DNA from: Zavarzinia marina
GTDB taxonomy: Bacteria; Pseudomonadota; Alphaproteobacteria; Zavarziniales; Zavarziniaceae
Length of the DNA stretch: 64,000 bases
Direction: 5' to 3'
Assembly: GCF_021568905.1 (NCBI RefSeq)
Contig: NZ_JAKGSB010000009.1
Location: 1-64,000, forward strand
Position 1 is the stretch's first letter; each line of letters begins with the position of its first letter. The notes beneath the pieces are model-generated. The model was given only the letters and a program-made list of their open reading frames with translations, was not told where the DNA came from and did no database searches. Below are positions 1 to 64,000 of the stretch, one piece after another. Both the position numbers and the translations under genes were made by a program.

Positions 1-2
1 GC

Positions 3-149
3 GCCGCCGTGTTCGACCGCCTGCCCTTCGGACGCATCTATGCCGACCTCATGACCGGCAAGGCCCATGCCGCCAATCAGGCCGACACCATCGGCCGAAA
101 CTGGGGCGGCACCATGCTCGGACTCCCCAGCACAGATCACTTCTGCTGA
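3..149 (+). CDS. C-terminal end of an unidentified protein (partial)
   Basis: An open frame enters from the left edge and gives 48 residues ending in LGLPSTDHFC before a TGA stop. The codon choice matches the neighbouring high-GC genes, so this is probably the real 3' end of a gene lying to the left. No domain can be recognised from so short a tail, and I assign no function. It runs in the same direction as the following DUF1302 gene, about 100 bases away. Confidence 0.5.
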   Translation, partial: AAVFDRLPFGRIYADLMTGKAHAANQADTIGRNWGGTMLGLPSTDHFC

Positions 150-251
150 GGCTTTCGTCTTCGTTGCTTTGCGTTTCCCGGATGTAACGGCCGGGATCAT
201 CGAAAAATGGGGCGCCCGGGGGCTGCCCGCATGAAGGGGGAATTGGCGGGG

Positions 252-2279
252 ATGGCAGGGAACAGGAATGTCCGGCGAAAGCGCCGCCACGATCTTCGCG
301 GCCCGCTGCTGCGCGCCGGCGTGATCGGCGCGCTGGTCGGCGGCGCCGGTTCGGCGCTTTCGGAAGTCTATGATTTCGAGAACGGCTCGACCCTGACGGT
401 CGGCCTGACCACGACCTATCAGATCGGCATCAGGGCCGAGGACCCCAGCCCCAAATCGTTCTCGCCCGAGACCGACACGGTCGAGGTCGGCCTGTTGCAG
501 CAGATACCGGTGCTGCCCGTTGTCTATGTCTCGACCGGCGTGCCGCGTTCCTACAATTTCGACGATCCCAACCTGAATTTCGAGAAGGGCGACCTGGTCA
601 CCAATGCGGTCAGCGCCCTATTGGAGGCCAATTACCGCTATCAGGATTACGGCTTCAACTTCAGCGGCAATGTCTTCTACGACTGGGTCTATCACTCGGC
701 CAATTCGAACGAGACGGAATTTCCGGACGGCATCAACAAGATGGGCGGGCCGCCGGACCATTTCCCGGGCGGTACGCGCTATGCCAACGGCGGCCGCTTC
801 CGCCTGCTGAATGCCTTCGCCTACGGCAATTTCGAGATTTTCGACACCGATCTTTCCGTGCGCGTCGGCAACCAGGTGGTGGCCTGGGGCGAAAGCCTGT
901 TCTTCGGCAATATCTCGCTGTCCCAGGGCGTGGTGGACGTCACCCGCGCCAATACGCCGGGCGCCGAGGTGAAGGACATCCTGCTGCCCCAGCCGCAGAT
1001 CTCCATGAACTGGGGTGTGACGCCCCGGATGTCGGTCATGGCCTATTACCAGCCCATGTTCGAATATAATCAGCAGGACGGGCCGGGCTCCTATTTCAGC
1101 CGTTCCGACATTATCGGGCCGGGCCGGGAATTCGCCTATGGCGCCATCAACCCCTTCCCGGACATCATCTCTCAGCTCGCCTCCGCCTGCACTCTCAGCG
1201 CCGCGATCCCGAGCTGCGACCAGCTTGCCCTGCCCAGCCAGCTCTCGCAGATCCTGTCGGACATCCTGAGTTACAACGTTCTCGGCATCGCCGACGACCA
1301 GAGCCATCGTTTCGACGTCGCCTACGCCGGCGACATCAAGCCGAACTCGGGCCAATACGGCTTCGGCATGCTCTATGACCTGACGGACAATCTGACCGCC
1401 GGTCTCTATTTCCTGAATTACCACGACAAGAACCCGGCGCCGGTCTTCAACATCTCGACCATCCTGTCGAACCCCTTCCGGGACGAGACCGTGCTCGGCG
1501 TGGTCTCCGATCTCTGCGGCGGGCTCGGGGTCGATTGCTCCGGGATCGAGGATGCGGTGACGGGCGTGGCCGACAATCTGATCGCCACGGTGGCGCCGCT
1601 TTATCTGCCCTATACCTACAACATCCGCTATTTCGACAATGTGAAGCTCTATGGCGCCAGCGCGACCACCACCCTCGGCCCGGTCAACGTCGGCTTCGAA
1701 TTCGCCTATCGCCAGGGCGCGCCCATGCTGGTCGACGGCAATCTGGCCGGCATCACGGCGCCGCAGCCGGTGCGCGGCGACTACTGGCAGGTGAACCTGT
1801 CGGGTCTCTATGTCGGCGGCACGACGAAATGGTATGATTCCGTCAATCTGGTGGTCGAGGCCAGCCTCAACCACGTCGCGCGCCACGACACGCTCTACCT
1901 CTACGACGTCAACGGCGATCCGCTGCAGGACGGCAACGGCAACAACATCAACGAATTCCGCAAGCTGACGGGCGACGCCACATCCTGGGGCGTCCAGGGC
2001 CTGGCGGAATTCGGCTATACCGACGTCTTTCCGGGCGGCTGGGACATGTCGGTTCCCGTCGTCTTCGGCATCGCCTTCGGCACGCCCGCCGCCGCCGGCT
2101 CGCTCGGCGCGCTGTCGGGCTCGGGCGATGTCCGTATCGCTTCCGGGGTGAAGTTCAAGCGCCTCGGCAATCTCGAAATCAGCCTGATGTACAACGCCTT
2201 CTTCGGTTCGTACCACCGGATCGAACGGCCGATGACCGATCGCGACTATGCGGTCGCCACGGTCAAATACACATGGTGA
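252..2279 (+). CDS. DUF1302 family outer-membrane-type protein
   Basis: A protein of about 675 residues with a basic N-terminus followed by a hydrophobic stretch ending near SALS, consistent with a signal peptide. The mature part is rich in aromatic, Gly and Asn/Asp residues in alternating patterns and ends in an aromatic residue (YTW), as expected for an outer-membrane beta-barrel. It resembles the DUF1302 family, usually encoded beside DUF1329 as here. I chose the ATG at 252 because AAGGGGG precedes it; ATGs at 207 and 231 are in frame and possible. The role of the family is unclear; links to export or uptake of hydrophobic compounds are only suggestive. It is followed by the DUF1329 gene after 44 bases, suggesting one operon. 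Confidence 0.8.
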   Translation: MAGNRNVRRKRRHDLRGPLLRAGVIGALVGGAGSALSEVYDFENGSTLTVGLTTTYQIGIRAEDPSPKSFSPETDTVEVGLLQQIPVLPVVYVSTGVPRSYNFDDPNLNFEKGDLVTNAVSALLEANYRYQDYGFNFSGNVFYDWVYHSANSNETEFPDGINKMGGPPDHFPGGTRYANGGRFRLLNAFAYGNFEIFDTDLSVRVGNQVVAWGESLFFGNISLSQGVVDVTRANTPGAEVKDILLPQPQISMNWGVTPRMSVMAYYQPMFEYNQQDGPGSYFSRSDIIGPGREFAYGAINPFPDIISQLASACTLSAAIPSCDQLALPSQLSQILSDILSYNVLGIADDQSHRFDVAYAGDIKPNSGQYGFGMLYDLTDNLTAGLYFLNYHDKNPAPVFNISTILSNPFRDETVLGVVSDLCGGLGVDCSGIEDAVTGVADNLIATVAPLYLPYTYNIRYFDNVKLYGASATTTLGPVNVGFEFAYRQGAPMLVDGNLAGITAPQPVRGDYWQVNLSGLYVGGTTKWYDSVNLVVEASLNHVARHDTLYLYDVNGDPLQDGNGNNINEFRKLTGDATSWGVQGLAEFGYTDVFPGGWDMSVPVVFGIAFGTPAAAGSLGALSGSGDVRIASGVKFKRLGNLEISLMYNAFFGSYHRIERPMTDRDYAVATVKYTW

Positions 2280-2323
2280 AAACCGGCCCCGGAACGCGGG
2301 CAAGACAAGGGAGGAACAACACC

Positions 2324-3700
2324 ATGGATCGCAGGAGTTTCGTCAAGGGCGTGGGCGGGGCGGCATTGCTCGCCGCCATGCCCCGCGTGGCCTTCGCCAA
2401 GCCGACACCGCAGGAGATCGCCAGCCTCGGCACCTCGCTGACGCCCATGGGTTCGGTCAAGGAAGGCAGCGCCGACGGCATGATCACGCCCTGGACCGGC
2501 AAGTGGAACGACGTGCCGACCGGGCTCTCGTGGGGCGGCTTCGGCAAGCCCCAGCCCGATCCCTATGCCGCCGAACAGCCGCTGTTCACCATCACGGCGC
2601 AGAACATGCAGCAATATGCCGATCGCCTGACCGACGGCCAGAAGGCGATGTTCGCGCGGAACGGCGGCACGTTCCGCATGAACGTCTATCCCTGCCACCG
2701 GGATTTCCGCCCCTCCGATTTCGTGCTCTCGAACCTGAAGCTGAACGCGGCCGAAGCGGCGGTGACGCCGGACGGCGAGGGGGTGACAGGCGTCTTCGCC
2801 GCCCCGGCCTTTCCCTTCGCCAAGACCGGGCTGGAGATGATCTGGAACGCCATCACCGTGCCGCGCGGCTTCACCCAGCGTGGCATCATGGACGAGGCGG
2901 TAGTCTATCCCGACGGCAATATCGCCTGGGGCGCCCAGAAGTGGGACATCTATGCCGCCTCCTACGATCCCTCGATCGCGCGTGGCGAATTCGACGGCGC
3001 TTCCGCCTTCGTCTTCCGCTCGACACTGAAGCCCGCGCGTAACCAGGGCGAAATCACCCTGGTCCGGGAATGGTGGGATTACGGCAATCGGCCGAGCCAG
3101 GCCTGGCAGTACATCCCCGGCACGCGCCGGGTGAAGCAGGTGCCCGAGATCGCGGGCGATTATCCCCTCGGCCCCGGCGGTTTCCATACGGTCGATGACA
3201 CCAACCTCTGGACCCAGTCGCCCAAGCGCTACGACTGGGAACTGGTCGGCCGGAAGGAGATCTTCATCCCCTACAACAATTTCGGCATCGACGATCCCGC
3301 GATCAAATACAAGGACATGCTGGCGACCTCGCACCTCAATCCCGACGTGGTACGCTGGGAGTTGCACCGGGTCTGGGTCCTGAAGGCGAAACTGAAGGCG
3401 GGGCTGCGCCACGTCTATGCCGCGCGCACGATCTATATCGACGAGGACAGCCTGAACCCCATGCTGGCCGACATGTATGACGCGCGTGGCGAACTCTACC
3501 GCATGGCCATGATGACCACGTCCTACGACTATGGCAGTCGCATGACCCAGGCCCGCGTCGTCGTCTATCACGACCTGATCTCGGGCGCCTATATGGCCGA
3601 TCGCCTGTCGAACGAGGTGAACGACCGCATGGCCTATAACGAGGGCGGGCGAAAGGGCGACGACTACACGCCCCAGGAACTCAAGCGCCGCGGCGTCTGA
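2324..3700 (+). CDS. DUF1329 family exported protein
   Basis: A 458-residue protein that begins MDRRSFVKGVGGAALLAAMP, a twin-arginine-like signal (RRSFVK) and hydrophobic core ending near AFA. The body matches the DUF1329 pattern (periplasmic or outer-membrane-associated, lipoprotein-sorting-factor-like fold in family descriptions). The start at 2324 is chosen because GGGAGG lies just upstream and it places the RR motif at the N-terminus; an in-frame upstream ATG at 2273 overlaps the DUF1302 gene and would bury the signal. The DUF1302/DUF1329 pair is a recurrent two-gene unit in Proteobacteria, so the two proteins probably act together at the outer membrane. The molecular function is unknown. 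Confidence 0.82.
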   Translation: MDRRSFVKGVGGAALLAAMPRVAFAKPTPQEIASLGTSLTPMGSVKEGSADGMITPWTGKWNDVPTGLSWGGFGKPQPDPYAAEQPLFTITAQNMQQYADRLTDGQKAMFARNGGTFRMNVYPCHRDFRPSDFVLSNLKLNAAEAAVTPDGEGVTGVFAAPAFPFAKTGLEMIWNAITVPRGFTQRGIMDEAVVYPDGNIAWGAQKWDIYAASYDPSIARGEFDGASAFVFRSTLKPARNQGEITLVREWWDYGNRPSQAWQYIPGTRRVKQVPEIAGDYPLGPGGFHTVDDTNLWTQSPKRYDWELVGRKEIFIPYNNFGIDDPAIKYKDMLATSHLNPDVVRWELHRVWVLKAKLKAGLRHVYAARTIYIDEDSLNPMLADMYDARGELYRMAMMTTSYDYGSRMTQARVVVYHDLISGAYMADRLSNEVNDRMAYNEGGRKGDDYTPQELKRRGV

Positions 3701-3706
3701 CCCTGA

Positions 3707-4309
3707 TCAGGCGGGCTTCCTGGCGTAGTGCTCCAGCCCCAGCATGGGCAGGAGCCGGCGCGTCAGGAAACCCCGCCATTCCTCTTCCTGCCGGGCCTTG
3801 GGCCCCTTGATCAGCAGGAGCGACAGGATCATGCGGATCGCGACCTCGGTGATTTCCTCGAGGTCGGCGTCCGGGATCGCCAGATCCGACAGGATCGCCC
3901 GCATGAGGAGGACGGAGAGCGCCCAGCCCTGGTCATTGCTCATGGCATCCTGCGAGACGAAGGCGTTGAGATCGGTCTGCATGATGATGCCGAGATAGGC
4001 TTCCTTCGGCAGTTCCGAAAGCCCGAACAACAACGCCTCCACGACCCGCGCCGAGGGATCGGCGATGCCCTCGACATGGGCCAGCATACGCTGGCTGAGG
4101 TTCGCCGCCGACTGCAGCATGGCCGCGCTCAGCACTTCGTTGCGGCTGGCGAAATAGCGATAGACCGTGGGCCGCGTGACCCCCGCCTGCTTGGCGATGT
4201 CGTTCAGATTGGTCTTCTCGATCCCCCATTGCCGCACGCATTCCATCGCGGCTTCCAGGATCCGCTGCTGGGTATCGTTGAAGGATTGCTGGAACGGAAC
4301 GACGGTCAT
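3707..4309 (-). CDS. TetR family transcriptional regulator
   Basis: A 200-residue protein with an N-terminal TetR helix-turn-helix: residues about 15-60 carry the pattern RILEAAMECV, then TNLNDIAKQAGVTRPTVYRY, then FASRNEVL. The C-terminal 140 residues are a helical ligand/dimer domain with no recognisable specificity. It ends 7 bases from the stop of the convergent DUF1329 gene, which is the obvious but unproven target. It is divergent from nothing, so autoregulation or control in trans are equally possible. Confidence 0.88.
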   Translation of the reverse strand: MTVVPFQQSFNDTQQRILEAAMECVRQWGIEKTNLNDIAKQAGVTRPTVYRYFASRNEVLSAAMLQSAANLSQRMLAHVEGIADPSARVVEALLFGLSELPKEAYLGIIMQTDLNAFVSQDAMSNDQGWALSVLLMRAILSDLAIPDADLEEITEVAIRMILSLLLIKGPKARQEEEWRGFLTRRLLPMLGLEHYARKPA

Positions 4310-4385
4310 GGGCTCTCGGCTCGGGACGGCTGGGCCCTGAGTTTAGAGGCAGCAAGGGGCGAACGGAAGCGGGGGGCGTCGGATG

Positions 4386-4417
4386 GCGACGGAGCGCCCC
4401 GAAGGGCGCCCCGTCGC
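4386..4417 (-). terminator. GC-rich stem-loop downstream of the phosphodiesterase gene
   Basis: A 14-bp stem with one mismatch (GCGACGG-GCGCCC against GGGCGC-CCGTCGC) and a CGAA loop. It lies just past the stop of the leftward glycerophosphodiesterase gene and before the TetR gene. There is no T-run, so intrinsic termination is uncertain; it may protect the 3' end or act with Rho. Confidence 0.4.
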
Positions 4418-4433
4418 ATTCCCGCGCGAACGT

Positions 4434-5657
4434 TCAGTCCAGCCCCATGCACGACGCGTAATAGCTGACCGTCGCCGGCCAGTCGGAAAACACGCCGACC
4501 ACGCCGACATCCATCGCCAGCGTGTTCAGCAGTTCATACATCTGGCCGTCGCTCTCGATGATGTCGTTCAGGGGGGCGTAATACCAGCCGCCGCCGCCCG
4601 GCGCCGCCAGCGGGCCGGAGCGTTCCAGCGACCAGGTGATCAGCTTCAGGCCGGCCGCCTTGGCCGCCTCGGCATAGGCGCTGGCGACGATACGGCCGTC
4701 CTCGGCGGTGACCAGCATGTTCATCGAAGGCGCCAGATAATTGACCCCCTTGGCCTTCAGACCGGCGAAATCCTCCGCCCAGGTCTTGGGGTCCTGACCG
4801 TCGAAACCGTCCGCCATCTCGACCAGATAGACGGCATTGGCGCCGAAATCCGGCTCCGCCTCGATCCAATAGAGAACATCCGCGAGGTTGAACGACTGGG
4901 CGAAGACGTCCGCCGCCGGGATGCCGGCCGCCTTGTATTCGTCGATCAGTTTCTGGGCGTAGTCTTCCTGGGAGAAGCCGTCGAAGGGCATCTCGACCGA
5001 CGGCGCCTTCAGTTCGGGCGTGAACCTGGCGCCCAGGCTCTTGAACAATTGGATCGACTCGGCATGGCTCATCAGCGTCGTCGGCTCGACGGCATAGAGA
5101 TCGGTGCGCCAGCCCGCCGTGGCATCCATATAGTCCTCGACCGTGGTCGCCGCCGCGTTCTTGGCGTCCATCTTCGGAACGAGGGTCCTGAATTCCGCGA
5201 GCGTCAGTTCGGACGTCCGGCATTCGGCCTTGGCCGGCTCATCGCCCGCCGCCGGCGCGAAGGGCGTGACGCAGGTCGCCGCCAGCGGCGTCGCCAGGAT
5301 GTTGGTGGTGGTGTGCAGGTCGTTCTGGGCGTGACGGCAGACCAGCTCCTTGTCCTTGGTGAAGGTCACGTCGCATTCCAGGATCCCGGCGCCCTGGCGC
5401 GCGGCGGCCACATTGGCCTCGGCCGAATGCTCGGGAAACTGCATCTGGGCCCCGCGATGGCCGATCGAGAAGAGGGTCCGCTTCACCGGCTGCCCGGCAC
5501 AGGCCGCAAGCTTCGCCTTCAGCGGCCCCTCGGCCATGCGATCGATCAGATAGAGCGGGCGAACACCGACCTCGATGACGTCGGTCATGTCGGCGAGTGC
5601 AGGCAGGGCAAGGGCGGTGCCGGCGCCCAGCGCCAGCATGAGGGCGACAGTCTTCAT
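4434..5657 (-). CDS. Periplasmic glycerophosphodiester phosphodiesterase
   Basis: A 407-residue exported protein with a signal peptide ([20 protein letters not shown], cleavage near ALA-D). It carries the GDPD catalytic layout: IGHRGA (His67), PEHS (Glu77), ECDV (Glu94, Asp96) and CRHA (His109) on a TIM-barrel fold. The family hydrolyses glycerophosphodiesters such as glycerophosphocholine to glycerol-3-phosphate and an alcohol, needing a divalent metal. Cys residues near 53, 108, 127 and 146 may form disulfides in the periplasm. It stands alone with a 220-base upstream gap. The family is assigned with confidence; the exact substrate cannot be inferred. Confidence 0.88.
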
Positions 5658-5878
5658 CCGAAATCTCCCGAGTGAGCATCGTTTCGACGCTGGACTCGTA
5701 CCCTGCGGAGCTTACGGTTTCGCGATGATCTCGTGACGGTTGGGGTTCGGGGGGGGACGAAAACTCAACCTCTATGCCAGGAGCGCAAGCATAACTTGGC
5801 TCACGATTTGGATGCGCTGACCTTCTGTCGGCAAAATTCGATATATAATCCGCGCTAGCGAGGTTTCCTGCAGGGATC

Positions 5879-7249
5879 TCACCAGTATATCGCAACTACT
5901 TCAACATCGAGAAGATTTGCGTCTTCAACTTGAGCTCCAATATCGCTCTCTTCTGCCGCGCGCCGCCTTTCTGGAGAGGACTCCGGGAGTAGCGGGATTT
6001 CAAAGCGTTTTCGAATGCTCTCGCGCAGTTCTAAGTCGGTAGATGACTCTATTGTCAGACCCGTGCTGCTTTCGATCATCGCCCTGGCAGCTGCGAACGC
6101 CGCCCTTTGCCCCTCAGCGGTGAAACCGTTGACAGGGAGGCTTGCGATCTCCCGATCCAGTTCGGAGAGTTGCTCACCGGTGAGGCAATGATTAATTTTT
6201 CCAAGCAATTTGTCTTGGTATCTAGCCAAGGCAAGAGTCAGCTTTGCTGTCGCTGATTCTATGCTTTTTTCACTTTGGCTGCTTGCCGATTGCAACATCG
6301 CGGTTCTACCAGCGATTTCTATCTGCTTGGCTAAATTTGGCGCGAGCTCCTTGAAGACGTCTGCGACCTTGATCGGGTTCCAATCGGTTTGAATGCCGTT
6401 TTTTGATAGCCGACACAGCATGGTGAACTCGTTATCGGCGAACAATATTCTGCGAATGTCTTTCCAATATGCTAGGTGTTCTGTAACGCCAACGATCCTG
6501 AGAGGTGAAAAATCGGCCTTTAGTTTTTTAGTTATATCTTTATGTACTATAAATTTCTCACCACCATGCCGTATAACAAGATAGTCGGAAACGACCCCAT
6601 CTACTGGCACTAGTCCGGCTAATAATTTATTCACTATTTTGTTAGCGTTTTTTGCTTGATATAAATCGGTAAATTTAACATGTCCCATGAAAAGCGTAGG
6701 GCTTTCATCGAACATGTCGGAAAATTCGGCTACCATGGAGCTGATCTGAAAAATCCACGACGCCGACAATTTGACTCTAAATTCTACCAGATCGCCTCTC
6801 GTCAAGTCTCCAGCATTGTAAATCGCCTTCGGGAAATTACCTGAAAATAGATTTTCAAATGATTCAGCCACTTCATCGACTTCTATTGGGTGTATTTTTC
6901 GGAGATTGGGCAGCTTATGCAGTTCGCGGAAGAGCGATTGAGCGGTCGCCTTCCGCAGCGTTTGCAGGGCGTTACTATTGATGGTCTGAAATCGGGAGTT
7001 GATCTCGGCAGAAGGCAGAACCGGGCCGCTCGCCGAAATTTTTCCTCCGATTTCAGCGATTCGCTCATTCTCTATCTGCGAGGTGATATTCTCGGTTATT
7101 TCGCCCTTCTGCGAAGCCAAAAGACTGCCAAGACTGACTTCGTCCAGATAAACAAATTCTCTTAAAGGCTCCGGCGTTTCTTCAATATTTCTTCCAGACT
7201 TAAATTTCTTGCGTCCGATACACGGAAATTTAAGCTTGAACCTAAACAT
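5879..7249 (-). CDS. DUF6414-like protein paired with an AAA+ ATPase
   Basis: A 456-residue protein with no signal peptide or membrane segment. After a basic N-terminus, residues about 30-60 read REFVYLDEVSLGSLLASQKG, which resembles the start of DUF6414 family proteins (family recalled from memory, not searched). The rest is helical and charged with no catalytic motif I recognise; residues 320-400 look coiled-coil-prone. Its start codon abuts the stop of the upstream AAA+ gene with no gap, so the two are co-translated. The DNA is visibly AT-rich compared with both flanks (one 60-base line near 6481 has 23 G+C), which suggests horizontal acquisition. It could be the substrate adaptor or effector for the ATPase, but that is inference. 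Confidence 0.65.
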   Translation of the reverse strand: MFRFKLKFPCIGRKKFKSGRNIEETPEPLREFVYLDEVSLGSLLASQKGEITENITSQIENERIAEIGGKISASGPVLPSAEINSRFQTINSNALQTLRKATAQSLFRELHKLPNLRKIHPIEVDEVAESFENLFSGNFPKAIYNAGDLTRGDLVEFRVKLSASWIFQISSMVAEFSDMFDESPTLFMGHVKFTDLYQAKNANKIVNKLLAGLVPVDGVVSDYLVIRHGGEKFIVHKDITKKLKADFSPLRIVGVTEHLAYWKDIRRILFADNEFTMLCRLSKNGIQTDWNPIKVADVFKELAPNLAKQIEIAGRTAMLQSASSQSEKSIESATAKLTLALARYQDKLLGKINHCLTGEQLSELDREIASLPVNGFTAEGQRAAFAAARAMIESSTGLTIESSTDLELRESIRKRFEIPLLPESSPERRRAAEESDIGAQVEDANLLDVEVVAIYW

Positions 7250-8479
7250 CTACGAGGGGCTTTCCGTTTTGCGATCGGGGCGGCGGGCAACCCGTTCGTA
7301 AGCTTGGGCCATATCTTCGCCAGCTATCCGCGTGCGCCTATCTGATGCGGCTATGATGGCGGCTTCCGTCCATATTGATGTTAGGCGAGCTGCCGACCAA
7401 TCATGCGATCGTCGGGCAATATCGAGGAATGGAAGGTCTTCAGAACATTGGATTCTACGAGCGCCGATTTTGAGAATTTCAAGGCGATCTGAAAGAGTTG
7501 GAAGTCCGAACTCGATTTCCCAGTCGAAGCGGCCAGGTCGAGTCAGAGCTGGATCGAGGGCGTCGGCTCTGTTCGTGGCGGCTATGACAACTGTTGCGTT
7601 TTGGCTGGAGTCGAAGCCATCCATTAGAGTTAGAAACTGCGCTACGAGTCGACGAGATGCTTCGTGTGAGGCTCCGGTTCTGCTTTCCGCAATACTGTCT
7701 ATTTCATCAAAGAAGATGATCGATTTCCCCGAGTCCGAGTGTTTTGCGTGATAGAAGATTTTTCGGAGCAAATCTTCGGTATCGCCAACCCATTTGCTGA
7801 CGATCGATGGGCCGCTTATATCGTAAAAATTCGCACCGGCCTGGTTTGCGATGATCCGAGCAAGATGTGTTTTCCCGGTTCCTGGGGGGCCGGTGAAGAG
7901 AATGCCCTTGACTGGGCGGGCTCCAATCTTTTCGAGTTCGGCGTGACGTTCAAGCTGGGTCTCGATGAGTTCCTTTGCTCGAATGACCACATTCCGGTAC
8001 CCGCCAAAATCATCGAACGTTAAATCACCGCTTTGAGGTCTGACCAAAAACGAAGCCGGGGAAATTTGTTCGTCCGCAGGATGTTGAAGAACCCGGATCG
8101 GCTCCTGCGCGACCACGCGGCAGATTTCCGACGTCGGACCGTCGATTTCGACGGTAAAGTCGGGCTTCACTTCTAAATTACTCGGATTTCCCAAGACCAG
8201 AAGGGTGTTTCCAGATTCTCCGAGTATAGTTCCGTCGTTCAGAATCGCTCTGATAACGGAAATATGTAGAGAGCGAGGCCAAACTTCTTCCGGTAATACT
8301 GTCCATTTTTCGTTATTGGACAAGATGACACTATTTTTCTTCAACTTGGAAAGTTCAGTATTCGTCAGACGAGCAGTTTTTCCATCAGCATATCTGACGA
8401 AAATTGTGCTAAATTCTTCGTCGATATGGATAATGCGGAAAAGATCCCCCTTGATCTCGTCACTGTCAGATTGGCGCAT
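7250..8479 (-). CDS. Cdc48/proteasomal-ATPase-like AAA+ ATPase
   Basis: A 409-residue protein. Residues 1-150 are beta-rich without a named domain, resembling the OB-type N-domains of such ATPases. A single AAA+ module follows: Walker A GPPGTGKT (197-204), pore loop near SKWVG (228-232), Walker B IIFFDEID (254-261), sensor 1 ATN (301-303) and arginine-finger region RPGRF (314-318). This is the classic AAA clade of unfoldases or segregases. The start at 8479 has only a weak ribosome-binding site, but no other ATG or GTG occurs before the upstream stop. It forms a two-gene unit with the DUF6414-like gene. No protease partner is encoded nearby. A defence or protein-quality role is inferred only from architecture and context. 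Confidence 0.85.
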   Translation of the reverse strand: MRQSDSDEIKGDLFRIIHIDEEFSTIFVRYADGKTARLTNTELSKLKKNSVILSNNEKWTVLPEEVWPRSLHISVIRAILNDGTILGESGNTLLVLGNPSNLEVKPDFTVEIDGPTSEICRVVAQEPIRVLQHPADEQISPASFLVRPQSGDLTFDDFGGYRNVVIRAKELIETQLERHAELEKIGARPVKGILFTGPPGTGKTHLARIIANQAGANFYDISGPSIVSKWVGDTEDLLRKIFYHAKHSDSGKSIIFFDEIDSIAESRTGASHEASRRLVAQFLTLMDGFDSSQNATVVIAATNRADALDPALTRPGRFDWEIEFGLPTLSDRLEILKIGARRIQCSEDLPFLDIARRSHDWSAARLTSIWTEAAIIAASDRRTRIAGEDMAQAYERVARRPDRKTESPS

Positions 8480-8571
8480 ACAACCAAGTCCGTACTTTCG
8501 CAGAATGCGGTGAAAGTAGCATCTATGAGATCATTTGCGATAGAAATGGAAACCCTCGAACAGTTCCCCAA

Positions 8572-9179
8572 TTTGATACGTTAGAGAACGAGTGCTCTCA
8601 GGCGCCTTTTTAACGTCCACTCTTATCGGTGGAAAGTTAAGAGCGGACGGTTTCCAACCGGCCCAGTCCCGATCACGCGAGCGCAAATACAAAGCTGACT
8701 ATGCTGCAAGACCGGTGGCCATTACGAAAGGCTACCTATGTTGCAATGCATGCGAGAAGTTTGGCCCGAAATGCAGCGGCACGGCAAGAGGCTATCTAAA
8801 AGATGGGACTATTTGTGCGGCAATCGGCGGCCAATGGCGGAGGGAAAGAACTCACCCTCTAACTCTCTGATAAGCCATGGCGAATCGCCCACAACACCCG
8901 CCCACTTCCAAGCATTTCCTCGTATGCGCACCATTACGCAGTTCGCAAACGCGAGTGGCCAGCCGCGCTAATGCGGACATTTCACGTAGCCCTGCTCACC
9001 ATTGCGCAACAATCTGACTGGTTTGTGCAAAGAATAGCGCTCACGAGTGAATCCAGGAGAATCGTGGCGAATTGCTTCGTAAATCTTGGAGGGAGAGAGA
9101 CAGGGGTCCAACGTTCTCTGAGCGCGAGACGATCCAGGATGCCTCCGCCTTCGGTCGAAGCCGATAGGCGTTCCATCCC
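8572..9179. other. Gene-free stretch between the AAA cassette and the copper island
   Basis: About 600 bases with only short unsupported open frames on both strands. Base composition is intermediate between the AT-rich cassette and the GC-rich island. I see no tRNA, terminal repeat or transposase remnant. It may be an old junction between two acquired segments. Confidence 0.5.
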
Positions 9180-9526
9180 TTAACAGCCAGCGCGGTATCC
9201 GCCACCATCCCGGAAGGTGTCGCCCTCAAACAGGATGACACTGGCGCCGCCAACGAAATTGAGCTCGTACCGGTAGCTCAACAGCATCTAACCGAGCGCG
9301 GTCGCGCTCGCGCCAAGAGCCCTGAAAATGGGTGGAGAACCCGACGACAAAGTAGAGGCCCATGCTCAATGCCAGTCGTCGACGGTGGGCAGACTCGATA
9401 TCGATCGCGCCCGCCGTGTGTCCGGCGACATAGCCCGGCATCAAAGGCAGGACTCAGGGCGAGACGAACGACACCGCGCCGGCCAGAAATGGGGCCGTCA
9501 GGCCGATGCCGGAGGGTCGAGGGGCT
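9180..9526 (-). pseudogene. Decayed N-terminal fragment of a CcdA-type thiol-disulfide transporter
   Basis: Reading leftward, one frame gives LTAPFLAGAVSFVSP, then an in-frame TGA where CcdA proteins have the catalytic Cys, then VLPLMPGYVAGHTAG. It continues to FVVGFST, shifts frame to FRALGASATALG, meets a TAG, and resumes as MLLSYRYELNFVGGASVILF before ending. These blocks match, in order, the first third of CcdA, the membrane protein that passes reducing power to periplasmic thioredoxins. Two nonsense codons, one frameshift and loss of the rest make it a pseudogene. It is the last gene of the leftward copper operon, behind TlpA and Sco genes, where a CcdA partner would make functional sense. 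Confidence 0.8.
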
Positions 9527-10019
9527 CGCTCCTTTGAGAGGTTGCCGGGAATGCCATGGCAAAATGAAAGCTGGCGAGCGGAACGACGATCCATTGCAGG
9601 ACCGGGCTGACGCCGGCGCCGAGAACGGGGATCACCGGCATCAGGTCGCGATAGGCCCATGCCTGGCGCACCTCGATATTTAGCCATTCGCTGAAAATCG
9701 TGTAGGCAAGCCCGAAGGCCACAGTCCCCGCGACGACCGGAAGCCGGCGTTCGGTTGGCCATGCCCCATTCCCGAGAAGGAACAGGGAAAGCATGAGCGC
9801 GCTCAGGGCGATGAGAATATCGCCACCGGTGCAGTGAGCTGCAGCGAAAACGATTTCCCCCGCCGAGCCGGTTTCCCACAGCGTATAGAGCGGCATGTGG
9901 GCGAACTCCCAGACCAGGTTCGCGGCGGCGACAAAGGCCATGTAGCGGCGCAGCGCCGAAAGCCAACCGATAGATCTTTCACCGCGCACTCGGTCCATGT
10001 CCGAATGGACGCCGGTCAT
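9498..10019 (-). CDS. Multi-pass inner-membrane protein of the copper operon
   Basis: A 173-residue hydrophobic protein beginning MTGVHSDMDRV, with about four to five predicted membrane segments (around YMAFVAAANLVWEFAHM, IALSALMLSLFLLG, VVAGTVAFGLAYTIF and VLQWIVVPLASFHFAM). The start at 10019 overlaps the Sco stop as ATGA, indicating translational coupling; an in-frame ATG at 10046 would lie inside the Sco gene. Conserved-looking His and Trp residues occur in the first and last segments (EFAHMPLY, AAHCTGGD, SFHFAM), which might bind metal, but I do not recognise the family. It overlaps the decayed ccdA remnant downstream. Confidence 0.72.
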   Translation of the reverse strand: MTGVHSDMDRVRGERSIGWLSALRRYMAFVAAANLVWEFAHMPLYTLWETGSAGEIVFAAAHCTGGDILIALSALMLSLFLLGNGAWPTERRLPVVAGTVAFGLAYTIFSEWLNIEVRQAWAYRDLMPVIPVLGAGVSPVLQWIVVPLASFHFAMAFPATSQRSEPLDPPASA

Positions 10020-10708
10020 CGGAACAGCCCCTTCACGCTGTCCCACCAGCCAGCCTCTGTCGGCTTGGATGGGCGAGAGGGGGCGTTGGTCAGCCCGTTG
10101 ATGTAAAGCACCAGGTTCAAGGGCTCGAAGCGCAGGCCGTGGAACCTGGCGGCGAACCGGCTGCCACGGTCGATCACATGCGTGACGACGCCATGCAACT
10201 GCTGCCCGTCATCCTGCGGCTGGAACCTGACGTTATAGGTCTCCGAGAGCTTTCGCGTCGCGTCCTCGGGATCGCCCGGGCGGCGGGTCAGGAACATCCA
10301 GTTGCGCGGGTCGAGGCCGTGCGCCCCGCCATAGCTCTTCAGGACATCCGCGGTATCGACCTCGGGATCGGTCGTCACCGTGATGAACTGGACCATGTCC
10401 TTCATCGGCGTGGCGTTGATCTTCGACTGAACGTCGGCGATCAGGGCGGAGTGCAGGGGACAGACATCCGCGCAGCCGGCAAGGACGAAGTTCAGCACGA
10501 CGATCCTGTCGGCGAAGTCCGACAGCCTGACGATAGTGCCATCGGCATCGGCCAGTTTGAAGGGCGGGGCCGGGCTGTCGATGGGCTGAAAAAACTGCTC
10601 TTTGCTGCCCATGACCCGGTCGAGGTCGGCGCCCGGATGGTGCGCCATTGCCGGCATGGCGAAGGCAAATGCACCGATCAGAACAGCGGTTAATCGTGCG
10701 AGACTCAT
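10016..10708 (-). CDS. Sco1/SenC family copper chaperone / thiol protein
   Basis: A 230-residue exported protein with an N-terminal signal (MSLARLTAVLIGAFAFAMPA, cleavage near AMA-H). It has a thioredoxin-like fold with the Sco copper-site triad: CADVC (Cys79, Cys83) and GVVTHVID (His177). Sco proteins bind copper and deliver it to cytochrome oxidase CuA or act as periplasmic thiol reductases. The ATG at 10708 follows GAGGAGAAGAT, a strong ribosome-binding site, so the longer frame to 10855 is rejected. HHPGAD after the signal may add metal ligands. It sits in an operon with TlpA, cytochrome c and DUF411 genes, fitting periplasmic copper handling. Confidence 0.88.
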   Translation of the reverse strand: MSLARLTAVLIGAFAFAMPAMAHHPGADLDRVMGSKEQFFQPIDSPAPPFKLADADGTIVRLSDFADRIVVLNFVLAGCADVCPLHSALIADVQSKINATPMKDMVQFITVTTDPEVDTADVLKSYGGAHGLDPRNWMFLTRRPGDPEDATRKLSETYNVRFQPQDDGQQLHGVVTHVIDRGSRFAARFHGLRFEPLNLVLYINGLTNAPSRPSKPTEAGWWDSVKGLFR

Positions 10709-10755
10709 ATCTTCTCCTCGAACATCCCTGCGGTCGATGACGCCGGTCGGCGACA

Positions 10756-11052
10756 TCACTTCTGTCGGTTCCGCGGCAGTGGGCTTGCATCCGTCTCGCC
10801 ATGGGTCGCGCAAGACTTTGCCCCGCCGCCGCGCATGCACAGGCCGAGGGCGCACATCGCGGCGCAGGGCGCGAGGCTGATCAGGACCGGCGCCGCGCCG
10901 ACGGCCGTCAGCCAGTTCCAGTTCAGGGCAAGTCCTGCGGCGAGCGCCCCGAGGCCGACAAGCAGGACAATCCGACGTTTCGACAGCCAGGGCACCCTGA
11001 GGAACAATGGGACGCGCGGAGTTGGAGTTGTGGCGGGCCGTTCCGTGGTCAT
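10756..11052 (-). CDS. Small Cys-rich membrane protein
   Basis: A 98-residue protein with two hydrophobic segments: IVLLVGLGALAAGLALNWNW and LTAVGAAPVLISLAPCAAMC. The second is followed by ALGLCMRGGGAKSC, giving four Cys residues near the membrane surface that could bind copper or carry a disulfide. The start overlaps the TlpA stop as ATGA, showing coupling. Proteins of this kind recur as unnamed genes in proteobacterial metal-resistance clusters. A metal-related role is inferred from position only. Confidence 0.7.
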   Translation of the reverse strand: MTTERPATTPTPRVPLFLRVPWLSKRRIVLLVGLGALAAGLALNWNWLTAVGAAPVLISLAPCAAMCALGLCMRGGGAKSCATHGETDASPLPRNRQK

Positions 11053-11657
11053 CGTCTAGATTCCTTTCCTGTGTGGTCGGAGATGACGCTCTCGAAGAAG
11101 GCGACCATCTCCTGCGTGTCCCATTCGGCCGGTCCGATCAGCCGGCCGAGTTCCCGCCCGTCCGGGGCGATGAGCAATGTCTCCGGGAGGCCGTAGATCC
11201 CGATGTCGCGCGATGCTTTCATCGTCTCGTCGATGACGATGCCCAGATGTTGGATGCCGATCTTATCGAAGAACCGGCGGACGACATCCACACCGGCGCG
11301 ATCTATCGACAGGGCCACGACCTCGAAGCGCTCGCCGCCGAGACTTGCCTGAAGGCGGTCCAGTGTCGGCATCTCGTGGCGACAAGGGGCGCACCAGGTG
11401 GCCCAGATGTTGAGAAGGACGACCTTGCCGCGCCAGCGGTCGAGCGTAAGCGCGTTGCCGTTCTCATCGGCGAACGAGATTGCGGCGAGCGGCTGCGGCG
11501 TGTCGTGCAGCGGGACGGCATTCGGCCCGTCCGCCATCGTCGCGGTCGAGACGAGCAGTGCCAGCAGGAACCCGAGCGCAGGCAGGGGTTTTACTGGCTC
11601 GCCTCCCTTTCGCGGCGGCTCATCTCGGCCTGGTATTGCTGCTCCCGCTCCGGCCAA
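11049..11657 (-). CDS. TlpA-like periplasmic thioredoxin
   Basis: A thioredoxin-fold protein with the active site WATWCAPC (Cys89 and Cys92 counted from 11657), followed by RHEMPTLDRL and a conserved cis-Pro region GLPETLLI. A hydrophobic export signal (ALGFLLALLVSTATMADG) lies at residues 27-44. TlpA-type proteins reduce periplasmic disulfides, often serving cytochrome c and copper-site assembly. The start is uncertain: the first ATG at 11657 lies 67 bases inside the upstream cytochrome c gene, and no other ATG precedes the signal, so a non-ATG start near 11585 is possible. Its presumed electron donor CcdA is decayed downstream, so it may depend on a CcdA or DsbD elsewhere. Confidence 0.85.
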   Translation of the reverse strand: MAGAGAAIPGRDEPPRKGGEPVKPLPALGFLLALLVSTATMADGPNAVPLHDTPQPLAAISFADENGNALTLDRWRGKVVLLNIWATWCAPCRHEMPTLDRLQASLGGERFEVVALSIDRAGVDVVRRFFDKIGIQHLGIVIDETMKASRDIGIYGLPETLLIAPDGRELGRLIGPAEWDTQEMVAFFESVISDHTGKESRR

Positions 11658-12055
11658 GAGCTCTTGATGAAGTCCAGAACCGCGTGGATATCCTCGTCGG
11701 ACAACACGCCAGCGAATCCAGGCATGTCGCTCTGATAGCCGCCGCCGACGACCGCGGCGGGTCCTTCCTTGGTGATGCGGAACAGGACACCGTCAGAGTG
11801 GTGCCACGTGTGTCCCGAAGCGTCGTGCGGCGGCGCGGGCAGGCGACCCGACGGCAGGCGGCTCTTCCAGTCCGGCTGGCCTTCGAGCTTCGCGCCGTGA
11901 CATGAAGCGCAGTTCGCCGCGTAGATCGCGCGTCCGCGGTCGAGCCGTTCAGCGGATGCCTCCGTCGGGCCACTTTGATCAAACCTGACCCAGAGCAGCC
12001 CGGCCACGGCGCTTCCGCCGAGCAACATCGTGGCGCCAATAATGGCGCGGTTCAT
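11591..12055 (-). CDS. Small monohaem class I cytochrome c, membrane-anchored
   Basis: A 154-residue protein with an N-terminal hydrophobic anchor (ATMLLGGSAVAGLLWV) and a haem site CASCH (Cys49, Cys52, His53). The likely sixth ligand is Met111 in SDMPGF. The C-terminal 30 residues are charged and Gln/Glu/Arg-rich. It resembles the cytochrome c proteins commonly encoded next to CopC, Sco and DUF411 genes, and probably carries electrons in the periplasm. The start at 12055 overlaps the stop of the small upstream gene by one base (TGATG). A longer frame to 12148 is rejected because it would overlap that gene. Confidence 0.85.
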   Translation of the reverse strand: MNRAIIGATMLLGGSAVAGLLWVRFDQSGPTEASAERLDRGRAIYAANCASCHGAKLEGQPDWKSRLPSGRLPAPPHDASGHTWHHSDGVLFRITKEGPAAVVGGGYQSDMPGFAGVLSDEDIHAVLDFIKSSWPEREQQYQAEMSRREREASQ

Positions 12056-12210
12056 CAGCGTTTGCCCCCGAAGAGGTATTTGACCAGCGCCGCAATCCCG
12101 AGGACGAGCAGGACGATCACGAGCAGCCAGACAAGGCCCATGCCCCACATCATCATGCCGCCCATGCCGTCCATCATCCCCATGCCCATACCGGTCGGAG
12201 CGTTGTTCAT
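12055..12210 (-). CDS. Small Met-rich single-pass membrane peptide
   Basis: A 51-residue peptide starting MNNAPTGMGMGMMDGMGGMM, then MWGMGLV and one hydrophobic helix (LVWLLVIVLLVLGIAALV), ending KYLFGGKR. Ten Met residues lie in the first 25, a pattern common in Cu(I)-binding peptides. The stop overlaps the cytochrome c start as TGATG, and the start follows 12 bases after the DUF411 gene. Conserved position in an operon and composition support it as real. The function is unknown; a copper-sensing or chaperone role at the membrane is only a suggestion. Confidence 0.72.
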   Translation of the reverse strand: MNNAPTGMGMGMMDGMGGMMMWGMGLVWLLVIVLLVLGIAALVKYLFGGKR

Positions 12211-12222
12211 CGGAAAATCTCC

Positions 12223-12669
12223 CTATTCGACCGCGTATACGGACGGCTTGCCGTCACCCACGGCGTAGATCGTAAAAGGTTCGGTCTTGGCGCCGCTCAT
12301 GCCGGGTGATCCCATCGGCATGCCGGGCAAGGTCACGCCCTTGATGTCCGGATGCTCCGAGAGCAGGCGATTGACGGTCGCGACAGGCACATGGCCGCTC
12401 ACCACATAATCGTCGATGAAGGCGAGGTGGCAGCCCTGGAAATCGTCCGGGATGCCGGCCTCGCGGCTCATGGCGACCAGTTCATGGGTCGGCTTGACGC
12501 TCACGGTGAATCCGTTCTCACGCAGATAGTCGGCATAGCTTTCGCAGCAGCCGCATTGCGGGTTCTTGTAGAGGCTCACTTCCTCGGCGACCGCGAGAGA
12601 TGCGTTCGTGATGTAGACGCCGGCACCGAGGACGGCTGCGGCGAGGGCGGCGACGATGATCTTGTGCAT
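12223..12669 (-). CDS. DUF411 family periplasmic metal-binding protein
   Basis: A 148-residue exported protein. After a signal (IIVAALAAAVLGAGVYI) comes the DUF411 hallmark NPQCGCCESY (Cys39, Cys41, Cys42), followed by GCHLAFIDDY (Cys80, His81) and VSGHVPV. The three Cys plus the CH pair form a likely Cu(I) site. The C-terminal segment LPGMPMGSPGM is Met-rich. DUF411 proteins occur in copper-resistance operons and are thought to bind copper in the periplasm. A good ribosome-binding site (AGGAGAACC) precedes the start. A paralogue is encoded at the far end of the island (23816-24295). Confidence 0.88.
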   Translation of the reverse strand: MHKIIVAALAAAVLGAGVYITNASLAVAEEVSLYKNPQCGCCESYADYLRENGFTVSVKPTHELVAMSREAGIPDDFQGCHLAFIDDYVVSGHVPVATVNRLLSEHPDIKGVTLPGMPMGSPGMSGAKTEPFTIYAVGDGKPSVYAVE

Positions 12670-12693
12670 TATGGTTCTCCTTGAATCTCTAGA

Positions 12694-14166
12694 TCAGACA
12701 ACGCGGATGACACCCATCATCCCGCCAGCCTGGTGTTCGAGGATGTGGCAGTGGAACATCCAGTCGCCGGGATTGTCGGCGACGAAGGCAATCTCGACCT
12801 TCTCCCGTGGCGCCATTAGCACCGTGTCCTGCCATTCGCGGTGCGGCGTCGGCTCGCCGTTGCGCGAGATTACCCGGAAGGAATGGCCGTGCAGATGGAT
12901 CGGGTGGTGCCACGCCGTCGCATTGGTCATGGCGATCACATGCGAACCATCGCGTTCGAGCGTCAGCATCGGGTCTAGCACATGGCCTTCGGCGGCCTTG
13001 CCATTGACGAACCAGATGCCATTGCCGTGCATCATGCCCATCATGCCGCGCATCATCCCGCCGCCCATTCCCCTTGATGTTCCTTCGCCCATGCTGCCGC
13101 CCATCTCGGCCATCACCATTCCGCCCATCATGCCGCCGTTGAAGATCACCTCGTGGCGGAGCGCCGCAGCGACATTTGGTTCGCGCAAGGGATTGGCGGG
13201 CAGGACGATCGGCCAGTCAGGCATGGTGTCCCTAAACGCTGTCTCACCGTAGGCGAGGTCGACCAGCCGGTATTCGAGGTCCCGATAGAAGCGGTCAATG
13301 ACCGAGACCCGACTGCCGGGCTCGCCCATCATGTCGAGAATGATGTCGGCCCGCATCGCCGGTCCCAGTACGACGAGGCCGCCCATTGGCGCGTGCGGCG
13401 TTACCGGCTGGCCGTCGAGCGCGATGACCGTCGGTGTATGGCCTTGGAAGTCGAGGCTGAAGATGCGCGCGTTCGCGGCATTGATGAGCCGCAGCCGGAT
13501 GCGCTCGCCGCTGCGCACCGGACGCGCGTCCGGCACGCGACCGTTGATGGTGACGGTGTTGCCGATCCGGCCATTGTGGCTCATGTCATGGCCGTTACCG
13601 AAATCGTTGGAGATCTCGGCAGACTTCGTGAGCCGCCAGTCGTCGAGCACCCAGACGAGTTCCCGATCGACTTTTGGCGGTTCGGGCTCTTCGACGATCA
13701 GCGGCCCGTACAGGCCGCGGCCGACCTGCTCGAAGCTGCGCTGATGCGGGTGATACCAGAAGGTGCCGGCATCGACCGCGTCGAACTCGTAGACGAAGGT
13801 TCCGCCCGGCGCGATCGGCGGCTGGTTGAGATGCGGCACGCCATCCATGGCGTTGGGGACCCGGAGCCCGTGCCAGTGGACTGTGGTCTCTTCGGCAAGC
13901 CCGTTCTCGACGGTAATCCGAAGACGCTCGCCCTGACGAACGCGGATTTCAGGTCCGGGGACGGTCTCGTTATAGCACCAGGCGGGCGTCTCGCCGTGCG
14001 GCTCCGGAACGAGCCGCGCCCGTCCCGGCGCGGCCCGCAAGGAGAACTCCCGGACGCCGGCCGCACGTGCGGGCAACATAAGGCCAGGCATGCTCAGGCT
14101 TGCAGCGCCGGCGGCGCACGCCTTCAGTAAAGTTCGGCGCGATAGCGCCAAGGTCATCGGTGACAT
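12694..14166 (-). CDS. Tat-exported multicopper oxidase (CueO-like)
   Basis: A 490-residue protein with a twin-arginine signal (LSRRTLLKACAAG). It has all four copper motifs: HWHG (97-100), WYHPH (137-141), HPIHLHGHSF (near 420) and HCHILEHQAGGM (near 472). These define the type 1 and trinuclear sites of laccase-like oxidases that oxidise Cu(I) to Cu(II) in the periplasm. A Met/Gly-rich insert lies just before the third motif (runs of GGMM, RGMMGMM, HGNG), typical of copper-tolerance oxidases. An alternative start four codons in (MTLALS) keeps the signal. It begins the run of leftward copper genes behind 14307-14651. Confidence 0.92.
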   Translation of the reverse strand: MSPMTLALSRRTLLKACAAGAASLSMPGLMLPARAAGVREFSLRAAPGRARLVPEPHGETPAWCYNETVPGPEIRVRQGERLRITVENGLAEETTVHWHGLRVPNAMDGVPHLNQPPIAPGGTFVYEFDAVDAGTFWYHPHQRSFEQVGRGLYGPLIVEEPEPPKVDRELVWVLDDWRLTKSAEISNDFGNGHDMSHNGRIGNTVTINGRVPDARPVRSGERIRLRLINAANARIFSLDFQGHTPTVIALDGQPVTPHAPMGGLVVLGPAMRADIILDMMGEPGSRVSVIDRFYRDLEYRLVDLAYGETAFRDTMPDWPIVLPANPLREPNVAAALRHEVIFNGGMMGGMVMAEMGGSMGEGTSRGMGGGMMRGMMGMMHGNGIWFVNGKAAEGHVLDPMLTLERDGSHVIAMTNATAWHHPIHLHGHSFRVISRNGEPTPHREWQDTVLMAPREKVEIAFVADNPGDWMFHCHILEHQAGGMMGVIRVV

Positions 14167-14205
14167 GGTTCGCTCTCATCTGATTTCCGCTGTGCTTCAG
14201 ATGTA

Positions 14206-14218
14206 CAGACACTGTCTG
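14206..14218. promoter_or_regulatory. Perfect palindrome upstream of the multicopper oxidase gene
   Basis: CAGACA-C-TGTCTG, 40 bases before the oxidase start codon and between it and the upstream hypothetical gene. It could be an operator for a regulator encoded elsewhere, since no metal regulator lies in the window. Position and symmetry are the only evidence. Confidence 0.3.
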
Positions 14219-14306
14219 CACAGGCATTGAGCAGCGACTGCCCGCGCGATTGCCCGGGAAGCGCAGCAGGGCGCAGCGGTCGGAGCGCACCCCGACCGGC
14301 GTCCGA

Positions 14307-14651
14307 TCAGATGAGCGTTCGGGGAGGGTAGGGTTCGGGCGGACCTGTCCGTCCGACAAGGTTGTAAAAGGCTCGGACCGACGGTGTTAAACCTGTCACC
14401 GCTGGGACACCGCCCTCCGGACTGAGATTGGCCAGAACCGGAGCGACGCAGACCATGTCACAGTCAAGCCCGCCCTCGTCCCCGTCACTCTCGGAGCCGC
14501 AGCCCTGACAGTCGGCCATATCCATGGCGCCGCCATCGGCGAGCGCCATCTTGATCGACATGGTGGTTGTGCTCGCCGCGTGCGCGACCGAACCCACCGC
14601 GAATGCGGTGAGCAAGGCGAACACGAATATCCGTACGAGCTTGACCATCAT
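14307..14651 (-). CDS. Small exported Cys-rich hypothetical protein
   Basis: A protein of about 114 residues with a clear signal peptide (MMVKLVRIFVFALLTAFAVG, then SVAHAA). The mature part contains MDMADCQGCGSESDG followed by LDCDMVCVAP, four Cys residues in CxxC-like pairs with Met and Asp, suggestive of metal binding. The start is placed at 14651, directly before the signal; the frame continues upstream to 14690. It resembles the short unnamed exported proteins that head copper clusters and probably co-transcribes with the oxidase gene. Function is unproven. Confidence 0.65.
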   Translation of the reverse strand: MMVKLVRIFVFALLTAFAVGSVAHAASTTTMSIKMALADGGAMDMADCQGCGSESDGDEGGLDCDMVCVAPVLANLSPEGGVPAVTGLTPSVRAFYNLVGRTGPPEPYPPRTLI

Positions 14652-14713
14652 GTATTCATAGACCGCCGCAGAATTCTTGTCGAGTTCCAAGGTGTCACGC
14701 CTTCTTGAGGACC

Positions 14714-15204
<491 letters not shown>

Positions 15205-15297
15205 TTGATGATTTGATGAGGTAGAACCGTTGACCTGCCAGAAGCATCATGCTAGCCAAGCTCCATGGGAAGTACCTTCTTCACGCTGGGTGATGGT

Positions 15298-15678
15298 ATG
15301 AGGCGCCTATTAGGCGCACTCGTCGCTGTGGCATTTCTCATGGCGAGCGTCGGCATTGGCCACTCCATGCCCGCATCAGGTCCCCATGACCATCCGGTCG
15401 AGACCACATCGCCCCATGCGGACGACAGTCATGCGCGCGTCTCGCAAGTGGAGGATTGCGGCGAAACCGCAGCACAGCAGGACCAAGGGCAGCCCGCGAC
15501 GCACGGGACCCTTGGAAACTGCTGCGTCGTCGCTTGCTCTCCGACTGTTATCGTCGCCGCCATTGCGGAAGTCGCCGTCATCACCTTTTCCGGGATACGG
15601 CTGGGTGTTCATGTAGACCGGTTCGCCGGCTCGAATGCCCCGGACGGCCTTTTCCGTCCTCCCCGCGCTCGCGTCTGA
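15298..15678 (+). CDS. Small exported His/Cys-containing hypothetical protein
   Basis: A 126-residue protein starting MRRLLGALVAVAFLMASVGI, a signal peptide, then a His-rich stretch (HSMPASGPHDHPVE, SPHADDSHAR) and later NCCVVACSP ahead of a second hydrophobic segment. The start at 15298 puts the signal at the N-terminus; an ATG at 15265 is also in frame. It has the look of small copper-associated exported proteins (DUF2946-like in layout, not confirmed). It is the first gene of the rightward copper arm, 240 bases before the cupredoxin gene. Confidence 0.6.
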   Translation: MRRLLGALVAVAFLMASVGIGHSMPASGPHDHPVETTSPHADDSHARVSQVEDCGETAAQQDQGQPATHGTLGNCCVVACSPTVIVAAIAEVAVITFSGIRLGVHVDRFAGSNAPDGLFRPPRARV

Positions 15679-15917
15679 TCTCCGCGCGGCTGCCCTGATG
15701 GGGCGGGGATCGGACATGGCGAGACCTTCTCGTCTCTACTGACGCAAGAATTTCGTTCGTTCGAGCGTAGTAGGTCCGGAAGTGCGCTTGCGCACGGCCC
15801 GTCTTCCTTTCAATCGGCTGTTGCCGCCTGGAGATTTGCTCCCGGGCTATGGAGATCTGCGCCCTTAATCGGCCACCGTTCTCACATCAACGCAACAACG
15901 AACAGGATTCTCAGATT

Positions 15918-16469
15918 ATGTCGAACACACTCCCGAACCTCCTCCGCATTTCCCTTCTCGCTGGCTTCACGACTATCGCCGCCGGTGCCGCTTCCGCATC
16001 TCCCGGTCATAGCCTGCCGTTCGGCGAGCCAGCTAAAGCCGAGCAGGCCACGCGCACCGTGACGATCACCATGCGCGACAACCTGTACGAACCCGAAAGT
16101 CTGACCGTAAAGCCTGGCGAGATCGTCCGCTTCGTGCTCGTGAACGAAGGCGAGCTCCTTCATGAGTTCAACATCGGCACCCCCGCCATGCACGCCAAGC
16201 ACCAGGAAGAAATGGCGATGATGATGGAACACGGAATGCTAACGCCGACGGGCATGAACCACGATATGTCGAAGATGGACCATTCAGAGATGGGCGGCAT
16301 GAACATGGGCGATATGAAGCATGAAGACCCCAATAGCGTATTGGTTGAGCCCGGCAAGACGGCCGAACTGGTCTGGAAATTTACGCAGCCGACTGAACTG
16401 GAGTTCGCCTGCAACATCCCGGGTCACTACGAGTCCGGTATGGCCGGCCCCATCAACTTTACGAAGTGA
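15918..16469 (+). CDS. Periplasmic cupredoxin (plastocyanin-like)
   Basis: A 183-residue exported protein with a signal ending near SASA. The cupredoxin copper ligands are visible: His82 (LLHEFNIG), Cys165 (EFACNIPGH), His170 and Met175 (YESGM). A 50-residue Met/His-rich insert lies between the first His and the last three ligands (repeats such as HGM, MNHDMSKMDHSEMGGMNMG), giving extra low-affinity Cu sites. The start at 15918 directly precedes the signal. The gene is followed after 16 bases by the CopA oxidase gene. It probably binds periplasmic copper or passes electrons to CopA. Confidence 0.87.
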   Translation: MSNTLPNLLRISLLAGFTTIAAGAASASPGHSLPFGEPAKAEQATRTVTITMRDNLYEPESLTVKPGEIVRFVLVNEGELLHEFNIGTPAMHAKHQEEMAMMMEHGMLTPTGMNHDMSKMDHSEMGGMNMGDMKHEDPNSVLVEPGKTAELVWKFTQPTELEFACNIPGHYESGMAGPINFTK

Positions 16470-16485
16470 ACGGGAGGAGCAGACG

Positions 16486-18231
16486 ATGAACAAACCAATC
16501 TCTGGCTTCTCGCGACGGGACGCGCTCAAGCTCGCCGGAGCGGCGGGAATTGCAGGTACCCTCGTGGTCTATCCCGGACGTCGCAGCTTTGCGTCCTCGA
16601 CGAAGGAGTACACCCTGAACGTCGAAACAGGCCGCATCGCCGTCGATGGCGTCAGCAGTAACGCCATCCTGATGGGCGGTTCTGTGCCGGCGCCGACAAT
16701 GCGCTGGCGGGAGGGTGACGAGGTCGTGGTCTATGCGACCAATCGGCTCGATGTGCCCACGTCTATCCACTGGCACGGCCTCCTCATCGAAGGCGTGATG
16801 GACGGCGCGCCAGGTTTCAACGGCTTTGTCGCCATCCAGCCCGGCGAGACCTACACCTACCGCTTCAAGCTACGCCAAGCCGGCACCTATTGGTACCACA
16901 GCCACTCCGCGATGCAGGAGCAGCAGGGCATGTACGGCGCCATCGTCATCGAGCCGTCCGGGCGCGAGCCGGTGCGCGCGGATCGCGATTATGTCGTGGT
17001 CCTTTCGGACCATACTCAGGAAGATCCAAAGCGCGTGCTGTCTAACCTGAAAGCTGATGCCGGGTACTACAATTACGGGAAAAGAACCCTCATCGACTTT
17101 TTTCGAGACGCAAGCCGCGACGGGTTCAATATCGCTCTGAAGGACCGCCTAGATTGGGGCGAAATGCGGATGGACCCGACCGACCTCGCGGATGTCACCG
17201 GATATACCTTCCTAGTCAACGGCCGTGGACCGCAAGACAACTGGACCGCTCTTTTCAAGCCCGGTGAGCGTGTCCGCCTCAGATTCATCAACGCATCCGC
17301 CATGAGCTTCTTCGACGTCCGCATACCGGGCCTTCCCATGACCGTGTTCTCGGCCGATGGGCAGAATGTCCAGCCGGTTCGGGTCGACGAGTTCCGCTTT
17401 GGCGTCGGCGAGACATACGACGTCATCGTGCTTCCACGCGATGACAAGGCGTTCACGATCTTCGCAGAGCCGATCGATCGTTCGGGCTATGCCCGGGCGA
17501 CGCTGGCGCCGCGTGAGGGTATGGAGGCTGCTATCCCCGAACAGCGACCGCGCACGATCCTCAGCATGGCGGACATGGGCATGGCACACGGTGGCATGGA
17601 CCACGGTTCGATGACGGGGATGGATCATGGCTCGATGGCGGGCGGCGCCATGTCCGGTGGCGCGATGGCTGGCATGGACCATAGCAAGATGGGCGGGGCT
17701 CCCATGGCTGGCATGGACCACGGCGCCATGGGTCATGGCGGAGCCGCGGCGGAGGGAGGAGAACGCCGCCCCTTCGGTTGGGCCGACGCAAGCACGCCGC
17801 CGGGGGCGAAGGCTCTGGACTACGCGGATCTGAAAGCGTCGACCCCGAACCCGGACGGCCGTGAACCGAATCACGAGATCGAAGTGCGGCTGACAGGCAT
17901 CATGGAACGGTACATGTGGAACCTGAACGGCCGTCCCTTCGGGAAGGACGAGCCGATCCGTGTGGCCTACGGGGACCGGGTGCGCTTGAAGTTCGTCAAC
18001 ACGACGATGATGGCGCACCCAATGCACCTGCACGGCATGTTTGTCGAACTGGAGAACGGCCAGACCGACAGGAAGCCGCGCAAGCACGTTGTCGTGGTAC
18101 CTCCCGGCAAGACCGTCTCTGCGGTGTTGACGGCGAACGAGCCGGGCGACTGGCCGTTCCATTGCCACCTTATCTATCACATGGAAGCTGGGATGATGAC
18201 GCGTTTCATCGTCGAGCCGAAAAGCGCGTGA
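16486..18231 (+). CDS. copA: CopA/PcoA-type multicopper oxidase
   Basis: A 581-residue Tat-exported oxidase: SRRDALKLAG heads the signal, with GGAGGAGC just upstream of the ATG. All copper motifs are present: HWHG, WYHSHS, HPMHLHGM and HCHLIYHMEAGM. A Met/His-rich insert of about 65 residues before the C-terminal cupredoxin domain repeats MDHGSM, MDHSKM and MDHGAM. This is the signature of CopA of plasmid-type copper resistance, a periplasmic oxidase and copper sink that works with CopB. It lies in the order cupredoxin-CopA-CopB-pseudoazurin, one operon by spacing. Confidence 0.93.
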   Translation: MNKPISGFSRRDALKLAGAAGIAGTLVVYPGRRSFASSTKEYTLNVETGRIAVDGVSSNAILMGGSVPAPTMRWREGDEVVVYATNRLDVPTSIHWHGLLIEGVMDGAPGFNGFVAIQPGETYTYRFKLRQAGTYWYHSHSAMQEQQGMYGAIVIEPSGREPVRADRDYVVVLSDHTQEDPKRVLSNLKADAGYYNYGKRTLIDFFRDASRDGFNIALKDRLDWGEMRMDPTDLADVTGYTFLVNGRGPQDNWTALFKPGERVRLRFINASAMSFFDVRIPGLPMTVFSADGQNVQPVRVDEFRFGVGETYDVIVLPRDDKAFTIFAEPIDRSGYARATLAPREGMEAAIPEQRPRTILSMADMGMAHGGMDHGSMTGMDHGSMAGGAMSGGAMAGMDHSKMGGAPMAGMDHGAMGHGGAAAEGGERRPFGWADASTPPGAKALDYADLKASTPNPDGREPNHEIEVRLTGIMERYMWNLNGRPFGKDEPIRVAYGDRVRLKFVNTTMMAHPMHLHGMFVELENGQTDRKPRKHVVVVPPGKTVSAVLTANEPGDWPFHCHLIYHMEAGMMTRFIVEPKSA

Positions 18232-18240
18232 GGCAGAACG

Positions 18241-18978
18241 ATGAAATCGATGATTGCACGATACAATTCTCGGCAGGAACTTGCGTTCCTTGCCGGTTTT
18301 CTCCCCGCCGTGTTCCTGTTCGGCCCGGCCCAGTCCGCCGAGCCCGGTCAGCTGTTCACCTTCTTTCAGGCCGAGCAATTCGAATACAGGGCTAACGATG
18401 GGCACGACAGTCTCAACTGGGATGCCCAGGGCTGGATCGGGAACGACGACCACAAGGCCTGGCTCAAAACCGAAGGCGAGAAACCGACGGATGGACGACT
18501 GGAGAAGGGAGAGATCCAGCTCCTCTACAGCCGCCGGATCTCCGACTTCTTCGATGCGCAGGCGGGTGTACGCTACGACATCGAACCCGGCCCCGAACGG
18601 GGATTCGGCGTCTTCGCCCTGCAGGGACTGGCCCCTTATTGGTTCGAAATCGATGCCTCCGCGTTCGTCAGCAACGAAGGCGAGGTTTCGGCTCGTTTCG
18701 AGGCCGAGTACGACCTCCTGATCACACAAAAGCTGATCCTGCAGCCAACGACAGAGGTCAACTTTGCAGTCCAAAGCGTCCGGGAGAGGGGCATCGGCTC
18801 CGGCATCAACGATGTCGAACTCGGGCTTCGCCTCCGCTATGAAATCGAGCGGAAGTTCGCGCCCTATATCGGCATAAGTTGGGAGCGAAAGATCGGCGAG
18901 ACGGCTGACATTGCGCAGGATGAAGGAGAGGATATCGACACCCTTTCTTTCGTCACTGGCATTCGTTTCTCGTTCTAA
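18241..18978 (+). CDS. copB: CopB/PcoB outer-membrane copper resistance protein
   Basis: A 245-residue protein with a signal ending near QSAEP and a beta-barrel body of alternating hydrophobic strands ending in an aromatic residue (GIRFSF). Motifs typical of the family include LNWDAQGWIGND, IQLLYSRRISDFFDAQAGVR and GLAPYWFEID. CopB is an outer-membrane protein that acts with CopA in copper sequestration or efflux. It lacks the long Met/His-rich N-terminal repeat of the plasmid-borne forms. The start is 9 bases after the CopA stop. Confidence 0.92.
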   Translation: MKSMIARYNSRQELAFLAGFLPAVFLFGPAQSAEPGQLFTFFQAEQFEYRANDGHDSLNWDAQGWIGNDDHKAWLKTEGEKPTDGRLEKGEIQLLYSRRISDFFDAQAGVRYDIEPGPERGFGVFALQGLAPYWFEIDASAFVSNEGEVSARFEAEYDLLITQKLILQPTTEVNFAVQSVRERGIGSGINDVELGLRLRYEIERKFAPYIGISWERKIGETADIAQDEGEDIDTLSFVTGIRFSF

Positions 18979-18991
18979 GCAGGAGATTGGT

Positions 18992-19435
18992 ATGCTGCCA
19001 AGAAATTTATTCGCTTTCGCCACCATACTGCTGCTCGGTACTCCGGCGGCGGCTGACGAAGTGCGCATGGAGATGCGCAATCAGTCTGGAAGCGAGCGGT
19101 TCGTCTATGAGCCGGATTTCATCCGGGTATCGCCGGGCGATACGGTCGTCTTCGTCCCCATCGACAAAGGCCACAATGCCGTCTCCATCGGCGGGTTTGG
19201 CACCGGCGCCGATCAGTCGATCAATGTCGGCTTCAACAAGGAGGTATCGGTCACCTTCGACAAGCCCGGCATCTACGGCGTGAAATGCACGCCCCATGTC
19301 GGGCTCGGCATGGTCGGCATCATCGTCGTAGGCGAGGTCGAGGTGCCGGAGGCAGCGCGCGCGAGCATCGCAAAGCTTCCGCCTAAGGCACGCCAGCGGC
19401 TCGAATTGCTGCTCGGACAGGTCGGGCGTTCCTGA
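18992..19435 (+). CDS. Pseudoazurin-type blue copper protein
   Basis: A 147-residue protein with a signal (LFAFATILLLGTPAAADE). The type 1 copper ligands are His61 (GHNAV), Cys99 (VKCTPHVGLGM), His102 and Met107, the standard pseudoazurin layout, with a helical C-terminus after VPEAARAS. Pseudoazurin carries electrons in the periplasm, for example to nitrite reductase; here the operon suggests copper binding or electron supply to the oxidase. AGGAGATTGGT precedes the start. Its stop overlaps the next gene's start as TGATG. Confidence 0.9.
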   Translation: MLPRNLFAFATILLLGTPAAADEVRMEMRNQSGSERFVYEPDFIRVSPGDTVVFVPIDKGHNAVSIGGFGTGADQSINVGFNKEVSVTFDKPGIYGVKCTPHVGLGMVGIIVVGEVEVPEAARASIAKLPPKARQRLELLLGQVGRS

Positions 19436-19982
19436 TGTCCGTGGCCCGAACAGAGCAGGAGGGGCGCCTAAAGTGCGCCCCTCCGTCTCCATCGACGGAG
19501 GTTAGTCCAACACTGGATGGTGCGCGACCCGGCAAGCGGCGGCTGGGACAGGTCCTCAGAGTGTTGGTCGCTACCGTTTCTCTCAACCTTCTTGCGGGCC
19601 TTGAAAGTGTCTATGCCGACGCCCCGACGCTGTCGTTGGGGGACCAGGTCCAGGTCGAGACCGCCTATGCCACAAGCGGTCCTGCAGGAAGTTCGACGGA
19701 AGTTCGGTTCCGACTGGTAAACGAAAGCGGCACAACCGTCGTGCTATTGGGGGTGAGTTCCCGGATCGCCGAAAACTCAAGACTCATCGCCCGAATCGGA
19801 GCCTCGGACACCACTGAACTCCAATCGATCAGCGTGCCTGCAGGGGAAGTACTCGATCCACGACTTCGCACCTTTGGTATGAGCTGTCTCCTCTACGCAA
19901 TAAGCTCGAAACGGGGGACGTCTTCGATCTTGAACTCGATCTTGTGAATGCGCGCGTTATGACAGACGTTCACGTTCACTAA
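19435..19982 (+). pseudogene. Frameshifted PCu(A)C-type copper chaperone
   Basis: The first frame gives a protein with a hydrophobic segment (VLVATVSLNLLAGLESVYA) and a beta-rich domain (TEVRFRLVNESGTTVVLLGV, SISVPAGEVLD) resembling the PCu(A)C copper chaperone fold. Near 19870 the frame loses the family pattern and stops at 19947. A neighbouring frame carries on the expected end: HLWYELSPLRNKLETGDVFD and LELDLVNARVMTDVHVH, stopping at 19982. A single indel near 19860-19875 explains this. Coupled by TGATG to the pseudoazurin gene. Either a true frameshift mutation or a sequencing error. Confidence 0.68.
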
Positions 19983-20070
19983 CTAAGAGGAACCCTAAAA
20001 TTCGCCTGACCAACGACGTGCGAAGGGATTGTCCGATAAGAGAAATCTGTGCAAAGAGTATGGGTCGCCG

Positions 20071-21378
20071 ATGACAGAAGAATACCAGAAAGAGAGCATC
20101 AGCCTTTCCGGAGCGGTGGCTATGGGCACCGGCGTCATGATCGGTGCGGGGATCTTCGCGCTTACGGGACAGATTGCGCAACTGGCCGGACCGCTCTTTC
20201 CGCTGTCATTCGTTGTCGGCGCGGTCGTGACCGCGTTCAGCGCCTACACCTACATCAAGATGTCGAACGCTTATCCGTCGGCAGGCGGCATCGGGATGAT
20301 CCTGAAGAAAGCCTACGGGCCGACGACAGTTGCGGCGGGTGCGGCGCTGCTGATGGCGCTTTCGATGGTCATCAACGAAAGCCTCGTCGCCCGGACGTTC
20401 GGCACCTACGTGTTGCGCGGTTTCGGCGCCGACCCGGACAGCTTCCTGGTTCCCTTGCTAGGAGTCGGGCTCATCGTCTTCGCCTATCTCGTCAACGTCT
20501 CGGGCAACCGATCGGTCGGGCTGTTGTCCATCCTCATGGCTGTGCTCAAGGTCGGCGGCATCGCGTTGTTCGGCGCGGCAGGCCTCTGGGCCAGCGGCAT
20601 TTCCTTCGAGGCGACGGGTGGGGACACGGGTGAAGGCGGTTTCATCGCCTCGGTGGCGCTGTCGATTCTTGCCTTCAAGGGGTTCACGACGATCACCAAC
20701 AGCGGAGCGGAGGTCACGAATCCGCACCGCAACGTGGGTCGGGCCATCGTCTTTTCCATTGCGATCTGCGTTGTCGTTTATCTGCTCGTCGCGTTCGCCG
20801 TCGGATCGAGCCTGCCGCTCGATAGAATCGTGGAGGCCAAGGACTATGCCCTGGCCGAGGCGGCCGAGCCGGCGCTCGGGCAAACCGGCTTTTACCTGAC
20901 GGTGGCTCTTGCCGTCGTGGCGACTGCTTCTGGCCTGATTGCGAGCGTCTTCGCGGTCTCTCGCATGTTGGCCATGTTGACGGACATGAAGATGATCCCG
21001 CACAGCCACTTTGGCATGTCGGGCGCGATCAAGGACCACACGCTCGTCTACACCGTCGTCATCGCCGGCTTCCTGACAGTGTTCTTCGACCTTAGCCGGA
21101 TCGCCTCGCTCGGCGCATTCTTCTATCTCGTAATGGACATCATTATTCACTGGGGCGTCTATCGGACGCTCCGCAAGGACATCGGAGCACGCGGCGGGGT
21201 GTTGCTGACCGCGATCGCGCTAGACACGGTGGTTCTGGCGGCCTTTGCGGCAATGAAGTGGCAGACCGATCCGCTGATTGTCGTACTTGCCATTGTAGGC
21301 ATGATGGCGGTGTTCGTGTTCGAGCGTGTTTTCCTCGCGCGCAATCCTGCCCCCGAAGGTGCGCACGACCACCATTAA
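20071..21378 (+). CDS. APC-superfamily amino-acid/organocation permease
   Basis: A 435-residue membrane protein with about 12 hydrophobic segments. The first reads AVAMGTGVMIGAGIFALTG, the family's unwound helix 1 signature (GxGIF), and a central segment holds FKGFTTITNSGAEVTNPHRN, close to the APC consensus before helix 7. Substrate cannot be told. The ATG at 20071 is chosen; an in-frame TTG at 20029 preceded by AAGGGA is a rival. It ends in HDHH, possibly a metal-binding tail. Permeases of this kind are found inside copper and mercury clusters next to the copper ATPase, 65 bases downstream. Confidence 0.85.
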   Translation: MTEEYQKESISLSGAVAMGTGVMIGAGIFALTGQIAQLAGPLFPLSFVVGAVVTAFSAYTYIKMSNAYPSAGGIGMILKKAYGPTTVAAGAALLMALSMVINESLVARTFGTYVLRGFGADPDSFLVPLLGVGLIVFAYLVNVSGNRSVGLLSILMAVLKVGGIALFGAAGLWASGISFEATGGDTGEGGFIASVALSILAFKGFTTITNSGAEVTNPHRNVGRAIVFSIAICVVVYLLVAFAVGSSLPLDRIVEAKDYALAEAAEPALGQTGFYLTVALAVVATASGLIASVFAVSRMLAMLTDMKMIPHSHFGMSGAIKDHTLVYTVVIAGFLTVFFDLSRIASLGAFFYLVMDIIIHWGVYRTLRKDIGARGGVLLTAIALDTVVLAAFAAMKWQTDPLIVVLAIVGMMAVFVFERVFLARNPAPEGAHDHH

Positions 21379-21443
21379 AGTGCTTGAGCTTCCAACGAGT
21401 GGACGCCGCAAGCTGAAACGAATTACCGAAAGGCTGGCAGACC

Positions 21444-23777
21444 ATGGAGCACGATCATCATCACGCAGCGCCCGACATACCGGCGGGAGCGAACACTGCA
21501 ACGGACCCGGTTTGCGGGATGACGGTCGCGATCAAGCCGGACGGACGTCGCGCCGAGTTCCAGGGCAAGACCTTCCATTTCTGCTCGGAGAAATGCCACA
21601 CGAAGTTCAAGGCCGATCCTTGGTTCTATGCCTCAGGCCGCGCGGCCAGTCAAAAGAAGGCAGCCCCGGCCAACGTCCAGTACACTTGCCCGATGCATCC
21701 CGAAATCGTGCGCGATGCGCCGGGTTCATGCCCGATCTGCGGCATGGCGCTGGAACCGATGGTGCCTTCGGACGAGCCAAGTGAAGAGCTGACGGATTTC
21801 ACTCGCCGGATGTGGATCTCAGCGGCTGCCGCAGTACCGCTCATCATCCTGACCATGGGCGAACTGGTGGCGCTGCCGGTACGCGACTGGATCGGGCACC
21901 AGATGGCCAGCTACCTCGAGTTCGTGCTCGCCACGCCGATCATCCTCTGGGCGGCGCTTCCATTCTTCCGGCGCGGCTGGGATTCGGTCGTGAACCGCAG
22001 CCCCAACATGTGGACGCTGATCAGCATCGGTGTGGCGGCGGCATACCTCTACTCGATCGTCGCCACCTTCCTGCCGGGTGTGTTTCCCGAAGAGTATCGG
22101 ATGGGCCACGGCGTCGGCACCTACTTCGAGGCGGCGGTCGTGATCGTGGCGCTGGTCTTCGTCGGCCAGGTTCTCGAACTGCGCGCGCGCGAACGCACCG
22201 GGGATGCGATCCGCGCACTTCTGGACCTCGCGCCGAAAACCGCGCGGCGCATTCTGCCGGACGGCACCGAATACGACGCTCCGCTGGAAAACATCATGGA
22301 GGGCGATCGGCTTCGCGTGCGCCCGGGCGATGCTGTCCCTGTCGACGGGACGGTGATCGAGGGGCGATCCTCGCTGGATGAAAGCATGCTGACCGGCGAG
22401 TCGATGCCGGTTGAGAAAGGTCCGGGGGATGCGGTGACCGGCGCCACGATCAACAAGAACGGCTCTCTGGTGATCGAGGCCGGCAAGGTCGGGTCCGATA
22501 CCGTGCTGGCGCAGATCGTCTCGATGGTGTCGAAGGCGCGGCGGTCCCGCGCGCCGATCCAGGGGCTGGCCGACCGCGTGTCGGCGGTCTTCGTGCCAAC
22601 CGTGGTCGTCATCGCCATCATAGCCTTCATCGTCTGGATGATCTTCGGCCCGGAACCCGCGCTAGTCTTCGCCATAGCATCCGCCGTTTCAGTCCTCATC
22701 ATTGCCTGCCCCTGCGCTCTGGGGTTGGCGACGCCGATCTCCATCACCACGGCAGCGGGGCGAGGCGCACAGGCGGGCGTGCTGATCAAGGACGCCGAGG
22801 CGCTGGAGCGTATGGCGGGTGTCGATACGCTCATCGTGGACAAGACCGGCACCCTGACCATGGGCAAGCCGAAGCTGACCGACACCGTGGCGCTTGGGGA
22901 GGTCACTGAGATTGACCTGCTGTCGCTGGCTGCGGCCCTGGAGCGCGGCTCTGAACACCCCCTGGCAGAGGCGATCGTCGAGGGCGCCGAGGCGCATGAC
23001 GCCCCGCGTCAGGAGGCCAAGGACTTTGACGCCGTCACCGGCAAGGGCGTACGTGGCAAGGTTGGCGAACGCGAGGTGGCGCTCGGCAATGCCGCGATGA
23101 TGCGGGAGATGGGTCTGGACACGGCAGCGGCCGAAGCTAAGGCCGACGCTCTGCGCGTCGAGGGCAAGACGGCCATGTTCGTGTCGGTCGACGGCGCGCT
23201 TGCCGGCATCGTGGCGGTGGCCGACCCAATCAAGGACAGCACCGCGGAAGCGATCAAGGAACTTCACGCCCAAGGGCTGCGCGTCATCATGGCGACGGGT
23301 GACAACGAGCGCACGGCGCAGGCAGTGGCGGGCAAGCTCGGCATCGACGAGGTGCGCGCGGGCATCCTGCCCGAGGGCAAGAAAGACCTGATCGACCAGT
23401 TGCGCCGCGATGGCCACAAGATCGCGATGGCGGGCGACGGGGTGAACGATGCGCCCGCGCTGGCCGCCGCCGATGTCGGCATCGCCATGGGAACCGGGGC
23501 CGATGTGGCGATGGAAAGCGCGGGCATCACCCTGCTGGGCGGCGACCTGATGGGCATTGTCCGCGCGCGCAAGCTAGCGCGCGCCACCTTGCGTAACATC
23601 AGGCAGAACCTGTTTTTCGCCTTCGCCTACAACGCGCTCGGCGTGCCGGTCGCGGCGGGGCTTCTTTACCCGGTCACCGGGATGTTGCTGTCGCCGATGA
23701 TCGCGGCGGCGGCAATGAGTCTGTCCTCCGTTTCGGTGATCACCAACGCCCTGCGGCTCCGGCAGATAGACCTCTGA
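21444..23777 (+). CDS. copA: Cu+-exporting P-type ATPase with YHS and metal-binding domains
   Basis: A 777-residue ATPase. It starts MEHDHHH, then a YHS-type domain with CGM (24-26), FCSEKC (46-51) and a second Cys-rich module [20 protein letters not shown] (80-99). Eight membrane segments follow, with the CPC ion site at 422-424, actuator TGES (317-320), phosphorylation site DKTGT (466-470), SEHP (503-506) and GDGVND near the end of the P domain. This is a PIB-1 copper exporter that pumps Cu+ from cytoplasm to periplasm. It replaces the usual MxCxxC domain by the YHS/CPMHP modules. It may be the main efflux step that feeds the periplasmic oxidases. Confidence 0.95.
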
Positions 23778-23815
23778 CCGCATAAAAAAACGTCCAATCT
23801 GGAAAGGTAAACCAG

Positions 23816-24295
23816 ATGACTCCAGATGCTCTTTCTCGGCGCGCGATCCTGATCGGCGGAGCAGCATTGCTGGCTGCATCGCCGCTGAGGACCCTCGCGC
23901 AGGGCTTCGGACCGGCGATCCATGTGATGAAGGACCCGAATTGCAGCTGCTGCTCGGCTTGGATCGAGATCCTCGAGAACGTTGGCTTTACCGTCACGAC
24001 CGAGCCGAGCGCCGGGACTCTTCTGATGCGCTACAAGCTGGACAACGGCATTCCGCAGGAGATGGTCTCCTGCCATACGGGCCGCGTCGAGGGCTACATG
24101 ATCGAGGGCCATGTCCCTGTCGCCGAGATTCGTCGCCTGCTGGATGAGCGCCCTGACGCAGTGGGCCTCGCAGTGCCCGGTATGCCCTACGGATCGCCTA
24201 GCATGGGGCCGGAAAGCGAACGCGAAGCCTATGACGTGTTCCTCGTTCGGGGCGGCGGATCGACCGAAGTCTTCACCAGCTACGCTGCCGCGTGA
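23816..24295 (+). CDS. Second DUF411 family metal-binding protein
   Basis: A 159-residue exported protein with an RR-containing signal (SRRAILIGGAALLAASP). DUF411 motifs: DPNCSCCSAW (Cys43, Cys45, Cys46), MVSCHTG and IEGHVPV, and a Met/Pro-rich end (VPGMPYGSPSMG). It is a paralogue of the protein at 12223-12669 but diverged and with a Tat-like rather than Sec-like signal, so it may be exported folded with copper bound. It is the last gene of the copper island, and its stop lies 26 bases from the stop of the leftward phage lysis gene. Confidence 0.87.
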   Translation: MTPDALSRRAILIGGAALLAASPLRTLAQGFGPAIHVMKDPNCSCCSAWIEILENVGFTVTTEPSAGTLLMRYKLDNGIPQEMVSCHTGRVEGYMIEGHVPVAEIRRLLDERPDAVGLAVPGMPYGSPSMGPESEREAYDVFLVRGGGSTEVFTSYAAA

Positions 24296-24321
24296 CCTTG
24301 AAGCTGCAATTTCGCTCCTGA

Positions 24322-24579
24322 TCAGGGGCGAGGACACACACGCGCCTGATCCCGCATGACGGCGTAGTCACGCAGCATCTCGGCGATGGCCGAATGTTTC
24401 GGCAGCAGATCGAGCTCGTCGGCTGCCCGCGCCTGGAACTCGCGGCTATACTCGGCCACGGGCGGGCAGACGGTGACGACGCTCGGCTCAGAAACGCCCG
24501 TCGCGCATCCGCTCAGCAAGCTCGCCGCGATCGCGAGGGCGGCGAGCCGCGGCATCCAGCATCTGGCGCTGCACGTCAT
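24322..24579 (-). CDS. Rz1-like outer-membrane spanin lipoprotein
   Basis: An 85-residue lipoprotein with lipobox LLSGC after the hydrophobic stretch LAALAIAAS. The mature part is short and Pro/Glu-rich, ending VMRDQARVCPRP. It starts inside the i-spanin gene in another frame, the nested arrangement typical of Rz/Rz1 pairs. The ATG at 24579 has GGAGA six bases upstream; an ATG at 24555 is a shorter alternative. Spanins fuse inner and outer membranes in the last step of lysis. It ends the phage lysis module. Confidence 0.68.
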   Translation of the reverse strand: MTCSARCWMPRLAALAIAASLLSGCATGVSEPSVVTVCPPVAEYSREFQARAADELDLLPKHSAIAEMLRDYAVMRDQARVCPRP

Positions 24580-24745
24580 TGGCGTTCTCCATGGTTTCGA
24601 GACGTTCCGCCAAACGCCCGGCGCGCTCGCCGGCGCGGCGGATCGACAGCAGGAACAGGAGGACGGTGAGGGCGAGCGCGCCGTATCGCAGCGCGACACG
24701 GGCCCACGGGCTGGCGGCGATCCCGGTGAGCAGAGCGGCGATCAT
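24488..24745 (-). CDS. Rz-like inner-membrane spanin
   Basis: An 85-residue protein with one N-terminal membrane helix (VALRYGALALTVLLFLLSI) followed by a charged, coiled-coil-prone stretch (RRAGERAGRLAERLETMEN). The start at 24745 overlaps the endolysin stop as ATGA. With the nested lipoprotein gene it forms a two-component spanin. The helix-then-coiled-coil layout and gene order support the call; sequence identity to named spanins cannot be judged here. Confidence 0.7.
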   Translation of the reverse strand: MIAALLTGIAASPWARVALRYGALALTVLLFLLSIRRAGERAGRLAERLETMENANDVQRQMLDAAARRPRDRGELAERMRDGRF

Positions 24746-25416
24746 CGACGCCCCCGCTTCCAGTCGTCGATGCGGGCGTAGATCGTCACGGCAAGGCCCG
24801 CGAGCGCCACGGCGATGAACACCCAGCGCAAGGTGTCGAGATAGGGCACGAGCGGCAGGATCGCGGTCTGGGTCTCCGCCAGGACGTTCTGCGCCACCTC
24901 GACGCCAGCGGCGCCAAGCGTCGCCACGCCTGCTGCGCCGCTGCCCTTCATCGTGCGACTGTCGGCCAAGACCTCCCGCACGGGCGCCGTTTCCGCGGCG
25001 AACGCCGTCGCCCGCACCGGGAAACGCTCGCCCCATTGCCGAGCCGGGCCGAGATCGATGTGCATGAAGCCCGAGCGCGGATAGTAGCCGAAGCCGAGGA
25101 AGCCGACGGCTCGGGCGGCAGCCTCGAAAGCGACCGGATCGTGGTTGGCCATGGCGATGTCGAAGGCCGTGCCGTCCATGTGCTTCGAGCGCGGCGCGCC
25201 GCCTACAGCGCGGTTATGTGCCGGACTGCGGTAGGCCGAACGGACGATGAGCGGCTTGCCAAGCCGGTCGCGCAGCGCCTGGAGCTTGTCGAGCGCCTCC
25301 TCGTTGATCCGCAGGGAGCCGCTGCCCCGGCAGGCGATCTCCGCGGGGGAGAAATCCTTCCAGCGCCACGAACGCTCGGGCATGTCGCGCCAGTGTTTGT
25401 AGGTCATGGTCGTCAT
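24742..25416 (-). CDS. M15-family peptidase endolysin with C-terminal membrane anchor
   Basis: A 224-residue protein. Residues 15-125 form a D-Ala-D-Ala carboxypeptidase-like (Peptidase M15_3) domain with metal ligands His79 (SKHMDG), Asp86 (AFDI) and His119 (GFMHIDLG). Residues 160-215 hold a linker and one hydrophobic helix (WVFIAVALAGLAVTIYARI). Phage endolysins of this type cut peptidoglycan cross-links; the C-terminal helix suggests membrane tethering or a signal-anchor-release-like control, or a fused holin. It is the first lysis gene, following a terminator, with the spanins coupled downstream. Confidence 0.83.
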   Translation of the reverse strand: MTTMTYKHWRDMPERSWRWKDFSPAEIACRGSGSLRINEEALDKLQALRDRLGKPLIVRSAYRSPAHNRAVGGAPRSKHMDGTAFDIAMANHDPVAFEAAARAVGFLGFGYYPRSGFMHIDLGPARQWGERFPVRATAFAAETAPVREVLADSRTMKGSGAAGVATLGAAGVEVAQNVLAETQTAILPLVPYLDTLRWVFIAVALAGLAVTIYARIDDWKRGRR

Positions 25417-25433
25417 CGCAGGTCTCCAGGCGC

Positions 25434-25463
25434 AAAAAAGCCCGCTCCTCGGCGAGGGCGGGC
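25434..25463 (-). terminator. Rho-independent terminator before the lysis cassette
   Basis: On the leftward transcript GCCCGC pairs with GCGGGC around a GC-rich loop and is followed by six Ts. It lies between the DUF6127-like gene and the endolysin gene, so lysis genes may be transcribed by read-through or by their own promoter. Confidence 0.75.
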
Positions 25464-25490
25464 GATGGTCTGATAAGTCGGGCGGATGGG

Positions 25491-25781
25491 TTAAGGCGTC
25501 GGCCCGAAGAGCTTCAGCTTGATAGCAATGCCGGCCATCAGGGCGAGCAGGACGCCGGTGGTGATCAGCCGCACGGCGGTCTGTACGGCCGTCTGTTTCG
25601 CGAGGCGGAAACCCGCGAGCAACGAGCGAAGATCGCGGATGTCCTCGGCGGCATCCTGGCCATCGAGACCGACCTCATGCAGGGCGCGCCGCGCACCCGT
25701 CTCGGCCGCCCGCTCCAGCAGGGCTTCAAACTCGGCGGCCGGCAGCGCGATCAGCGCCCCGCTGTCTGGTTCCTTGTCCAT
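25491..25781 (-). CDS. DUF6127-like small membrane protein (possible holin)
   Basis: A 96-residue protein: an acidic N-terminus (MDKEPDSGALIALPAAEFEA), an amphipathic middle and one C-terminal membrane helix (LITTGVLLALMAGIAIKL). It resembles DUF6127 proteins of alphaproteobacterial phages (recalled, not searched). Position just before the endolysin and one hydrophobic helix make a holin or holin-like role possible, but a single helix and the intervening terminator leave that open. Confidence 0.6.
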   Translation of the reverse strand: MDKEPDSGALIALPAAEFEALLERAAETGARRALHEVGLDGQDAAEDIRDLRSLLAGFRLAKQTAVQTAVRLITTGVLLALMAGIAIKLKLFGPTP

Positions 25782-25799
25782 GACGCAATTCGGGAGTGA

Positions 25800-27077
25800 T
25801 CAGAGGACAAGCGAGCCGGCCAGCGTGAACCCGATCCCGGCGAGCGTGGCGTCGGGCGTCGAAGGCGCGACCACGCTGAGCACCTGGCCGGGCTCCAGCA
25901 CGGTTTCGCTGGCGGCGATGAAGGTGCCGCTCGTGCTGGCGGCGGCGAAGCGCATGGCGGCGCTGCTCACGCCATCGACCCGAATGTCGAAGTCCGTCTG
26001 GGCGGTTGCCGCCGCCTCGGCGCTGGCATGGCTACCGGCAAGATCAATCTTCAGCCGGGTGCGTCGCGCCACCGGCACCCGCACGATCACCTCGTCCGTG
26101 GCCGGCTGCCCGGCCTTGTAGCCGCTGATGTCGGCCGGGGGATCGGCCGCATCCGCAGTCTCGACAACCTCGATCGCCAGCCACGTGCGCTCGAGGCCGC
26201 GCAGCTCCCCGGCCGTGCCGACATAGACGGCCAGCTCGAACCAATCACCCGCCGACACCGGCAGGACGGCGCTCGACAGATTGCGCATCTGGTTGGAGTA
26301 GCCGCTGTCGCCGCGGACGATGACGGCGCCGCCGCCCGGCACGCTGTTTCCGTTCTTGCGCACCTCGACCAGCTGACTGGTCGGCGAGGTCTGCCACTCG
26401 ATGTTGCCCACGATCCGGACCTTCGTCACCCCGGCGGGAATGGTCAGGCGGGAGGGCTGGCCCGCATCCCAGAATGCGTCGCTGTCGTACTCGACGCTTT
26501 GCCATGGCACGGCGACGTAAACGCCGGTCGTCGCGACGCTGAAATTGGTCGAGCGTCGCAGCAGCGCGCCCCGGAAGGGCAGCAGAGCGCGGTTGAAGAT
26601 GCCGACGCCTGTGGCGCCCCACGCGGCTCCATCGAACTGGAGCACGTCGCCATTGGCGGCACCGGCGATGGAGACGTCGGTGAGACCCCCCAGCGCGCCG
26701 GCGCCGCCGACCCCGTAGAGGTCGCCGCCATTGCCCTGAACCAGCACTGTCGCACTCGGTACGATGACGACCTCTGCGCCGGAGCCCGCATATTTGGCGC
26801 GGACGTCCTGGCCGCCGCTGGTGGCATTTCGGATTGCAAGCCGCCGGTGATTGGCGGGCAGTGTCAGGGTCCGGGAGGCCGTCAACGTGCCGGTGAGGAT
26901 AATCAGGCCGTTACGGTTGGCTTGGGTGCCAGTCAGCGTCAGGTTGGCGTCGGCCATCGCCACCGACAGTGCCTGATTCATGGCGTTGTCGAGGGCATCG
27001 ACTGCGTCGTTGATCGTGACCTCTTTCTGGTTCTGGGCGGCTGCGACATGGGTCACGGCCAGATTGGGGCTGGGCAT
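25800..27077 (-). CDS. Phage tail fibre / receptor-binding-type protein with DUF2793-like N-terminus
   Basis: A 425-residue protein starting MPSPNLAVTHVAAAQNQKEV, close to the DUF2793 opening that attaches to the tail tip. The middle is a Gly/Thr/Ala-rich beta region (TLTLTGTQANRNGLIILTGT and similar), and two later beta-sandwich-like segments end the protein. The start overlaps the tail-tip stop as TGATG. Such proteins carry the host-binding domains. The long frame upstream (to 27356) is a shadow and was rejected. Confident as a tail appendage; receptor unknown. Confidence 0.72.
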   Translation of the reverse strand: MPSPNLAVTHVAAAQNQKEVTINDAVDALDNAMNQALSVAMADANLTLTGTQANRNGLIILTGTLTASRTLTLPANHRRLAIRNATSGGQDVRAKYAGSGAEVVIVPSATVLVQGNGGDLYGVGGAGALGGLTDVSIAGAANGDVLQFDGAAWGATGVGIFNRALLPFRGALLRRSTNFSVATTGVYVAVPWQSVEYDSDAFWDAGQPSRLTIPAGVTKVRIVGNIEWQTSPTSQLVEVRKNGNSVPGGGAVIVRGDSGYSNQMRNLSSAVLPVSAGDWFELAVYVGTAGELRGLERTWLAIEVVETADAADPPADISGYKAGQPATDEVIVRVPVARRTRLKIDLAGSHASAEAAATAQTDFDIRVDGVSSAAMRFAAASTSGTFIAASETVLEPGQVLSVVAPSTPDATLAGIGFTLAGSLVL

Positions 27078-30000
27078 CAGTTGATCTCCAATGTGACGGT
27101 GCGCGGGAAGCCGCGGCCCGCGACGGCGCTGATCTGGAAGACGGCGACGGTCAGGGACGACGGGACCACACCGAAGTCGGCGAGGATGTCGGCATTGGCG
27201 TAGACGACGTTCGGGCTCGTCGCGGTGAGCGTCCGCTTCACCGCGCCGCCAGGGGCGGAGAGGATGTCGACCTCGTAGGCCTCGGAGGTCTCGCCGAGCG
27301 GCACGAGGCCGGTGTCGTCCTTCAGCTCGCCGCCGATCCGCGTCCGCCGGACCCATGAAAGGCTGATGTTGGCCGGACTGCCGGTCAGAGCCGCCTGCAC
27401 GTTCCAGGGCGCGTAGGGCTTGAGGTCTCGGCCGGTGTGGCTGGCGACCAACGTTTCCGCATCCTCGAAGATCGTGCCGAAGCCGACCGCTCTCCAGGAC
27501 CGGGGGAGACCGAGATCGCCGAGCGAGGTGACCATGGTCTCGACATCGTCGGGGTCGAGGAGGACAAACAACTCGCCGGCCTCGTGCCCCTCCACGAAGA
27601 CATCGGTGCCACGTCGGCCCCGCAGAAGCCCGGACAGGGTGTAGGAGCCGTCCGGGTTCAGCGCCACGTCGCGGAACTGGATGATCTCGGGCTCGCCGTT
27701 GGCTTTGAGGACAAGGGCCGCGTTGGCGCCGCTGAGCATCGAGTCCTGTGTGACGCTCTCAAGCCGTTCGCCGCCGGTGGTCATGAACACCGTCAGGCTG
27801 TTCGTCTCATCGGTCGCGAACGGAGACGTCGGACTGCCGAGCGGGTTCGCCGTGGCGCCCCAAGCCACCTCGCTCAGGGATCGCCCGACCTGTGCCCAAG
27901 CCGTTCCGTCGGCGCTGCGGTAGAGAGATGCGCCGGGCCAGCCCGGGCCACCGAAGCCGCCCATGAGGTAATAGATCCTCGACCCCGACCCGCCGGTGTC
28001 ATCGGTGTCGCGCAGCAGCGGAAGATCCGGCAGGATCAGCCGCGTGGCGGCCTGACTGCCGACGATTTGGACCGGTTTGCCCGAGCCGCCATCGGCAGCC
28101 ACGTTGGAGACGTAGGTGGCGGCAGCCTCAGAAACCCCTTTCACCGCGAGCGAGAAATCGGCCCCGACATCGAGACGGGTGATGCGGGTCCGGAAGGTCG
28201 AGCCCGAGGCAAAGACCACGTCCACGACATCGGTGGGATCGAGGCGCAGCCAGTCGGCCGGCAGCTCTGCTTCGTAGGCGCTGCGTTCGATCCAAGCACT
28301 GTAGAGCGTCTTGGCGGCGATCTGCTTGGCCGTCGTCGCGTCCAGCGCAAGGGCCAGCTCTACGCTGGACTGGTTGCGCGAATGCATGGTCGGCAGCGGC
28401 AGGGATGTGCGCTTTTCGCTCTGCGTGCCCTGCTGGTAGTCGGCGCCGCGATCCATGTAGACGACGCTGACCCGCTCGGGAAGCTCGACCTCCTGCGTGC
28501 GACGCTCACGCCAGCTCTCGCCTGTCCGCTCATCCAGCGGCAGCAGAAGATCCGCGTCGATGGTCGTGGCGGGCGGTCGTCCCCGCGTCCGAAACCGCAG
28601 GGCATCGTCGCTTTCCGCAGCGTCGAAGAAATAGGCCTGCGCAAGCGGCTCGATCGCGCCCCGCACGGTGGTCTGTCGCCCGATGACATAGCCGGGGACC
28701 GTCGCCCCGAGTTCGGCGACGTCGATATCGGACAGACCAAGGCCGGCACGGGCGCAAAGGTCGGAGACGATGCCGGAGAGAGTCTCTCCACCGCCACCGC
28801 CGCGATTGAGGAAGAGTTTCGCCCAGCCCTGGCTGCCGCGAACCAGATGCGTGTCGGTGACGGCATCGTAGACCTGAGCGCCGCCTTCGCTGACGGCGCC
28901 CGGCCAGATCTCATTGAGAACGAGAGCTCCCGTGGCGGTGTCCAGCTGGATGACGCGCGTGGCCCGCATCAGCGTCCAACGCTGCCCGCGCAAGCGGCTC
29001 TGACCGTAGTAAGGCCCTTCGTAGTTGATCTGGATCGGAACGACCGTCTTCCAGACGATGCCGGTGTCGCTGCGCCATTTCAGCGTATAGATCGCGCCGG
29101 GTGATCCCCCGTTCGAGATGCGCGCCTGAAAGATGACGCTGTCGTCGGTCGTGTCGTAGGTGAGCCCGCCCGCGCTGCCGTAGAAGCCAGTGGCGCCGCT
29201 CTCGACATCCGATGGCGAGAAGGTGGCAACCTTCTCGAAGGTGACGCCGAGGGATTGGCCGGTGAGGCCGTCGTACCCTGCAAGCGCAGAGACCCGCAGC
29301 CGATAGAGGCCGAGGCTTCCATGGTTCGTGCTCGTCCCGCTGCCGAGGATCCAGCCATCCCCGAAGCCTTCTCCGACCGCACCACCAATGACGCCCCGAA
29401 CGCGAGGCTCCGTGACGCTCTGCCCGGCGCCCCAGACATAGCTCATGGTGTCGGCGCGGATGAGTCCGACATCGTCGAAGAGCGATCCGGTTAGAACGAA
29501 GTCGACGCGGCCAGAGGGGCCGTAGGCTGAAACCATCCCCATCCACGTCGTGGCGACGAACCGCAGGGTCGAATTGGTCAGGCCGTTGCTGGTGGAGCCG
29601 AAGCGACCGACCTCCTTGATGGCATTCGGTTCGATGCGCAGGATCGGGCGTGAGTTGCTCGATCCGGTCACGACATAGAGGTGACCGTCTTCACCGCAGA
29701 ACAACGTGCTCGGGAAGTTGTTCGGCGCGACGGCCGTGATGTCCGTCATCCGCGCCTGGCGGTCCTCCTTCATGGTCCGGAGGCTGAAGCGGCGGATCCC
29801 TGCCTCGGCGGCGTTGACGTCGCTGTCCAGGAAGTATCCGTATCCGCGCCGCCAATCGACGGCCAGGTCGTCGATCTGGTAGGTCCCGAAATATCCGCCT
29901 TCGCCCGTCGTGATGAAATCGAGCAGCTGGTAAGGCTGCTGCGCCGCCCGCTGGTAGGTGATCTCGGCAGTGATGTTGGGGATGCGGTTGCCAAAGTCCG

Positions 30001-30580
30001 CGAGCGCCAGGTCTTCGAAGACGATGGTGGCAAGACCCCGATGGGCGGGCGCACGGCCTGCGCCGACGTGCGTTTCGATCAGCGGATCGGCCAGCTGATC
30101 CTCCGTCCCCGAATGGAAACGGAACTTGAGATCGGGTTTGGCAACGTCGGGGCTCGCGCCGGTCTTGTCGTAGATGAGTTTGCCGTCCGCCCAGACCCGA
30201 AGCACGTCCTCGGCCGGCCCTTCGCCGAAGCTGAGCGCGAAGGACGCGAAGTAGGAATACGTGACCGAGGTCTGGGTGGCTCCGCCGCCGCCCTTGCCGC
30301 CCGAGCGGGTCCGGGTGACGTTCTGCTGCTCACGGATGCCGGAGGACCAGATCATGTTGCCGGCCATGCGCAAGGTGCCGTAGCCGATGGCGATCGATGC
30401 GCCATAGGCGGACGAGGAAACGGTCAGGTCGCCGAGTCGGGGGCCTTCGGTGGTGACGTTCTGCCCCTTGGCGGGAAACAAGAGGCTGCCGACCACCGAG
30501 CCGACGAGCCAGCCGGCTTGCCAGCCGAGGCCGACCGCGGAGCCGAGCGCGGCTCCGCCCACTGCCACGAGGATGGCCAT
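27077..30580 (-). CDS. Large tail-tip / baseplate hub protein (GTA gp15-like)
   Basis: A 1167-residue protein. It starts with a hydrophobic Gly-rich segment (VGGAALGSAVGLGWQAGWLV) and the conserved block TVSSSAYGASIAIGYGTLRM found in tail hub proteins. Then comes a beta-rich region; residues about 620-800 match the phage-tail_3 type hub (ELPERVSVVYMDRGADYQQG). The last part contains repeated Fn3-like beta strands. It forms the tail-tip hub that binds the fibre proteins, comparable to lambda gpJ. Residues 250-560 contain a beta-propeller-like insert with repeated GxxG/xxDGxxY patterns, which is unusual relative to the GTA homologue. Confidence 0.82.
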   Translation of the reverse strand: MAILVAVGGAALGSAVGLGWQAGWLVGSVVGSLLFPAKGQNVTTEGPRLGDLTVSSSAYGASIAIGYGTLRMAGNMIWSSGIREQQNVTRTRSGGKGGGGATQTSVTYSYFASFALSFGEGPAEDVLRVWADGKLIYDKTGASPDVAKPDLKFRFHSGTEDQLADPLIETHVGAGRAPAHRGLATIVFEDLALADFGNRIPNITAEITYQRAAQQPYQLLDFITTGEGGYFGTYQIDDLAVDWRRGYGYFLDSDVNAAEAGIRRFSLRTMKEDRQARMTDITAVAPNNFPSTLFCGEDGHLYVVTGSSNSRPILRIEPNAIKEVGRFGSTSNGLTNSTLRFVATTWMGMVSAYGPSGRVDFVLTGSLFDDVGLIRADTMSYVWGAGQSVTEPRVRGVIGGAVGEGFGDGWILGSGTSTNHGSLGLYRLRVSALAGYDGLTGQSLGVTFEKVATFSPSDVESGATGFYGSAGGLTYDTTDDSVIFQARISNGGSPGAIYTLKWRSDTGIVWKTVVPIQINYEGPYYGQSRLRGQRWTLMRATRVIQLDTATGALVLNEIWPGAVSEGGAQVYDAVTDTHLVRGSQGWAKLFLNRGGGGGETLSGIVSDLCARAGLGLSDIDVAELGATVPGYVIGRQTTVRGAIEPLAQAYFFDAAESDDALRFRTRGRPPATTIDADLLLPLDERTGESWRERRTQEVELPERVSVVYMDRGADYQQGTQSEKRTSLPLPTMHSRNQSSVELALALDATTAKQIAAKTLYSAWIERSAYEAELPADWLRLDPTDVVDVVFASGSTFRTRITRLDVGADFSLAVKGVSEAAATYVSNVAADGGSGKPVQIVGSQAATRLILPDLPLLRDTDDTGGSGSRIYYLMGGFGGPGWPGASLYRSADGTAWAQVGRSLSEVAWGATANPLGSPTSPFATDETNSLTVFMTTGGERLESVTQDSMLSGANAALVLKANGEPEIIQFRDVALNPDGSYTLSGLLRGRRGTDVFVEGHEAGELFVLLDPDDVETMVTSLGDLGLPRSWRAVGFGTIFEDAETLVASHTGRDLKPYAPWNVQAALTGSPANISLSWVRRTRIGGELKDDTGLVPLGETSEAYEVDILSAPGGAVKRTLTATSPNVVYANADILADFGVVPSSLTVAVFQISAVAGRGFPRTVTLEIN

Positions 30581-30583
30581 TGA

Positions 30584-30627
30584 GCGTTCTCAGCAAAAGT
30601 GGGGACCGGTTTCGCGTCCGAGAACGC
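30584..30627. repeat. 44-bp palindrome-ended element resembling Rhizobiales intergenic repeats
   Basis: A 44-bp segment between two tail genes, bounded by the perfect inverted repeat GCGTTCTC and GAGAACGC. Its core (AAAAGTGGGGACCGGTTT) resembles a short intergenic repeat seen in many Hyphomicrobiales genomes. It fills nearly the whole 66-base gap between the tail-tip and NlpC/P60 genes. The resemblance is from memory. Confidence 0.5.
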
Positions 30628-30646
30628 GACACACAAAGTCCCGAGG

Positions 30647-31111
30647 TCAGGATCCGGGAGAGCGAAAGCGAAATGCGAACTTGATCTTGGCCAGCCATTC
30701 GCCGGCATAGGGTTCCTCGATCACCCGCCTGCGCGTCGCGTGCGCGTGCAGGAGATGCGGCCGTTCGAGCCTCTCCGTCAGAAAGCCGCAGTGGCAGGGA
30801 TAAGCCTGATCGGCGAAGACGAGGACGTCGCCGGGCCGCGCTTGCGTGACGGCGACACCGTCCATGTGCGCGCGAAAGTGCTCGACGAAGCCCTGTCCCT
30901 GCGCGCGGCGCCCATAGGCCGTGCTGTCGTGGTCGGCGAGTTCGAGCGCCCGCGCCACCAGCACCACGAGCCCTGCGCAATCGACACCGGCGCGGCTGCG
31001 TCCCTGGTGCCGCCAGGGAACACCCAGCCAGGTCCGGGCCTCGGCGACGATCACATCGGCCAGATCCGCGCTCGCGCTGGCGGATGCTGATGGTGGGCGG
31101 TCAGCGTGCAT
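30647..31111 (-). CDS. NlpC/P60 peptidoglycan hydrolase of the tail tip
   Basis: A 154-residue protein with the NlpC/P60 catalytic Cys45 in RAGVDCAGLV, and candidate His residues in CHCGFL (107) and HLLHAHAT (122/124). The N-terminal 18 residues are Ser/Ala-rich. Such enzymes sit on the tail tip and open peptidoglycan during DNA entry; the order NlpC - hub - fibre is the standard GTA-like layout. It overlaps the preceding DUF2163 stop by 11 bases. Confidence 0.85.
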   Translation of the reverse strand: MHADRPPSASASASADLADVIVAEARTWLGVPWRHQGRSRAGVDCAGLVVLVARALELADHDSTAYGRRAQGQGFVEHFRAHMDGVAVTQARPGDVLVFADQAYPCHCGFLTERLERPHLLHAHATRRRVIEEPYAGEWLAKIKFAFRFRSPGS

Positions 31112-32678
31112 CGGGATAACTCATCATGGCGTCCTGGCCCGGCACGTAGGGTTCGCCGCGAAAGTTCAGGACGTTGGCGAACCGGTCGATACAGGTGTCG
31201 AGCCGCTTGTCGCAGCCGGGATGAACGCGGAAGGCGTCGCCGGGCTCGATCGCGTATCCCATCGGCAGGAAAAGCTCGAGCTGCCCGTTGCCTTGGGTCC
31301 AGCCTTTGACCTCGATGGAGCGACCGGCATTGGCGCCGGTCTCCCAGGTCAGCACACCGCCAGCAAACCAGTCATCAACCGCTCGTGGTTCATCGAGCGT
31401 GGCGTTGAAGACGGCCCGGTCGATGACTGTGGTCACGATGCCCGACCGGCTCCAGGCTTCCTCGGCCTCGAAGACCGCACCGCCATCGGTGGTTTGCGCG
31501 CCGACAGTGGTGTCGAAAATCGGTGGCTCGGCCGCGGTCGTTCCGGCGGTCACGCAGCGATAGACGCGGTTCTCGTATGCGGCAGAAGTCAGGGTTTGCG
31601 TTTCCTGATCCACCAGCAAGCCACAGCTGATGTCATCGAAGTAGCCATCGTTGTTCGATCCAGCCGCCCGCTCGGAACGCAGACGCAGGCGGATGGATCG
31701 GGTATTTGCTGGCACATCGGCAATATGGCTGCGCAGGATCCAGGAGGTGGGAGCCGCGAGTGTCCCAGCGGATGTGGAAAGAACCGCGCCCATGTCATCA
31801 AGGAAGATGAAATCCACCGCACCGGGATCGTTATTGCTGGCATAGGTCCTCTGCTGCCATTTGGCCTCCACTCTGACCAGGGCTGCATCAACGCTCTCAT
31901 GCAGCGCAATTGGAATGACGAGATCCTGGTGCATGCGAGCAAGCGCGTTGCTCGGACCACCGTAGAAATAGTAGCTGCCCGTGTAGGGGGTCGGGTCGCT
32001 GGAACGAACCGTGAAGCCACCGTCGGTAATCGTCCAGCCGTTGGTGTTGCCTGCCTCCGCGCCAGGATTGACGACAGAAAGCGCTATCGTCTCCGTCTCG
32101 GAAACATAGCCGGAGGCGGTTCTCACCCGCACCACGTCACCGACGGAGTACGCCGTCGATCGGGCGATTTCTGGCGGATTGACCGGCACCTTGCAGCGAT
32201 GATCTCCGAGATCGGCGCGGCATTCGGGGCTGTAGAGCTCGCCGATGCGTTGCTGCAGCGCTTGCGTCATGCCGCGCAGTTCGGTCCGGAAAATGCCCTG
32301 CTCGGTCAGCACGACCTCGCCGAACCAGCCGCGGCGCATCCGAAGAGCGCCCATGGCGGGATCCGCCCAGTTGACCAGGAAGATCCGTACCTCTGCCTGA
32401 TCGAAGAGACCCGCGCGCAGCTCCTCCTCGGTGATCGCCGCGCTGTCGAAGACGCCCTCGACGTCGAGATTGTCGACGCTCAGGCTCGCATCATTGGCGA
32501 TGGCCGTGCGCGAATAGCCGGAGCTCGCCTTATAGACGTTGCCCTCGAACGACAGATCCCGGTCGTGGTCGGTGAAGAAGAACTCCTTGCCGTCAACGCG
32601 AGAGATGCGCCAGCAGGTGGCGAGCGTCGTCACCGGTCCAGCGAGGTGCGCCGCGAGGGCTGCCGAAGTCGATTTCAT
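31101..32678 (-). CDS. DUF2163 family baseplate protein with inserted jelly-roll domain
   Basis: A 525-residue protein. The N-terminal 170 residues match DUF2163 (start MKSTSAALAAHLAGPVTTLA, with CRADLGDHRCKVPV), and the C-terminal 130 residues match the phage_BR0599/DUF2163 C-terminal half (ETGANAGRSIEVKGW, PGCDKRLDTCIDRF). Between them, residues about 200-370 form a beta-sandwich-like insert (SYYFYGGPSNALARM, IRLRLRSERAAGSNNDGYFD) absent from the GTA homologue, which is about 300 residues. The start at 32678 overlaps the DUF2460 stop as ATGA. The insert looks like a carbohydrate-binding module, which could add host recognition; that is inference. Confidence 0.82.
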   Translation of the reverse strand: MKSTSAALAAHLAGPVTTLATCWRISRVDGKEFFFTDHDRDLSFEGNVYKASSGYSRTAIANDASLSVDNLDVEGVFDSAAITEEELRAGLFDQAEVRIFLVNWADPAMGALRMRRGWFGEVVLTEQGIFRTELRGMTQALQQRIGELYSPECRADLGDHRCKVPVNPPEIARSTAYSVGDVVRVRTASGYVSETETIALSVVNPGAEAGNTNGWTITDGGFTVRSSDPTPYTGSYYFYGGPSNALARMHQDLVIPIALHESVDAALVRVEAKWQQRTYASNNDPGAVDFIFLDDMGAVLSTSAGTLAAPTSWILRSHIADVPANTRSIRLRLRSERAAGSNNDGYFDDISCGLLVDQETQTLTSAAYENRVYRCVTAGTTAAEPPIFDTTVGAQTTDGGAVFEAEEAWSRSGIVTTVIDRAVFNATLDEPRAVDDWFAGGVLTWETGANAGRSIEVKGWTQGNGQLELFLPMGYAIEPGDAFRVHPGCDKRLDTCIDRFANVLNFRGEPYVPGQDAMMSYPDAR

Positions 32679-33277
32679 GGTCTGATCTCCAGCACCGGGA
32701 TCTGGCCCCAACTGCCGAGCTGATAGGTTTCGATCGTGAGGTCCATCTGATCGCTGTCGAAGCGGACGGGCACGTCGAACTCGAAGTCCGCCGTCACTTG
32801 AACGGCGGATGCTGGGGCGATGGTGAAGGTCACGAGCCCGGTCGCCGTGTTGACGCTCCAGCCAGAGACCGCCTCGGCGCCGTCGCGGTAGATCTTCACC
32901 GTTCCGGGAACGGGCTTGGTGATGACCCGGGTTTCGACCTCGCCACCGCTGGCGTAGGTCTTCACGAGCTGGAACGTCTTGGTCACGCCGTCGCCTTGCC
33001 CGATCAGCTGGGCCAGCGCCTGGTAGTCGGTCCAGTCCTTGAAGCGGAAGCCGTAGGCGCGTCCGCGTCGCGCGCGAAAGAAGGCGATGAGGGCGGCCAC
33101 CTGATCGCGTTTCTTCAGGCCGTGCGCCACGTTCCATTTGCCCCGCGCGGCGGCCCAGTTCGCGTTGCGCCGCTCGTGTCCCGAAACCGTCGTCACCACG
33201 GTGGTCGAGTAGCCGGGGCCGCCGGACGCCCCGTAGGAGATGTCCGGCGGGAACTGAACTTCGTGAAAGCCGCTCAT
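32675..33277 (-). CDS. DUF2460 family tail/baseplate protein
   Basis: A 200-residue protein starting MSGFHEVQFPPDISYGASGG, with the family block RGRAYGFRFKDWTDY at residues 68-82. DUF2460 proteins form the distal tail protein level of GTA-like tails (gp12-type). Length and order (tape measure, DUF2460, DUF2163, NlpC, hub) are standard. Translationally coupled to DUF2163 by ATGA. Confidence 0.88.
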   Translation of the reverse strand: MSGFHEVQFPPDISYGASGGPGYSTTVVTTVSGHERRNANWAAARGKWNVAHGLKKRDQVAALIAFFRARRGRAYGFRFKDWTDYQALAQLIGQGDGVTKTFQLVKTYASGGEVETRVITKPVPGTVKIYRDGAEAVSGWSVNTATGLVTFTIAPASAVQVTADFEFDVPVRFDSDQMDLTIETYQLGSWGQIPVLEIRP

Positions 33278-33304
33278 CTGTCGATCCGTCAGAGATTGCC
33301 CAGT

Positions 33305-35776
33305 TCAGAGATTACGTCGGGCCCGCTCCATGGCGCGGGCGGCGTCGGCGGCGATCTGCCCCTGGGCGTAGCGAAAGCTGCCAGCATCCGGGGTGGAGAT
33401 GTTCATCACCACGTTGACCGGTGGACGGGTTTCTCGTGCGGCGCCGATGGCGGCGAGCTGAGCCCGCGACAGCACCATCTCACCGCGCTGCAGGATCGCG
33501 GGCACCTCGTCGGCACGAAGCCCCGCGAGACCGCCGTCGTGGAAGCGCGGCGCACCTGCAAAGGCGAGTGCCGAGACGAGCCGCTGCTGAGCGGGGCCAC
33601 CGGCGACGCCGCCTTGATGGAAGATGCCGGCAAACAGCCCGCCTCCGCTGCCGAACAAGCCGCCGAGCAGTCCTCCGTTGCCTCCGCCGAGTGCATTGGC
33701 CAGCGGCCCGAGGATCGCGGAACGAACCGCGATGCGGGTGATGTCAGCGAGGATGCTGTCGGCGAGCGCCTTGAAGTCGATCTTGCCGCCGGTCACGAAG
33801 CTGGCGATGGCGTCCTCGGCGCTGCGAAAGGCGCTGGTGAGAGCGCCGCCGAGACCCTTGCCCCAGTCCATCGCTTCGCTGGCATAGCGGGACAGCTCCT
33901 CGCGAACCGCCGCCCAGCCGGTTGCCGCCTGCGTGGCCGCCGTTGCCGCCGCCTCACCAGCGGCGCGGCTTGCTTCCGCGGCGCGTGCGGCGGAACCGGA
34001 CGAGCCTTCGCCATCTCCTGCGGCATCGCCTCCGGTGCCGCCGATGGCTGCGAAGGCTTCATCGAGACGCTCCGTCGCGCCGGCCGCATTGTCGATTTCA
34101 GTATTCGCGCCCGCCATGGCCTCCCGGAGCGCCGCGATGGACGCGAGGGGCGCGCCTGCCAGCTCTCCCAGCGCCGTCGCCGTCTCTCGTGCACTGTCGG
34201 CGGCAGCGCGCGCATCCTCGGCGAAAGCCGAGAGCCCGAATTCCGGCGTCGCGAAAGTATCGGTCTCGAACGCGGCGGCGAAGGCATCACGCGCTGCATT
34301 GCCAGCCCGGCTCGCGGCGCCCGCAAACTCGTTCTCGATCCGGCCGAGATCGACGTCCGGCACCAGTTCGATGGCCCGCTCGATGCCGATCGCCGCCAGA
34401 CCCGCATTGACGCCTTCGAGGAGCGCGTTGATGCCGTCGACCGCGCCGTTCAGCATCGACTCCAGCCCGGCGATCAGCGCGTTCGCCGCCTGGATCGTCA
34501 GATCGCCGATCGCCCGAGGCAGGTTGCTCCAGATGACGACCATCGCATCGAAAGCGCCCTGAAACGTTCCGATGGTGCGATTGCCGAAGGTGACGACGGC
34601 CTCGAGTGACGCCTGCAGCGCGTCGGCGATGCTCGCTTGAATGCCGCTCCAGGCGGCGTCGATGCGCGCTTTCAGGACGCCGGCCAGCAGACCGATCCTG
34701 TCCCAGACCTCGGCTGCCACGTCACCCAGCAGGCCGAGCGCAGCGCCGAAGCCGCCGGTCGCCTGCACCAGCCGACCGAACTGGTAGATCAGCTCACCCG
34801 CCGCCACGGTGAGCGCGCCGATGCCGGTTCGGATCAATGCGCCGCGTAGCAGCGTGAGCGCACCCGACAGGCTGAAGGTCGCGACACGGGCGGCGACGAA
34901 CGCGGCAACCCAGCGTCCGGCCATGAAGCCGGCGAAGGCGATGCCGATGGCGGCGAGCCTTTCCAGATTGTCGGCAACAAGGATCAGGCCCTCGGCCACC
35001 ATGGACGAGGCGCCCGCCATCTGGTCCCAGGTTCCGACGAGTTGCAGCGCGGCATTGCCAATCAGCGTGAAGGCATCGCCGATGGTCGCCGGCATCGAGT
35101 CCGCTTCCTCGCGCAGCCGCTCGAGATTGCCGATCAGCGCCGTGCGGATGACATCGCCGGTGATAGCGCCCTGCTGACCGAGGGTGCGCAAACCTGAGAC
35201 GGTGGTGCCGAGTTCGGCGGCCAGCAATTCTGCGAGCCGGCCGCCGCTCTGGATCACGGTGTTGAGGTTGTCTCCGCTGAGCGTGCCGAGGGCCATGGCC
35301 TTGGAGAGCGCGTTCTGCACCGAAGCCGCGCGCTCGGCCCGCGCGCCCGAGACGACCATGGCGTTGTTCAGCGCCTCGGTGAAATCCAGCGATTCACGTG
35401 TGGTCAGACCGAGTTCACGCAATGCAGTGGCGTTGGCGAGCCAGGATTCCGCCGTCTGCTCCAGGTTCGAGTAGGTTCGGCGCGCCATTTCGGCGAGCCG
35501 TTGCATGACTGCGGCACCCGTCTCTTGCGCCCCCGTCGCCAGAACCACCCGCGAGCGCAGTTCACTCCAACTGTCGGCATAGGCAACGATCTGGCGAATG
35601 CTGAGCACACCGCCCAGAACACCGGCGATGCGGGCAAGGGCAGCATTGGTGACATCGACTTCCCGGCGGATCTTGCGAAAGCTCTGCGCTCCGGCCTCGC
35701 CGATACCGGCGATCTCCGCCTGGACCTGGCGCCCCCCGACCACGGCAAGGCGAACGGAGACGCGTTTCTCAGCCAT
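33305..35776 (-). CDS. Tail tape measure protein
   Basis: An 823-residue, Ala-rich, mostly helical protein starting MAEKRVSVRLAVVGGRQVQA. Residues 60-260 carry the tape-measure domain (EALNNAMVVSGARAERAASV, ALSKAMALGTLSGDNLNTVI). Hydrophobic stretches follow around 280-340. The C-terminus holds Gly-rich segments (GGGNGGLLGGLFGSGGGLFA). It sets tail length and is threaded in the tube; roughly 1.5 Angstrom per residue predicts a tail of about 120 nm. Its start overlaps the stop of the -1 frame tail chaperone extension. Confidence 0.9.
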   Translation of the reverse strand: MAEKRVSVRLAVVGGRQVQAEIAGIGEAGAQSFRKIRREVDVTNAALARIAGVLGGVLSIRQIVAYADSWSELRSRVVLATGAQETGAAVMQRLAEMARRTYSNLEQTAESWLANATALRELGLTTRESLDFTEALNNAMVVSGARAERAASVQNALSKAMALGTLSGDNLNTVIQSGGRLAELLAAELGTTVSGLRTLGQQGAITGDVIRTALIGNLERLREEADSMPATIGDAFTLIGNAALQLVGTWDQMAGASSMVAEGLILVADNLERLAAIGIAFAGFMAGRWVAAFVAARVATFSLSGALTLLRGALIRTGIGALTVAAGELIYQFGRLVQATGGFGAALGLLGDVAAEVWDRIGLLAGVLKARIDAAWSGIQASIADALQASLEAVVTFGNRTIGTFQGAFDAMVVIWSNLPRAIGDLTIQAANALIAGLESMLNGAVDGINALLEGVNAGLAAIGIERAIELVPDVDLGRIENEFAGAASRAGNAARDAFAAAFETDTFATPEFGLSAFAEDARAAADSARETATALGELAGAPLASIAALREAMAGANTEIDNAAGATERLDEAFAAIGGTGGDAAGDGEGSSGSAARAAEASRAAGEAAATAATQAATGWAAVREELSRYASEAMDWGKGLGGALTSAFRSAEDAIASFVTGGKIDFKALADSILADITRIAVRSAILGPLANALGGGNGGLLGGLFGSGGGLFAGIFHQGGVAGGPAQQRLVSALAFAGAPRFHDGGLAGLRADEVPAILQRGEMVLSRAQLAAIGAARETRPPVNVVMNISTPDAGSFRYAQGQIAADAARAMERARRNL

Positions 35777-36092
35777 CTTGATCAGTCCTGATTTGCGCGT
35801 TCAGTCCGCGGACCATCATGCCCTCTACCTCGGGCAGCAGTTCCGCGCAGACGAGGGTGTCCACTCCAAGCGCCTGCGCGCAGGCGAGAGCGGCCGTCAT
35901 GTCGAGGCCGAGGATCGCACCAGGGACGGCGCGCAGCTGCCCCGTGAGCCTTTTGGCGAGTTCCCAGACCTGCCAGCCTTCGACTGTCTGCGGACGGTTC
36001 AGGACGACGGGACATTCGCCGCAAGTGCCGCGGCAGGATCGGCAATACTGGGCGCCCCCGCTGAAATGCCATTCGGCGAGGGCGCGGAGCCG
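35769..36092 (-). CDS. Tail assembly chaperone extension made by -1 frameshifting (DUF7697-like)
   Basis: A start-less frame of 107 codons that begins just after the A AAA AAC heptamer and runs leftward to 35769. It reads RLRALAEWHFSGGAQYCRSC, then RGTCGECPVVLNRPQTVEGW and later AVPGAILGLDMTAALACAQ. The first part has a Cys cluster (YCRSCRGTCGEC) that resembles a zinc ribbon and is typical of DUF7697-like phage tail proteins (name recalled). No ATG, GTG or TTG precedes the cluster for at least 25 codons upstream of the heptamer in this frame, so it is best made as a fusion with the 36436 gene, about 222 residues in total, like lambda gpG-T. Confidence 0.8.
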   Translation of the reverse strand, partial: RLRALAEWHFSGGAQYCRSCRGTCGECPVVLNRPQTVEGWQVWELAKRLTGQLRAVPGAILGLDMTAALACAQALGVDTLVCAELLPEVEGMMVRGLNAQIRTDQDG

Positions 36093-36436
36093 TTTTTTTC
36101 CGCTTCCAGCAACAAGCCCTTCGATACGTAGCGGAGCTGGAAGGCCTCGAAGATCGGCAGGATGTCCAGCAGCGCGTCGATGCCTTCCGGTGTGACGGGC
36201 ACCGGATTACCTTCGGCGTCGCCCACCCCTTCCCATTCCAAGACGACCAGCCGCGCCAGGGCCTTGGCCATGGTGACCGCGATGGTCTCGTTCGACGCGC
36301 CTTCGGGCAAGGCAGCCACCGCCGGATCACTGCGGGCGGCGGCCATGAGCGAGGTGGTCAGGGGAGCGACGCGCACGCGCACGTCATGTCCGAGGTCGAG
36401 CCAGATCGGCTCGCGCGACAGGTTCAGGCGGATCAT
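35999..36436 (-). CDS. Tail assembly chaperone (G-like)
   Basis: A 145-residue protein starting MIRLNLSREPIWLDLGHDVR, matching the phage tail assembly chaperone layout (N-terminal beta, then helix-rich). It is encoded between the tail tube and tape measure genes, exactly where lambda G/GT lies. Most ribosomes make this short form; the rest slip at 36092-36098. The last 30 residues are low complexity (SAPSPNGISAGAPS). The chaperone coats the tape measure during tail assembly. Confidence 0.82.
   Translation of the reverse strand: MIRLNLSREPIWLDLGHDVRVRVAPLTTSLMAAARSDPAVAALPEGASNETIAVTMAKALARLVVLEWEGVGDAEGNPVPVTPEGIDALLDILPIFEAFQLRYVSKGLLLEAEKNGSAPSPNGISAGAPSIADPAAALAANVPSS
36092..36098 (-). 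promoter_or_regulatory. Slippery heptamer A AAA AAC (programmed -1 ribosomal frameshift)
   Basis: On the minus strand the zero-frame codons are GAA AAA AAC (113-115 of the chaperone). The last A of GAA plus AAA AAC is the canonical -1 slippery heptamer. A slip of one base moves the ribosome into the open frame that ends at 35769. It is the only run of seven As here. Confidence 0.85.
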
Positions 36437-36446
36437 GGGATTGGCC

Positions 36447-37718
36447 TCAGGTATAGCTCGTGACGTCGTTCAGGAGGTGGGCGCGCAGCATCGTGCCTTC
36501 GCTGTCATCGTAGGCGGCGCGCCAGTCGAAGCTCGCCTCGACCCCGCCGGGGCCGGAGACGGCATATTTGGGTTTGGGCAGGAAGACGCGCGGCAGCTCG
36601 AAGCGAAGCGCGTAGCCTTCCGGGAAGGTGAACCCGTATTCGAGCGCGACGGGATCGCCATTGGCGGCCTCAGCCACGAGGGTCGCGCCATCGAAGCGGA
36701 CCGACATCGATCCCTCCGCCGAGGCAAAGGTCGGATCGGCCGCCTCGATCTTGCCGTCCTCGCGGATGACCCGGACGCGTTCGAGATTGTTGGAGAAAGT
36801 CAGACTGCCGCCAGTGACGCCTGCGAGCGCCGCACCGCCGCGTCGGATGAAGCCGCGCCCCTGGCTGAAGCGGCGGAGCGCGTAGGCCGTCGGATTGGCG
36901 TCGACCGTCGCCGAGAAGCGTTCCTCGCCTTGGGCCACGAGCTGGAGACGGGCATTTGCCGGTCCCTCCTGACCCATCTCGAAGTTCAGGCTCTCCATCA
37001 CAGTGCCGAGGTGACGGAAGAACACCGGCGTCGTGAGCTTCGGATGGCCGACCTCGATCGTGTAGCTCGGGATGTCGTCGGCGCCGCTCTCCCAGACATG
37101 GGCATAGCCACCGCCGGTCAGCGTGGGACCCGAGACGGCGCCAGCGGATACAGCAAGAGTGAAGCTGTTGCCGGTCGGGCCTGCCGCGTCGAACACGATC
37201 ACGAGCGTCTGCGTGCTAGTCGGGCGCGAATACGTGCATTTGGCGATTTCGGGGTCGGCCGATGCGTTGAGGTCGCTGACCAGCTGATCAACGGTCTGTG
37301 TGGCCGTTCCCTGGATCTGCGTCTCCTCTGCGCCCGCCGTACCGGAGACGAACGTCCAGACCGTACCGTTCAAGGTGATCGTGTCGCCCGCCGTGGGATT
37401 GACGGCGAAGACGATCGAGCCGCTGGCGCTCGTGGGCGTGGTCACCGGGTTTCCGAACAGGCCCGTCAGCCAGAAGCCCGTTCCACGCAGGTCGAGCGGG
37501 ATGTCGAGCTGGCCCTCGTCGGTGATGAGGCCGCGATAGGGATCTTGCGCGTTGCGCCCGCGTCCGAGCAGCGGGTCGTCCCCGAGCGGCTGGGCCGAGG
37601 AGAGATCGGTCGATTTGAAATCGAGGCTCTGATAGCCGGTGAGCGGCGCGACCCCGTAGCTTGCCTCCCGGCACGCCTTGAGGGTGGCGTCCGCGCCATA
37701 TGCGCGCGCCTTGGGCAT
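36447..37718 (-). CDS. Phage tail tube protein with inserted domain
   Basis: A 423-residue protein starting MPKARAYGADATLKACREAS, with the tail-tube pattern LLGRGRNAQDPYRGLITDEG and a late block DPVALEYGFTFPEGYALRFE. Residues about 97-205 are a Ser/Thr/Gly-rich insert (ASGSIVFAVNPTAGDTITLN, TGNSFTLAVSAGAVSGPTL) within the tube fold. Usual tube proteins are nearer 300 residues; the insert likely protrudes from the tube surface. The gene lies after the tail terminator and before the chaperone, standard order. Confidence 0.82.
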   Translation of the reverse strand: MPKARAYGADATLKACREASYGVAPLTGYQSLDFKSTDLSSAQPLGDDPLLGRGRNAQDPYRGLITDEGQLDIPLDLRGTGFWLTGLFGNPVTTPTSASGSIVFAVNPTAGDTITLNGTVWTFVSGTAGAEETQIQGTATQTVDQLVSDLNASADPEIAKCTYSRPTSTQTLVIVFDAAGPTGNSFTLAVSAGAVSGPTLTGGGYAHVWESGADDIPSYTIEVGHPKLTTPVFFRHLGTVMESLNFEMGQEGPANARLQLVAQGEERFSATVDANPTAYALRRFSQGRGFIRRGGAALAGVTGGSLTFSNNLERVRVIREDGKIEAADPTFASAEGSMSVRFDGATLVAEAANGDPVALEYGFTFPEGYALRFELPRVFLPKPKYAVSGPGGVEASFDWRAAYDDSEGTMLRAHLLNDVTSYT

Positions 37719-37758
37719 GGATGACTCCCGTCTTGTCCGTGATTGGGTCGTGGTTGGG

Positions 37759-38190
37759 TCAGGCGGTGAGCGGATCGCTCACCAGGTATTCGATCGTGAC
37801 GATGATCCGGGCGGTCAGCATCGGCGGCGCTCCTTCGAGAGCGAGCGCACCCGTTTCCGGGGCTGACGGCGTCAGGCTCTCGGCGAGGCCGCCGAGCGTC
37901 TCATCGACACGCAGGGCGGCCCCGATCGCACCAAGCAGCTGATCGAGCGCTGCTTCGCCGCCGCCGCTTGGATCTCGCGGCACATAGATTTCGAGCTCGA
38001 CCCGGTGCGCGTAGAACTCGGTGCGGGGATTGAGGGTGATGTCGGGTTCGCCGGGTTCGCCATCGCGCAGGATGACGAGACCGGCAGCGGGCACCTTCTC
38101 GGGCAGCACCTCGTTGCGCCGCACCGGCGCCGCCAACTGCCCCGCGAGAACAGCCGCGAGTGCGGCGAGGATCTGTTCACGTCGAGACAT
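37759..38190 (-). CDS. Tail terminator-like protein
   Basis: A 143-residue protein starting MSRREQILAALAAVLAGQLA, with VRRNEVLPEKVPAAGLVILR and a long beta region. It matches in size and place the tail terminator/minor tail family of GTA-like phages; homologues are often misnamed acyl-CoA transferase. It caps the tail tube and joins it to the head. The start overlaps the DUF6441-like gene by one base. Confidence 0.65.
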   Translation of the reverse strand: MSRREQILAALAAVLAGQLAAPVRRNEVLPEKVPAAGLVILRDGEPGEPDITLNPRTEFYAHRVELEIYVPRDPSGGGEAALDQLLGAIGAALRVDETLGGLAESLTPSAPETGALALEGAPPMLTARIIVTIEYLVSDPLTA

Positions 38191-38849
38191 CAGCGGCTCC
38201 CATCCCCATCAGAAATCCAGTTGCGCACGACCAGGCTGGGTAGCCGGCTCACCCAGCGCTCGGCAGCGCCGGCCACTTCGAGGCGCTTCCGGACCGTGAC
38301 CTGCGGAACCAGGATGAACATCGGCACGGTCACCAGTCCTCGGCCCGTCCGGAGTGCGGAAGCGCTCGCGCGAGAGAAGCCACCACGCTTGCCTGTCCGG
38401 GCACGCATCCCGTCGGCCACGAGGAGAGAGGGACCGCGGCGTCGATAGACGAAGCGCAGCCGTTGCCCGGTCCGTCGCTCCCATCCACCCGGCGTGATCT
38501 TCCGGCCGCCATCCCCGTATCGGCCAGCGGCCGCCGTCGGGATCGCGAGGAAGAAGCCGCTTTTCGAGCGAATGGTCGCGCCTTCTTCATAGATGCGGAT
38601 GATGCTTGGCGCCTTGGACCAGACGAGACCCGCCGCCCGGATGCTGTCTTCGCCCTTGGGGTAGACTTGTCCGCGCCAGGTGCGCGCCAGTCTCGGACCC
38701 AACCCCGCCGAGGTGACCTGCGTCCGAAGATCAGTCTTCAGGCCTTCGGTGGCCTGTGAGATCCCGGCCGTGACGGCCTTCTCGGCGGCCTTGATCTCGT
38801 CGCTCATCAGCTTGCCGAGGTCGCCGATCGTGCTGACCGAGAACCTCAT
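38190..38849 (-). CDS. DUF6441-like minor tail protein
   Basis: A 219-residue basic protein starting MRFSVSTIGDLGKLMSDEIK, with TWRGQVYPKGEDSIRAAGLV and an Arg-rich middle. It resembles DUF6441 proteins found next to tail terminator genes (recalled, not searched), taking the place of an HK97 gp10-like neck protein. Start at 38849 overlaps the upstream stop as ATGA. A longer frame to 39170 is a shadow. Confidence 0.65.
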   Translation of the reverse strand: MRFSVSTIGDLGKLMSDEIKAAEKAVTAGISQATEGLKTDLRTQVTSAGLGPRLARTWRGQVYPKGEDSIRAAGLVWSKAPSIIRIYEEGATIRSKSGFFLAIPTAAAGRYGDGGRKITPGGWERRTGQRLRFVYRRRGPSLLVADGMRARTGKRGGFSRASASALRTGRGLVTVPMFILVPQVTVRKRLEVAGAAERWVSRLPSLVVRNWISDGDGSR

Positions 38850-39157
38850 GCCTCGCGCAGCTCCGCCGTCCAGATCAGTCGCTCGGCGCCCCGGCGCGGT
38901 TCCCCCTGGACGACATAGGAGACACCGTCGAACTGGAACCCGTCGCTTTCGGCGAGACTCGGCGCATCGGCGACGCGAATGTCGAGCAGCGTCGTAGCGG
39001 CATGCAACCGAGTCTCGCCGAATTCGAAGACCTGGTCGGGCCGACGCAAGACGACCCGGACGGAGACGGCACTGCCGCCCTTTGGCGTGTAGGTCGCGTC
39101 CCGCGCCATGTTTGGGTCGGCAAACAGCGACTGGAACGCAGCGGCGAGGGCCGACAT
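38846..39157 (-). CDS. Head-tail joining / neck protein
   Basis: A 103-residue protein starting MSALAAAFQSLFADPNMARD, with beta segments and the block FQFDGVSYVVQGEPRRGAER. The size, fold pattern and place between DUF2190 and the minor tail gene match head-tail connector (gpFII-like) proteins. Coupled downstream by ATGA and upstream by one-base overlap with the DUF2190 start. Confidence 0.68.
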   Translation of the reverse strand: MSALAAAFQSLFADPNMARDATYTPKGGSAVSVRVVLRRPDQVFEFGETRLHAATTLLDIRVADAPSLAESDGFQFDGVSYVVQGEPRRGAERLIWTAELREA

Positions 39158-39492
39158 CAGAAGCTGCCATTCAGGCGAACCCGCCCGATGACGTCACCGG
39201 CACCACCGGCGACCGCTTCGGTCGCGATGCCGATCAGCGTATTGGCGGTGGCGGTTTTCGTCGCCTCCTTGTTGGTGTTGTCCCAGTAGACCTTGTCGCC
39301 CGCGGCCCACGCCTGCGAGGCGACCTTCTTCAGGTCGAAGACGCCGACGAGCGCGGCTTCGACGGTCTCGCCGAGGGCCACGCTGCCCGTCGCCACGCCG
39401 AAGATGGAGCCGACGAGCAGGCCGTCGCCGGAGGCGACCGCATAGGGCGCGGTCAGGGAGATGGTGTTGCCGGGCTGGACGTAGTTCTTCAT
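39157..39492 (-). CDS. DUF2190 capsid decoration-like protein
   Basis: A 111-residue protein beginning MKNYVQPGNTISLTAPYAVA, the typical DUF2190 opening, with GSVALGETVEAALVGVFDL in the middle. DUF2190 proteins are proposed capsid decoration or cement proteins and are often misnamed RecA/RadA recombinase. It follows the capsid gene after a stem-loop, a position where cement proteins lie. Confidence 0.8.
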   Translation of the reverse strand: MKNYVQPGNTISLTAPYAVASGDGLLVGSIFGVATGSVALGETVEAALVGVFDLKKVASQAWAAGDKVYWDNTNKEATKTATANTLIGIATEAVAGGAGDVIGRVRLNGSF

Positions 39493-39518
39493 GGGCTTGA
39501 TCCTCTTGGAAAGACGAA

Positions 39519-39540
39519 GGGCGGCCCGTCAGGACCGCCC
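39519..39540 (-). terminator. Stem-loop between capsid and DUF2190 genes
   Basis: GGGCGG pairs with CCGCCC over a 10-base loop, 27 bases downstream of the capsid stop. It lacks a T-run on the leftward transcript. It may be an attenuator or an RNA-stabilising hairpin that sets capsid protein excess over downstream genes. Confidence 0.4.
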
Positions 39541-39566
39541 GCATGTCAGGATTCAGGATGGGTGCG

Positions 39567-41606
39567 TTACGCGCCCGGGTTCTTGTAGAGGCCGCGCCAG
39601 TCGATGGCCTTGGCGCCGAAGTCGAGGCGGCACTTGATCTCAACCCCGTCGACATCGAAGCCATTGCGCGTCTCGATGTAGGCGCCCTGTTGGCCTTCGA
39701 GATAGGCGTACTCGATCGTGTCTATCTGGTTGGGGCTGGCGGCCAGATACCAGGCGGTCTCGCTGGCGGCGTCGAGGCGCGGCTCGCTGATCGGCGCGAG
39801 CGTGCGGATCGACTGCGGCACCACGTTGCCGCTCGACGCGGGCACGAGGTTCTGCGCGACCAGCTGCTCGGCCTTCAGCTCCAGAGATGCCGGCACGATC
39901 AGGAAGGCGGGGCGGATGTTGAGCACCGTCTTCTTGTCGAGACCTGTCTGCTTGGCCATGGCGGCGCGGGCTGCACCCACGCTGGTGACGTCGAGCGCCG
40001 CGCCGGTGCCCGCGAGGTTCTTATGGGTGGTGTGGAACAGCGCATTGCCATCGGCCATGGCCGGGTTCGAGGTGATGATGCCCCAGACCACGTCCGACTC
40101 CAGCTGGGCGATGGAGTTGCCGTACATCGCCGGGATGCGGGTGAAGGCGTCCAGATCGTCGTTGATCAGCACCTGCCGGGTGATGGCGACGACCCGGCCG
40201 TAGGTCTTCACGCGGTAGCTTTCCTTGCTCTCGCCGAGCGTTCCGCGCTTGAACTCGCCGCTCTCGCCCACTTCCAGGAGCTGCGGCGCCTCGCCTAGCT
40301 GCACCCGATGCATCGCCTTGAAGTCGGTCGCCAGAACCTGACGGCAGAAGAGTGCGAAGGTCCGCGGATAGGCCTCGTAGGCCTGGCGCAGGGTCTTGTT
40401 GGTGACGGCCGCGAGGATTTCGGGGAAGTCCGAGGTCGAATGCAGCGCGCGCGTCGCGACCTCGTCACGCGAGAGGCCGCGCGTGTTCACCCCGGCATTG
40501 CCGAGGCTTTCGCGGGCGAGTTCCAGCAGCGTCATGCCGCGATACTGACGCGCGGCGTCCTCAAGCGGGAACAGCGTCGGGCTGTACCGGTGCAGCAGCG
40601 CATTGGCCACTGCATCGCGGCGGGTGATGCGCTCATCCCGGCCACCGAGCGGGACGGAGACTTGGCCGAAGGTCCGCGTCTCCTCCGACTTCGCTGCGAC
40701 CTGATCGAGGATCAGGCGACGCGCCTCGTCGAGACCGGTGCCGCGCTTGACCAGATCCTCGGCGAAGCCGCGCTCGAGGTTCAGCCGACCGGCCAGATCG
40801 TAGATGGTCGAGACACGCTCACGTTCGGCTTCGCGGGCGCGGTTCGCCACAGCCTCGGGATCCGTGGCTTCGGGCTTGGCGGTCTTCGGACGCGCGCGGG
40901 TCTGCGTGTCGGCCGCGCTCAGGGGCGTGTCGGTCATGGTGGTTTCCTCGGTCGCTGCCGTTTCGCTCGTCTGGTCGGCCACGACTTCTTCAGTCGGGGC
41001 CGGGGTCTGGGTCTTCTCCGTCATCGGGGATGCTCCTTGCGGGTTTGAGGGCGCGTCCCGGCGGTGAAGGACGCAGGTTTCAAGCGGGCTCTGGCTGCGG
41101 AAGCCCGCGGCGGGGTCGGCCCCGACCGGGACCGCTGAAATCTCGAAGGGGGTCCAGTCCACCGCCCGCCAGAGCTCCCGGCCGCCGTCGGGCTTGGAGA
41201 TGTCGAAGCGATGGACCTGGTAGCCGATGGAGACCGCGCGGATGTGCCCGGCCTGGATGTCGCGCCAGATCGGCTCGACATCGGCGCGCTCGCTGATGCG
41301 GACCTGCGCGATGCCGCGGCCGTTCTCGATCCGCGCCGAGCCGGGCACCACCGAGCCAATGACGGCGTCGAGCGTGTCGATCTCATGCACCTTCAGGAAC
41401 GGCGCGCCCGCATTCAGCCGGTCGAGGCGCACATGGGCAGGGTCGAGGCTCAGCTCCTCGTCATAGGGCTCGCCAAAGAAGCTCGCCCGCCGGACGCGCG
41501 CGCCTGCCGACCAGATCACCTCGACGGTGCGTGCGTCGGCATCGACGGTGTTCGGCGCAAGCTCCGCCGACCGGCGAAGCGCCGGCAGTTCGATCATCGT
41601 GTCCAT
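39567..41606 (-). CDS. Prohead protease - major capsid protein fusion
   Basis: A 679-residue protein. Residues 1-190 form a prohead protease-like domain with candidate catalytic His74 (FLKVHEID) and Ser126 (IRAVSIGYQV). A low-complexity linker (residues 195-250, Thr/Glu/Ala-rich) leads to a HK97-like capsid domain (LFCRQVLATDFKAMHRVQLG, YGRVVAITRQVLINDDLDAF, AYLEGQQGAYIETRNGFDV). The natural fusion is known in alphaproteobacterial phages. The protease presumably removes itself and the scaffold-like linker during maturation. Followed by a stem-loop and the DUF2190 gene. Confidence 0.87.
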   Translation of the reverse strand: MDTMIELPALRRSAELAPNTVDADARTVEVIWSAGARVRRASFFGEPYDEELSLDPAHVRLDRLNAGAPFLKVHEIDTLDAVIGSVVPGSARIENGRGIAQVRISERADVEPIWRDIQAGHIRAVSIGYQVHRFDISKPDGGRELWRAVDWTPFEISAVPVGADPAAGFRSQSPLETCVLHRRDAPSNPQGASPMTEKTQTPAPTEEVVADQTSETAATEETTMTDTPLSAADTQTRARPKTAKPEATDPEAVANRAREAERERVSTIYDLAGRLNLERGFAEDLVKRGTGLDEARRLILDQVAAKSEETRTFGQVSVPLGGRDERITRRDAVANALLHRYSPTLFPLEDAARQYRGMTLLELARESLGNAGVNTRGLSRDEVATRALHSTSDFPEILAAVTNKTLRQAYEAYPRTFALFCRQVLATDFKAMHRVQLGEAPQLLEVGESGEFKRGTLGESKESYRVKTYGRVVAITRQVLINDDLDAFTRIPAMYGNSIAQLESDVVWGIITSNPAMADGNALFHTTHKNLAGTGAALDVTSVGAARAAMAKQTGLDKKTVLNIRPAFLIVPASLELKAEQLVAQNLVPASSGNVVPQSIRTLAPISEPRLDAASETAWYLAASPNQIDTIEYAYLEGQQGAYIETRNGFDVDGVEIKCRLDFGAKAIDWRGLYKNPGA

Positions 41607-41610
41607 GAAG

Positions 41611-43131
41611 TCAGTCCTGTTGGGCGGTGTCCGGCTGCCCCGGGTCGGGTTCCGGATCGGTTGCCGGGTCGCTCGCTTGCGCGCTGCCGGTCTTGGTTAC
41701 GCGGCGGGGGTCGCAGTCGAGCACAAGCCCGAGAGCGTCGAGCTTGGCGTTGGTCGCCGCGATCTCCGCCAGCACCGCGTCAGGATTGCGGCCCTGCCGG
41801 GCGATCACCTCGGCCAGTGTCATCGTTCCCGAGCGGATCGCCAGAAGGTTCGCCATCGCATCCTTCTGTGGATCGACCGCCTCGAACTTCGGCGGCGACC
41901 ATTCGACCGGGACGTCCGGCGTCGGGATCTGTCCCGCGGCCCATGCGGCCTCGGTGAACCAGCGCCAGACCGGGGTGCAGAGCATCGGAATGAAGAGCTG
42001 CCACTGGACAGCGTCGATCATCCGGCGGAACTCGACGAGCCCCGCCCGGATGGAGGAGTAGTTCACCTGGCTAAGATCGCCGGTGAGTAGCTCGTAGGGC
42101 ACCCGGAACCCGGCCGAAATGGTATGCAGGCTTGCGCGCTTGTACTCGCCATAGCCGCCCGTCGCGGCTGGCTGGTTGAAGCGGATGTCCTTGCCGCCGC
42201 GGGCATACGCGATCAGTCCTGGTTCGAACTGCTCGACCCGGTTGCCGTCGACGTCGACCACCGCCGGAGCGATGCCCTGCTGCGCCTCGTCGTCGCCGAA
42301 GACGATGGCGGTGACGCAAGCCTCGGTCTTCTTGCGGACGATCTCGGCCACCTCGTAATCGTCGAGATCACGAAGGGCGCGGATGACCGGCGCGCCCCAC
42401 GGGACGCCGCGCGCCTGGGTGCGCTGCTTCTCATAGACATGCGCGATCTCGCTTGCCGGGACCGGGCGGCTCTGCAGGCCGTTTTGCAGGGCGCCATAGG
42501 CGTCGCCCGGATGCTCGGCGTGGAGCCAGTAGGCCCGGCGCCTACCGAGCGGATCGAACTCGATCCCTTGCACCAGCCGACCGGCGCCAAGCGCGCCGGA
42601 TTTGGTGGCGTCGAGGAAGTCGGACTCCAGCACCTGCAATTGCAGCGGGACGGCAAGGCCGTCCACGGCCCGACGCAGGCGACGGCGCACCAACACTTCG
42701 CCGGCCTCGACCATCTCACGGCAGATCAGCGTCTGAAGCCCGTAGAAGTCGAGCTGGCCATCGGCGTCGCACTCCGCCGTCCAGCGCTCGAACAGCGCGT
42801 CGACGCGGCGGTCCAGCGCCTCGTCCCCGCTGGCGGCACGCGGCATGATGCCCGCGCCGATGATGTTGTTTACCAGCACCGCCACGGCCTTGGCTGCATG
42901 CGGATTGTTGCGGACGAGATCGCGCATCCTGTCGCGCAAGAGCGCCCCGGCCACGCCGATCTCGGTGTCAGCCGAGGATCCCGGGGCACGCCAGCCCTCC
43001 GTGCGGCGACCACGCGCGGCACCTTCGTAGCCGCGTGCGAGCGTCTCGAAGGCCTGTCGCGCCAGGACCCGCCGCGCGGCGGCCCGAGGTGCGACCGAGG
43101 CGATGGCGCGGTCGAACCAGTTCACCGTCAT
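41611..43131 (-). CDS. Lambda-type portal protein
   Basis: A 506-residue protein with portal features: VRNNPHAAKAVAVLVNNIIG, LQVLESDFLDATKSGAL, GVPWGAPVIRALRDLDDYEV, and IRAGLVEFRRMIDAVQWQLF. These match the lambda gpB-type portal. The portal forms the dodecameric DNA gate and docks the terminase. The gene abuts the gpW-like gene by one base and lies 4 bases from the protease-capsid start. Confidence 0.9.
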   Translation of the reverse strand: MTVNWFDRAIASVAPRAAARRVLARQAFETLARGYEGAARGRRTEGWRAPGSSADTEIGVAGALLRDRMRDLVRNNPHAAKAVAVLVNNIIGAGIMPRAASGDEALDRRVDALFERWTAECDADGQLDFYGLQTLICREMVEAGEVLVRRRLRRAVDGLAVPLQLQVLESDFLDATKSGALGAGRLVQGIEFDPLGRRRAYWLHAEHPGDAYGALQNGLQSRPVPASEIAHVYEKQRTQARGVPWGAPVIRALRDLDDYEVAEIVRKKTEACVTAIVFGDDEAQQGIAPAVVDVDGNRVEQFEPGLIAYARGGKDIRFNQPAATGGYGEYKRASLHTISAGFRVPYELLTGDLSQVNYSSIRAGLVEFRRMIDAVQWQLFIPMLCTPVWRWFTEAAWAAGQIPTPDVPVEWSPPKFEAVDPQKDAMANLLAIRSGTMTLAEVIARQGRNPDAVLAEIAATNAKLDALGLVLDCDPRRVTKTGSAQASDPATDPEPDPGQPDTAQQD

Positions 43132-43340
43132 CAGCGATCCCCGCGCGAGAAGCCCGCGAGTCCGGCGACCGGAAGCGGCCGCCCCACGCTCGCAATCGCG
43201 CGTTCGATGGTCCGGATGCGGGCGAGAAGATCCTGCGCCGAGCCGTAGTCCACGGACTTGCCGTCATAGCTGACGCGGGTCGTGCCGCTGGAATAGGCCC
43301 GGCGCAGTGCCGAGAGCTCGGCTTCGGTCCAGTGGGTCAT
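43131..43340 (-). CDS. gpW-like head-tail connector
   Basis: A 69-residue protein starting MTHWTEAELSALRRAYSSGT and containing VSYDGKSVDYGSAQDLLARI, the gpW pattern. gpW seals the portal after packaging in lambda-like phages. The start lies one base from the terminase stop. The frame extends upstream to 43472 but that part lies inside the terminase gene and is not used. Confidence 0.82.
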   Translation of the reverse strand: MTHWTEAELSALRRAYSSGTTRVSYDGKSVDYGSAQDLLARIRTIERAIASVGRPLPVAGLAGFSRGDR

Positions 43341-43341
43341 C

Positions 43342-45345
43342 TCAGAACCATCCTTCCCGCCGCCCGATCCAGTCGGAACGGCGCTTGCCTTGGGGTACCT
43401 GTCCCGGCCTGTGGATCTGCCCGGCGGGATCGCTGTCGGTAGGGGCCGCCCCGAGTTGGTCTTCGAGGTCACGCCATTTTTCTTCGGGCCAGCGATCGGC
43501 GCCTGCGATCCAGGCGGCCGCGCGGGCGTAGACCCGGCAATCGAGCGCCTCGTTGCGCTCGCGCAGCTTCTGCCATTCGAGCTTCGCGAAGCCGCGCTTC
43601 GTGCGCACCGTGACCAGCTGTTCGGCCACGACCTGCTTCAGCCACTCGCTCTCGACCCATGTCGGCAGGTGGATCGTGCCGGGCGGGAACGCCGCGCCCT
43701 CGTCACGTTCCTCGGCCGTCGGGCGCTCCAGCCGCAGGAAGCGGTAGGTTTCGGCCTTGAAGGTCGAGACCGCCACCGTCCAGAGCCGGGCGCCGCGGCG
43801 CAGGCGCTTCCCGCCCTCGGTCGCATCGACGAAGGTGGGGCCGGAGACCGGACTGGAGCGATTGAAGCCTTCGAGACCCTTGACTGGTGCGACCTGCGCA
43901 AAGCCGACTTTGCGCGACCAGCCGTAGACAGCCGGGGCTTCGTAGCCCGTGTCGATCGCGAGCCGCGCGATCCGAAGGTGCGCGCCGTTTTCGTGCGGCC
44001 ATGACCGGTCCAGGAGTGCCGTCAACTGGTCCCAAGCGTCATGCCGATCCGGCCCGCCCTCGATCACGACGTGATCGACGAGCCAGCTCTCAAGCCCTCG
44101 GCCCCAGGCCCAGACATCGACCTCGATCCGGTCCTTCTGGACATCCGCGCCCGCCGTCAGGAACAGCCCGCCTGCGGGAACCGTGCCTGGCCGCCACGCT
44201 TCTCGTCGATCGTAGAGCCGCTGCCAGTCCGGCGCCTCGCCGGTTTCGACCCATGTCTCGCCGAGAATGGTGTTGCGGAACGCCTTGATCGCCTCGTCGG
44301 CGCCTTGCGCCGCCGCCCAGCTGCGCGCGATCCGTGACCAGCTGAGCCAGCCGACAGGCGAATAGAGCGCCGAGAGGTGGTAGCCGACCGTGGTGGGATC
44401 AGCAGCGACGGCGGTCGCCCGCCATTCGCCGCCCTCCAGCATCGCCGTCTTGTGGTGTTCCGCGATGGGCTGATCACAGCCCTCGCAGTGATACTCCGCC
44501 GTCTCGGGGCAGCCTTTCTGCCAGCGCAGCCGATCGAACTTCAACCACTGCATCGCCCCGCAATGCGGGCACGGCACGAAGTAGCGCCGCTGGTCGGACG
44601 CCTCGAACTCGCGCTCGATGCGGCTGAGCCCCCGGATCGTCGGCGTCGAGACCAGAAACACCTTGCGCCGATGGGCAAAGGTCAGCGACCGCGCCTCGGC
44701 CAGGGTCACCGGGTCGCCTTCCTCGTCGGCCGAAGCCGGATAGGCATCGACCTCATCGAGGAAGATGTAGCGCGCCGGGGTCGAGCGCAGCCCGACCGCC
44801 GAGTTCGCGCCGGTCATGATCAGTATGCCGCCCGCGAATTCCTTGGACAGCATCGTGTTGCCAGCATCGCGGGATCGGGCCGGTTTGACCCGCTCCCGCA
44901 GCTCCGGGCTCTCGTCGATAAGCGGGTCGATCCGCTGGCGCGAGTTGCGCTTGGCCAGTTCCACGGTCGGCTGGACCGCGAGCATGGGGCCCGGCGCCTG
45001 GTGGATGGCGAAGCCGATCCAGTTGTTGCCGGCTTCCGTCGCCCCGACCTGCGCGGCCTTCATGAACACGATCCGTTGCGCAGCGTCGCCGGGCGACAGC
45101 CGGTCCATGATCTCCCGCATGTAGGGCGTTCGCATTGTGCGGTAGCGCCCCGGTTCGGCCGAAGCGCGGGACGCCAGCATCCGGTGCCGGTCCGCCCATT
45201 CCGAGACGGTGAGGTCGGGATCCGGCCGGATCCCGTTGCCCCAGGCGCGCAGGATCTCAGCTGCGCCTTCGAAATCCCTCAGGCCATATTCGTCACCGGA
45301 ATTCGGGCCGGACCTCGGCGAGTTCGTCGAGGTGGGCGCGTACAT
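43342..45345 (-). CDS. Terminase large subunit (gpA family)
   Basis: A 667-residue ATPase-nuclease of the GpA family. Motor motifs include FMKAAQVGATEAGNNW (adenine/Walker A-like) and RYIFLDEVDAYP (Walker B). A zinc-ribbon-like block CPHCGA...CEGCDQ lies near residue 270. The nuclease half has conserved acidic residues (TAGADVQKDRIEVDVWAWGR). The ATG at 45345 follows CTTGGAGAAAC; ATG at 45387 would overlap the small subunit more. It packages DNA at the portal. Confidence 0.9.
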   Translation of the reverse strand: MYAPTSTNSPRSGPNSGDEYGLRDFEGAAEILRAWGNGIRPDPDLTVSEWADRHRMLASRASAEPGRYRTMRTPYMREIMDRLSPGDAAQRIVFMKAAQVGATEAGNNWIGFAIHQAPGPMLAVQPTVELAKRNSRQRIDPLIDESPELRERVKPARSRDAGNTMLSKEFAGGILIMTGANSAVGLRSTPARYIFLDEVDAYPASADEEGDPVTLAEARSLTFAHRRKVFLVSTPTIRGLSRIEREFEASDQRRYFVPCPHCGAMQWLKFDRLRWQKGCPETAEYHCEGCDQPIAEHHKTAMLEGGEWRATAVAADPTTVGYHLSALYSPVGWLSWSRIARSWAAAQGADEAIKAFRNTILGETWVETGEAPDWQRLYDRREAWRPGTVPAGGLFLTAGADVQKDRIEVDVWAWGRGLESWLVDHVVIEGGPDRHDAWDQLTALLDRSWPHENGAHLRIARLAIDTGYEAPAVYGWSRKVGFAQVAPVKGLEGFNRSSPVSGPTFVDATEGGKRLRRGARLWTVAVSTFKAETYRFLRLERPTAEERDEGAAFPPGTIHLPTWVESEWLKQVVAEQLVTVRTKRGFAKLEWQKLRERNEALDCRVYARAAAWIAGADRWPEEKWRDLEDQLGAAPTDSDPAGQIHRPGQVPQGKRRSDWIGRREGWF

Positions 45346-45853
45346 GTTTCTCCAAGGCCTTCTGCATGGTGGCCGCCTCCACGCCAAGTTCGGCCGCCAT
45401 CAGCGCCGCCGCGCGCGCCGGCCAGTTCACCCAGGCATCGCGCTCCTCGCGCGCCAGCCGGAACACGACCGCAACCGCCCGGGCGCGGTCGACGAGTTCT
45501 CCCTTGAGCTTCTGAAGCCGGATGCGCCGCTCCTGGGCCTTCAGCACCTCATTCGCGGTCTTGGCCTGCAGGAAGGTCGTGCCGCTGCCGACGGGTGGGG
45601 CGGCAAGCCCTTGTTCCCGCAGAGTGTCGCCAACGGCGGACACGGCCGCGTCGGGGACAGGCTTCAGCTTCGGCGCGGGCGGTTTCCGGGTCTTGGACGG
45701 GTCCGTCATCGCCGCCCGGCGTGTATCGCTCGCCTCTGCGTCGATGCTGCCATCCTCATGGAGGACCAGCCGTCCCGCCGCCTTCGCCTTCTGGATCGCG
45801 CCCCGCGAGAGACCGACGCGCGCGGCGTATTGGCGCTCGCTCAGCCCCTGCAT
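45293..45853 (-). CDS. Terminase small subunit
   Basis: A 186-residue protein. Residues 1-30 form a helix-turn-helix (MQGLSERQYAARVGLSRGAI), followed by a Lys/Pro-rich linker and a coiled-coil (EVLKAQERRIRLQKLKGELV). This is the Nu1-like layout that recognises packaging sites. It overlaps the large subunit by 53 bases, and it starts the packaging-head-tail transcript. Confidence 0.78.
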   Translation of the reverse strand: MQGLSERQYAARVGLSRGAIQKAKAAGRLVLHEDGSIDAEASDTRRAAMTDPSKTRKPPAPKLKPVPDAAVSAVGDTLREQGLAAPPVGSGTTFLQAKTANEVLKAQERRIRLQKLKGELVDRARAVAVVFRLAREERDAWVNWPARAAALMAAELGVEAATMQKALEKHVRAHLDELAEVRPEFR

Positions 45854-45885
45854 GGCGTTCTCCGATTATTGTTCAGATTCAGGTT

Positions 45886-45902
45886 CTTATCGAGTTGATA
45901 AG
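45886..45902. promoter_or_regulatory. Dyad between terminase and the plus-strand pair
   Basis: CTTATC-GAGTT-GATAAG lies 33 bases upstream of the small terminase start on the minus strand and 66 bases before the plus-strand gene. The 114-base gap is the only divergent junction in the late region, so it likely holds promoters. No clear -35/-10 pair was identified. Confidence 0.35.
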
Positions 45903-45967
45903 CGGTTCGGACAGAGCGAACGTGGCTTTCAAGACCACGCTGCAACTCGCCACGAGGAGCCACAGAG

Positions 45968-46192
45968 ATGACCCGCCGCGCCACCGACAACTCGAAGGCA
46001 CTCGACGCCTTCATCGCCGCCAAGCTGGAGATCGACACCATGCTGGAACGCCTTAAGGCGCTCAGCGACGACCACTTCGAGACCAATCCCGACGAGATCA
46101 ACTGGGGCCATGTCGGCACCCTGAGCCACTACCGCGACAAGCTGCGCGAGATCACCGACATGGCGTTCCGCGAGGGCGAACACGCCGGGTGA
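45968..46192 (+). CDS. Small hypothetical protein of a plus-strand cassette
   Basis: A 74-residue protein, MTRRATDNSKALDAFIAAKL then EIDTMLERLKALSDDHFETN and a charged C-terminus. Mostly helical; no motif recognised. GAGGAG lies 10 bases before the start. It runs opposite to all surrounding phage genes, together with the DUF3489 gene, as a likely moron cassette. Similar short genes precede DUF3489 genes in other alphaproteobacterial elements, by memory. Confidence 0.65.
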   Translation: MTRRATDNSKALDAFIAAKLEIDTMLERLKALSDDHFETNPDEINWGHVGTLSHYRDKLREITDMAFREGEHAG

Positions 46193-46290
46193 AATCCTGC
46201 GCCTGCCTGAACTCCGGCCGCGCCGTGCCGCGCGGCTTGGGGTCGTAGAAGGGCCGCGACGGTCGCGGTCCCGACCACGGAGACGACCCC

Positions 46291-46836
46291 ATGACCAAGT
46301 TCACCGACACGCAAGCCGTAATTCTCAGCGCCGCCGCTCAGCGCGACAGCTACAATGTCCTGCCGCTTCCCGGTTCCCTGCGCGGAGGCGCCGCCACCAA
46401 GGTGGTGGAGACGATGATCGCAAAAGGCTTCATCGAGGAAGTCGATGCCGACGTCCGCAAGGGCGAGCTTGTCTGGCGCGAGACCGGGGACGGTCACGGC
46501 ACCACGCTGGTGGCAACCGACGCAGGCCTCGCCGCCATTGGCATCAAGCCCGAGGGCACCAGCACCGCGCCTGAAAGCGCGCCGGACACCCACGCCGAGC
46601 AGACGGAAGCGCCCAAGGCGCGGATACCGCGAGAAGGCACCAAGCAGGCCGCGCTGATCGCCATGCTCCGCGCGCCGGATGGCGCCACCATCGCCGAGAT
46701 TGTCGCGGCAACTGACTGGCAGCCGCACACGGTGCGCGGCGCAATGGCGGGCGCTCTCAAGAAAAAGCTCGGTCTCGAAGTGGCCTCCGAGAAGATTGAA
46801 GGCCGTGGGCGGGTTTACCGGCTTCCGTCGGCTTGA
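46291..46836 (+). CDS. DUF3489 family winged-helix-like protein
   Basis: A 181-residue protein starting MTKFTDTQAVILSAAAQRDS, the DUF3489 opening. A second winged-helix-like domain fills the last 65 residues (GTKQAALIAMLRAPDGATIA, then EIVAATDWQPHTVRGAMAGA). A low-complexity linker joins them. DUF3489 proteins look like DNA-binding regulators, and here may control phage or host genes; the target is unknown. Followed by a strong terminator. Confidence 0.82.
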   Translation: MTKFTDTQAVILSAAAQRDSYNVLPLPGSLRGGAATKVVETMIAKGFIEEVDADVRKGELVWRETGDGHGTTLVATDAGLAAIGIKPEGTSTAPESAPDTHAEQTEAPKARIPREGTKQAALIAMLRAPDGATIAEIVAATDWQPHTVRGAMAGALKKKLGLEVASEKIEGRGRVYRLPSA

Positions 46837-46862
46837 AGACACGACGTTTTCCAGACCCGATG

Positions 46863-46889
46863 CCGCCGCCCGATCCGGGCGGCGGTTTT
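46863..46889 (+). terminator. Rho-independent terminator of the DUF3489 cassette
   Basis: Perfect 10-bp stem CCGCCGCCCG / CGGGCGGCGG with an ATC loop and a TTTT tail. It ends the plus-strand cassette and abuts the stop of the convergent DUF7220-like gene. Confidence 0.85.
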
Positions 46890-47113
46890 CATCTGGCATG
46901 GCGCAATCTGATCTCCTCGAACAGCCGCCGCAGCGCGTAGGAACGTCCAATGCTGACCACCGTGAAGATGGCACCCATCATGAGGTTCTGCGCCAGCGTC
47001 GTGTACAGCCCGAAGATCGGGAAGATCAGGATCTGGGTCACCACCGCCACGCCATAGCCGACGATCACGTTCGCAAAGGCCTCGACCAGCGACATGAGGC
47101 GGGATTGCTTCAT
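46889..47113 (-). CDS. DUF7220-like small membrane protein
   Basis: A 74-residue protein starting MKQSRLMSLVEAFANVIVGY with two hydrophobic segments (VGYGVAVVTQILIFPIFGLY and MMGAIFTVVSIGRSYALRRL). It resembles DUF7220 phage proteins (recalled). The function is unknown. Its start is 9 bases from the methyltransferase stop. Confidence 0.68.
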   Translation of the reverse strand: MKQSRLMSLVEAFANVIVGYGVAVVTQILIFPIFGLYTTLAQNLMMGAIFTVVSIGRSYALRRLFEEIRLRHAR

Positions 47114-47745
47114 GCCTCTGCCTCATCCATCGCCCAGCAGTTCAGCCGCCAGAGTTCGCAGCGCATGCGCTGCAACCAGCGGGACCACGCCGTTGCCACA
47201 GAGCCGAAGCCGGTCCACCCGGTGGGCCAGCCCATCAGCGCCTCGACGAACAGCGGGTTCAAGGTCCGGGGCGATGGCGAGATATCGCGCCCAGCCATCG
47301 ACGTCACCAGGACCTGGCGGCCAAGCAGGCCGTTCACCGGCGTGTTCGCGAGTGTCGTTGCTCCGTCCTTGTGATCCCGTGCCGTCGGCGTCATCCACAT
47401 CCCCGCCGCATGGGTCAGGTCGGCACTCCTGCGGTTGCCAGCGCTCGGCTTGCAGCCGTCGCTCGCCATCGGCGTCGGCCAATCCCGCGCCATCCGGTCC
47501 AGACCCTTCTCGTCGCGCCTGTCGCCACCTCGACTGCGAAAACTGTCGGTCTGCGGTGTCGGCCAAAGTGCTGCCGTCGTCGCAAGGTTCATCCCATGCT
47601 GGCCCGCCGCCTGCGATGGCGTCGGTTTCGTCTGCCGGTTTTCGTTGGCGCTGGCGCGGGGCGTCGGCCAGAGCCGCAGCAGTTCCGTCCGGTTCCCGCC
47701 ACTCGACCGGGTTCCAGAGCAAGCGCGCGGGGTCGGCCAGTTCAT
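47110..47745 (-). other. Second protein-like frame overlapping the cytosine methyltransferase gene
   Basis: In a frame shifted from the methyltransferase, codons from an in-frame ATG at 47745 to 47110 read as a coherent protein of 211 residues: WPTPRAC, LWPTPRASAN, LWPTPQTD, DWPTPMASDG, MWMTPTARDHKDG and TLNPLFVEALMGWPTGWTG. These words match a phage protein family (recalled) usually placed near methyltransferases. The DNA words are the same ones that give LADxA repeats and motif X in the other frame. The ATG is preceded directly by GAGGGGG, too close for good initiation, so expression is uncertain. Confidence 0.4.
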
Positions 47746-48304
47746 CCCCCTCGCGAATGGCGAGGATGAACAGACGCTCGCGCTTGTGGGGCGCGCCGAC
47801 CTCCGCCGCCGTGAAGAGGCCTGCCGCAAGCTTGTAGCCCATGCCGACCAGTCCGCTGGCGACTTCGGGGAAGCCGAGGCGGAGATGATGGGCGACGTTC
47901 TCAAGGAAGACAAAGGGCGGCTCGACCTCGCCGATGATGCGGGCGACATGAGGCCAGAGGTGGCGTGGGTCGTCGGCACCCCGGCGCTTGCCCGCGACGG
48001 AGAACGGCTGGCACGGATAGCCCGCAGTGACGATGTCCACCGCGCCGCGCCACGGGCGGCCGTCGAAGGTGGCAACATCATCCCAGACAACAGCCTGATC
48101 CAGGGACGCGTCTTCCATCCGCGCCACGAGAGTGGCTGCGGCATAGGTTTCCCGTTCGACATGGCCCACAGCACGATATCCGGGGATGGCGATGGTGAGC
48201 CCGAGATCGAGCCCGCCCGCGCCGGAGCAGAGCGAGAGGCCGAACAGGCATGCGTCTCCGGCTCCGGAAGCGTCTCCAGAGGAAGGTAAAGCCAGGTCAT
48301 GCAT
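47123..48304 (-). CDS. C5 cytosine DNA methyltransferase (Dcm-type)
   Basis: A 393-residue enzyme with the ordered C5-MTase motifs: FGLSLCSGAGGLDLGL (I), TAGYPCQPFSVAGKR (IV, Cys98), LENVAHH (VI, 135-137), GAPHKRERLFILA (VIII) and VDRLRLCGNGVVP (X). The target-recognition region between VIII and X is rich in LADxA/D repeats. It transfers a methyl group from AdoMet to C5 of cytosine; specificity unknown. No cognate endonuclease is visible, so it is probably a phage self-protection or anti-restriction enzyme. Start at 48304 lies one base from the upstream methyltransferase stop. A second reading frame overlaps its 3' half (47110-47745). Confidence 0.88.
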   Translation of the reverse strand: MHDLALPSSGDASGAGDACLFGLSLCSGAGGLDLGLTIAIPGYRAVGHVERETYAAATLVARMEDASLDQAVVWDDVATFDGRPWRGAVDIVTAGYPCQPFSVAGKRRGADDPRHLWPHVARIIGEVEPPFVFLENVAHHLRLGFPEVASGLVGMGYKLAAGLFTAAEVGAPHKRERLFILAIREGDELADPARLLWNPVEWREPDGTAAALADAPRQRQRKPADETDAIAGGGPAWDEPCDDGSTLADTADRQFSQSRWRQARREGSGPDGAGLADADGERRLQAERWQPQECRPDPCGGDVDDADGTGSQGRSNDTREHAGERPAWPPGPGDVDGWARYLAIAPDLEPAVRRGADGLAHRVDRLRLCGNGVVPLVAAHALRTLAAELLGDG

Positions 48305-48305
48305 G

Positions 48306-49673
48306 TCACGCGGCGGTCTTGCGCTTGCGCGCGGTTTCAGGAGCGGTGCCCGTCTCTGGGGCGTCGGCCGGCGCTTCACCCAGCCGCTCGTCCTTCACCT
48401 CGGCGAAGGTTCGACCGTCGCCGTCGAGGATTGCATCGCGCCCAGTCTCCGCCTGCCAGCGCTCCACGGCGACATCGACATAGGCCGGGCTGATCTCCAT
48501 TGCGAAGACACGCCGGCCGTTGGCCTCGCCCGCCATCATCTGCGAGCCGGAGCCAGAGAACGGCTCGTAGCAGAGCCCGCCACGGGCCACGTGCTGGCGC
48601 ATCGGGATCCCGAACGCTTCGAGCGGTTTCGGCGTCGGGTGGTCGGGACGCTCATCCTTCGCGAAGCTGGGCATTTCCCAGGTCGAGGGCAGCGTCTCCT
48701 CGGCGACCTTCGGTGGGCGGTTCGGGCGGCGCCAGCCCATGAAACAGGGCTCATGTTTCCAAAGGTAATGGGACCGGGTCAGGACGCCGCGGTCCTTCAC
48801 CCAGATGATCTGCTGATGGACGAAGGCGCCAGCCTTCTCCCAGCATGCTTCCAGCATCGCCTGGCGGCGGGACGCGTGCCAGCAATACCACGCGGCGTTC
48901 TCGGTGATTGCTTCGGCCACGGCCGCAGCGATGAAGCCATCGTAGAGCTCCGCGCCCTGCGAGCTGTCGTCCCATGTGGTGCCATAGGACGCCGACCAGT
49001 CCTTGTTGCGGGTCGGGTGGTTCGAGCCATCGTAATCGACGAGGTATGGCGGGTCGGTCGCGAACAGCACGGCGCGCTCGCCGTTCATCAGACGGCGTAC
49101 ATCCTGATGGTTCGTGCTGTCGCCGCAGAGCAGCCGGTGATCGCCGAGGATCCATAGATCGCCCTTGCGCGAGGCCGGATTGCGCGGCGGCTCGGGGATG
49201 GTCACGGGCGGAACCGAGCCGCCAGCCCCGCCGTCTTCATCGTCTCCGTCCGGATCGAGCGCGAGGAGCTTGTCGAGTTCGCCGTCGGAGAATCCAACCA
49301 GCGACAGATCGAAGTCCTCGGCCAGCAGTCCCTGCAGCTCGGCGGACAGCAACGCCTCGTCCCAGCTTCCGAGTTCCGTCAGCTTGTTGTCCGCGATGCG
49401 GTAGGCCCGGCGCTGCGCCTCGGTCAGATGACCGAGCACGATCACCGGCGCCTCCGTCAGCCCGAGCTGCGTGGCAGCCAGAACGCGGCCGTGGCCCGCG
49501 ATCAGCTCCCCGTCCTCGGCCACGAGGCAGGGCACGGTCCAGCCGAACTCGGCCATGCTGGCGGCGATCTTGGCGACCTGGTCCGCTCCGTGCACCTTCG
49601 CGTTCCTGGCGTAGGGCTGGAGGCGCGAAAGCGGCCAGGTCTCGATCCGCTCGGGGGCGAAGCTCAGCGTCAT
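48306..49673 (-). CDS. ParB-fused DNA adenine/N4-cytosine methyltransferase
   Basis: A 455-residue protein. Residues 1-140 are a ParB/Srx-like nuclease domain (KVHGADQVAKIAASMAEFGW, GELIAGHGRVLAATQLGL). Residues 165-430 are a beta-class amino-MTase with DPPY (207-210) first and FSGSGSQMMAGEANGRRVF later. The C-terminus is basic (ARKRKTAA). Such fusions are frequent in phages and methylate DNA, often near the packaging region. It overlaps nothing and lies 1 base from the cytosine MTase start. Confidence 0.87.
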   Translation of the reverse strand: MTLSFAPERIETWPLSRLQPYARNAKVHGADQVAKIAASMAEFGWTVPCLVAEDGELIAGHGRVLAATQLGLTEAPVIVLGHLTEAQRRAYRIADNKLTELGSWDEALLSAELQGLLAEDFDLSLVGFSDGELDKLLALDPDGDDEDGGAGGSVPPVTIPEPPRNPASRKGDLWILGDHRLLCGDSTNHQDVRRLMNGERAVLFATDPPYLVDYDGSNHPTRNKDWSASYGTTWDDSSQGAELYDGFIAAAVAEAITENAAWYCWHASRRQAMLEACWEKAGAFVHQQIIWVKDRGVLTRSHYLWKHEPCFMGWRRPNRPPKVAEETLPSTWEMPSFAKDERPDHPTPKPLEAFGIPMRQHVARGGLCYEPFSGSGSQMMAGEANGRRVFAMEISPAYVDVAVERWQAETGRDAILDGDGRTFAEVKDERLGEAPADAPETGTAPETARKRKTAA

Positions 49674-50045
49674 GGGTCGGATGGGTCCGTGGATCTAAGT
49701 GGACACCTGTGGTCCTGGACTCCGGAGGCCGCGCTGGACTCCGTGCGGGGTCCAGCGGGCGCGACGGGCGTCCGACCATAAGGCGCGTGTTCGTTGTTGG
49801 TTTCTCGGGATTGGCGTGGATCCGGATACCGGGTGGCTTCCCAAAAATCCGGCCCTGTCGCTGGCGATCCATCGCGCCTCGCCCGCCAGCATACGATTTC
49901 CGCCAGGAAGGACCCGTGAACTCGTCTGGAAGCGGGACCAAGGCCGCGACGCGCGCGCCTCTCCCGAGGATAGTCAAAAACCTAGTCCGATCCGCCGTTT
50001 ATGTCCGTTCGAAAACTGTCCGGCGGACACCTTCCTCGTCACCGC
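49674..50045. other. Gene-free gap upstream of the methyltransferase genes
   Basis: 372 bases without a supported gene; short open frames on both strands do not look like proteins. It holds two copies of TGGACTCC (49716 and 49735), the second forming a short inverted repeat with GGGGTCCA at 49747-49754. It may carry a promoter for the methyltransferases or a replication/regulatory site. Confidence 0.45.
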
Positions 50046-50480
50046 TCACCGCTGCGACGCGCCAGCCAGCTCAATCACTTTGCGCTTCGACAGGGTGCGG
50101 TTGAGCCGCCGACCGTTAAGCCGGAATGCGATCACGCAGAGCGCATAGAGCCAGTGCTCGTGCGCCGCCGACCGCTGCAATCCGACGGTCCAGCAGATGG
50201 TTTTCCATCGCTCGCCGTAGGCGCGCAGCCAGACGATCTTGCCGTCGATCGGATCGAGCCCCACCGTCCAGCTGAGCGTCTCCTCCATCCGGCTGATCGC
50301 GGCGGGTGACGGGATGACGCGCATCGGCTTTGGCTCCTGTCCGACCTTGTCGGCGAAGCTATGGATGACCTCCGGCCAGACGCTGAAATATCCCTGCCGC
50401 CGGGGTTCGGGCAGGCGCTTGAGCACGAAGGCCGCTTCCGCGAGACGTTCCTCGACGAGGCTCGGTGTCCACTGGGTCAT
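50046..50480 (-). CDS. DUF6362-like phage protein
   Basis: A 144-residue protein starting MTQWTPSLVEERLAEAAFVL, resembling DUF6362 (recalled). Residues about 95-125 (WKTICWTVGLQRSAAHEHWL) look like a helix-turn-helix. It may be a regulator of phage late genes, similar to sigma-like activators. Its start overlaps the upstream small gene stop as ATGA. Confidence 0.68.
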   Translation of the reverse strand: MTQWTPSLVEERLAEAAFVLKRLPEPRRQGYFSVWPEVIHSFADKVGQEPKPMRVIPSPAAISRMEETLSWTVGLDPIDGKIVWLRAYGERWKTICWTVGLQRSAAHEHWLYALCVIAFRLNGRRLNRTLSKRKVIELAGASQR

Positions 50481-50674
50481 CGACGTGCCTCCTTCGCCTG
50501 ATCGCGGTCGCCATAGAGCTTCTCGCCGAGTTGCCGGACGAGCTCACGCTCGGGCCAGGTCAGCCGGTCGTCATCGAGAGATACCGCGAGGACACGCTGC
50601 TCGCGCCAGCCATCGCGCTTGATTTGATCGGGGGTGCGGCGCTGGCCGCCATATCCGCGTGGCGTCCACCTCAC
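50477..50674 (-). CDS. Small hypothetical phage protein
   Basis: A 65-residue, strongly charged protein, MRWTPRGYGGQRRTPDQIKR then DDDRLTWPERELVRQLGEKL. No domain recognised. Coupled by ATGA at both ends: its start overlaps the RuvC-like stop and its stop overlaps the DUF6362-like start, which supports it as real. Confidence 0.6.
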   Translation of the reverse strand: MRWTPRGYGGQRRTPDQIKRDGWREQRVLAVSLDDDRLTWPERELVRQLGEKLYGDRDQAKEARR

Positions 50675-51204
50675 AGCACACCTCCCCGGGTCTCCAGCGC
50701 CCAGAGCAGGATCGCGATCGCGTCAGCCTCGTTGTCGTCGGCGGGTTGGAACCCGCGCTGGCGCATCGCGGCGAGCACGGCTTCCTTGCCGGCGTTGCCC
50801 TTGCCCGTGGCGAAGCGTTTGATGGTGCCGACAGGAACGCCCTGATAGGCGACGCCCTCACGCTCGCACCAGGCGGTCAACGTCGCCAGGAAACCGCCGT
50901 AGAGGTGGGCGGCATCAGTGCCGACATGTCGCCGGACCTCCTCGAAGTAGACCGAGGCCAGGCCGCCACAGTCGTTCGCCAACTGGCCAAGCCAGTGCTG
51001 GAAACGCAGGTACCGCATGCCACCGCCGTCGAAGCGGCCGGAGCGGAAGCTGGCGGTTCCGCTGTGCACGATCCCGCCCGCCAGGCCCGCCCAGCCCGTG
51101 GTGGTGCCGAGATCCAAGGCGAGAATGGCGCCGCCCGCGGATGTCGAGATGACCGGGGCCGGATGGGGCGCGCTCTTAGGGAGGGGTGACGGGCACTGGC
51201 TCAT
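50671..51204 (-). CDS. RuvC-like Holliday junction resolvase
   Basis: A 177-residue protein with the RNase H-like nuclease pattern: ILALDLGTTTGWAGLA (first Asp), SVYFEEVRRHVGTDAA (Glu), VAYQGVPVGTIKRFATGKGN and ADDNEADAIAILLWALE (final Asp pair). This is the RuvC/phage resolvase family, resolving branched DNA before packaging. The start at 51204 is chosen because residues upstream are not protein-like. A Pro/Ser-rich N-terminal stretch of 25 residues precedes the fold. Confidence 0.8.
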   Translation of the reverse strand: MSQCPSPLPKSAPHPAPVISTSAGGAILALDLGTTTGWAGLAGGIVHSGTASFRSGRFDGGGMRYLRFQHWLGQLANDCGGLASVYFEEVRRHVGTDAAHLYGGFLATLTAWCEREGVAYQGVPVGTIKRFATGKGNAGKEAVLAAMRQRGFQPADDNEADAIAILLWALETRGGVL

Positions 51205-51289
51205 GGTGGTGGGTCCTTCTCGTCTGATGTCGGTGAGGGGATGGACGGCACGGCGACCGCGCGCGCGAAGCCCCTGGGGGTGGGAGTGG

Positions 51290-51334
51290 GAGAACCCGCT
51301 CGGCGCGGTTCTCCCCCACCCCCGAAGGGGGTGG
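51290..51334. terminator. Two adjacent stem-loops
   Basis: GAGAACC (51290-51296) pairs with GGTTCTC (51307-51313). Then CCACCCCC-GAA-GGGGGTGG (51316-51334) forms a perfect 8-bp hairpin. They lie upstream of the RuvC-like gene start. No T-run follows on either strand beyond CTTTC, so termination is weakly supported. Confidence 0.4.
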
Positions 51335-51391
51335 CTTTCACCCCCACAACTTCGAGAGCGCATCAACGCTTTGAATCGTTTGAAGAAATCG

Positions 51392-51600
51392 AAGTTGGGA
51401 CAGCCCATGGCGTGGGTCGCGTTCCCAACTTGAATCTGCGAAAGGCCGCGCAACGGAGCGCGCGGGAGCCAAGGTAGTTGGGACGAGCTTTCCCAACTTG
51501 AATTTGCGCGGGATGGCTGGGCGGAGCGCGGCGGCGCGAAAAGCAACGAAAGTAGTTGGGAAGCTGGCCGCCCAGCTCGCCGCAACTTGCCACAACTTGA
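51392..51600. repeat. Three imperfect ~80-bp repeats with AGTTGGGA / TCCCAACT dyads
   Basis: Left arms at 51392, 51476 and 51554 (spacing 84 and 78) carry AGTTGGGA. Right arms TCCCAACTTGAATYTGCG lie at 51423 and 51491; the third copy is degenerate (CAACTTGATCCTGCG near 51594). Each unit also holds a GC-rich spacer with CGGAGCGCG-type words in copies one and two. The array fills most of the 434-base gap between the resolvase and primase-helicase genes. Confidence 0.7.
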
Positions 51601-51638
51601 TCCTGCGTAAGTCCGCGTAGTCGGGATGAGCTGGCGCA

Positions 51639-53927
51639 TCACGAGGTCTCCTCCGTCTGATAGACCCAGACCAGGGGGTTCTCGACCGGCAGCGCCGCAC
51701 CGCTCTGCGGGCATTTGTAGGTGCTGGGAAGGACCGGGATCCGGACGGACACGACCTCGCCGGTGTCGGGGTCTGCGGTCTCTTCACCGGTCGGGAACGT
51801 CATGCCCTCGACGCAGAGATAGCCGAACTTGGAGCGCGATGTTGGCAGACCGAACGGCGCGCCATCGCGAACGAACTTGATGAAACCCTTCGTGGCCAGC
51901 ACGCTGATCCGTTCGCGGATCGTGTCCTTGCCGCCGAGCCCAGCCTGGTTCTCGAAGCTCTCGGCGAACTGCAGCGCGGTATAGAGTCGGCCGGCCTCGG
52001 CCTCATCGAAGAGCAGTTGAAGGATCACGTCGTGTTTGCGCGCGCGCTCGGCGTCGAGCTTCTCGCCGAACTCACGACGCACGAGCCTTTTTTCCGAGCG
52101 GTCGATGGCGATCCAGCGTCCGTCCGCCTTGTCGACGATCATCGGCTCGATGCCGGGGCCGTTGCGGAGCTCGAAATGCAGCATCCGCTCCGGTCGGTCC
52201 TCGTCGGGCCGGTGCATGATCACCCCGGAGGTGTAGAAGCTGCGGAGGCTGCCCGCGCCCGAGAGCGCCATGAACGGGTCCTCGACGAGCTGCTTCTTGG
52301 TGATCTTGCGGGTGTGGTGGCAGAGGATCAGGCCGGCATCCGGGGCTACGGCGTCCCGCAGCGCTTCGACCCGCTCCTGCAGGAAGAAGAGCATCGCGGT
52401 GTTGTCGTTCTCCCCGCCGCCGTCCGGCCCCCCATCGAAGAGATTACGGATCGGGTCGATGCAGAGGATGTCGGGCGCGCCATAGCCGTAGTGGGCGCGA
52501 ACCGCGGCGATGGTCAGGCCCACGCCGCCGGCGTCGAGCAGCATGCGGACCTTCGGCGTAGCGACGAGATTATCGCGCGCCGCGGCCAGGAGCGCCGGCT
52601 CGATCCGGATGGCCTGGAGGCGCTCCCGGAGGTAATGGTACTGGATCTCCGCCTGCAGATAGAAGATCCGCAAGGGCCGGCTTGGCGCAAAACCGAGGAA
52701 GGGAACGCCCGCCGCCATGTGGACGAGCAGACTGATCAGGAAGTCGCTCTTGCCGACTTTGGGCGCGCCGCCAAGCACCAGCATCCCACCGGGCGTCAGC
52801 AATCGCGGCGCGATGATGTCGTCGGGCATCGGGCTCACGTCGTCGAGCAGTGCGCCGAGCGTGAAAACCGGCAGCGCGGACATCGGCGGCACGGCGATCC
52901 GTTCGAGGGCCGGCCCATGGCGCTCTTCGTGCAGCCGCCAGAGCCGCTGTGCTTCCGAGGCGAGGCGTTCGAGCGGCCAGCTGGGACGGAGCTGGGCGGC
53001 GTTGTACTGGCAGATTGCCTCCCACGCGTCGTCGCGGCTCATGCGGCCCTCATGCGCCATGCGGACGTAGTGGCCGATCGCGGCGCTCGCCCCATGGAAG
53101 CGCGTCCAGTCGTCTTCGCCGCCTTCACGGACCGGGGTGGTCAGGATCTCCGTGATCGAGGGTTTGTCGCTCGATGGTCCTGGCTCTGATCCCACGCCGG
53201 CAAGCGGCGGCATGTCGGCGACGAGCTCGGCGAAGTCGCGCAAATGGACCTCGACCCGCGGGCTGTGGCGGCGGATATTGACCAGCCGCTTGAACCCGCC
53301 CTTGTGATAGACGGAGCCGGCCAGACGGATCGGCTGGTGGGCCGAGCGGAAATGCGTGTCGCCGCCAACCTTGACTGCGATGTCGCCGCGCAGCCGACAG
53401 AGAAGCGCGATGTCCTCGCCCTCGGCCGGTTCGCTCAAGCGCCACCAGACATGCAGCTTGTCGAGACCGTCCGGCGTCCGGCCGCCGCTTTCGACGAGCA
53501 GTGTCGGCTCGCCGAGATGCCGGATGAGGTGGTCGAGCTTGGCCGCAATGTCTCCGGCGTCGAGGTCGACCAGGACCGTCTGCATCTGCTGGACATCGGC
53601 GGCCTTGGCCTTGCCGGTCTCGGCGACCGTTCCCGGCACCACATAGAAGGCCGCCCCTTCGCGTGCTGCCCAACCGGCAAAGGAAACCGCCTTCTCCAGC
53701 AAACTGTCGTCGATCTCGATCCAGGCGTTGTGGGGTCGGCCGTCAATGCCTTGGCCTTTGTCCACGAACCCGCGCAGGGGCACCCAGCCCTCGCAGTAAC
53801 CGAAGACGACGTCGAGAAAGATGGCGATCTGCTCGGGATCCGGCTCGATGTCGAACGGATCGGCCTGGGGTTCGGCGTCGTTGAAATCACGCCACGCATC
53901 GAGGGAGACGATGTTGTTCTCGCTCAT
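51639..53927 (-). CDS. PrimPol - RepA-like helicase replication protein
   Basis: A 762-residue protein. Residues 30-240 carry a primase-polymerase-like domain with TVLVDLDAGD (Asp121/Asp123) and RLAGSVYHKGG (residues 201-211). Residues 370-600 form a RecA/RepA-type ATPase: Walker A GGAPKVGKS (386-394), YLQAEIQYHY, ILCIDPIRNLF (Walker B) and LILCHHTRKITKK. The C-terminal part is a winged-helix-like region. Such fusions initiate and drive phage or plasmid replication. The start overlaps the nuclease gene stop as ATGA; a longer frame to 54278 is a shadow. Confidence 0.85.
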   Translation of the reverse strand: MSENNIVSLDAWRDFNDAEPQADPFDIEPDPEQIAIFLDVVFGYCEGWVPLRGFVDKGQGIDGRPHNAWIEIDDSLLEKAVSFAGWAAREGAAFYVVPGTVAETGKAKAADVQQMQTVLVDLDAGDIAAKLDHLIRHLGEPTLLVESGGRTPDGLDKLHVWWRLSEPAEGEDIALLCRLRGDIAVKVGGDTHFRSAHQPIRLAGSVYHKGGFKRLVNIRRHSPRVEVHLRDFAELVADMPPLAGVGSEPGPSSDKPSITEILTTPVREGGEDDWTRFHGASAAIGHYVRMAHEGRMSRDDAWEAICQYNAAQLRPSWPLERLASEAQRLWRLHEERHGPALERIAVPPMSALPVFTLGALLDDVSPMPDDIIAPRLLTPGGMLVLGGAPKVGKSDFLISLLVHMAAGVPFLGFAPSRPLRIFYLQAEIQYHYLRERLQAIRIEPALLAAARDNLVATPKVRMLLDAGGVGLTIAAVRAHYGYGAPDILCIDPIRNLFDGGPDGGGENDNTAMLFFLQERVEALRDAVAPDAGLILCHHTRKITKKQLVEDPFMALSGAGSLRSFYTSGVIMHRPDEDRPERMLHFELRNGPGIEPMIVDKADGRWIAIDRSEKRLVRREFGEKLDAERARKHDVILQLLFDEAEAGRLYTALQFAESFENQAGLGGKDTIRERISVLATKGFIKFVRDGAPFGLPTSRSKFGYLCVEGMTFPTGEETADPDTGEVVSVRIPVLPSTYKCPQSGAALPVENPLVWVYQTEETS

Positions 53928-54691
53928 GCCGCCAGCCCCCAGCAGCGTTCCGCCCATGGACACATGCGGCACTCGTGGAAATCGCGTGTCGTGGCGATCC
54001 GCGGCAGCAGATCCCCTGCATCCGTCGCCTGGAGGATCCGCACGGCGCGGTCGCTCATGCGTTGGGCGAGCCCCGCGTCGAACGGCACGAGTTCGTGGTG
54101 CAGTTCGGCGGTGTCCTTGTTGATGGCGGTGAAGAGCGCGGGATTGTCGGAGATGCCGGGAACCTGCGCTTCCATATAGGCCTGGTAGAGGGCGATCTGG
54201 GCCGCATAGACCGGCTTCGCCACGACCACGCCCTTGGCCACGGTCTCGCGCCAGTTCCTGGCGTTCATCGTCTTGCATTCCCAGAGCGCGGGAACGCCGA
54301 TGCCCAGCAGCTGAGGTGCGGCGGCGATGATCCCATCGACATGACCGCGGATGCGGCCACCAGCGACCGAGAAGCCGAATTGCTCGCCGTCCGGACGGTT
54401 GCCCTTGCGGGTATAGAGATCGAACCGGGCACCGCGCAGCCAGCGGATGGCAAGATCTTCGAGCGCGTGTCCGATCTCGAAGATCCGCAGCGTCTGCCCG
54501 GAGAACTCCTGGCCCTCATCCTTCGGCGCACCCGCGAACTCGAATTGCAGAGCGCGCTCACAGCCGTGTCCAAGGCGGGAGCCCCCGAGATAGGTTCTCG
54601 GCGGTATCGCCGCGCGTTCAGCGGCGATCGCCTCGTCGATCACCGCATTGATGCGTTCGGCGCAGGTGGGGCGGTGGTTATAGTCGAGCAT
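53924..54691 (-). CDS. Cas4/AddB-like PD-(D/E)XK nuclease with Fe-S cluster
   Basis: A 255-residue protein with GHVDG (Asp119) and ALWECKT (Glu138-x-Lys140), the PD-(D/E)XK core, plus Glu78. Four Cys residues fit a 4Fe-4S site: Cys44 (HGCERALQF) near the N-terminus and Cys241, Cys244, Cys250 (ECRMCPWAERC) at the C-terminus, the Cas4/AddB arrangement. It is likely a 5'-3' or ssDNA exonuclease for recombination. No CRISPR genes are nearby, so adaptation is unlikely. Coupled by ATGA to the primase-helicase gene. Confidence 0.85.
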   Translation of the reverse strand: MLDYNHRPTCAERINAVIDEAIAAERAAIPPRTYLGGSRLGHGCERALQFEFAGAPKDEGQEFSGQTLRIFEIGHALEDLAIRWLRGARFDLYTRKGNRPDGEQFGFSVAGGRIRGHVDGIIAAAPQLLGIGVPALWECKTMNARNWRETVAKGVVVAKPVYAAQIALYQAYMEAQVPGISDNPALFTAINKDTAELHHELVPFDAGLAQRMSDRAVRILQATDAGDLLPRIATTRDFHECRMCPWAERCWGLAA

Positions 54692-55101
54692 CAGAACGGC
54701 ACCTCCGCGTCGGCGTCGGCTGCCATGGCGTGCATGGCGTCCTGGAAGCCGCCGACGGCGACCTCGATGAGCGTGAGCACCTGCGCCTCCGTGAGGTCGG
54801 AGAAGCGCGTCTGCCAGCCGATCTCCTCCATGATCTCGGCGACCGGCTTCATGGCGGCGCGGATCGCCGCCTTCTCCTGTTCGGTGAGATCAACCATGGC
54901 CCAGCGCTCCCGCGCCAAGCGCGTCCAGAAGCCTTGGCAGGCCATCGAGCAGAACCAGACCGAGGGGCGCGGCTGTTTCGACCGCACCGGGTCGAACCAG
55001 CCAAAGCCTCGGGTGGGTCGCCGGCAGACAGCACAGAGCGTTCCATGCGGATGCCAGAGCCGCCGCCGGTCCTCGGCCGTGGTGGGGGAAACAAATGCCA
55101 T
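54691..55101 (-). CDS. DUF6511-like zinc-binding phage protein
   Basis: A 136-residue protein starting MAFVSPTTAEDRRRLWHPHG. LCAVCRR and FCSMACQGFW give two Cys pairs, a likely zinc site, followed by helical segments. It resembles DUF6511 (recalled). It lies between the nuclease and SF2 helicase, so a replication/recombination accessory role is plausible. Confidence 0.7.
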   Translation of the reverse strand: MAFVSPTTAEDRRRLWHPHGTLCAVCRRPTRGFGWFDPVRSKQPRPSVWFCSMACQGFWTRLARERWAMVDLTEQEKAAIRAAMKPVAEIMEEIGWQTRFSDLTEAQVLTLIEVAVGGFQDAMHAMAADADAEVPF

Positions 55102-55104
55102 GGC

Positions 55105-56808
55105 TCATGCCGCCCTCCCTACGGCTGCTTCGGGCGCGGCATCGGCCGCCCCGAAGACGAGGGAGCGGATGGCGTCGCGGTTGAAGCGGAAGGCCAGCAG
55201 CGCCGAGGCCTGGTAGCGGGTGAGCCCGAAGTCCTGCCGATACTCCGGCGGCAGGAATGCGAGCTGCCGGTCGGTGGGCGGCTGGTTCAACCAGCGGCGC
55301 GTCTTGTGCGCGCTCTCGTCGCTCTCATGCTCGTTGAGCCAGTCGTCGGCCGCCGCGAGGCAAACGGTGCGTTCGCCCACGGCCAACAGATGAGGGCGCT
55401 GCTTCTGGAGGCCTCCGATGCCGTACCACCGGCCGTTCAGGAAGAAGACACCGCCCCAAGCATTGAAGCCGTTGGCGATGAGCGCGGCATCGTCGCCGAA
55501 GAGATCGCACCAGCGGAAACTCGACCGCTTCAGGAGGTCGATCTCGGACATCACGAAGTCGCCGAGCAGCGCTGCTTCGCCGCCTTCGGGACGCTCCCAG
55601 ACATGACCGCACAGCGGGCATTCGATGGTGGCGAGCGGCACGATGGCGCCGCAGTCCGGGCAATCCTTAGTGGGCGCTTCGCCGGAGGGCTCGCGACCGT
55701 CCAGGTCGACGTCCTGCTCCAGCGAACCGTGCAGCAGGGTCGAGGTGCCGAAATCCAGCACGATGCAGTCGGTCTTGACGAAGCCGGGATGCTCCTCGGG
55801 CGAGACCGTGCGCAGGCCGCGACCGACCATCTGGATCATGGTCGACTTGTAGGAGCTCGGCCGCAGCAGCACGACGCAGCCCGTCGGCGGATGATCCCAG
55901 CCCTCGGTCAGCACCGCGACATTGACGACGACCCGCAGCTCTCCAGCGGCGTAGCCGTCGAGGGTCGTCTTGCGGTCGGTATCGGCCATGTCGCCGTGGA
56001 TCAGCCCAGCGGCGACACCGGCCGCGTTGAAGGCGGCTGTCACGTTGCGCGCGTGGTCCACGGTCGAGCAGAACACCACCGTCTGGCGCTCGCCCGCCTT
56101 TTCCCGCCAGTGGCGGATGACGGCGTCCGTGACCGGCGACCGGTTCATGATCGCGTCGACCTCGGCCATGTCGAAATCGTCGGCCGTGCGGCGCACCTTG
56201 GTGAGCTGGTCCTGGACGCCGACATCGATCACGAAGGTTCGCGGCGGCACGAGATGCCCCGACGCGATGAGCTCCCCGATCCGGATCTGATCGGCGACGT
56301 TGGAGAACACCGGGCGCAGACCGCGCTTGTCGCCCCGATTGGGCGTCGCCGTGACGCCGTAGACCCGGCACTCGGGATTGCGCTGCAGTGCAGCGTCGAT
56401 GATGCGGCGATAGCTGTCGGCGGCCGCGTGGTGCGCCTCGTCGATCACCAGGAGGTCGAGCGCGGGCAGCTGGCCGAGATTACCGGCGCGCGCCAGCGTC
56501 GGCACCATGGCGAAGGTGACCTGGCCAGCCCAGGACTTCTCCTTCGCGTCGACAACCGAGGTCGTGATGCGGGGATTCACCCGGCCGAACTTGCTGCGGT
56601 TCTGAGCGGTCAGCTCGTCGCGGTGGGCGAGCACGCAGGCCTTGGCGCCCGTTCTCTTCGGCGTTTCGCCGACCATGCGACCGACGACGCCCGAGAGCAT
56701 GATCGTTTTGCCGGCTCCGGTCGGGGCGACGCCCAGGGTGTTTCCGTGTTCGTCGAGCGCGCGGACGCTGCGCTCAACGAACTGTTTCTGGCGGGGACGC
56801 AGCAGCAT
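55105..56808 (-). CDS. SF2 DEAD/DEAH-box helicase
   Basis: A 567-residue helicase: VAPTGAGKT (Walker A, 27-35), LVIDEAHH (DEAH 123-126), GVTATPNRGD (motif III region), VNVAVLTEGWDHPP (V) and MIQMVGRGLRTV (VI). A C-terminal zinc-ribbon-like block CPDCGA...CPLCGH precedes a novel 200-residue tail. It may unwind replication forks or partner Sak4 in recombination. The start at 56808 is chosen because the upstream segment is not protein-like. Confidence 0.88.
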   Translation of the reverse strand: MLLRPRQKQFVERSVRALDEHGNTLGVAPTGAGKTIMLSGVVGRMVGETPKRTGAKACVLAHRDELTAQNRSKFGRVNPRITTSVVDAKEKSWAGQVTFAMVPTLARAGNLGQLPALDLLVIDEAHHAAADSYRRIIDAALQRNPECRVYGVTATPNRGDKRGLRPVFSNVADQIRIGELIASGHLVPPRTFVIDVGVQDQLTKVRRTADDFDMAEVDAIMNRSPVTDAVIRHWREKAGERQTVVFCSTVDHARNVTAAFNAAGVAAGLIHGDMADTDRKTTLDGYAAGELRVVVNVAVLTEGWDHPPTGCVVLLRPSSYKSTMIQMVGRGLRTVSPEEHPGFVKTDCIVLDFGTSTLLHGSLEQDVDLDGREPSGEAPTKDCPDCGAIVPLATIECPLCGHVWERPEGGEAALLGDFVMSEIDLLKRSSFRWCDLFGDDAALIANGFNAWGGVFFLNGRWYGIGGLQKQRPHLLAVGERTVCLAAADDWLNEHESDESAHKTRRWLNQPPTDRQLAFLPPEYRQDFGLTRYQASALLAFRFNRDAIRSLVFGAADAAPEAAVGRAA

Positions 56809-56815
56809 GGCCGCC

Positions 56816-57415
56816 TCACTGCGCCCAGGACGGGCGGGTGCCCGCCGCCGGTGCTGAAGATTGGGGCATGGAGGGCTGGGAATGCTGAGCTTGCGGCTGC
56901 GCTGCCGCACCGGGCACGCCACCCATGAGAGCGGCATACTCCTTGTGATCTGGCGTCACGGCCGCGCGGATCTCGTTCTTCTCCTCGCCGTTGGTGTCGG
57001 TGCCGATGTCGATCCGCGCCACGAACTCGAGCCCGTCGAGATCGGCAAAGCCGCTGATGCGACGGGCGGCCTGGGCCTGAGCGGACGTGTCCTTGTCCGA
57101 AATGCCGCGCGCGGAGTTGAGCATGCCGCGGATCAGGCTGCGGCCCATGTTCGCCCAGTCCGGCCCCTTGGGGCTGTAGAGCCCGATCAGGGTGAAGATC
57201 TTGCGCCGGGCGTAGGGACCTTCGAGAACTGTGAATTCGCCCGAGAGATAGACCGAGCCAGTGGTCCCCCGCGTGGCGTATCCGCCGGTCCAGCCCTGCG
57301 CCGGATCGTCGAATCCGCCCGGACGGATCGTCAGGCGCACCTTGGCCAGCGTGCCCTTGGGGATGATGTTGCTGTTCTGCTTGGCGTCGTTGAAATCGTT
57401 CCAGGATCCAGTCAT
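56816..57415 (-). CDS. DUF669-like phage ssDNA-associated protein
   Basis: A 199-residue protein starting MTGSWNDFNDAKQNSNIIPK, with the block ISGFADLDGLEFVARIDIGT and a low-complexity Gln/Pro/Ala tail. In layout it recalls DUF669-type proteins that sit next to Sak4/ERF-like recombinase genes and act as ssDNA-binding helpers. The acidic/low-complexity tail is SSB-like. The assignment is tentative. Lies 17 bases after the Sak4-like gene. Confidence 0.6.
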   Translation of the reverse strand: MTGSWNDFNDAKQNSNIIPKGTLAKVRLTIRPGGFDDPAQGWTGGYATRGTTGSVYLSGEFTVLEGPYARRKIFTLIGLYSPKGPDWANMGRSLIRGMLNSARGISDKDTSAQAQAARRISGFADLDGLEFVARIDIGTDTNGEEKNEIRAAVTPDHKEYAALMGGVPGAAAQPQAQHSQPSMPQSSAPAAGTRPSWAQ

Positions 57416-57432
57416 GGCTGGGGTCTCCTCGT

Positions 57433-58323
57433 TCAGGCGTTTTCGGAATGGGTGGGGGCGTCGGAGGTCGGCGCCGTCGCGGCCGGGGGCGGGCTGCGAT
57501 AGGCCAGCCGCTCGGAGGCGGGCTCCACGGGGCCGCGGATCTTGGCCATCAGGCGGCCGAGATGCGGCTCCTCGATCAGGTCGAGACGGCCGGAGCGATC
57601 CTTCGCCGGGAAGTTCCAGGGATTGATCGTCTGGCAGACGAAGGCACGGTACGGCGCGCCGGACTCGTCCTTGATCTCCGCCATCGTCAGGACTTCATCG
57701 ACGATGCCCGGCAGCTCGAGGCCGGTCTTCGAGCCGTCGATCTGCGGCTGGAAGATGCGCCGATTGAAGTCGTCGAGCTTCTCGTCGAGGATCCCGACGA
57801 ACCAGACGTTCTTCGCCCGCGTGTGCTGGAGATGCGTGAGCCACGCGATCATCTCGCGGCCGTGCAGGCCGTAGGCGCCGCGGACATCGGGCTTGCCGGT
57901 CTTCTCCGAGAACGCCTCGGGCTGCCCCTTGCACCATTGGAAGCAGAGCCGCCCGGCGACGGTGATCGAGTCGATGAAGATCGTGTGGTAGCGGTCGAGC
58001 GCCGCCGGATCGCCGAAGCGCTCGCACACCGCCGCGAAGTGGGCCTCGCTGTAGACCTGGTCGTCCCGCAGCGCCGGGTTGGGGCCGCCGATGAAGACCG
58101 CGAAATCGCGGCATTCGGCCCATGTGCGCGGCCGAACGCTGTCGCCGGACCATCCCTCGATGGCCAGGTCGCCGGCCTCCAGATCGATGAACAGCGTGGT
58201 GGCGGGGTCGAGCGTCCACAGAAGGCTGGTCTTGCCGATGCCCGACTTGCCGAAGACCGTGCCCTTGATGCCGCGCGGCTCGGCGAGACGCTGATCGGCG
58301 GAGATGATCGGGAGGGCCATCAC
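57433..58323 (-). CDS. Sak4-like RecA-type recombination ATPase
   Basis: A 296-residue ATPase with Walker A GKSGIGKTS (25-33), TLFIDLEAGDLAIE and TIFIDSITVAGR (Walker B). The length and single RecA core fit Sak4/AAA_24 proteins of temperate phages, which anneal or pair ssDNA with an SSB partner. The C-terminal 35 residues are low complexity. It starts the recombination operon block with the SSB-like gene after it. Confidence 0.8.
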   Translation of the reverse strand: MMALPIISADQRLAEPRGIKGTVFGKSGIGKTSLLWTLDPATTLFIDLEAGDLAIEGWSGDSVRPRTWAECRDFAVFIGGPNPALRDDQVYSEAHFAAVCERFGDPAALDRYHTIFIDSITVAGRLCFQWCKGQPEAFSEKTGKPDVRGAYGLHGREMIAWLTHLQHTRAKNVWFVGILDEKLDDFNRRIFQPQIDGSKTGLELPGIVDEVLTMAEIKDESGAPYRAFVCQTINPWNFPAKDRSGRLDLIEEPHLGRLMAKIRGPVEPASERLAYRSPPPAATAPTSDAPTHSENA

Positions 58324-58616
58324 TTGCCTCCCTTCGTCGCGATCAGGGCGTCGATCGCGACGTCCGCTCCCAGCGCGCCGGCCTTGCGGGCCTCGTCGTG
58401 GAGGGTGCGCACCGCATCGATCTCGCGGTAGAGCGCCGATGCCCGCTCGTTCAGCCCGATGAGGGCGAAGGCCAGGTCGTCGACCGAGGCTGCCCCGACC
58501 GGCTTGACGGTCTCGTCGCGACGCTCGCCAAGGGCCGGCACCCGGATGGTCTCGGGCAGTTTGTCCAGCCCGTAATGGTGCTCGCGGAGCACCGCGAGCT
58601 TCTTCGTGATGCTCAT
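58320..58616 (-). CDS. Small hypothetical phage protein
   Basis: A 98-residue helical, charged protein starting MSITKKLAVLREHHYGLDKL. No motif recognised. Coupled to its neighbours by ATGA at both ends (Sak4-like gene start and the 162-residue upstream gene). Probably part of the early recombination operon. Confidence 0.6.
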   Translation of the reverse strand: MSITKKLAVLREHHYGLDKLPETIRVPALGERRDETVKPVGAASVDDLAFALIGLNERASALYREIDAVRTLHDEARKAGALGADVAIDALIATKGGK

Positions 58617-59101
58617 GACGTCACCTCGGTGTTCAGGGAAAGACGGAAGCTGGGCTTGCCGGTGCGGACGGTGCGCGCGTCCTCAAAGGCGGAGCGGATG
58701 TGGCTCGGCCAGGCCGCGAACTTGCGCTCGGGCACCTTGATCGCGACATCGACGTATTCGGTGGGGTCGTCGCCCTCGGCCCGGATGCGTTCGACGAGAG
58801 CGGCGAGCTTGTCCTGGTCCCAGTCGATGCGCTTCGGCAGATCGGCGATCACGGTGACCGCGCCGTCATCCAAACGGACCGTGCCGGTGTCCTTGCCGGC
58901 GGCTTGGCGCGTTGCGTGGGCACGATCGCCGTACCTGAGCGCGACGGCCCCATCGAGCCAGTCGCAGACGGTCTTGGCGCGGCGCAGGGCGTCGGCGGCC
59001 TCGTCCTGCAGGAGGGCGAGCTGCTCGGCAGGCAGAGCGGCGATGTCGCCGACTGTCATGCGCGGGAGCTCATCGAGGGAGATGCGGTTTGAGATCGTCA
59101 T
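58613..59101 (-). CDS. Hypothetical early phage protein
   Basis: A 162-residue protein, MTISNRISLDELPRMTVGDI, with an acidic helical N-terminus and a C-terminal beta region (FAAWPSHIRSAFEDARTVRT). No domain recognised. Start at 59101 (a frame to 59257 exists, but its extra part lies within the HTH gene). Coupled downstream by ATGA. Confidence 0.62.
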   Translation of the reverse strand: MTISNRISLDELPRMTVGDIAALPAEQLALLQDEAADALRRAKTVCDWLDGAVALRYGDRAHATRQAAGKDTGTVRLDDGAVTVIADLPKRIDWDQDKLAALVERIRAEGDDPTEYVDVAIKVPERKFAAWPSHIRSAFEDARTVRTGKPSFRLSLNTEVTS

Positions 59102-59111
59102 CACCGCCCCC

Positions 59112-59321
59112 TCACGCCGCAGGCTTGCTGGGGTGGTCGGCAGTGCTCGCGCGGATCTGCTCGCGCTCGTACTCCTCGACGTCTTCGAGGCGGTACACGA
59201 CGCGACCGCCGAGCTTGACGAAGCGCGGGCCTTCGCCCGTCCAGCGCCAGCGCTCAAGCGTGCGGTGGCTGATGTTCCAGCGCGCAGCCAGGTCGATCTG
59301 GTTGAGGTGTTTCGTAGCCAT
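59112..59321 (-). CDS. AlpA/MerR-like helix-turn-helix protein (excisionase type)
   Basis: A 69-residue DNA-binding protein: LNQIDLAARWNISHRTLERW, then RWTGEGPRFVKLGGRVVYRL and EDVEEYE, the HTH_17/AlpA winged-helix pattern of excisionases and phage activators. GAAGGAGAAACAG precedes the ATG. Being the first gene of the replication block, it may act as an excisionase or as an early regulator. Confidence 0.8.
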   Translation of the reverse strand: MATKHLNQIDLAARWNISHRTLERWRWTGEGPRFVKLGGRVVYRLEDVEEYEREQIRASTADHPSKPAA

Positions 59322-59422
59322 CTGTTTCTCCTTCGGTTTTGGTCGAAAACCTGCGGAGACGATGGCTGGCCGGGAGGGAGAAAACCGACCCGGTCAGAGG
59401 GAGAAGAACAGGGAGAATTTCG

Positions 59423-60367
59423 TCAGAGCGCGAAGCCCCAGAGACCGTTCTCGGACTTCAGATAAGGTTCGAGGTCTGCCCATCGCTGCGCGCCAAATGC
59501 TTGACGCAGCGTCTTCGCGCTGGAGTGGGCATGATCAAGGAGTTCTCGAGCGCTGAAGCGTCGGCCGTCCTGGTGTCCCTCAACCAGCTTACGAATGATG
59601 GCGATATGGATGTCCGACTTGAGATCGATCGTGACGTTGCCATGGATGGTGAGTCGCTGCCCGCTCGGTGAGAGGGACAGGGGCGTATGAGGGCTGACGG
59701 CGGGTGTGCCATCGAGAAGTGCCGATAGGATTTCAGGGCTGACCGCCATTCCGTCATCGAAATCGATGGCATCGCCGATGGACACGACGAGGTGCCCCGG
59801 CAGCCCCGGTTCATGGAGCCGACCAATGGGCGTGCTGGTCAAGAGAATGCGGACATGGGGTGTTGGTCGCCTTCGGGCCGCATCAGCCACATCTGCCCAA
59901 ATCCTCCGGTCCGAAAGGCGGCGCGCGAACCAGATCGGGACCCGCTGCGGACGACGGCCGATGCGCGCGTCGCCAAGCTCCCACAAAGCTCGTGGAACGA
60001 GCGCTCTGGCGCCGCCACGGGACGCAATGTCCAGCCCGACCAGCAAGCGGGCGAAAAGGACCGGGAAGTCCACCCCGTAGACTCCCATCCGCTCTTTCGG
60101 GACATCGACCCAGCCAGCAGACGGGCTGAAGTATCCGTAGCCGTTCCGTTCCGAGGACCAGATCAGGGAAACCGGCTCGTCTTCGAAATCAGCCAGCGAG
60201 GCGGCCGCCGCGTTATGGCCATCGGGACGCAGAACATTCGCCGCCAGCAATTTCCCCGCGCTTTTGGCGTGATAGTCGGAGAGCACGGCGCCGGCGACTT
60301 TGGCATCCGCGCTCTCCACGATTGAGAGGAGCAGATCAACCGCCCTCCGATCAATCGACGACGACAC
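59423..60367 (-). CDS. Unidentified protein, first partner of an unknown pair
   Basis: A 314-residue protein starting MSSSIDRRAVDLLLSIVESA, mixed alpha/beta, with no recognised motif; notable blocks are FEDEPVSLIWSSERNGYGYF and RRVPIWFARRL-like segments. It overlaps its upstream partner by 17 bases, implying translation coupling. The last 80 residues look helical (FSARELLDHAHSSAKTLRQA). Placed between the HTH gene and the repressor region, a usual site for accessory or defence cargo. Function unknown. Confidence 0.6.
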   Translation of the reverse strand: MSSSIDRRAVDLLLSIVESADAKVAGAVLSDYHAKSAGKLLAANVLRPDGHNAAAASLADFEDEPVSLIWSSERNGYGYFSPSAGWVDVPKERMGVYGVDFPVLFARLLVGLDIASRGGARALVPRALWELGDARIGRRPQRVPIWFARRLSDRRIWADVADAARRRPTPHVRILLTSTPIGRLHEPGLPGHLVVSIGDAIDFDDGMAVSPEILSALLDGTPAVSPHTPLSLSPSGQRLTIHGNVTIDLKSDIHIAIIRKLVEGHQDGRRFSARELLDHAHSSAKTLRQAFGAQRWADLEPYLKSENGLWGFAL

Positions 60368-61538
60368 CGCCGTCTCCGGAAAGGATGCCCCAGCGCCGGA
60401 GATACTTCTCGCCGATCAGCTGCTCCTCTTCGGTCTGGTCCTTGAGATTGCAGCCATGCGGCATCGTGATCGTCAACGGCAGCGTCCGACCGCGTTTGGC
60501 ATCGCCCTTGGGATGGAATTTGATGGAGAGTTTGGCCTGTGTCGCCACCCAACCGCCGGCCAGCGGATCATTGGCGCCGAACCGCTCCGCCGACATGCTC
60601 CAGATGGTGCGGTCGGCCTTCCGAAGACATTCCAGCGTGACGCGCTCGCCCACATTGTCGATGGGCATCAGACGCAGCTGCTTGACCTCGACGGACTCGA
60701 TCCCATCCTCCGGGTCGGTCGGAAAATCGAAAGGATGAAGCAGAACCGCGAGGTCGTAGGTGCGGAAGGGCACCTTCTCGCTCTGGAACTCGATCCCCAG
60801 CAGGTCGCGCGCCATGAAGCGGACCATCTCCTCGCGGCTCTCGCGGTCGTTGGCGACGACTTCGATGACGCCGGTCGCCGGTTCATACGTCATGGCCGCC
60901 TCGAACACGGGACGGCGGGCGCGGCGGACGAGCGTACCCGCGTCATCGAACGCCAGGAAATCGTCGAGGAGGCCTTCGCGGTAGATCGCGATCTGGACAA
61001 GCTCGCAATCCTCGCCGTCGAAGGTCGGCCGGTAGCGCCCGAAGATATCGATGTGGATGTTGTTGGAAGCGAACCGTTCGCGCAGCGCCGCCTTGAAGGC
61101 ATCGATGGATGCCTCGTCCCGGCGCAAATCGAGATTCGGCTCGCCGATGAACCCGTCCCAGCTCCGACCACGGCGCCGCTCATCGGTGTAACGGACCTCC
61201 TCGGCATGGCGGAACCGAACCGGTTCGTTCAGGAACATCCAGAGCGAACGCGCATGGCCATTTGCCAGATCATCGAGCACCGTGCGGTCGTCGATCACGC
61301 TATAGAGTGCGGTCTGCCCCGCATCATCGGCCAAGGCGCTCACACGCTCGGCGTCATTGACGATGCGGGCGCGGGCTTCGTCGTCTATCTCGTCAACGGC
61401 ACGAAGCGTGACGCGAACCACCTCGGGCTCGGGCGCCTCCCAATCGACATCGGTCGGAAGCTCGATGCCGGTGTGGTGGAAATAGGCCTGCAGCGACGAG
61501 GCAGGCATGTTGCGGATGAAACTCGTCACTGAGGCCAT
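60351..61538 (-). CDS. Unidentified protein, second partner of the unknown pair
   Basis: A 395-residue protein starting MASVTSFIRNMPASSLQAYF. Beta strands dominate; segments such as LDDFLAFDDAGTLVRRARRP and FEAAMTYEPATGVIEVVAND are well structured, and no catalytic motif is recognised. It ends in GEKYLRRWGILSGDGGVVVD. With the 314-residue protein it forms a tight operon behind the DUF2188 gene and the leftward promoter. Could be a phage accessory or defence pair; no function assigned. Confidence 0.6.
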   Translation of the reverse strand: MASVTSFIRNMPASSLQAYFHHTGIELPTDVDWEAPEPEVVRVTLRAVDEIDDEARARIVNDAERVSALADDAGQTALYSVIDDRTVLDDLANGHARSLWMFLNEPVRFRHAEEVRYTDERRRGRSWDGFIGEPNLDLRRDEASIDAFKAALRERFASNNIHIDIFGRYRPTFDGEDCELVQIAIYREGLLDDFLAFDDAGTLVRRARRPVFEAAMTYEPATGVIEVVANDRESREEMVRFMARDLLGIEFQSEKVPFRTYDLAVLLHPFDFPTDPEDGIESVEVKQLRLMPIDNVGERVTLECLRKADRTIWSMSAERFGANDPLAGGWVATQAKLSIKFHPKGDAKRGRTLPLTITMPHGCNLKDQTEEEQLIGEKYLRRWGILSGDGGVVVD

Positions 61539-61550
61539 GATCGGTTCTCC

Positions 61551-61793
61551 TTAGCCCTTGATGTTGCGCGGGTCATTCCCGTGCGAATCGGACTGGCCGA
61601 TCCGGCCATCCTGGTTGTGAATCTTGAACTCCGTCCCGGCGTTGCGGCTGATCTCCCGCCCACGGTCGATCGCCTCCCGCTTCGTGTCGAAGTGCCCGCT
61701 GGCGCGCTCAGCGCCACCGCGGCGGACGTCCCATCCGCCATTGGGATTGGGGACCACGTGATGGGTGCCCGAACCGTTACCTGCTTTAGCCAT
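61551..61793 (-). CDS. DUF2188 domain protein
   Basis: An 80-residue protein with the DUF2188 layout: HHVVPNPNGGWDVRRGGAER, then FDTKREAIDRGREISRNAGT and FKIHNQDGRIG. DUF2188 proteins are small and of unknown function. It is the first gene of the leftward early operon, 59 bases from the promoter. Confidence 0.85.
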   Translation of the reverse strand: MAKAGNGSGTHHVVPNPNGGWDVRRGGAERASGHFDTKREAIDRGREISRNAGTEFKIHNQDGRIGQSDSHGNDPRNIKG

Positions 61794-61827
61794 GACGGCC
61801 TCCTGTTTCGTGAAAGCGCGAAAGTGG

Positions 61828-61843
61828 GTTCGTTACTACGAAC
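61828..61843. promoter_or_regulatory. Palindromic operator-like site (GTTCGT-N4-ACGAAC)
   Basis: A perfect 6-bp inverted repeat spaced by four bases lies between the leftward promoter and the DUF2188 start. A further half site ACGAAC is at 61902-61907, and a 10-bp palindrome TATCGCGATA at 61892-61901. These are plausible binding sites for the repressor encoded at 61934. Confidence 0.6.
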
Positions 61844-61851
61844 TTGTGCGC

Positions 61852-61881
61852 AAGATAGGTATTGCAGGTACGGCGTGTCAA
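61852..61881 (-). promoter_or_regulatory. Leftward sigma70-type promoter
   Basis: On the minus strand a perfect -35 TTGACA (61881-61876) is separated by 18 bases from a -10-like TATCTT (61857-61852). It would transcribe DUF2188 and the whole leftward phage programme. The operator-like repeat lies just downstream. Confidence 0.7.
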
Positions 61882-61933
61882 GGACTAGATGTATCGCGAT
61901 AACGAACCCGGCGGACAAACAGGAGAACACCCG

Positions 61934-62257
61934 GTGCCAACACCCTTGGGAGAGCGCGTTCGCGAGCTCAGACTAAAGCGAGGATTGACCCTAGAGGCGC
62001 TGGCCGAAAGGGTCGGATCCAGCAAGAGCTACATGTGGGAGATCGAGAACAAGGACGTCGCGCGCCCTTCGGCTGAGAAGCTTCACCAGATCGCGGCCGC
62101 CCTCGAGACTACGACCGATTACCTGATTTCTGCCGACGAAGTCACCGAAGCGGACGCGACGGACACTGCCTTCTTTCGCAAGTATCAGAAGATGAAGCCG
62201 AAGAGCAAAGAGAAGCTTCGCGAGATGCTCAAGATCCTGGACGATGAGGATGAATGA
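61934..62257 (+). CDS. XRE family repressor (CI-like)
   Basis: A 107-residue regulator. Residues 5-55 are a helix-turn-helix of the XRE/Cro type: LGERVRELRLKRGLTLEALA, RVGSSKSYMWEIENKDVARP. The C-terminus is short and charged, without a LexA-type self-cleavage domain, so induction probably needs the following protease. The GTG at 61934 follows AGGAGA; an ATG at 61889 is in frame but has no such site. It overlaps the ImmA gene by four bases. Confidence 0.85.
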   Translation: MPTPLGERVRELRLKRGLTLEALAERVGSSKSYMWEIENKDVARPSAEKLHQIAAALETTTDYLISADEVTEADATDTAFFRKYQKMKPKSKEKLREMLKILDDEDE

Positions 62258-63186
62258 GCAATAGCGGCAGAAAATCGCCCAGAAGGGCCGCGAACGATCT
62301 TACTGTGCTTCTCCGCACCGTGCTGGGTGAAGACCGGTTCCCCGTGGACGTGGAGGCGCTGGCGCTCGAAGTCTCCCGAAACCACGAAGACCCGATTACG
62401 GCAGTGAAGGGCGTCGACATCGACGGCTTCGAGGGCATGCTCCGGGCACGGCGCAAGAAGCCCGGTTGGCAGATCCTCTACAACACTCAGCCCCGCTACC
62501 GTGGACGCGAGCGCTTCACGCTCGCTCATGAGTTCGGGCACTACTTGCTGCACCGGCGCCCGCTGACCGCAGCGCACTACCGTAACGGCGAGCTCTCGGA
62601 CGATTTCGACTTCGAGTGCCTTCCGCTGCAAGCCAATGGCTGGAAGGACGCGGAGAAGCAGCGTGAAGAAGAGGCCGATACCTTCGCCTCCTTCCTGTTG
62701 ATGCCGATCGACGACTATCGGAACCAGGTCGGCAGTCAGGAGGTAACTCGCGACCTCCTTGGCCATGTGACTGACCGATACGGAGTTTCGCTTCTTGCGG
62801 CCGCGCGCAAGTGGATCGAATTCACCGACACCCGAGCGGCCATGGTGGTTGCGCGAGACGGATTCGCGTTGTGGGGCAGAGCGAGCACGCGCGCCTACAG
62901 AAGCGGTGTGTTCATTCAATCGGGCATGCCGATTCCCGACGGCTCCATCATGGCCATGGGGTCGGCGTCGCTGCACACCCGTTCTCAGCGCCCGGTGGCT
63001 TTGCCCGCCGGCATCTGGACATTTAGTCGGGGCTCCGAACCCGTCCGAGAACTGACCTTCTTCTCTGACCGGCTCGGTTTGGCGGTGTCTCTTCTGCAGT
63101 TCGATCGCGCCGTCGATGGAGCTGAGGTCGAGGACGAAGAACCTTGGGATAGCTACGACCAGTTCACCCGCGATGATTCGAGGTAA
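62254..63186 (+). CDS. ImmA/IrrE family metallopeptidase
   Basis: A 310-residue protein with the zinc site HEFGH (92-96) in RFTLAHEFGHYLLH and a downstream EEEADTFASFLLMP that supplies the third ligand Glu. The ImmA/IrrE family cleaves XRE repressors to release phage or ICE gene expression. The overlap with the repressor gene (ATGA) and the pairing are diagnostic. A beta-rich C-terminal region may be a sensor. Confidence 0.9.
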   Translation: MSNSGRKSPRRAANDLTVLLRTVLGEDRFPVDVEALALEVSRNHEDPITAVKGVDIDGFEGMLRARRKKPGWQILYNTQPRYRGRERFTLAHEFGHYLLHRRPLTAAHYRNGELSDDFDFECLPLQANGWKDAEKQREEEADTFASFLLMPIDDYRNQVGSQEVTRDLLGHVTDRYGVSLLAAARKWIEFTDTRAAMVVARDGFALWGRASTRAYRSGVFIQSGMPIPDGSIMAMGSASLHTRSQRPVALPAGIWTFSRGSEPVRELTFFSDRLGLAVSLLQFDRAVDGAEVEDEEPWDSYDQFTRDDSR

Positions 63187-63376
63187 CGACCCGACAATGC
63201 TGCGGGCAGCGCCGCTCCGGGCGACTTACACGGATGTTCACGCTGGAAAGGCCTGACGAACGGCTTCGATCTACTTCTAATGATTCCGCTGTGACGCGAT
63301 AAGCCATTGAATCTTATTGCGTATCTTCGTTTTGCGACTACCGTTTCGCCAGTCATCTTCTATTGCGAACGGTCTC

Positions 63377-63601
63377 ATGCAAGACGCCCGATCCGGTCCG
63401 AACCCTCTGTTGCCCGCCCGTCTGTCGGCGGGCGAACGCCTCGATGAACTCGCGCAGATTCTTGCCGCGGGGCTGAGGCGTATCCTGCCGGAACAGTCCA
63501 GTTCTTTATCTGGACCTGGCGAAGACAGTTCATTCGACATTCTCGCCCTCAAACGCCGTGTTGGTCGTCGCAAACCGAGCAACCGAGTTGGAGGGCAATG
63601 A
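63377..63601 (+). CDS. Small hypothetical protein upstream of DUF2924
   Basis: A 74-residue protein, MQDARSGPNPLLPARLSAGE then RLDELAQILAAGLRRILPEQ and a basic tail (LKRRVGRRKPSNRVGGQ). Its stop overlaps the DUF2924 start as ATGA, supporting it. Short genes like this often precede DUF2924 and a serine recombinase in alphaproteobacterial integrated elements. Function unknown; a role in integration is inferred. Confidence 0.65.
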   Translation: MQDARSGPNPLLPARLSAGERLDELAQILAAGLRRILPEQSSSLSGPGEDSSFDILALKRRVGRRKPSNRVGGQ

Positions 63602-64000
63602 TGCCAGGAACAAAGAGAAAGACTGACGCTACGCCATGGCGGGCGGGCGAACGCGACGCGGCGGACGCGAGCGTGGTCACACAGCTTGCGGCGCTGAAGC
63701 GAATGACGGTGGTTGAGCTGAAGGCGAAGTGGGAAAGCCTCTTCGGCACGCCCGCTCCGAACAACAGCCGCAGTTACCTTGAGCTGAGGCTCGGCTACCG
63801 GGTCCAGGAACTGACCCTCGGCGGGCTCTCGCGCGAGACGCGGCGGACGCTGGACTTGCTGGCTGACGAAATCGAGGGCCGGGCCGGGCGCAAGACGATC
63901 ATCGCGGATCCCCGCAACCCGGTGCTCGGCACCCGCCTCGTGCGTGAATGGAACGGGGTGGAGCATACCGTCACAGTGATGAAGGACGGCTTCGACTGGC
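63598..64000 (+). CDS. DUF2924 domain protein (cut by window edge)
   Basis: The start MMPGTKRKTDATPWRAGERD is followed by VVTQLAALKRMTVVELKAKW and GTPAPNNSRSYLELRLGYRV, the DUF2924 signature, then VREWNGVEHTVTVMKDGF. DUF2924 genes commonly precede a large serine recombinase, so the integrase may lie just beyond the right edge. The frame is still open at 64000. Confidence 0.88.
   Translation, partial: MMPGTKRKTDATPWRAGERDAADASVVTQLAALKRMTVVELKAKWESLFGTPAPNNSRSYLELRLGYRVQELTLGGLSRETRRTLDLLADEIEGRAGRKTIIADPRNPVLGTRLVREWNGVEHTVTVMKDGFDW

Follow-up and report, generated by a model that had tools for sequence, protein, structure and literature searches.

Organization of the locus

The window, i.e. 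the whole 64,000-nucleotide stretch of Zavarzinia marina DNA that was analysed, harbours on its minus strand two genes that are read from nearly the same DNA in different frames and that we call alpha and beta. Together they occupy the interval 48304-47110, from the first alpha ATG through the last base of the second-frame stop. Beta is in the +1 frame relative to alpha. Its ATG lies 4 nt downstream of the alpha ATG, and its ORF spans nearly all of alpha, making it a nested small gene. The features of the locus are the following:

48306..49673, minus strand: upstream N4/N6 DNA methyltransferase with a ParB-like N-terminus (phrog_498, E 2.5e-130)
48295..48308, minus strand: TGA-C-ATG-C-ATG junction (upstream methyltransferase stop, alpha start, beta start)
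47123..48304, minus strand: alpha subunit CDS, predicted C5-cytosine methyltransferase large domain (393 aa from ATG 48304)
48300-47110, minus strand: beta subunit CDS, predicted TRD modules and motif IX (396 aa from ATG 48300)
46889..47113, minus strand: downstream DUF7220 gene (PF23858, E 6e-34)

The junction sequence GTGACATGCATGAC combines the upstream TGA stop, the alpha ATG and the beta ATG. ATGnATG is present at this junction in 88/88 IMG/VR relatives, the beta ATG is conserved in 83/83 relatives, and the exact junction ATGCATGAC is found at 65 of 80 loci of alphaproteobacterial genomes. The GTG at 48379 that is listed as the alpha start seems unlikely to be used, because alpha codons 1-25 evolve without alpha-type constraint and overlap the 3' end of the upstream N4/N6-methyltransferase gene, and because many relatives align only from residue 26 onward. 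We took ATG 48304 as the start instead, since all 88 relatives have ATGnATG there. The N4/N6 enzyme (48306-49673) is a second DNA methyltransferase that adjoins alpha and beta directly upstream. Downstream, the beta stop overlaps the DUF7220 ATG as ATGA (47110-47113), which suggests that DUF7220 may be translationally coupled to beta, not to alpha.

As the neighbouring genes code for a terminase, a portal, a head protease, a RuvC-like resolvase, a primase/helicase and an exonuclease, the region is a prophage. One or both of the frames are interrupted in some copies from bacterial prophages (L419, L443, L450, L452, L454, L458 and L462), and these interruptions would be consistent with prophage decay. 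On the opposite strand, an ORF of 284 aa (47435-48289, plus strand) lies over the alpha core and matches phrog_38519 (E 1.9e-15), with stops within the matched region in six of the 83 relatives. This ORF is probably an antisense shadow of the C5-methyltransferase turned PHROG family.

Domain content of the two frames

Alpha matches Pfam family PF00145 (E 4e-33, residues 48-215 of the GTG-initiated ORF) and phrog_363 (E 1.8e-57), the latter match reaching profile position 312 of 327. It is composed of motifs I-VIII, an unconserved linker and motif X:

48200..48238, minus strand: alpha motif I (LSLCSGAGGLDLG), from the sequence
47978..48022, minus strand: alpha motif IV (GYPCQPFSVAGKRRG) with the catalytic Cys, from the M.HhaI alignment
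47894..47920, minus strand: alpha motif VI (PPFVFLENV), from the M.HhaI alignment
47762..47800, minus strand: alpha motif VIII (VGAPHKRERLFIL), from the M.HhaI alignment; beta-frame selection starts shortly downstream
47138..47221, minus strand: alpha motif X (RVDRLRLCGNGVVPLVAAHALRTLAAEL), under alpha-type selection

With motifs I, IV (PCQ), VI (ENV) and VIII in one domain, alpha meets the criteria for a C5-cytosine DNA methyltransferase. Motif X (RLRLCGNGVVP) belongs to alpha as well, coming after the recognition-domain stretch and being selected in the alpha frame. No conserved residues were found in the alpha interval between motifs VIII and X, and alpha is thus devoid of a recognition domain and of motif IX. 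In the alpha frame, the DNA of the beta modules gives a linker that contains LAD words and is not conserved.

For the +1 frame, the PHROG matches are phrog_1008 (E 1.2e-16) and phrog_27243 (E 2.7e-10); sequence searches yielded no Pfam, NCBIfam or PDB relative of beta. In the window, beta harbours five W-x-T-P modules followed by LNPLFVEALMGWPTGWT:

47212..47742, minus strand: beta selected region, predicted TRD modules and motif IX (beta aa identity 93.9%)
47713..47742, minus strand: start of beta module 1, NWPTPRACSG, from the sequence
47644..47673, minus strand: start of beta module 2, LWPTPRASAN, from the sequence
47539..47568, minus strand: start of beta module 3, LWPTPQTDSF, from the sequence
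47455..47484, minus strand: start of beta module 4, DWPTPMASDG, from the sequence
47362..47397, minus strand: start of beta module 5, WMTPTARDHKDG, from the sequence
47212..47262, minus strand: beta motif IX (LNPLFVEALMGWPTGWT), from a profile match to in-frame single-chain methyltransferases (E 3e-12)

The direct profile match (hhalign) of beta motif IX to a small canonical-enzyme profile is weak (E 0.026), and the link between beta motif IX and the canonical enzymes therefore runs through the single-chain actinophage enzymes described below. The window beta profile matches the profile of these enzymes (E 3e-12), with LNPLFVEALMGWPTGW aligned with LAPAFSEWMMGWPLGW. Their motif IX aligns with the canonical LTxRE.., and their motif X also aligns. 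The M.HhaI sequence was used in both the direct beta match and the single-chain/canonical alignment.

These results confirm the observation of the first-pass annotation, which had described two protein-like frames at 47110-48304, one of a methyltransferase with motif X RLRLCGNGVVP and LAD words and one resembling a known phage family. The PF00145 match adds to the former. For the latter, the WPTP repeats (NWPTP, LWPTP, LWPTP and DWPTP), WMTPTARDHKDG and LNPLFVEALMGWPTGWT were all found, and the family resemblance is to phrog_1008 and phrog_27243. The repeats of both frames had also been traced to one DNA word, rightly so: TGGCCGACNCC is found five times in the window, four of them inside the gene (shuffle mean 0.48, maximum 2).

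Selection and openness in the two frames

Beta codon position 2 is alpha position 3, and the beta wobble position is alpha position 1. Because the codon positions are offset in this manner, selection on alpha and selection on beta can be distinguished. We counted events at alpha codon positions 1/2/3 by parsimony on a tree of 84 sequences, the window and 83 relatives. In the core (alpha codons 105-212), the 187/119/816 events indicate selection on alpha. In the TRD region (codons 213-352), the pattern of 1360/242/203 is that of selection on beta, and at motif X (codons 393-418) it is alpha that is selected again (91/7/185). The hand-over of selection from alpha to beta is sharp and takes place right after motif VIII. 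The second half of the motif IX DNA (codons 377-392) is constrained in both frames, with 27/0/20 events. Raw rates at alpha positions 1/2/3, compared with the 83 relatives, are about.02-.08/.02-.05/.07-.24 over codons 30-210 and.20-.34/.03-.07/.02-.09 over codons 240-360. As a control, the adjoining upstream methyltransferase gene has ordinary rates at the same loci (.079/.071/.373).

Amino acid identities were calculated for all three frames. In the core they amount to 95.5% for alpha, 78.9% for beta and 77.5% for the third frame. In the TRD region (codons 213-352), beta reaches 93.9%, compared with 72.9% for alpha and 71.3% for the unused third frame. The latter values bear on an arrangement in which the TRD would be in alpha and beta would add only motif IX, in line with the published description of M.EcoHK31I (PMC3404938). 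As alpha is conserved hardly better than an unused frame over the TRD region, this arrangement is scarcely conceivable for the window, and we retain beta as the carrier of the TRD.

In its N-terminal half, where it runs over the alpha core, beta has an identity of 78.9% in the window clade, barely above that of the third frame, and we infer that only its openness is selected there. A second, independent IMG/VR set was retrieved with a distant beta query (L176-L255, GC 39-62%). Position 3, too, evolves more slowly in the core of this distant set (.141/.071/.193, vs.207/.137/.428 upstream of the beta start), and given this slowing the N-terminal part of beta appears to matter there.

The two-frame arrangement goes well beyond chance: beta is open in 87 of 88 relatives, and the third frame carries 8-14 stops. 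When the beta codons of the TRD region were synonymously permuted, the expected number of alpha stops was 251 for the window clade and 202 for a set of 59 diverse loci, with none observed in either. Conversely, permuting the alpha codons over the core gave an expectation of 86 beta stops, vs a single one observed. The distant set repeats the +1 offset: the methyltransferase motif IV is in the -1 frame relative to beta in 74 of the 75 scorable loci, and towards the beta terminus motif X is read from the alpha frame again. The stretch from motif IV to the modules has no beta-frame stops in 67 diverse loci (105 expected); upstream of the beta start, observed and expected numbers are equal. The excess openness of beta is also seen at 39-50% GC. 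A Shine-Dalgarno sequence precedes the first beta ATG in 42/67 loci, compared with 23/617 for other ATGs of the same stretches, and AAGGAG-TTAGCAA-ATG is a typical beta start signal. In one large clade, beta thus starts on its own behind an internal Shine-Dalgarno sequence. The permutation and Shine-Dalgarno tests count related loci as independent, and the diverse set repeats the stop result of the window clade. Judging from these sequence statistics, both frames are translated and both are kept open against expectation.

Might the second frame nevertheless be a shadow, with its WPTP words arising from composition or methyltransferase codons and the PHROGs built on mis-annotated ORFs? High-GC DNA yields many long spurious ORFs, the antisense ORF of the locus also matches a PHROG (phrog_38519), and the N-terminal half of beta in the window clade shows no amino acid constraint beyond that of the third frame. 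This reading is practically untenable, however. Over codons 213-352, alpha position 1 changes fast while positions 2 and 3 hardly change at all, opposite to what a methyltransferase frame gives, and this codon-position result refutes it for the TRD/IX part. Openness far above the permutation expectation, including at 39-50% GC, the internal Shine-Dalgarno sequences with ATG, and the presence of the same residues in frame in single-chain enzymes all speak against it as well.

The first-pass annotation had left the choice between a true overlapping gene and one database family being the shadow of the other, to be settled by a substitution test in both frames across relatives. In that test, selection changes frame between the core and the TRD region. 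The shadow alternative fails on the conservation of the second frame in the module region (93.9% vs 72.9%). Conservation restricted to the methyltransferase frame, with stops in the second one, would have refuted the overlap; these identities and the openness of beta in nearly all relatives contradict it. Selection and openness thus uphold a true overlapping gene. The overlap does not amount to overprinting by an unrelated gene, since beta corresponds to the missing TRD and motif IX.

Related architectures and a proposed two-subunit enzyme

ShiLan gp70, Seagreen gp68 and Gordonia phage Fitzgerald gp4 are single-chain enzymes, in which one continuous frame runs from the core through the L-P-T-P modules to motifs IX and X. 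Their matches include the families of both subunits, phrog_363 (alpha) and phrog_1008 (beta). In mycobacteriophage Ulysses, the alpha protein gp78 terminates right after motif VIII. Its partner gp77 overlaps it by 23 nt in the +1 frame and codes for x-P-T-P modules and LNAAFSEWMMGWEEGWV, with motif X following at the canonical distance. In Gordonia phage Upyo, alpha and beta are separate genes with a 22-nt gap. A classification of 70 loci collected with the ShiLan query gave approximately 15 in-frame, 25 split and 26 nested cases. Between motif VIII and the first L-P-T-P module, a short stretch rich in alanine and aspartate is present in L308:904-2073 (ShiLan gp70) and L306:556-2091. It resembles the alpha-frame linker, hinting that the fusion may derive from the nested form.

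Modelled alone by AlphaFold, the beta domain of the window has a pLDDT of 46, too low to be informative. The model of a single-chain member has a pTM of 0.76, with pLDDT <50 for the modules themselves, and over its whole length it superimposes on M.HhaI with a Z score of 22.2 (rmsd 3.4, 245 residues). The putative TRD role of beta is thus based on position, selection and fusion, not on fold.

These relatives bear on whether alpha alone could make up a complete methyltransferase, with beta being an overprinted phage protein that has no relation to it. The absence of any Pfam match for beta would fit such independence. However, the unconserved interval between motifs VIII and X leaves alpha with no recognition domain or motif IX, and the C-terminus of beta is homologous to exactly that absent part in the single-chain enzymes. 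Ulysses alpha, which ends after motif VIII, cannot be complete either. We thus find independent proteins highly improbable and regard beta, from these alignments, as a homologue of the TRD and motif IX of single-chain enzymes.

Another possibility is that a single chain of core, TRD and motif IX is made by programmed +1 frameshifting after motif VIII. Both the sharp hand-over of selection right after that motif and the existence of single-chain fusions of the same order would agree with it. However, beta is open far upstream of any shift site, up to its own ATG, which frameshifting does not need, and Shine-Dalgarno sequences precede the beta ATGs in a large clade. The Upyo genes are separate, with a gap, and motif X would still be needed from alpha. 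Programmed frameshifting as the sole route is thus disfavoured by the openness and Shine-Dalgarno sites of beta, and we consider it very improbable compared with two subunits translated from their own starts.

In solved C5-methyltransferases, the large domain consists of motifs I-VIII and X, and the small domain of the TRD and motif IX (PMC3404938). This split matches the contents of alpha and beta, and the frame division is therefore a domain division. Alpha and beta share motifs I, IV, VI, VIII and X and this domain division with M.HhaI and canonical enzymes; the latter are single chains with one TRD, whereas in the window the small domain is in the other frame and has several modules. In the heterodimeric C5-methyltransferase M.EcoHK31I (YGGCCR), the larger polypeptide carries motifs I-VIII and X and the smaller one motif IX, with the TRD predicted in the large subunit (PMC3404938). 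Going by this published motif layout, with no sequence comparison, the window pair is similar in having I-VIII and X in alpha and IX in beta. The small gene of M.EcoHK31I reportedly lies inside the large one in another frame, like the nested beta, and both proteins are said to be needed in vitro (Lee, Kam and Shaw, 1995). In contrast, only the small-subunit frame is under selection in the TRD region of the window, and recognition modules differ in number and order from locus to locus. Furthermore, M.EcoHK31I belongs to a restriction-modification system, whereas the window pair lies in a prophage whose annotated parts show no nuclease. M.EcoHK31I is thus the nearest known case, but with alpha and beta the TRD is in beta.

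M.AquI (CYCGRG) has its catalytic half and its TRD/IX half on separate polypeptides, half of the variable region being on the small subunit together with motifs IX and X (PMC3404938). The window pair has the same separation of catalytic and TRD/IX parts, but its motif X is in alpha and its genes are nested. The Ulysses gp78/gp77 pair corresponds to the AquI-like form, with IX and X in the small subunit. The core, x-P-T-P modules and motif IX type of the window are also those of the single-chain actinophage enzymes, which differ by having one frame, one polypeptide and motif X at canonical spacing after IX. Out-of-frame HNH insertions occur in mycobacteriophage methylases (PMC11855218); considered as a parallel, they were set aside as a different phenomenon. 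In the open-licence literature, the only one searched, we found no description of a phage-wide nested pattern, of the TRD in beta or of the single/split/nested series.

Altogether, we are confident, short of certainty, that the prophage codes for a C5-cytosine DNA methyltransferase of two subunits, with each structural domain written in its own frame of one shared piece of DNA; its assembly, activity and targets are inferred. Alpha (frame 0) would be the large catalytic domain, with motifs I-VIII binding AdoMet and carrying the catalytic cysteine and motif X joined via the long unconserved linker. Beta (+1 frame, own ATG) would be the small domain, whose W-x-T-P modules would read the DNA target, together with motif IX. 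Both would be made from the same message, using their two adjacent starts, and combine in trans to form a heterodimer like M.EcoHK31I, with alpha catalysing the reaction and beta picking the site. By analogy with other phage methyltransferases, the likely role of the enzyme would be to shield phage DNA from host restriction.

Beta genes are modular, with 1-6 x-[PA]-T-P modules per gene in the L176-L255 set. Of 163 modules, 96 have a twin of >=70% identity in another locus, often at a different position. This looks like recognition-module exchange, in which each module might be a TRD in its own right. In one beta (L204:1676-2779), approximately 90 extra residues with a helix-turn-helix-like segment (TTIKELVAKTDIKKTTIEHWFRKD) are found between modules, the beta frame being open throughout. 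More tentatively, and with the balance somewhat against it, domain-per-frame methyltransferases could be a widespread phage architecture in which single-chain, split and nested forms interconvert by frameshift. The nested beta would then be a cassette with exchangeable x-P-T-P recognition modules, conferring multiple or shifting DNA targets on an enzyme whose catalytic frame does not change.

Annotations rarely reflect this organization. Both genes are in the GenBank records of Escherichia phage K1ind2 and Paenibacillus phage Bloom. Only alpha is found in those of N15, Hades, Microbacterium phage vB_MoxS-R1 and Salmonella phage S9-5, and only beta in those of Komagataeibacter phage phiKX1 and Acidovorax phage Alfacinha1. 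Of 13 plasmid records found, 12 list a single DNA cytosine methyltransferase. Both phrog_1008 (beta) and phrog_363 (alpha) are labelled DNA methyltransferase, which does not tell that they are overlapping halves of one enzyme. The predicted double use of the DNA is conserved across many phages and mostly missed in annotation.

Many phage genes annotated as complete cytosine methyltransferases have no recognition domain, which is found unannotated in the +1 frame, so that neither specificity prediction nor cloning would succeed with the annotated ORF alone. The location of the TRD in M.EcoHK31I also merits re-examination. The pair is a clean and very widespread same-strand overlapping gene in which each frame would correspond to one structural domain of one enzyme. 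It offers a natural test bed for the origin and upkeep of overlapping genes, and its single-chain, split and nested relatives make the evolutionary order testable.
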